From IMG/VR virus record IMGVR_UViG_3300025815_000157, positions 1 through 20,375 of that record: a stretch of 20,375 nucleotides of DNA; one strand, written 5' to 3'. The notes below the pieces were generated by a model, which worked only from the letters and a program-made list of their open reading frames with translations, was not told where the DNA came from and ran no database searches. Source of the stretch: a virus. Each line of letters opens with the position of its first letter. Positions within the stretch are counted from its first letter, which is position 1. Both the position numbers and the translations under genes were made by a program. Positions 1-20,375 of the stretch are shown here, piece after piece.

Positions 1-103
1 GTCTGGTGCTTATACGCTTACAGGCTCTAATGTTACTTTAAGCTATTCATCGGGAATCTGGGAAGTACAATCTAACAATTCAGACACGTGGACGGTTCAA
101 TAA
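1..103 (+). CDS. C-terminal end of a phage structural protein (5' partial)
   Basis: An open frame (codons from base 2) runs in from the left edge and stops at TAA 101-103, one base before the next ATG. It leaves 33 residues, ending in DTWTVQ. They are rich in Ser, Thr, Gly, Tyr and Val with alternating polar and hydrophobic residues, as in beta-rich virion or tail proteins. The close spacing to the following structural gene suggests co-transcription. Too little remains to assign a family, so the structural role is inferred from composition and context. Confidence 0.5.
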   Translation, partial: SGAYTLTGSNVTLSYSSGIWEVQSNNSDTWTVQ

Positions 104-514
104 ATGGCTACTTACAATAAATTTCAAGACTTTGTAGAACAGGTTGGACTAGGTACACACAACCTGAATACAGACACATTAAGAGTAATGCTGACAAACT
201 CTGCCCCAGTCGCTACTAATACCGTTAAAACAGATATAACGGAAATAAGCGCGGGCAATGGGTACACTGCAGGTGGTGATGATATTACCAACACCTACAC
301 AGAGTCAGGCGGCACAGCTACCCTAGCAGCTACGGATGTAACTTTCACGGCATCAGGCGGCACAATAGGGCCGTTCCAGTATGCTGTAATATATAACGAT
401 ACAGCAGCGAGCGATAACCTTGTCTGTTGGTTTGATTACGGCTCAAGCATAACATTAAATGATACAGAAACTTTCACTGTTGACTTTGGCGCAAGTCTGG
501 CAACTATCGTATAG
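104..514 (+). CDS. Conserved phage virion-associated protein, 136 aa
   Basis: The 136-residue protein opens with a short helical part (MATYNKFQDFVEQVG), then LRVMLTNSAPVATN and a Gly/Thr/Ser-rich, beta-looking remainder ending in a hydrophobic tail. I recognise this start pattern (NKFxxFVEx...HxLxxDTLxVMLTNxAP) from many phage structural modules, where it is annotated as a hypothetical or structural protein. No enzyme motif is visible. The ATG follows the previous stop directly, and no strong ribosome-binding site is seen, so translational coupling is likely. The exact virion role (decoration, fibre or tail part) is unknown. Confidence 0.75.
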   Translation: MATYNKFQDFVEQVGLGTHNLNTDTLRVMLTNSAPVATNTVKTDITEISAGNGYTAGGDDITNTYTESGGTATLAATDVTFTASGGTIGPFQYAVIYNDTAASDNLVCWFDYGSSITLNDTETFTVDFGASLATIV

Positions 515-522
515 GTGTTAAA

Positions 523-810
523 ATGTTAAAAGTACAATCAGCTGATTTTACAGCGGGAACAGTAGTTACAGGCAAATGCTTATTATGTTCTGTTACTATC
601 ATATCTAATAACGCAGTAGACGCTACTATAACAGTCTACGACAACACGGCAGCATCAGGTACAGTCTTACATGCTGATTCAGTAGCATTTGAAAACAGTG
701 CAAAAACTGTTACATTCCCACACCCAATAAGCGCCAACAACGGCCTGCACTTTGCAATAACCGGAACAGGCGCAAACGGTAACATCACTTACTCAACATC
801 GGGTTATTAA
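523..810 (+). CDS. Small beta-rich phage structural protein, 95 aa
   Basis: This 95-residue protein is almost entirely short beta-type segments rich in Thr, Ala, Asn and Gly, such as TITVYDNTAASGT and the terminal YSTSGY. It has no membrane segment and no catalytic motif. An AGGTG-like site sits a few bases upstream of ATG 523. The pattern 'induced difference in a local value, then TxxVYD/IYxxxxxxG' resembles small beta-sandwich proteins found near head-fibre or decoration genes. It loosely resembles the 111-aa product at 12910. Function is not assignable beyond a likely virion component. Confidence 0.7.
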   Translation: MLKVQSADFTAGTVVTGKCLLCSVTIISNNAVDATITVYDNTAASGTVLHADSVAFENSAKTVTFPHPISANNGLHFAITGTGANGNITYSTSGY

Positions 811-839
811 TATTTAATAGTCAACCCACTGAGGGAACT

Positions 840-1157
840 ATGAAGAAGGGCCAAAGCCTAGCACAAAGGCATAAACACGAAAGACAAGAAAGCTTAAGGG
901 AGCTGTTAAGCAGGCAAAAGCATGTAGAGAAAGTAATTGATAATGTTAATAAAATAGAAGATTTAGACCAGGAAATAAACAAGGATGACGTTGCTAGGCT
1001 GAAGATAGGCATTGAAACAAGAATGAAGCTTATAAATAAGTACTTGCCAGACTTAAAAGCAGTAGATATGGAGGTTACAGGGGAAAACGGGAACGCTTTA
1101 ATAATTCAGGCTATTGGTATAAAGGGCGTTGATGCATCAAATAGAGATACCAAGTAA
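840..1157 (+). CDS. Candidate small terminase subunit, 105 aa
   Basis: A strong ribosome-binding site GAGGG (831-835) precedes ATG 840. The 105-residue product is highly charged and helical. Its first 75 residues are full of Lys, Arg and Glu with heptad-like leucines, followed by KYLPDLKAVDMEVTG and a short beta-like tail. It lies directly upstream of, and overlaps by 26 bp, the large terminase, which is the usual place for the DNA-recognition small subunit. The phrase 'KYLPDLKAVDxEV' is common in phage small terminase-like proteins, which often end this way. No clear helix-turn-helix is visible, so the assignment rests mainly on position. Confidence 0.5.
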   Translation: MKKGQSLAQRHKHERQESLRELLSRQKHVEKVIDNVNKIEDLDQEINKDDVARLKIGIETRMKLINKYLPDLKAVDMEVTGENGNALIIQAIGIKGVDASNRDTK

Positions 1158-2439
1158 ATTAATACCTGTTTTTATAAAAGACGGTGAATGGAACCTTTGT
1201 AGGTATAAATTAGCCTACGGTGGCAGGGGTTCGGGAAAGACCAGAACTTTTGCAAAGATGACCGCAGCCAGGGGGATAAGTCTAGCTTCTGAAGGTAAGC
1301 AAGGTATTATTCTTTGTGGTCGAGAATTACAAAACTCTTTAGATGAATCCTCTTTTGCAGAGATTAAATTCTCAATACAAGAAGACGAATACTTAAGCCA
1401 GTTTTATGACTGTGGCGAGAAGTACATAAGGACAAAGTGCGGTTCAATTCAGTATGTCTTTCAAGGTTTAAGACACAACATAGACTCAATAAAGTCTAAG
1501 AGTAGAATCTTAATACTTTGGGTAGATGAGGCTGAACCAGTCACGGACGAGTGCTGGCGAAAAGTAGTCCCAACAGTTCGAGAGCAAGATTCGGAGATTT
1601 GGATAACATGGAACCCTGAGAGAAAGGGAAGCCCAACAGACCAAAGGTTTAGACAAGACCCCCCTAAAGACTCAATAGTTGTTGAGATAAACTGGCGTGA
1701 TAATCCATGGTGGCATCTAACGTCACTCGAACAAGAGCGACTCGACGATAAAGAGAAAAGACCAGACACTTATGGGCATGTTTGGGAAGGCGAGTATTTA
1801 GAAGTTAAGCCAGGCTCTTACTACACGAAACACATCATTAAAGCCAGGGCTGAAGGGCGCTGGCTGGTAGACGTTCCAGAGAATCCGCTCAAGGTTGTAA
1901 GGCTTTACGCAGACATTGGTGGAACAGGTGCAAAGAGCGACAACTTTGTATTCTGGGCTAGTCAAATAGAGCCGCAGAAAATTAACTACCTGAACCACTA
2001 CGAATCCCAAGGCCAGGACATAGCGCATCATTTGACATGGTTACGGTCTGAAGGTTACACGCCAGACAGAGCTAAAATATGGCTCCCTCATGACGGTGAG
2101 ACAAACGATAAAGTAATCGATATTAACTATCGAAAAGCCTTTGAGGATGCTGGTTATCCTGTAGTAGTCGTTCCGAATCAAGGCAAGGGCGCAGCTAAAC
2201 AGCGAATCGAACAAACAAGAAATCTGTTTCATAAAATGTGGTTTAGTAAAAAGTGTGAATCTGGTTGTTCTGCACTGGCATATTACAGCGCCAAAATAGA
2301 CGATAAGCGCGGTATAGACTTAGGGCCCAATCACGACTGGGCTAGTCACTCAGCAGACTCTCACGGCCTTTCAGCGATATGCTTTGAAGAACCCAGACAA
2401 AAGAGAAAACTACAACAGCCAAAAATAGGCATGGCTTAA
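1132..2439 (+). CDS. terL: Terminase large subunit (packaging ATPase/nuclease)
   Basis: The protein (435 aa from ATG 1132) is the motor that pumps DNA into the prohead and cuts the concatemer. The N-terminal ATPase shows a Walker A motif GGRGSGKT at residues 30-37, Walker B ILILWVDEAE at 126-135 and the coupling motif ITWNP near 158-162. The C-terminal RNase H-like nuclease shows spaced acidic residues: D261 in YADIGG, D321 in LPHDGE and D409 in SHSADSHG. Length and motifs fit the Terminase_3 type. ATG 1132 is preferred to an in-frame TTG at 1129 because an AAAGGG site lies at 1121-1126. It overlaps the upstream gene by 26 bp. Confidence 0.95.
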   Translation: MHQIEIPSKLIPVFIKDGEWNLCRYKLAYGGRGSGKTRTFAKMTAARGISLASEGKQGIILCGRELQNSLDESSFAEIKFSIQEDEYLSQFYDCGEKYIRTKCGSIQYVFQGLRHNIDSIKSKSRILILWVDEAEPVTDECWRKVVPTVREQDSEIWITWNPERKGSPTDQRFRQDPPKDSIVVEINWRDNPWWHLTSLEQERLDDKEKRPDTYGHVWEGEYLEVKPGSYYTKHIIKARAEGRWLVDVPENPLKVVRLYADIGGTGAKSDNFVFWASQIEPQKINYLNHYESQGQDIAHHLTWLRSEGYTPDRAKIWLPHDGETNDKVIDINYRKAFEDAGYPVVVVPNQGKGAAKQRIEQTRNLFHKMWFSKKCESGCSALAYYSAKIDDKRGIDLGPNHDWASHSADSHGLSAICFEEPRQKRKLQQPKIGMA

Positions 2440-2633
2440 TGGATTTTAGAACAGCAGCAGAGATTAAAGCCTTAAGAGCAGAATTAAACGAATTAAAAGA
2501 GCGAGTGAAAACTCTTGAAGACAGATCAGGAAATAGCACAAATCGTAGGAGCCGAAGAAAGAATGGCTCTGGGGTTTCTGGGGGAAGGGAGCAAGATCAA
2601 CTCCAACCGGAAAACCCTGCTCGATTACTATAA
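2439..2633 (+). CDS. Small coiled-coil ORF between terminase and portal, 64 aa
   Basis: The ATG shares its A with the terminase stop (TAATG), an arrangement typical of coupled translation. Residues 1-30 form a clear heptad pattern (AEIKALRAELNELKERVKTL). From about residue 26 the sequence becomes low-complexity and basic, because it is read in a second frame over the first 119 bp of the portal gene. A short coiled-coil gene between terL and portal occurs in other phages. The coupled start and coiled coil support a real product, but the C-terminal half could simply be overprinting. I see no basis for a function. Confidence 0.5.
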   Translation: MDFRTAAEIKALRAELNELKERVKTLEDRSGNSTNRRSRRKNGSGVSGGREQDQLQPENPARLL

Positions 2634-4488
2634 TCAAAGACCGTTTGGTGATGAGATTGAAGGCTTATCACAGATGGTCACATCAGACGTTTCAGACGTT
2701 GTAGAGACTATGATACCCCATCTGATGAGGACGTTTACCCAAGGTAAGTACGTTGCCAAATTCACCGCTACAGATTCAAGATTCGATCAAGAGGCAGAAG
2801 ATAAAACCGAGTACTGCCAGTGGGTTTTTGCTAATCAACACAAAGGCAACACCATACTATATAACATGTTTAAAGATGCCCTACTCCAATACACAGGAGT
2901 GGTAAAAGTATTTTGGGATGACTCAGAAGAAATAGAGGCAGATGAGTATAATAATCTAGATGATATGGAAGTTATGCGGCTCAAGATGGAGCCAAAGTTC
3001 AGGATTACAAAGGCTAGAAAGAACAAGGACGGTCTTACAGATGTTGAGGGTGAATGGGTAGAATCAACTGGACGCCCAAAGATTGAGAATATCCCACCCG
3101 ATGAGCTTCTAATAGCACGTAGAGCGAGAGATTTTGAAGAACCCCCATTCATAGGCCAAAGATCACCTAAAACCCGTTCTGAGCTAATTCAAATGGGTTT
3201 CAGCAAGGAACAAGTAAAATCACTAGGAAAAGATGAAGAACTAGACAACGAGGTAAAGCTAGCTAGGAATTACGATTTAGAAGAAGACTATGAATCAAAC
3301 CCAACTAATGACAGTTCAAAAGATGTAATTTATTTGGGTGAATATTATGTCTACATGGATGCTGATGAGGACGGTATCAGCGAGCTGTGGCAGGTCTTCT
3401 ACGCTGGCAACCAGGTACTAGAAAAAAGGCGTGTTGATGACCATCCTTTCTGTGTGATGGTTCCCGTTCCAATGCCACACAAGGCTATCGGGACATGTCC
3501 AGCAGACCAAGTAGCAGACATTCAATACTTAAAGTCTCACCTACTTAGACAAATGCTGAACAACATATACGCTTCAAACTTCAATAGAATGGTTGTGAAT
3601 GACCGTGTTCAACTGGACGACCTTCTAACGCCTAGACCTGGTGGTGTTGTGAGAGTTGATGGGAGTGGGCCAATTGGTGATTCACTTATGCCTATCCCAA
3701 CTGACAACCAGACACCGCAAATACTCCAAGCAATAGAATACTCGGACACAATGAGAGAGGTTCGCTCAGGGGTTACAAGGTATTCTCAAGGCGTAGATAC
3801 GGAGATTCTTAACAAGACAGCAGTAGCCTTTGTGGGACAGAGGGACGCGGCTCAGATGCGTGTTGAGACTGTTGCTAGACTTGCTGCAGATGGTGCAATA
3901 AGAGAAATATTCGAAAAGATTGCTGCTCTTGCTTCAAAGTATCAAGATGAATCTATCCAAATCCGATTATTCGGTGAAACCAAAGTCATTGACCCTGCAG
4001 AGTGGAAGCATAAAACCTATTGCACTATTGATGTTGGAGTGGGTTCTGGAGATAGACAAGAGAAAGTCGCCAACATTGGTTATCTAATATCTGAGATTAA
4101 GTCGGCCATGGAATTAGGGTTACCCCTTGCTGACAGCAAGAAGTTATACAACGCTTATTCACAGCTAGTTAAAGAGGTGGGCCTTAAAGAGATTGAGTTG
4201 TATTTTAATGACCCCGAAGTACCTCAGCAGTTACTCATAGCTGAGATTGAGAGACTCACTAGAGAAAATCAGGCCATGCAGCAAAATATGCAAAACCCGC
4301 TGGCCGAAGCTGAAGCAATTAAACAAGAAGCTACTACTCAGAGAGAAATAGCGAAGATTCGTGAAAAGGCCATGGTTGACCAAGCCAAACTTATACAAGA
4401 TCAGATGCAGCACGATGACAAGATTGCTGCCGAACTTACAAAGATTGAAGCAGACACGAATAAAAATGTGCCAGGGGCATTGATTTGA
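2515..4488 (+). CDS. Portal protein (P22 gp1-like)
   Basis: The portal forms the dodecameric ring at one capsid vertex through which DNA enters and leaves. The 657-residue length, the position between terL and scaffold, and the N-terminal pattern LLDYYNQRPFGDE followed by TSDVSDVVETMIPHLMR fit the large P22-type portals. Residues ~575-650 form a long Gln/Glu/Lys-rich helix, as in portal barrels. The longest frame starts at TTG 2515, without a strong ribosome-binding site. ATG 2563 (residue 17), behind an AGGAG, is an alternative giving 641 aa. I keep the TTG because the extra residues look like portal helix. It overlaps the next gene by 4 bp. Confidence 0.9.
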   Translation: MKTDQEIAQIVGAEERMALGFLGEGSKINSNRKTLLDYYNQRPFGDEIEGLSQMVTSDVSDVVETMIPHLMRTFTQGKYVAKFTATDSRFDQEAEDKTEYCQWVFANQHKGNTILYNMFKDALLQYTGVVKVFWDDSEEIEADEYNNLDDMEVMRLKMEPKFRITKARKNKDGLTDVEGEWVESTGRPKIENIPPDELLIARRARDFEEPPFIGQRSPKTRSELIQMGFSKEQVKSLGKDEELDNEVKLARNYDLEEDYESNPTNDSSKDVIYLGEYYVYMDADEDGISELWQVFYAGNQVLEKRRVDDHPFCVMVPVPMPHKAIGTCPADQVADIQYLKSHLLRQMLNNIYASNFNRMVVNDRVQLDDLLTPRPGGVVRVDGSGPIGDSLMPIPTDNQTPQILQAIEYSDTMREVRSGVTRYSQGVDTEILNKTAVAFVGQRDAAQMRVETVARLAADGAIREIFEKIAALASKYQDESIQIRLFGETKVIDPAEWKHKTYCTIDVGVGSGDRQEKVANIGYLISEIKSAMELGLPLADSKKLYNAYSQLVKEVGLKEIELYFNDPEVPQQLLIAEIERLTRENQAMQQNMQNPLAEAEAIKQEATTQREIAKIREKAMVDQAKLIQDQMQHDDKIAAELTKIEADTNKNVPGALI

Positions 4489-4730
4489 ACAGAGCAGAAA
4501 AAGCCAAAGCCACACTAGACAATGACTTTATAAAGTCTGCAATCAATGAAATAAGGGAAGCCTGTTATAAGAATATTTCTCTAAGCGCACACGACCAAGC
4601 AGACTTAAGAGAAGACCTTTATTACATGTTGCGAGCCGTAGCAGCTTTTGAAAGAGTTCTACAGCATCACATTAGAGAAGGTAAAGTAGACGATTTAAAC
4701 GAGTTAAACATTAAACGAATCATGAGGTAG
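4485..4730 (+). CDS. Small helical protein between portal and scaffold, 81 aa
   Basis: The start is TTG 4485-4487, overlapping the portal stop as TTGA and preceded by an AGGGG site about 8 bp upstream. This indicates coupled translation. The 81-residue product is predicted helical and charged (for example DLREDLYYMLRAVAAFERVL) with no signal peptide, membrane segment or enzyme motif. Its place between portal and scaffold suggests a head-assembly or accessory role. I do not recognise a named family, and I have not seen anything that would settle a function. Confidence 0.7.
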   Translation: MNRAEKAKATLDNDFIKSAINEIREACYKNISLSAHDQADLREDLYYMLRAVAAFERVLQHHIREGKVDDLNELNIKRIMR

Positions 4731-4735
4731 ATTTT

Positions 4736-5605
4736 ATGGCCAACCCTAGCGGAGCCGTACACGACCGTTTACGGTCATTTCTCGGAGCTGATAAGCCAAC
4801 CGAAGCAAAGGGTGAAGACCCTGTAGAAACTAAGAAGGAAACGGAGGAAACGCCCCAGAGCGACACAGAATCCAAACCCAGACGAGTGAAAGCGAAACTA
4901 AACGACCGCGACATAGAGTTCGATGTACTGACGGAAGACGTTGATCTTGATTTAATCCCCAAAGGGTTAATGATGGAAGCCGACTACCGAAAGAAGACCT
5001 CTGAAGTTGCGGAAAGGCGAAAGGCGCTTGAAGCTAAAGAAAATGAAATTGCTAGTCAGTTACAGGAAATTGAATCTCTGTTGTACGGTGAGGCTCAATA
5101 CCTGGATAGCGATGAAATGAAAGAGCTGAGAGAGTCCGACCCTGAAGAATACTATCGGCAGCGGAACAAGTTCGACTCTAAACGTGATAAGGTTAAGAAG
5201 TATAAAGACCAACTCACTCAAGAGATGAGCAAAAAACAGCAGGAATTAATCCAAGCAGAACAAGCTAAATGGAAGGAAGCAGTGCCAGAATGGCTTGATG
5301 ATGGAAAGATGAATGCTGATCTCAAGAAAATGGCTAAAACGTTAACCGAGGCTGGATTCAGCGAAAATGATATGGCGTCTGTGTACGATCACAGGCTCAT
5401 AAAGGTTATACGTAAGGCTGCATTGTTCGATGAGATAAGTTCAAAGCCGATAGAAACCAAGCGTGCCAAGCAACCACCAAGGAGCCAACAAGCCGGAGGT
5501 GGTGAGTCTCAACCTGTTAAAACAAATTCAGCTAGAGAAAGGCTGAAAAAGACAGGAAGTAGAAACGATGCTCAGGCCGCAATCAAACAATACTTAGGCT
5601 TATGA
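4736..5605 (+). CDS. Capsid scaffolding protein
   Basis: ATG 4736 follows a GAGG site (4724-4727). The 289-residue protein has the typical layout of podovirus scaffolds: an acidic, low-complexity N-terminus (residues ~15-55, rich in Glu, Thr, Pro and Ser), a region LNDRDIEFDVLTEDVDLDLIP, a long coiled coil at ~85-185 rich in Glu, Lys and Gln, and a basic C-terminus (RERLKKTGSRNDAQAAIKQY) of the kind that binds coat protein. It lies immediately before the major capsid gene, as expected. Scaffold proteins guide coat assembly and then leave. The family call rests on architecture and position, since sequence conservation in scaffolds is low. Confidence 0.85.
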   Translation: MANPSGAVHDRLRSFLGADKPTEAKGEDPVETKKETEETPQSDTESKPRRVKAKLNDRDIEFDVLTEDVDLDLIPKGLMMEADYRKKTSEVAERRKALEAKENEIASQLQEIESLLYGEAQYLDSDEMKELRESDPEEYYRQRNKFDSKRDKVKKYKDQLTQEMSKKQQELIQAEQAKWKEAVPEWLDDGKMNADLKKMAKTLTEAGFSENDMASVYDHRLIKVIRKAALFDEISSKPIETKRAKQPPRSQQAGGGESQPVKTNSARERLKKTGSRNDAQAAIKQYLGL

Positions 5606-5615
5606 GGAATGAAAA

Positions 5616-5681
5616 ATGACAGTCCCAACTAATACAGTTATTACCTATTCTACGGTGGGTAATCGTGAAGATTTAATGGAT
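5616..5681 (+). other. Major capsid gene exon 1
   Basis: This 66-nt exon (22 codons, MTVPTNTVITYSTVG then NREDLMD) ends in GGAU, the sequence that forms the P1 helix with the intron guide. The last U pairs with a G, as required at a group I 5' splice site. Without splicing it would yield only a 22-residue peptide because TGA follows at once. Confidence 0.85.
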
Positions 5682-6944
5682 TGACACAAAGTACAACATA
5701 TCGTTATACTTTCAAGTCCCAAAAGATGCTTTAGGACAAAAGTATGACATTTACGATAACTAAAGAAGAGTTGCTCTTTGTGGTAAATGTCATAGAGCAA
5801 GGCACTTTTGAAAACTGGGTGAATTCAGGGAAAGCCCTAACGTAAAGACGAGGGTAATCCTGAGCCAAGCCAAGATGGGTTTTAGTATCTTGGAAGGTGC
5901 AACGACTAGGCGGTGAGTCCCAACAATAACCCGCCCACGAGCGCCCAGCACTGGCCTAACAGTGATGATATAGTCTGAGCTGCATGGAAACATGTAGAAG
6001 TGGCAATTAAAAAATCCACGATAACAATACTGATGATTTACGATATTAGTCCGTTAGATACTCCTTTCTTAAACGGTGTAGGCCGTGGTTCTGCTTCTGC
6101 AGTTCTTAGCGAATGGCAAACAGATACCCTTGATGCAGCAGCTAGTAACATTGCAATTGAGGGTGATAACCCAACAGCTAAAACTCTTAGTCCTACTACA
6201 CGAGTTGCTAACTACTGCCAAATCTCGCAAAAAACGGCTATTGTTTCTGGTACTGCTAGAGCAATTGATCAAGCAGGTAGATCTGATGAATTAGCCTACC
6301 AAGTAGCAAAACGCGGTAAAGAGATCAAGCGTGATATGGAGTTTGCCCTTACCCAGAATCAAGCAGCTTCGGCTGGTGGTGCTGGTACAGGTCGCGCTCT
6401 TGCTTCTCTTGAGTCGTGGTTATCTACTAATAAAACATCTTTAGGTACAGGTACAGCTCAAACCACTCCTGGCGCGGCTGGTTCTCCATCAATCCCAACT
6501 ACAGCACCAACTGATTCAACGGTGGCAGGTACATTTACCAAAGCCTCATTAGATGACGTTATTCAAAAGTGCTGGACTCAGGGCGGAGACCCCACAACTA
6601 TCATGGTTGGCCCTTTCAACCGTGCTATTGTGAGCGGTTTTAGTGGTATCTCTACACTTGAAACACCAGCTAGTGCTGGTTCTGACATTACGTTGATTGG
6701 CGCGGTAGACTTTTATAAGTCAAACTTTGGAACTTTAAAAGTAGTTCCTAACCGTTTCCAACGAGACCAGACTGCTTTTGTTTTAGATATGGATTATTGG
6801 TCTGTTAATTACTTGCGACCAATGGAGCTTAACGAACTGGCGAAAACTGGAGACAGTGAACAACGCCAGATGATCGTTGAGTATACTCTGTGTTCTAAGA
6901 ATGAAGCGAGTTCAGGTAAGGTGACAGATTTAACCACATCGTAA
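5616..6944 (+). CDS. Major capsid protein, intron-split: join(5616..5681,6033..6944)
   Basis: Exon 1 starts at ATG 5616, behind GAGGA (5604-5608), and encodes 22 residues ending VGNREDLMD. The frame then meets TGA at 5682. Exon 2 resumes at 6033 with MIYDISPLDTPFLNG and runs to the TAA at 6942-6944. The joined CDS is 978 nt (325 aa). The restored stretch REDLMD/MIYDISPLDTPF matches, as I remember it, the conserved N-terminus of SU10/DUF5309-type HK97-fold capsid proteins (REDLxDxIxxISPxxTPF). Residues around 150-175 form a Ser/Thr/Pro/Ala-rich loop. Codons ending in T are frequent here, as in highly expressed genes. A GTG at 6000 opens the same frame as exon 2, but the 11 residues before 6033 are intron sequence. 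Confidence 0.88.
5682..6032 (+). ncRNA. Group I self-splicing intron (ORF-less, group IA-like) in the capsid gene
   Basis: All core helices can be paired by eye. P1: exon GGAU 5678-5681 with guide GUCC 5716-5719 (U.G at the splice site), extended by AAAGUA 5688-5693/UACUUU 5707-5712. P2: a perfect 12-bp stem 5743-5754/5783-5794. P3: CUGGGUG 5815-5821/CGCCCAG 5942-5948. P4: UUCAGG 5824-5829/CCUGAG 5859-5864. P5: GCCCU 5834-5838/AGGGU 5851-5855. P6 region: GCC/GGU plus CCAAGAU 5870-5876/AUCUUGG 5887-5893. P7: GACUA 5904-5908/UAGUC 5971-5975. P8: CACUG 5949-5953/CAGUG 5960-5964. P9: CUGCAUG/CAUGUAG around a GAAA loop, 5980-5997. The segment between P7 and P3 (5909-5941) holds a GGCGG/CCGCC hairpin, a P7.1-like element that points to group IA. 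The last base is G6032. No homing endonuclease ORF fits in 351 nt. Confidence 0.92.
6033..6944 (+). other. Major capsid gene exon 2
   Basis: This 912-nt exon carries 303 codons plus the stop. The start at 6033 is preferred to an in-frame alternative at 6036 for two reasons. It gives the spacing D-x-I before ISP seen in the family, and exon bases UGA 6034-6036 can form P10 with UCA 5712-5714 of the guide. Both choices keep the frame and differ by a single methionine. Confidence 0.8.
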
Positions 6945-6960
6945 TAAGGTTCATTCTATT

Positions 6961-6979
6961 GGGGGCTTCGGCCCCCTTT
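6961..6979 (+). terminator. Hairpin terminator after the capsid gene
   Basis: A perfect 6-bp G/C stem (GGGGGC 6961-6966, GCCCCC 6971-6976) closes a C(UUCG)G tetraloop and is followed by TTT only. It sits 16 bp after the capsid stop and is the only strong hairpin in an intergenic gap. The short T run suggests partial termination or 3'-end protection of the abundant capsid mRNA, so some transcription would continue into the next gene. Confidence 0.8.
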
Positions 6980-6987
6980 GAGGTTAT

Positions 6988-7311
6988 ATGGCTAAAATAC
7001 TGAATTACGACCCGCAAACGGGTATCACAGATTACTTTGAGGGTGATGGTAAAGGTGGTTTTACTATCCATTCATCACAAGACACTCGGAACATTATTAA
7101 GCACAACAAAGAACGACAGAATAACGACGAATACAAACGCGCAGGGATAAAGTCAGATCATTACCATTTTGCTCGTGTTCCTAATATCGTATTAATGGAA
7201 TGGAAGCGAAAATATAATATCGACTGGAACAGGAAAGAAGACCTACCCAGAATTGAAAAGCTTCTCAACTCGCCAGACTACAAGTATCTAAGGACAGTAT
7301 CTAAAATATGA
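6988..7311 (+). CDS. Conserved phage protein downstream of the capsid gene, 107 aa
   Basis: GAGG at 6981-6984 precedes ATG 6988. The 107-residue soluble protein contains NYDPQTGITDYFEGD at the start, an HNKERQNNDEYKR segment, and ends ...LPRIEKLLNSPDYKYLRTVSKI. This ending (LLNxPDYKYLRT) recurs in small proteins found next to capsid genes in podoviruses. Its function is not known to me. A head-completion or capsid-associated role would fit the position, but no motif shows it. It overlaps the next ATG by 4 bp. Confidence 0.8.
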   Translation: MAKILNYDPQTGITDYFEGDGKGGFTIHSSQDTRNIIKHNKERQNNDEYKRAGIKSDHYHFARVPNIVLMEWKRKYNIDWNRKEDLPRIEKLLNSPDYKYLRTVSKI

Positions 7312-8690
7312 TGGAACGTGTTAGAGAAGCTAAAAGCATAGCTTCAAGCAATCCAGAATTAGCTTTAAGTATTTGCAACGAAGTTCTGAATGAAGAGCCA
7401 GAGACAGAATCCGGAGAGCTGGCCCTATTTCTAACAGGTTATATTCTTTTGGATTCTGGAAAAGATGGTTTGGCCTATCACGTTTTTAGACGGTGTGCAG
7501 AAATGAGACCCAACCGTTCAGAAATTTGGTCTAATATGGGAATGGCAATAGAAAATATTGACCGAGATAAAGCCCTTAAAATATTCGACAAGGCACTAGA
7601 AAAAGACTCGTCTAACGCTTCAGCACTTGCCAACAAAGGCTTGATGTATCTTCAAACGGGCAGACCTCAACGAGCCATTGAATACAGCAACCGAGCATTA
7701 AAGATTGACCCTAATTTAAACTCAGCTTTACATAATCGCGGTTTAGCTAAACTCATGTTAAGAGACTGGTCAGGGTGGGATGAGTATTACATGACACAAG
7801 GCGTTAAAGAGCGCGTTAAAAGAGACTACGGTGTTCCCGAGTGGGAAGGCCAAGAAGGCACAGTGGTGGTGTATGGGGAACAGGGAGTGGGCGACGAGAT
7901 CATGTTCGCTACCTGTGTTCCTGATTTATTGGAAACAAATAATGTAATTTTAGAAGTAGACAAAAGAACGCATTCAATATTTGACCGTTCATTTTCTTGC
8001 CCTGTATACGGAAATAGGTTCTCAGACCATAGCCCATTGGTGGATGAACATAAGTTCGACTATCAAATCTCAATGGGGCAATTACCCTATTTCTTTAGGC
8101 GCGACCATAAGTCATTCCCAGGCAACCCAATTCTAACCCCAGACCCAGAAAGGGTTAAGCAGTGGTCATCATTGTTAGACGGTGATAAACCCGTGGTAGG
8201 ATTCTCTATGATGGGTGGCTCTAAAGAAACGGGCATGAAGTATAGAACCACTACCCTTGAGACATTCTTACCACTTACAGAAAATTACCAGTTAGTTTGC
8301 TTAGACTACAAAGAAGTAGATGCCAAGGAATTAGAAAAATACGGCATTAAATACTGGCCCAGATCAGTTAAAAAGGGTTCAGACCTTGAAGAACTATTAG
8401 CCCTTGTTTCCTGCCTGGATGCCGTTGTTACAGTGTGTAATACGGTGGTCTATTTCGCTGGTGCTGTTGGTGTTCCTTGTCATGTATTAGTACCAGAGTA
8501 CGCTGGTTATAGATACCATTCAGAAGGTGAGTCATTCCCATGGTTCAATTCTGTTAAGCTCCATAGGGGAGACTTTAAACGCTCAGTTAAGGATATTAAT
8601 GAGAATATTTATAGGATTCGACAAAAGGGAAACGGTAGCCTATCACGTTCTATGCAACAGTATAATGAGGCATTCATCGAGGCCGTGTGA
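7308..8690 (+). CDS. TPR-repeat protein fused to a GT9-like glycosyltransferase
   Basis: The 460-residue protein has two parts. Residues ~1-140 hold tetratricopeptide repeats; the clearest are ~71-104 and ~105-138 (ALANKGLMYLQTGRPQRAIE, ALKIDPN). Residues ~180-430 resemble the heptosyltransferase-type (GT-B) fold, with a phosphate-loop-like GEQGVGDEIMF at ~190-200 and a C-terminal sugar-nucleotide region VVTVCNTVVYFAGAVGVPC. Such TPR-glycosyltransferases occur in bacteria and in marine phages. The acceptor is unknown; a virion protein, cell-surface glycan or host protein are all possible. The last 30 codons overlap the next glycosyltransferase. It has no strong start site (AAGGA 13 bp upstream) and is coupled by ATGATG to the upstream stop. 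Confidence 0.85.
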   Translation: MMERVREAKSIASSNPELALSICNEVLNEEPETESGELALFLTGYILLDSGKDGLAYHVFRRCAEMRPNRSEIWSNMGMAIENIDRDKALKIFDKALEKDSSNASALANKGLMYLQTGRPQRAIEYSNRALKIDPNLNSALHNRGLAKLMLRDWSGWDEYYMTQGVKERVKRDYGVPEWEGQEGTVVVYGEQGVGDEIMFATCVPDLLETNNVILEVDKRTHSIFDRSFSCPVYGNRFSDHSPLVDEHKFDYQISMGQLPYFFRRDHKSFPGNPILTPDPERVKQWSSLLDGDKPVVGFSMMGGSKETGMKYRTTTLETFLPLTENYQLVCLDYKEVDAKELEKYGIKYWPRSVKKGSDLEELLALVSCLDAVVTVCNTVVYFAGAVGVPCHVLVPEYAGYRYHSEGESFPWFNSVKLHRGDFKRSVKDINENIYRIRQKGNGSLSRSMQQYNEAFIEAV

Positions 8691-9255
8691 GTTCATACCA
8701 ATTAATAAACGTAACATTCCAGAGTTCACAAGGGGGATAGAGGACGGTAGCACAGAGTTCTCATTTTCAAGATTCTTGACGCCCTACCTCGCTGGCTATA
8801 AGGGAATCGCCCTATTCATGGATTGTGATATGCTGGTCAGGTGTGACATTCACGAGTTACTAGATTATATGTCACTTACTGATGATGTAGCAGTGGTTAA
8901 GCATGACTACAAATCAAAGGTTAAAACCAAGTTTCTAGGCAATGTTCAGCACGAATACCCTATGAAAAACTGGTCAAGCCTAATTCTATTTAATTGCTAC
9001 CGACAGCCAGTAAAAAACCTTACTCCTGAAGTTGTGAATAATGCCAGCGGCAAATACCTGCACAGGTTTGAGTGGTGCACCAATATTGGTGAGATACCAA
9101 AAGAATACAACCACCTAGTCGGAGAATACGACCCAAACCCAAACGCAAAGATTGTCCATTTTACTTTAGGGACTCCATGTTTTCAGGGTTATGCAGACCA
9201 GGAGTTTGCTAGAGAATGGAGAAACGAGCTAAGGCTGGCCACTCATGCTGATTAG
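8599..9255 (+). CDS. DxD-type glycosyltransferase, 218 aa
   Basis: I choose ATG 8599 because AAGGA (8589-8593) lies 5 bp upstream and the protein then begins MRIFIGFDKRETVAYHV, the canonical start of these small enzymes. A longer frame from 8527 adds 24 unrelated residues. The motif FMDCDMLVRCD places a metal and sugar-nucleotide binding DxD at residues 75-77, as in GT-A fold glycosyltransferases. Donor and acceptor are unknown. It overlaps the upstream glycosyltransferase by 92 bp and the downstream methyltransferase by 11 bp, so the three probably work as a unit. Related genes are seen in marine phages. Confidence 0.85.
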   Translation: MRIFIGFDKRETVAYHVLCNSIMRHSSRPCEFIPINKRNIPEFTRGIEDGSTEFSFSRFLTPYLAGYKGIALFMDCDMLVRCDIHELLDYMSLTDDVAVVKHDYKSKVKTKFLGNVQHEYPMKNWSSLILFNCYRQPVKNLTPEVVNNASGKYLHRFEWCTNIGEIPKEYNHLVGEYDPNPNAKIVHFTLGTPCFQGYADQEFAREWRNELRLATHAD

Positions 9256-9760
9256 TGAAAAATACAGAGAAGAACAAGAAAAGCTACACGAAAACCCTAA
9301 TTATGGGGTGGCTTCGGTTCAATTTGCTCCTTTAGTAACAAACATTATCAACACCTTGAACATTGAAGAAATGCTCGACTACGGAGCAGGAAAAGGCAGG
9401 CTAGCTCAGAATATTAACCCTAACCACAAGGTTAAAATAGAGTTATACGACCCTGCCCGCCCAGAATGGTCTGAGACACCAAACCCCAGACAGTTTGTTA
9501 CCTGCATTGACGTACTAGAACATATTGAACCTGAGTTATTAGATAACGTCCTAGACGACTTAAAAAGAGTCACAAAAGAGTTTGGGTTTTTTACTATCCA
9601 CACAGGCCCAGCAGTCAAAGTCCTTTCGGACGGTAGAAACGCTCACCTCATTCAAGAAGATTTCAGATGGTGGCTTCCTAAAATTTGGGAACGGTTCGAC
9701 ATTCATTCCTATTCACAAACCCCAGGCGGGTTTTACGTGGTGGTTAAAGCATGGCCTTAA
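9245..9760 (+). CDS. Class I SAM-dependent methyltransferase, 171 aa
   Basis: Motif I, the SAM-binding loop, is DYGAGKG at residues 45-51. An acidic segment ELYDPA follows strand 2, and the post-motif CIDVLEH sits at 87-93. This is the Methyltransf_11/25 Rossmann layout. The tail NAHLIQEDFRWWLPK is shared by small phage methyltransferases that I associate with glycosyltransferase neighbours. The acceptor is probably a sugar, lipid or peptide rather than DNA, because no DNA methyltransferase motif (such as DPPY) is present. It overlaps the upstream gene by 11 bp and the downstream adaptor gene by 10 bp. Position within a structural operon suggests virion or glycan modification. Confidence 0.85.
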   Translation: MLISEKYREEQEKLHENPNYGVASVQFAPLVTNIINTLNIEEMLDYGAGKGRLAQNINPNHKVKIELYDPARPEWSETPNPRQFVTCIDVLEHIEPELLDNVLDDLKRVTKEFGFFTIHTGPAVKVLSDGRNAHLIQEDFRWWLPKIWERFDIHSYSQTPGGFYVVVKAWP

Positions 9761-10362
9761 ATAACTACGCGAATCTGAAGCAAGCTGTTGAGAGATTCTC
9801 ACACAGAACAGACATTAGTGATGTAATAGACGATTTTATCGATTTATGCGAAGCAAGGATAAACGCAAGGCTCAAATTAAGAACAAACGAGCAACGCTCA
9901 ACGGCAACGATGCCAACAGCAGACAGGTTTCTACAATTACCAGACAACTTTCTGGAGATGCGACGATTAACCCTTGTTGGCGCAAACCCTAGAGAGATTC
10001 GTTTTAAATCTCCCGAATCCATGACAGTTGAGCCCAACTCAGGTGTCCCAGAATACTTCACGGTAACATCACAATTGGAGTTCAACCGAGTACCAGACAG
10101 CGGCTACACGGTTGAAATGAGTTACTACGTATCACTAACAGCATTAAGCGATTCAAACACGACTAACGACGTTTTAACGAAGTATCCAGACCTTTATCTA
10201 TACGGCACCCTTTCAGAATTGTATAGGTGGGCAAGAGATGAGGAAGCGGCAAGCTATTACGATGGTACGTTTGAGAAAAAACTACTTGATGCTCAAAAGC
10301 AAGAAATGCGCGGCAGGTTTGGCCCAGCACCAGCAATGTATTCAGAAGGCGCTACCCCTTGA
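9751..10362 (+). CDS. Head-tail adaptor / connector protein, 203 aa
   Basis: The 203-residue protein begins MALNNYANLKQAVERFSHRTD and contains IDLCEARINARLKLRTNEQ, a central FLQLPDNFLEMRRLTL and a C-terminal helical part (YLYGTLSELYRWARDEE). This matches the layout I associate with podovirus adaptor proteins of the phage SU10/P22 gp4 kind, which bind the portal and lead to the tail hub. Its location just before the gp10-like gene agrees. It overlaps the methyltransferase start by 10 bp, with only a weak ribosome-binding site (GTGG). Assignment to an exact family needs a profile search. Confidence 0.8.
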   Translation: MALNNYANLKQAVERFSHRTDISDVIDDFIDLCEARINARLKLRTNEQRSTATMPTADRFLQLPDNFLEMRRLTLVGANPREIRFKSPESMTVEPNSGVPEYFTVTSQLEFNRVPDSGYTVEMSYYVSLTALSDSNTTNDVLTKYPDLYLYGTLSELYRWARDEEAASYYDGTFEKKLLDAQKQEMRGRFGPAPAMYSEGATP

Positions 10363-11750
10363 GAACAGTACCTTTAAACTTTGTAGGCGGTGAAAACGAA
10401 TCACGCTCACGCTTTTGGTCTAGTCAATCATCGGTGAATCTATACATTGACACACATGTGTCAGGCCGGAGCCCTGCAGCTTTATTACCGTGGCCAGGAG
10501 AGAAGCCTTTTAGCTCAGGTGTGGCTGGAACGACTAGAGGAATGGAGCTACACAACGACAAAGTATATTTAATAGTCGATACAGCTCTCATAGAAATAGA
10601 CCAAAACGGAAACAGAACGACAATTTCAGGGACTATCCTAGGCACAGATCGTTGTTCGATGGTTTCAGATGGTACTAATTTAATAATAAGAAACGGTTCA
10701 AGCACTCAAATATACAACACAAGCCTCTCAACGGTTACAGACACAGATTTAGAGAACGCCCAAACGGTCACATACATTAATAATCAGGTTATCTACCAGG
10801 GAACAGGCGCGAGATTCTGTAGTGCTGACGCAGGCGACCCAACAAGTATAGACGGTTTGAATTATGCGACTGCAGAGAGTTACCCAGACGACATAAAACA
10901 AGTTTATGCCTTCAATGAACGGCTTTACATTGCTGGTGAGTCCTCTTTTGAAGTCTGGTATAACTCAGGCACAGGATCACCACCCTTTGACAGAATACAG
11001 CAGTCAACGGTCAGGCGTGGGGTTAAGTCATCGTTCAGCATTGCTAGTTCAGAGAGTTATCTATACTTTCTAAGCGACGATGACCAGGTTTATAGAATGA
11101 CCTCATACCAGCCTGAAAACATAACCCCCTCAGCAATAGCTAAAGAGCTAAGAGAGGATGCCACAGAAAATTCTCAAGGCTATGTTTGTAATCTGGACGG
11201 ACAGAATTTCTACATTTTACAAACTGGGCAGCTCACACTGGCTTTTTCTGAGAGAACGGGCGAATGGGTAAGGTTAAGCACCGGAACAAGTCTAGGCCGA
11301 CATTTAATTAACGGCTATGTTTATGCTTTTGGGAAACACCTTGTTTGTGATTACGATTCTGGCGACGTGTACGAGTGGGACTTTAATACTTACACATCAA
11401 ACGGAGCCACGATCATAAGACAGCGAGACTCAGCACCAGTCAACGGACTTCAACTCGGAATACCGGGCTCAAGGATTCTAATGAGTCGGGCTGAGGCCAT
11501 TATGGAGACGGGTGTAGGCAATACTGACGTTCCAGACCCTGAGATAATGTTCTCATGTTCAATCGATGGCGGTAGGTCATTTACTGGTGAAGACTGGGTG
11601 AAAATAGGTCGTGAGGGTGAAAGCGTTAAGCGTGTAGAGTGGTATAACATGCAGTCTTTCTATGACGTAGTAATTAGAATAAGAGTATCTGACCCTTGTT
11701 TCGTAGGTTTTCACGGTGCTGCTATTGATTTGAAAGGAGCAGGATGGTGA
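10359..11750 (+). CDS. Tail hub / packaged DNA stabilisation protein (P22 gp10-like)
   Basis: The start is TTG 10359-10361, overlapping the adaptor stop as TTGA. The protein then begins MRTVPLNFVGG and is 463 residues long. Beta-propeller-like repeats run throughout (for example EVWYNSGTGSPPFDRIQ, VRRGVKSSFSIA, LYFLSDDDQVYRM), and KEL/REW elements and NMQSFYDVVIRIRVSDP close the protein. The N-terminal LNFVGGxxxSRSRFWSSQSSVNLY and the Gly/Asp-rich sheets are typical of Phage_stabilise proteins, which seal the head after packaging and form the tail nozzle. Confidence comes from pattern, length and place in the gene order. Confidence 0.85.
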   Translation: MRTVPLNFVGGENESRSRFWSSQSSVNLYIDTHVSGRSPAALLPWPGEKPFSSGVAGTTRGMELHNDKVYLIVDTALIEIDQNGNRTTISGTILGTDRCSMVSDGTNLIIRNGSSTQIYNTSLSTVTDTDLENAQTVTYINNQVIYQGTGARFCSADAGDPTSIDGLNYATAESYPDDIKQVYAFNERLYIAGESSFEVWYNSGTGSPPFDRIQQSTVRRGVKSSFSIASSESYLYFLSDDDQVYRMTSYQPENITPSAIAKELREDATENSQGYVCNLDGQNFYILQTGQLTLAFSERTGEWVRLSTGTSLGRHLINGYVYAFGKHLVCDYDSGDVYEWDFNTYTSNGATIIRQRDSAPVNGLQLGIPGSRILMSRAEAIMETGVGNTDVPDPEIMFSCSIDGGRSFTGEDWVKIGREGESVKRVEWYNMQSFYDVVIRIRVSDPCFVGFHGAAIDLKGAGW

Positions 11751-12247
11751 AGGTTGACCCGTTTGTAGCGCCAATACCAAGGAAAATATTAAACGACCCA
11801 GAACTAAGGCCATTCTTTGAATATTTTATAAGATGGGCTCATGACATTTGGATAAGAACGGGCGGCGGTTCGGACGATGTTAAGTCAACACAAAATCGCG
11901 ATGTATACGATTCAACGGGATATGCTGCTCAAGTCTGGGAAATTAAAAAACAATTAGAATGTCTTTCTAATTCTTATGATTACGTTCCTGAAAACTCAAT
12001 ATTCAATACGGTTTCAGTATCAAGCAATTATACTTGCGCTCCTTTTGACTTTGTTAATGCCGAGAAAAAATCAGAGATTACACTACCGCAACATGGTGAA
12101 TGTGTAGTTAGAAACGCTGACAACTCAAAAATAAAAATAAAATCCACAAAGAAAATAAACGGTCATAGTCAAATATACATAAATAAAAAAGGCACAGCTC
12201 TACACTTTAAATACTTTCCTCAAGAAGATGAGTGGTTCTTTGTATGA
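11744..12247 (+). CDS. Phage tail-region protein of unknown function, 167 aa
   Basis: AAGGAG (11734-11739) stands 4 bp before ATG 11744. Residues ~1-45 are DPFVAPIPRKILNDPELRP followed by FFEYFIRWAHDIWIRTGGG, a helical block I remember from several podovirus proteins in this location. After a charged linker the C-terminal ~80 residues look beta-rich and lysine-rich (KIKIKSTKKINGHSQIY). In P22-like genomes the tail needle follows gp10, so a needle or tail-tip attachment role is possible, but no needle-type coiled coil is seen. It overlaps the gp10-like gene by 7 bp. Confidence 0.75.
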   Translation: MVKVDPFVAPIPRKILNDPELRPFFEYFIRWAHDIWIRTGGGSDDVKSTQNRDVYDSTGYAAQVWEIKKQLECLSNSYDYVPENSIFNTVSVSSNYTCAPFDFVNAEKKSEITLPQHGECVVRNADNSKIKIKSTKKINGHSQIYINKKGTALHFKYFPQEDEWFFV

Positions 12248-12381
12248 GTTACATTGTTGACGAGAAAGAAGAAGAAAAGACCATTGAGGACTTATTAAAA
12301 CTAATTTTAATAGAGTTAAGAAACATAAACATTAGACTAGAAGACGAGTACAGCTCAGGAGTGGAATTAAATGAAGATTGA
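12244..12381 (+). CDS. Small acidic coiled-coil protein, 45 aa
   Basis: ATG 12244-12246 overlaps the previous stop as ATGA. The frame runs for 45 codons to TGA 12379-12381, inside the start of the next gene. The sequence is MSYIVDEKEEEKTIEDLLKL then ILIELRNINIRLEDEYSSG. The middle is a leucine/isoleucine helix with heptad spacing (LLKLILIELRNINIRL), which fits oligomerisation. Similar short 'LLKLILIELRxxN' genes occur ahead of structural genes in other phages. Coupled start and helix support it; function is unknown. Confidence 0.65.
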   Translation: MSYIVDEKEEEKTIEDLLKLILIELRNINIRLEDEYSSGVELNED

Positions 12382-12910
12382 AGGCTTTAACGGCAAAGCG
12401 ATTAATGCAGACTCTCATGGCAGGGTACTCACGAGAGGTTTTGTTTCTGCTGAGTGCGCAGATGCGGCGATGAAAAAGAAACTCTACTCTTTAACGTCTA
12501 GCTATACGACTTCAGGCGGCGATGAGGAAATAATCTACTTAAAAAACGACAGCACTACAGACCTTTTAGTAGTAGACCATATTATGGTAGGTACTGCTGT
12601 CAATGCTGTATTCACTATTTACCAAGTAACAGGAACGGCTGGCGGTGCTTCAGCTATTACACCAGTTAACATGTACCACACAGCTACCGAGACAGCATCA
12701 GTTACTGCTACGGGTGATGCCTCTGTCACGGGGTTAACCCTGGGGAGTGTGTTGGGGAAAAGACGAGTTCTAGCTAATTATTCAGATGACATACCTGTGA
12801 TGGGGCACATTATTTTACCCCAGAACACAGCTATTGCTATTAGTAATTCAGCAACGGGTGCTTGTGAGTGTACGATCACATTCCACTTTGATAGTCTTGA
12901 GGATGAATAA
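12371..12910 (+). CDS. Phage structural protein (beta-rich), 179 aa
   Basis: AGGAG (12357-12361) precedes ATG 12371. The 179-residue protein opens MKIEGFNGKAINADSHGRVL, a start I associate with conserved phage structural proteins. It continues with beta strands rich in Thr, Ala, Val and Gly, including TIYQVTGTAGGAS. A C-terminal PQNTAIAISNSATGACE segment resembles the receptor-facing or decoration sandwich of small phage fibres. No enzymatic motif is visible. With the next gene it forms a pair of likely head-fibre or decoration proteins. The exact role is inferred only. Confidence 0.75.
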   Translation: MKIEGFNGKAINADSHGRVLTRGFVSAECADAAMKKKLYSLTSSYTTSGGDEEIIYLKNDSTTDLLVVDHIMVGTAVNAVFTIYQVTGTAGGASAITPVNMYHTATETASVTATGDASVTGLTLGSVLGKRRVLANYSDDIPVMGHIILPQNTAIAISNSATGACECTITFHFDSLEDE

Positions 12911-13245
12911 TGACTACAACCCCGAAGCGGTTATTTTCTCCCACTAATTTAACGGCTAGTACCGCGACTTATTACACTGTTCCAACATCTACGACTACAG
13001 TTATTAAACATCTCGCATTACACAACACTTCATCTTCACCAGTTGAGGCGACTATTTACATAGTGCCATCTGGCGGTACTGCCGGAGTAGATAACCAAAT
13101 ATTCAAGAGGGTTATATCCCCTTTAGAGTCAATTCAAGCTTTTCCAGTGATTAACGCGACTCTACCGAGCGGAACGACTATTCAAGCATTAGCTGCGACC
13201 GATTCGGTTATTTCTATTCACGGCTCAGGCAACGAGATTACATAA
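12910..13245 (+). CDS. Small beta-sandwich phage structural protein, 111 aa
   Basis: The ATG shares its A with the upstream TAA (TAATG) and has GAGG 12899-12902 before it. The 111 residues begin MTTTPKRLFSPTNLTAS and contain HLALHNTSSSPVEATIYIVP and VISPLESIQAFPVINATLP, followed by a short Gly/Ser-rich end. This is typical of small virion proteins often encoded with fibre or decoration genes. It resembles the 523-810 product in its strand-by-strand layout. Function unknown; a virion component is likely. Confidence 0.72.
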   Translation: MTTTPKRLFSPTNLTASTATYYTVPTSTTTVIKHLALHNTSSSPVEATIYIVPSGGTAGVDNQIFKRVISPLESIQAFPVINATLPSGTTIQALAATDSVISIHGSGNEIT

Positions 13246-13254
13246 GGGGGCGTT

Positions 13255-14544
13255 ATGGTTTGGGGCGCAGTTATAGGTGCGGTGGGTGGTTTAGTTGCAG
13301 CTAACCAATCAAAAAAAGGGGCGCAAGCTGCATCAGGCGCACAAGTTGAAGCTGCTCAAATGGGTATTGAAGCCCAGGAGCGAGCTACAGAACAATTGAG
13401 AAGAGATTTAGCACCGTATTCAAGTTTTGGTGTGGGTGCTTTAGGCCCATTGGCCGGAGCCCTTGGAATATCGGCACCACAGACATTTGAAAGTGGTCTA
13501 GTTCAATCTAAGCCACTCACAAGACCGGCTTCAGGCGTAGCAGTTCAAGCACCTACCCCTACCCCAGTCCAACAGCCTGCATTATCACAAACTGGACAAT
13601 CTGTAGAAGATTTAATAAACCAAGAAAGGTCTAATTTAAGTAGTGATGACCAGAATAGGCTTGATTACTATTTGACGGAAGCAGAAAGGATAATGGGGCG
13701 ACTCCCTCAGCAGTGGGGAGACTTAAAACAAAAAGACCAAATGATGCTTGATATGTACCTTCATAATATCAAGCAATACTCGCCGACCAGGTATGACCAA
13801 TTTGTAAATCAAACAGCTCAAGACATACAGACACAAAACCAGCAGAATTTGCTTAGAGAGTCTGGCGTTCCAGAGGACGTTATAGAGCAAACTATAACAG
13901 GGACAACATACCAGCCGAATATACAAAGCCAGCAACAACAACCTATGCCTAGTTTCACTCCCCAAGCTTTTGATTCACGCGCTGAGGCTTTAATGGGCGG
14001 CAGTGATAACCCGCTCTTAAAACAAGCCATTTCACTTAGACAGAACGGCGGCGAGATTCTAAAAAACCCACTCTTACAAGCAATGCAGGAGGACGTAACA
14101 AGACGCCTAATGGCAAACCAGGCAGCTAGGGGCAAATTAGGCTCAGGAGGCACAGCAGAGTCTCTACAGCAACGACTAATCCCAATGGCTCTAGGTTTCA
14201 GAGAGCAAGAGATAAGCGGCTTAACGGGCTTAGGAACGACTCTTGAAGACTTGAGACAGAGAGAGATTGACCAGCTATTCAGGGCAGCAGGAATCGGACA
14301 AACTTCTGCAGCTCGACAAGGAGCAGCAGGTCTGACTGGTGCATCTAACATTGGAACTCTTTCGCAAAACATTGGAGCAGCTCAGGCCCAGGGTGCGATG
14401 GGTTCAGCTTTAGCTCGTAATCAAATGCTAGGCTCACTCATTCAAGGTGCGCAGCAATTTATACCCCAAAAAGCACCCTCTGATACTTCAGGATTAAATA
14501 TTAACCCATCCTTTAACCCAACTGTTGGGGAGATTTTCGGATGA
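13255..14544 (+). CDS. Internal virion / DNA ejection protein (first of three)
   Basis: AAGGGGG lies 4 bp before ATG 13255. The 429-residue protein starts with a Gly/Ala-rich hydrophobic helix (GAVIGAVGGLVAANQS, residues 4-19), which can insert into a membrane. It then has Gln-rich helical and disordered regions and a C-terminal block with RGKLGSGGTAESLQQRLIP and several AGAxxxGAAQ-type stretches. This composition, its position before the fibre and its sequence with two further large genes fit the P22 gp7/T7 gp14-type proteins ejected with the DNA. They form a channel through the cell envelope. The family is inferred. Confidence 0.75.
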   Translation: MVWGAVIGAVGGLVAANQSKKGAQAASGAQVEAAQMGIEAQERATEQLRRDLAPYSSFGVGALGPLAGALGISAPQTFESGLVQSKPLTRPASGVAVQAPTPTPVQQPALSQTGQSVEDLINQERSNLSSDDQNRLDYYLTEAERIMGRLPQQWGDLKQKDQMMLDMYLHNIKQYSPTRYDQFVNQTAQDIQTQNQQNLLRESGVPEDVIEQTITGTTYQPNIQSQQQQPMPSFTPQAFDSRAEALMGGSDNPLLKQAISLRQNGGEILKNPLLQAMQEDVTRRLMANQAARGKLGSGGTAESLQQRLIPMALGFREQEISGLTGLGTTLEDLRQREIDQLFRAAGIGQTSAARQGAAGLTGASNIGTLSQNIGAAQAQGAMGSALARNQMLGSLIQGAQQFIPQKAPSDTSGLNINPSFNPTVGEIFG

Positions 14545-15566
14545 CAGACCCATTTAAAGGACTTCTGCAAGGCTACCAGGCTGCTCAACAAATACAGCAA
14601 GCCCCACAGTTAAACCAATTAAACCTGCTCCAACAACAAGCCAAATTAGAGCAATTACAAGGCTTAGACCCTCTTACTCAACAACAAATCTCTGAGAGTA
14701 AAACTAGAGAGGTTGGATTAAGTAAAGAACAAGAGGCTGAAGCACAGAAAATTGTGGGAACCTACTCATATCTAGCAAAGCAAATGGCTCCCGAACAAAG
14801 AGAATTATTTTTTAGTGCTCTGGGTAAAATGGGCGTAGATATGATGGGCTTAACCCCCGAAGAACTTGATTCGTCTGCAATTATAGGTGAACAGCTTTTA
14901 AGAAAGCCTGAAGCATCCAAGGTTGGAAGGTTTGAACAATCGGTTGTTGGTGGCAAGTTGGTTCTGGTTGACTCTGTTACAGGAGAACAGCAAGTAATGG
15001 ACTTGCAGCCAGGAATGAAAGCGCCCGAAAGCTTTACAGACGAGCAGAAGAAACAGTGGGAGTCTTTGCCGCCATCAAGTCAACAGAAAATAATTGAAAA
15101 AAACCTAGACCCTGCCGCTCAACTAAAAACACAAGAAAAGTTAAAGTCAATTCAGAAGAAAGACCAGTTTAAGTCTGTAGCACTAGATTTAATCAACAAA
15201 ATAACTAACAGCAAAGAGCTGCCTAATGTTCTAGGGCCATTAGAAGGTTCAATTGACTTTAGGCTAGAAGGTTCAGAAGCAGAGTTAATAGCAGATATCA
15301 AGGAATTAGAAAGCATTCTTACTGGTGAAAACCTTGATTTAATGACAGGTGTTTTAAGTGAGTCTGACATAGCAATTTTAAGGCAGATTGGCGCGGGTGG
15401 TCTTAATAGGCAAAGAAGCCCTAAAGAGTTTAAGAGGCGACTCGATGAACTTAAGGAAAGTCTGTCAGGTTTCGGTAAAACAGAATTTATACCAGGCAAG
15501 GTTTACACAGACGCCAATGGAAATAAAGCAAAATTCAATAAAGATGGAACATGGACGGAGATGTGA
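14541..15566 (+). CDS. Internal virion / DNA ejection protein (second of three)
   Basis: ATG 14541 overlaps the upstream stop as ATGA. The 341-residue protein is dominated by Gln-rich helix at residues 9-55 (LLQGYQAAQQIQQAPQ). A central region of about 100 residues is followed by helical KTQEKLKSIQKKDQFKS and by a C-terminal lysine-rich fold KVYTDANGNKAKFNKDGTW. No transmembrane segment is clear. Gln-rich coiled proteins in this location resemble the ejection proteins of P22-type and other podoviruses. I have no specific family for it, so the role is inferred from position and composition. Confidence 0.65.
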   Translation: MTDPFKGLLQGYQAAQQIQQAPQLNQLNLLQQQAKLEQLQGLDPLTQQQISESKTREVGLSKEQEAEAQKIVGTYSYLAKQMAPEQRELFFSALGKMGVDMMGLTPEELDSSAIIGEQLLRKPEASKVGRFEQSVVGGKLVLVDSVTGEQQVMDLQPGMKAPESFTDEQKKQWESLPPSSQQKIIEKNLDPAAQLKTQEKLKSIQKKDQFKSVALDLINKITNSKELPNVLGPLEGSIDFRLEGSEAELIADIKELESILTGENLDLMTGVLSESDIAILRQIGAGGLNRQRSPKEFKRRLDELKESLSGFGKTEFIPGKVYTDANGNKAKFNKDGTWTEM

Positions 15567-15568
15567 AA

Positions 15569-17398
15569 ATGGTTTTTGACCCATCAACAGCAAAGGCAGA
15601 AGCTTTTGACCCATCAACAGCAATGGAGCCATTGACGCCACCCATCCCTGAAGGTTATGAGGAAGTAGAGCCAGAAGAAAAAGGAGATTTTAGTATAGGC
15701 GGCTATGCTTTGGGTGCTCTTGATTCATTAGGGACTATGGCCACAGGCGCTACAGGTGGAGCTGTAGGGTTTGTCAGTGGAGCATTAGAACAGCTTACCA
15801 GGGAGATATTAAGCGGCAATTATGGAACAATCGAAGCTGCCAACAGGGTTAAAGAATCCGCTCTTTCAAACGCTGCTTATTGGACACACCAGCCAATGAC
15901 AGAGGAAGGCCAGGAAATAGTTGGCAAGATTGGAGAAATAGGCGGTCAAATACCTATTGCCCCACAGATGGCAGCATACCAGCCACTAATGAGAAACACA
16001 GCTTTTCAAATGTCACAAAAGGCCGGACAGTTTAAAGATGTTTTATCGAGAAAGTTTGGCCGCAACATGCCCCTAATAGATGAAAACAATCTACCCGCCC
16101 CACCATTACAAAAAGCTCTAAAAAAATATGACACAGATTATTCTTTAATATTAAGTGACCCAGACAGCCTACCTACGGTTTCCAGTGGTTCTGCAGATGA
16201 TGTTGTGAAAAACATAATAAAGAAAAGAATAAGAAACGGCAGCGACAACGCCACTCTATACAACAAAAGGCTTGAGGGTGATTCAATAGTCCCAGACCCT
16301 TTGGGTGATGAGGCTGTCAAGCAGGGGTTTAGACCTGGGCAGGTTTCCTCTGCTAAAAACGCAAACAAGCCCACAAAGAAAATAATGCAGAAAATGCTTG
16401 AGCTTAAAAGGGTTATTGAGTCAAGCGAAGACAAAGCCATAGAACAAAGGCCGTCCTATTTTATTGGTGATGTAGTTATGGACAGGGTTAAGGTCTTAAG
16501 AGATAAATCACTAGAGTTAAGAAACGACCTTTCCAACATTTCAAAACGTTTTAAAACAGAGAAAACAGAAATAGACACAACAGGGATTCAGGACACATTT
16601 TTTAAGCAGTTAGAGAATGCAGAAATAAACATACCTGATGAGGCATACCAAAACCCAACCATTTTAAAAGACCTAATGAAAAATAAGTCTTTTTTTGATG
16701 GTTCAGACATAGCTAAAGATGTTGCTAGTCAAAAGGTTATTAGAGACATAACAGACCTACTCTCTCAAGACGGTTCTGGTGCATACAGGGCGCATAAGCT
16801 AAAGCGACAAATAGACACAATGATCGACTATAAGCAAAAGACTTATGGCGGTCTGACCGATACGGGCAAGAACTTTGCAAAATCTATACGGGCATCATTA
16901 AACGATGCAGTAAGGGAAGTATCCACAGACTACGCCAAAACCAACGACCAGCTAACCAACATATTCACTTCTTTGGAAGGCATAAGGGAAAAGCTACCTA
17001 AAAAGATAGACTTTGACGACCCTAGAGCAGTAGAAGCTATGGGACAAGAACTTAGAAAGTACTTAACTAATTATGCTTCGAGAAATGAACTAATTAATGC
17101 GGTCAATTCTGTTGATAGCTTAGCCTCAGATTATGCAGGGCAAAACCCTATACAGTTAAACAGGCTTATTGTTTTTAACAACACGCTTGACGACAGGTTC
17201 ATTCCTTCAGCCAGGGGAAGTTTTAAGGGTGAGATAAGGACATCCACAGATAGGAGCATAGACGTAACTCAAATGGCTTCTAAGACCGCAGCTTTAAATA
17301 AGGCGGCGAACACCCTTGTCGAGTCTTTAGAAAAGTTTAAAAACATAAACGACCAAGAAGCTTTTAACTCTATGCAAAGACTTTTAACACAGGAATAA
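15569..17398 (+). CDS. Large internal virion / DNA ejection protein (third of three)
   Basis: ATG 15569 has GGAG (15557-15560) 8 bp upstream; the in-frame ATG 15551 lacks one, so 609 residues are preferred. The N-terminus carries a tandem FDPSTA repeat. Residues ~45-80 hold a Gly/Ala-rich hydrophobic helical block (GALDSLGTMATGATGGAVGF) that could associate with membrane. The rest is a long helical, Lys/Asp/Asn-rich protein with no catalytic motif. Its size and place before the spike match the largest ejection protein of podoviruses (P22 gp16 kind). Assignment is by position, length and helical content. Confidence 0.7.
   Translation: MVFDPSTAKAEAFDPSTAMEPLTPPIPEGYEEVEPEEKGDFSIGGYALGALDSLGTMATGATGGAVGFVSGALEQLTREILSGNYGTIEAANRVKESALSNAAYWTHQPMTEEGQEIVGKIGEIGGQIPIAPQMAAYQPLMRNTAFQMSQKAGQFKDVLSRKFGRNMPLIDENNLPAPPLQKALKKYDTDYSLILSDPDSLPTVSSGSADDVVKNIIKKRIRNGSDNATLYNKRLEGDSIVPDPLGDEAVKQGFRPGQVSSAKNANKPTKKIMQKMLELKRVIESSEDKAIEQRPSYFIGDVVMDRVKVLRDKSLELRNDLSNISKRFKTEKTEIDTTGIQDTFFKQLENAEINIPDEAYQNPTILKDLMKNKSFFDGSDIAKDVASQKVIRDITDLLSQDGSGAYRAHKLKRQIDTMIDYKQKTYGGLTDTGKNFAKSIRASLNDAVREVSTDYAKTNDQLTNIFTSLEGIREKLPKKIDFDDPRAVEAMGQELRKYLTNYASRNELINAVNSVDSLASDYAGQNPIQLNRLIVFNNTLDDRFIPSARGSFKGEIRTSTDRSIDVTQMASKTAALNKAANTLVESLEKFKNINDQEAFNSMQRLLTQE
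15574..15623 (+). repeat. Two direct copies of a 20-nt repeat at 30-nt spacing
   Basis: Bases 15574-15593 and 15604-15623 are identical (TTTTGACCCATCAACAGCAA). They encode the duplicated FDPSTA element at the N-terminus of the third ejection protein, in frame. The identical 20 bases suggest a recent duplication. Confidence 0.9.
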
Positions 17399-17402
17399 AA
17401 CA

Positions 17403-19454
17403 ATGACCTGGACACCAATTAGCGGCGCTCCCATTCAGTATCAAAAGTCAGACGGTACTCTAGCCTCTGGATATTATTTAAAATTCTACGAGTCAGGAAC
17501 CACAACCCCTTTAAGCATGGCCACAGACTCAACGGGTGGCACTACTCTCGCAAAATGCCAGATTAACTCTAGTGGCTACCCTATCAACGGTTCAAGCGAT
17601 GTTTTCATCCCTCACATTAGTAAAGACTATAAGATTGTACTTTATAAAAACTCTACTGACGCAGACGCAGACACCACAGCAAATGCAGAGTGGGTGGTTG
17701 ATTCAAACAAACAGACACAAATCGGGAACGTGGTCGGGCAGCGATACCAGACTCTGGCCGACCTAGACGGCGACGCCTACTTAAAAGTCGGGCAGCGGGT
17801 CGTAACTTTGGGGTACACGGTGGTAGGTGATAACGGCGGCAATTTGTATGAGATTGTAGCGGCTGCAACTGGCACGGACGACGGCGGGAGCTATATAGAC
17901 CTTTCAGCGTCCGGGCTTCAAGCTAAGGGGTTGTTCCCCGGTGATGTTTGCACGCCGGAACAATTCGGCGCTATTGGCGACGCGGAAATATCCGTACACG
18001 GAGCTGCTACCGACGATACGACAGCAGTAACAAACGCGGCGGCTTTTAATCTCCCGCTTTTCGTCTCAAAAATTTATAAAATTACAGACCGTATCCCGCT
18101 GGAAGTCTTCGCAGTGATAAAAGGGACAAGCCGAGTTCGCAGCGGTTTTAAAGTCGAGTCTGATTTTAACTTAGCCGCCGCGGGGGTTTTGGGTGCAGCG
18201 AGTATTTACGAACCCGGCCCAGACCTCCGAAGTTTTGGTATTTTCTTTGAACAGGATACTACCGAAACAGTGCGGGCAAATATCATTGCGTATCCCCCCG
18301 CTATTGATCTGGCATCTGTACGCGCTCCTCGGCTATTCGCTAAAGATATGCGGATACAGGCAGCATATGACGGCATCGACTTAACCGGCAATAACGGCGG
18401 GGCGCACCTCGATTCGGTAGAGATTTCCGCACTGAATAAAGGCATCATAACCGACGGTGCGCTGGACTTTATGTTCATTAGCAACTGCCAGGAATGGCCC
18501 TTCGGTTTCTCAGGAACCGCTCTTTATTCGAGCGTATATTCCGACGGTCAGACCATTTTCGGCGACTTTACCAATATCGATTCTTTCGTTATCGAGAATC
18601 TGGCGACTTTCCAAGCCCGCGTACTTATCGACGGCGGGTTCGGACTCATTTCACAGGCGAATTTGGACGGGTCGTATTCTCGACTTGAAATTACCGGCGG
18701 CGCTAAAGTCGGTATCGGGACTATTTACAGCACATCGTCCGCCGCAGACGATTTCGCTATCCGAGTAGATGGGGTAGAAACGCACGTTGTAGTCGGTTCG
18801 TTTTGGCTCGATAACGCGACGGACTTAACGGCGAGTAATGGCCTTATCCAAGTCCTGACCGATAATACGGCGGAATTAGTTATCGGCCAAATCCACGCCA
18901 AAACTTCAGGGCTTAACACCCGATTGACCTACATGGACGCAGGTACTTTAGTTATAAACGGCGGGTATATAGAACCCCCGCAGAATGCCAGCCTATTAGT
19001 GGACTTCATGGACCACAACGGCGGCGAAATGAATTTGTCTAACCTTCGTTTTCGTGACAAGGGCACGGGTACCGGGAACATCATTTCCTACTCAGTTGAT
19101 ACCCGCAGCACTTTAGACCACATAACGGCGCCTGGCTGGCCGATATCTCTCCCCAGCAATCCGGTAAATATGAAAATTGATGGCTGCGAATTCGCAACGG
19201 ATTTAGCTGGGAACCGCAGCTTGCGATTCCAAAAGACTTTCGAGTATTCCGGCACCCTGGACGGTTCCGGGGCCGCGCTTGTGGCCCATAACCTTACTGG
19301 GCCGCAGCTAACACTTCCCGTAATCAATGCGTGGTACATTGGCGGGTCGTCAGAGCGCAGGCCATTAACCATAGATTACATCGACGGCGGTAACATTAGC
19401 GTAAGCGGCGGTACGGCTTCCGCTGGGTATGAAATTGTGATGATGACGCGATGA
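17403..19454 (+). CDS. Tail spike / receptor-binding protein with beta-helix domain
   Basis: AGGA (17391-17394) precedes ATG 17403. The 683-residue protein has an N-terminal head/tail-anchoring part (~1-105, with SGTTTPLSMATDSTGG). After a short linker the pectate-lyase-like entry VCTPEQFGAIGDAEI and DDTTAV (~180-205) leads into a long right-handed beta-helix. The C-terminal ~70 residues form a separate beta cap (LTGPQLTLPVINAWYI). Such proteins bind or degrade surface polysaccharide. The anchor is AT-rich like the rest of the genome, but from about base 17,720 composition becomes GC-richer, so the receptor-binding part may be of separate origin. Polysaccharide specificity cannot be read. Confidence 0.85.
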   Translation: MTWTPISGAPIQYQKSDGTLASGYYLKFYESGTTTPLSMATDSTGGTTLAKCQINSSGYPINGSSDVFIPHISKDYKIVLYKNSTDADADTTANAEWVVDSNKQTQIGNVVGQRYQTLADLDGDAYLKVGQRVVTLGYTVVGDNGGNLYEIVAAATGTDDGGSYIDLSASGLQAKGLFPGDVCTPEQFGAIGDAEISVHGAATDDTTAVTNAAAFNLPLFVSKIYKITDRIPLEVFAVIKGTSRVRSGFKVESDFNLAAAGVLGAASIYEPGPDLRSFGIFFEQDTTETVRANIIAYPPAIDLASVRAPRLFAKDMRIQAAYDGIDLTGNNGGAHLDSVEISALNKGIITDGALDFMFISNCQEWPFGFSGTALYSSVYSDGQTIFGDFTNIDSFVIENLATFQARVLIDGGFGLISQANLDGSYSRLEITGGAKVGIGTIYSTSSAADDFAIRVDGVETHVVVGSFWLDNATDLTASNGLIQVLTDNTAELVIGQIHAKTSGLNTRLTYMDAGTLVINGGYIEPPQNASLLVDFMDHNGGEMNLSNLRFRDKGTGTGNIISYSVDTRSTLDHITAPGWPISLPSNPVNMKIDGCEFATDLAGNRSLRFQKTFEYSGTLDGSGAALVAHNLTGPQLTLPVINAWYIGGSSERRPLTIDYIDGGNISVSGGTASAGYEIVMMTR

Positions 19455-20230
19455 ACGACCTTAAGCAGAAAATTATCGACCAGATTATCTTCGTAGAGGG
19501 CGGGTTCGTAGACGACCCGGACGACTCCGGCGGCGCCACGAATTACGGCATAACCGAAGCCGTCGCCAGGGCTTATGGATTCGCTGGCGATATGCGCGAT
19601 ATGCCGCGCGGGGTCGCCTTCGATATTTACGTCGCCCGCTACTGGGACGCGGTCCGGGCGGACGACTTGCTCGCCTTATCCGAGGCCGTGGCTTCCGAGG
19701 TCGTGGATACCGGCGTTAATATGGGTACCGGCCGCGCGAGTAAAATCCTGCAGCGAGCGCTAAACGTACTTAACGTAGGTGGCTCGCTCTACCCGGACCT
19801 GGTCGTCGATGGCGCTATCGGCCCTATGACTATCCAGGCCCTACGCGAGTACCTGGCGGAGCGTAACGAGTTGGTACTATGCCGTGCGCTTAATTGCTTG
19901 CAGGGCGCGTACTATATCGAACTGGCCGAACGCCGCGAGAAGGACGAAAAGTTCGTCTACGGCTGGCTTAAAAATAGGGTGGTACTATGAGCTTCTGGGG
20001 TAAATTATTTGGGACCGAAAAGGCCCTTAACGGAATCGTCGACGGAGTAACTAACGGGCTCGACGCCCTGGTCTATACCGACGAGGAAAAAGCAGCCGAC
20101 GCAGCGGCGGACCGTTCCGAAGCGCGTAAAATGGTCGTGCAATGGATGGCAGCCACGCAGGGCCAGAACCTCGCGCGCCGGCTAATTGCGCTATCTATTA
20201 CTGGCGTATGGTTGTCTATGTACCTGCTTT
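17721..20230 (+). other. Compositionally distinct (GC-rich) cassette: spike body, endolysin, holin
   Basis: Hand counts of single 60-base lines show the shift: 40% G+C at 17461-17520, 53% at 18001-18060, 65% at 19501-19560, 63% at 19621-19680, then 40% at 20281-20340; a cargo-block line, 7501-7560, is 35%. CG-containing codons (GCG, CGC, GAC, GTC, CTG) dominate inside and are scarce outside. Both edges lie inside coding sequence: the left in the spike linker, the right in the holin/M15 junction. Boundaries are approximate, to perhaps 50 bp. Confidence 0.75.
19451..19990 (+). CDS. GH108-type peptidoglycan hydrolase (endolysin)
   Basis: ATG 19451 overlaps the spike stop as ATGA. The 179-residue enzyme has the EGG motif at residues 16-18 (FVEGGFVDDPDDSGGATNYG), in which E16 is the expected catalytic glutamate of glycoside hydrolase family 108. 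The C-terminal half (DLVVDGAIGPMTIQAL, ~114-130) matches the PG_binding_3 domain that normally follows it. It cleaves cell-wall glycan strands at lysis. No signal peptide or export helix is seen, so release depends on a holin, which follows immediately. Its high G+C content marks it as part of the distinct cassette. Confidence 0.93.
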   Translation: MNDLKQKIIDQIIFVEGGFVDDPDDSGGATNYGITEAVARAYGFAGDMRDMPRGVAFDIYVARYWDAVRADDLLALSEAVASEVVDTGVNMGTGRASKILQRALNVLNVGGSLYPDLVVDGAIGPMTIQALREYLAERNELVLCRALNCLQGAYYIELAERREKDEKFVYGWLKNRVVL

Positions 20231-20241
20231 CGGTTTTTTAG
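19987..20241 (+). CDS. Short holin-like membrane protein, apparently C-terminally truncated
   Basis: ATG 19987 overlaps the endolysin stop as ATGA. The 84-residue product has an amphipathic, charged N-terminus (TDEEKAADAAADRSEARKM) and a single hydrophobic segment at residues ~64-84 (RRLIALSITGVWLSMYLLSVF) that runs into the stop. The pattern matches the start of three-TM phage holins (Holin_3TM/GTA-type), which are normally longer, by roughly 50-60 residues, and hold further membrane helices. The gene appears cut at TAG 20239-20241, exactly where composition changes back. Holin activity of this short form is doubtful but cannot be ruled out. Confidence 0.7.
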   Translation: MSFWGKLFGTEKALNGIVDGVTNGLDALVYTDEEKAADAAADRSEARKMVVQWMAATQGQNLARRLIALSITGVWLSMYLLSVF

Positions 20242-20375
20242 ATGACCTAAGCGCATTGCGTCACGATTTTGGCAGGCCGATGATCGTTAGCTCAGGGTAT
20301 CGCTGTAGACGTTATAACGAATCAAAAGGCTATACTCAAACACACGCAACCGGAAAAGCAGTAGACATAAAAATA
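20208..20375 (+). CDS. Peptidase_M15-type endopeptidase (3' partial; N-terminus altered)
   Basis: An open frame, -1 to the holin and running past the edge, carries LDDLSALRHDFGRPMIVSSG then YRCRRYNESKGYTQTHATGK and AVDIKI. This shows the M15_3 signature SSGYRC...H-x3-G-x-A-x-D, with H46 and D53 as two zinc ligands (counted from ATG 20208). Such enzymes cut peptidoglycan cross-links or act as carboxypeptidases. The first possible start is ATG 20208 inside the holin, which has no good ribosome-binding site. The usual ~20-25 residues ahead of the conserved LxxLxxLR helix are missing. It looks like the remnant, or junction fusion, of an older lysis gene. Confidence 0.75.
   Translation, partial: MVVYVPAFGFLDDLSALRHDFGRPMIVSSGYRCRRYNESKGYTQTHATGKAVDIKI

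Follow-up and report, generated by a model that had tools for sequence, protein, structure and literature searches.

A group I intron in an SU10-type major capsid gene of an uncultured phage and related introns at three neighbouring sites

The major capsid gene in the viral DNA analysed here is interrupted by a group I intron which, in all likelihood, splices itself out of the capsid transcript and descends from a homing intron whose HNH endonuclease gene has been lost. The window, by which we mean the whole stretch of DNA that was analysed, is a virus record of 20,375 bases with genes for a terminase, an SU10-type portal protein and an SU10-type major capsid protein. The capsid frame starts at ATG 5616 and runs for 22 codons to GAT 5681 (...REDLMD), where it is closed by TGA 5682, and it reopens at ATG 6033. 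The parts of the gene are arranged as follows.

About 5604, plus strand: ribosome-binding site GAGGA, upstream of the exon 1 ATG 5616
5616-5681, plus strand: exon 1 of the major capsid gene, MTVPTNTVITYSTVGNREDLMD; intron-free relatives have this N-terminus joined directly to exon 2
5682-6032, plus strand: group I intron of 351 nt (RF00028 match, exact empty-site match, fold), opening with the in-frame TGA and ending in G
6000-6032, plus strand: false start at GTG 6000, 11 residues MAIKKSTITIL, overlapping a P9.2-like hairpin and the intron end
6033-6944, plus strand: exon 2 of the major capsid gene, SU10_MCP PF17236 (3.6e-89)

Further downstream, the interval between capsid and tail genes (7308-9760) has an unusual content for its place in the genome: a TPR protein, an open reading frame that shares 164 nt with the TPR end, and a methyltransferase.

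Boundaries and fold of the intron

When the window was scanned against Rfam, the sole match was to RF00028 (Intron_gpI), which covered positions 5736-5997 over the full length of the model (1-253) with 92 bits (E 8.5e-23), the gathering cut-off being 50 bits. In three intron-free relatives with 77-82% capsid identity (L005, L007 and L008), the same codons are joined directly to give a gapless REDLMD/MIYDISP. Shifting the junction by one base in either direction destroyed the match to these empty sites, and the boundaries 5682-6032 are therefore unique. Furthermore, the intron is preceded by a U that pairs with a G of the guide and its last base is a G, as is required of group I introns. At the level of sequence, it is thus confirmed that bases 5682-6032 are a group I intron within an SU10-type major capsid gene.

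The spliced protein of 325 residues matched the PF17236 profile from profile position 4 onward (2.5e-93, 313 bits), which places it among the SU10-type major capsid proteins, whereas the form starting at GTG 6000 matched from position 17 (300 bits). As the first-pass annotation had warned, a gene caller that chooses GTG 6000 would add 11 false, intron-coded residues and lose the true N-terminus. The same loss in other intron-split capsid genes affects capsid phylogenies and structure predictions drawn from metagenomes.

Unconstrained folding of positions 5660-6050 recovered P1, P2, P3, P4, P5, P6, P7.1, P8 and P9. The fold lay 4.87 standard deviations below shuffled sequences (z -4.87), and 0 of 100 shuffles equalled the real sequence. 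The main elements are listed here with the evidence for each.

5688-5693 with 5707-5712, plus strand: P1 extension (fold)
5716-5719, plus strand: internal guide sequence GUCC, which pairs with GGAU of exon 1 (5678-5681), with U.G at the splice site
5743-5794, plus strand: P2, a perfect 12-bp stem (5743-5754 with 5783-5794)
5815-5821 with 5942-5948, plus strand: P3, CUGGGUG with CGCCCAG, enclosing P4, P5, P6, the P7 5' strand and P7.1
5904-5908, plus strand: P7 5' strand GACUA (RF00028, fold, covariation)
5909-5913 with 5931-5935, plus strand: P7.1, GGCGG with CCGCC (RF00028, fold, covariation)
5949-5964, plus strand: P8 (RF00028, covariation)
5971-5975, plus strand: P7 3' strand UAGUC (RF00028, covariation alignment)
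5980-5997, plus strand: P9 (RF00028, covariation)

In an alignment of 12 intron cores, 27 of the 43 consensus pairs displayed a compensatory double change in at least one sequence. These changes fell in P3, P4, P5, P6, P7.1, P8, P9 and the last hairpin, while the P7 pairing GACUA/UAGUC was invariant in all 12 cores. The window intron contains the P3-P8 core with a G-binding P7 by which group I membership is recognised, and of the P7.1/P7.2 elements that mark subgroup IA between P7 and P3 it has one stem, P7.1, which covaries. The guide pairing is only 4 bp long, a length attainable by chance. Since a four-base match is expected to occur about once per intron by chance, the case for P1 is that exon and guide have changed jointly, and not the match alone: most introns at the window's insertion site have GGAU/GUCC, and L123, L145 and L146 have GCGAAU/GUUCGC. 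The P10 contact between the guide region and exon 2 is weak in the window, with 3 bp (+2 to +4), which is likewise a length that chance can provide.

The first-pass annotation had proposed a group I intron with these ends in the major capsid gene, an exact restoration of the REDLMD join by splicing, and a fold with U.G in P1, a perfect 12-bp P2, a P7.1-like hairpin and a terminal G. All of this was borne out at the level of sequence, also by the two checks it had named that were run: scoring against RF00028 and a search for intron-free homologues at the site.

Related introns, HNH genes and probable homing history

A search with exon 2 returned 80 loci, in 75 of which the 5' end of the gene was visible. 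The capsid gene was uninterrupted in 67 of the 75, four were near-copies of the window with an identical intron, and the remaining four (L020, L022, L026 and L034) were interrupted a few codons downstream, directly behind the IAP motif. Many more loci emerged when the viral collection was scanned with two patterns that place exon 2 directly behind a group I 3' end. In total, 27 introns of uncultured phages were delimited, representing 13 distinct intron/capsid types at three sites (a slash marks the insertion point).

Site A, REDLx[DN]/xIYDISP: the window, L085/L112, L095, L086, L107, L111, L123/L145
Site B, Ix[AS]P/[TE]ETPF, 21 nt after A: L020, L160, L034
Site C, IxSPT/ETPF, 24 nt after A: L149/L165, L157, L163

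Exon 1 ended in U, the intron ended in G and the protein motif of the family was restored in each of the 27. Thirteen loci of delimited introns scored above the Rfam cut-off; L020, L149, L160 and L163, in which an HNH gene runs through the core, scored below it. The occurrence of similar introns at the same point and at two nearby points in related phages argues that mobile elements of this well-known kind land repeatedly at the capsid N-terminal motif.

The long introns contain an HNH gene, with a PF01844 match in six of the six that were tested. At site A, this gene codes for 178-252 residues and lies ahead of the core, whereas the HNH type at sites B and C differs from it, has about 260 residues and reads through the core. 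The relatives of both types in isolated phages are distant. In L020 (5078-5997), L149, L160 and L163 the HNH gene traverses the P3-P7 catalytic core and continues into the P7.1 sequence, where a zf-FCS match was observed in L020. Since the site-B and site-C genes read through P3-P7, the ribozyme core also serves as coding sequence, and the peptide it encodes is conserved (NSG...NPEPS...EGVTTRGRAYRR).

Site-A introns exist with and without an HNH gene, and close relatives show empty sites. Those of L086, L107, L111, L123 and L145 share the insertion point, the gene and the core type of the window intron, but they carry intact HNH genes before the core, where the window intron has only a remnant. 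The contig of L107 also contains a match to Betaproteobacteria-1 (RF02932) at 3540-3658 with 95.8 bits, a possible hint to the host of this phage. The absence of an intact endonuclease gene from the window intron, in which the frame from ATG 5744 comprises 33 codons, had been noted in the first-pass annotation and held good; the endonuclease-free form is, however, probably secondary, as a likely HNH remnant sits at the position that the intact gene occupies in related introns of this site.

5744-5770, plus strand: possible HNH start remnant MTFTITKEE (sequence reading only; weak alone and not significant by itself)
5770-5811, plus strand: likely fossil of the HNH C-terminus, VALCGKCHRARHF and a stop (BLOSUM62 score 49), in a different frame from the possible start remnant

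The C-terminal remnant is short, and its score was attained in 3 of 4000 dinucleotide shuffles. Its frame, VALCGKCHRARHF and a stop just before P3, compares with VLCPKCHFSRHH and a stop in L086 and with LCSKCHWSRHY in L111, and its end point before P3 coincides with that of the HNH genes in L086 and L107, which are intact. The window intron therefore likely retains a fossil of an HNH gene (ALCGKCHRARHF and a stop), as judged by this resemblance. On this evidence, an endonuclease was most likely once present, and the intron probably lost its own mobility gene through internal deletion. Its ancestor would have been an HNH-carrying homing intron targeting this capsid site, and the deletion would have occurred in P2, leaving the remnant behind. 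A comparable event can be read from L149 and L165, whose capsid proteins are 99% identical: two blocks of the HNH gene are missing from the L165 intron, whose core has been kept, which amounts to deletion of the gene with retention of the ribozyme.

The window intron might instead splice and still be mobile, if its endonuclease acts in trans and comes from a free-standing gene or from a co-infecting phage. HNH introns of the same site do circulate in other phages, and introns are patchily distributed on the capsid tree. However, the four near-identical relatives of the window, in incomplete contigs of up to 26.9 kb, contained no HNH match, and no recent transfer is visible because the nearest intron-free relatives that were found are only about 67-72% identical to the window in DNA. 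We therefore regard continued mobility as rather unlikely and favour an intron that has lost its endonuclease.

On a capsid tree of 63 rows labelled none, A, B or C, the labels require 11 changes, and at least four changes for site A are forced by well-supported branches alone. L018, with an empty site, and L020, with a site-B intron and HNH gene, are 91-93% identical in DNA, and the intron lies exactly between the two aligned blocks. Such a distribution is what homing introns that are repeatedly gained and lost would be expected to leave. The window intron has mixed affinities: its core clusters with the site-B and site-C introns and is closest to that of L020, whose capsid protein is 67% identical, and its 3' end is 79% identical to the L020 intron over 99 nt, whereas its 5' half and HNH remnant resemble site A and are closest to L111. 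Since the core tree places it with introns of the neighbouring sites, descent at site A may be mixed with recombination, and a site-A/site-B mosaic is possible. A constraint uniting site A in the core tree was not rejected (AU p 0.125).

As a tentative suggestion, about which we have more doubt than confidence, the stretch REDLxD-xIYxIxPxETPF could be a battleground on which HNH enzymes of two types, encoded in group I introns at the three sites, cut the capsid genes of intron-free co-infecting phages, so that carriage of an intron would decide which capsid gene survives.

Proposed splicing of the capsid transcript

An in-frame TAA or TGA opens the site-A and site-B introns, and site-C introns have five sense codons before the stop. 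The lengths of the delimited introns occupy all three classes modulo 3, and the inserts are therefore not read through as protein. The td intron of phage T4 likewise has an in-frame stop at its opening, and a stop near the splice site helps splicing and keeps ribosomes off the core. By analogy, the in-frame stop of the capsid introns would keep ribosomes out of their cores. In the window, a ribosome starting at ATG 5616 would halt at the TGA that opens the intron, leaving the ribozyme ribosome-free; the RNA would fold, an external guanosine would attack the U.G splice site, and the exons would be joined as GAT/ATG to give the mRNA for the capsid protein. We infer that this takes place in the cell, and virion assembly can soundly be expected to depend on it. 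As hundreds of copies of the capsid protein are needed per particle, such an obligatory splicing step must be efficient.

It could be argued that the ribozyme is dead and that translation begins at the intronic GTG 6000, so that the capsid protein comes from exon 2 only; the frame is indeed open back to this codon and the length of the window intron is a multiple of 3. Yet exon 1 is conserved together with its ATG and ribosome-binding site, all of which would then be useless, the REDL before the site falls within the family profile and is present in nearly all relatives, the same-site L107 has a stop two codons upstream of exon 2, and the catalytic core is intact and covarying. This makes a dead ribozyme very improbable compared with a splicing intron. 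That the interruption reflects faulty sequencing or assembly, or decay of the capsid gene, is scarcely credible even for a metagenomic contig: four other contigs hold a mismatch-free copy of the intron and differ from the window at 1 to 69 bases where they overlap it, both exons are intact, and the match of the insert to RF00028 spans the full model.

Comparison with known systems

In a limited search of isolated phages, a close full-length match to the introns was not found. Among the 60 SU10 capsid matches listed, the site was crossed in one piece in all but two, of which one begins at the edge of its record and the other, Cronobacter phage GAP52, is in two pieces. GAP52, Salmonella phage SeKF_80 and Proteus phage Privateer were considered as intron carriers and rejected, as they have duplicated or frameshifted capsid genes instead. 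In GAP52 and SeKF_80, two capsid-like genes adjoin; for Privateer (L271 992-2454), a longer capsid form arising by frameshift is annotated, with support from mass spectrometry. Prophage copies were sought with a single intron-exon pattern in 84,980 genomes of bacteria and archaea, and no convincing SU10-type capsid stretch came up, which is weak evidence because the pattern is narrow.

Phage group I introns with P7.1-type cores are known from the DNA-metabolism genes td, nrdB and nrdD of T4. The window intron shares this type of core with all three and the opening in-frame stop with td, but it resides in a capsid gene. Group I introns are also numerous in the Jug phages, whose terminase and ribonucleotide reductase transcripts were seen to be spliced (PMC12363816).

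The capsid location, which the first-pass annotation had offered as the novelty, has precedents. A group I-type intron in the major capsid gene of mycobacteriophage LittleE was proven to splice by RT-PCR and N-terminal sequencing of the virion protein (PMC3706429, which also names the three T4 introns). LittleE resembles the window in having such an intron in a phage major capsid gene, but its capsid is of the HK97 type, and its 819-bp intron lies elsewhere in the gene, has a LAGLIDADG-like frame on the other strand and shows no visible relation to the SU10-type sites. Lactococcal phage Tuc2009, as cited in PMC3706429, likewise has a group I intron in its capsid gene and belongs to a different phage group. 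A limited search of the open literature found no description of introns in SU10-type capsid genes. Capsid introns as such being already published, what is new is the cluster of three intron sites within 24 nt of the conserved SU10 capsid N-terminal motif. This cluster is the part worth following: stages of the homing cycle, namely an empty site, an intron with its HNH gene and an intron with the gene deleted, sit side by side in related capsid genes, at three close points in an easily recognised gene.
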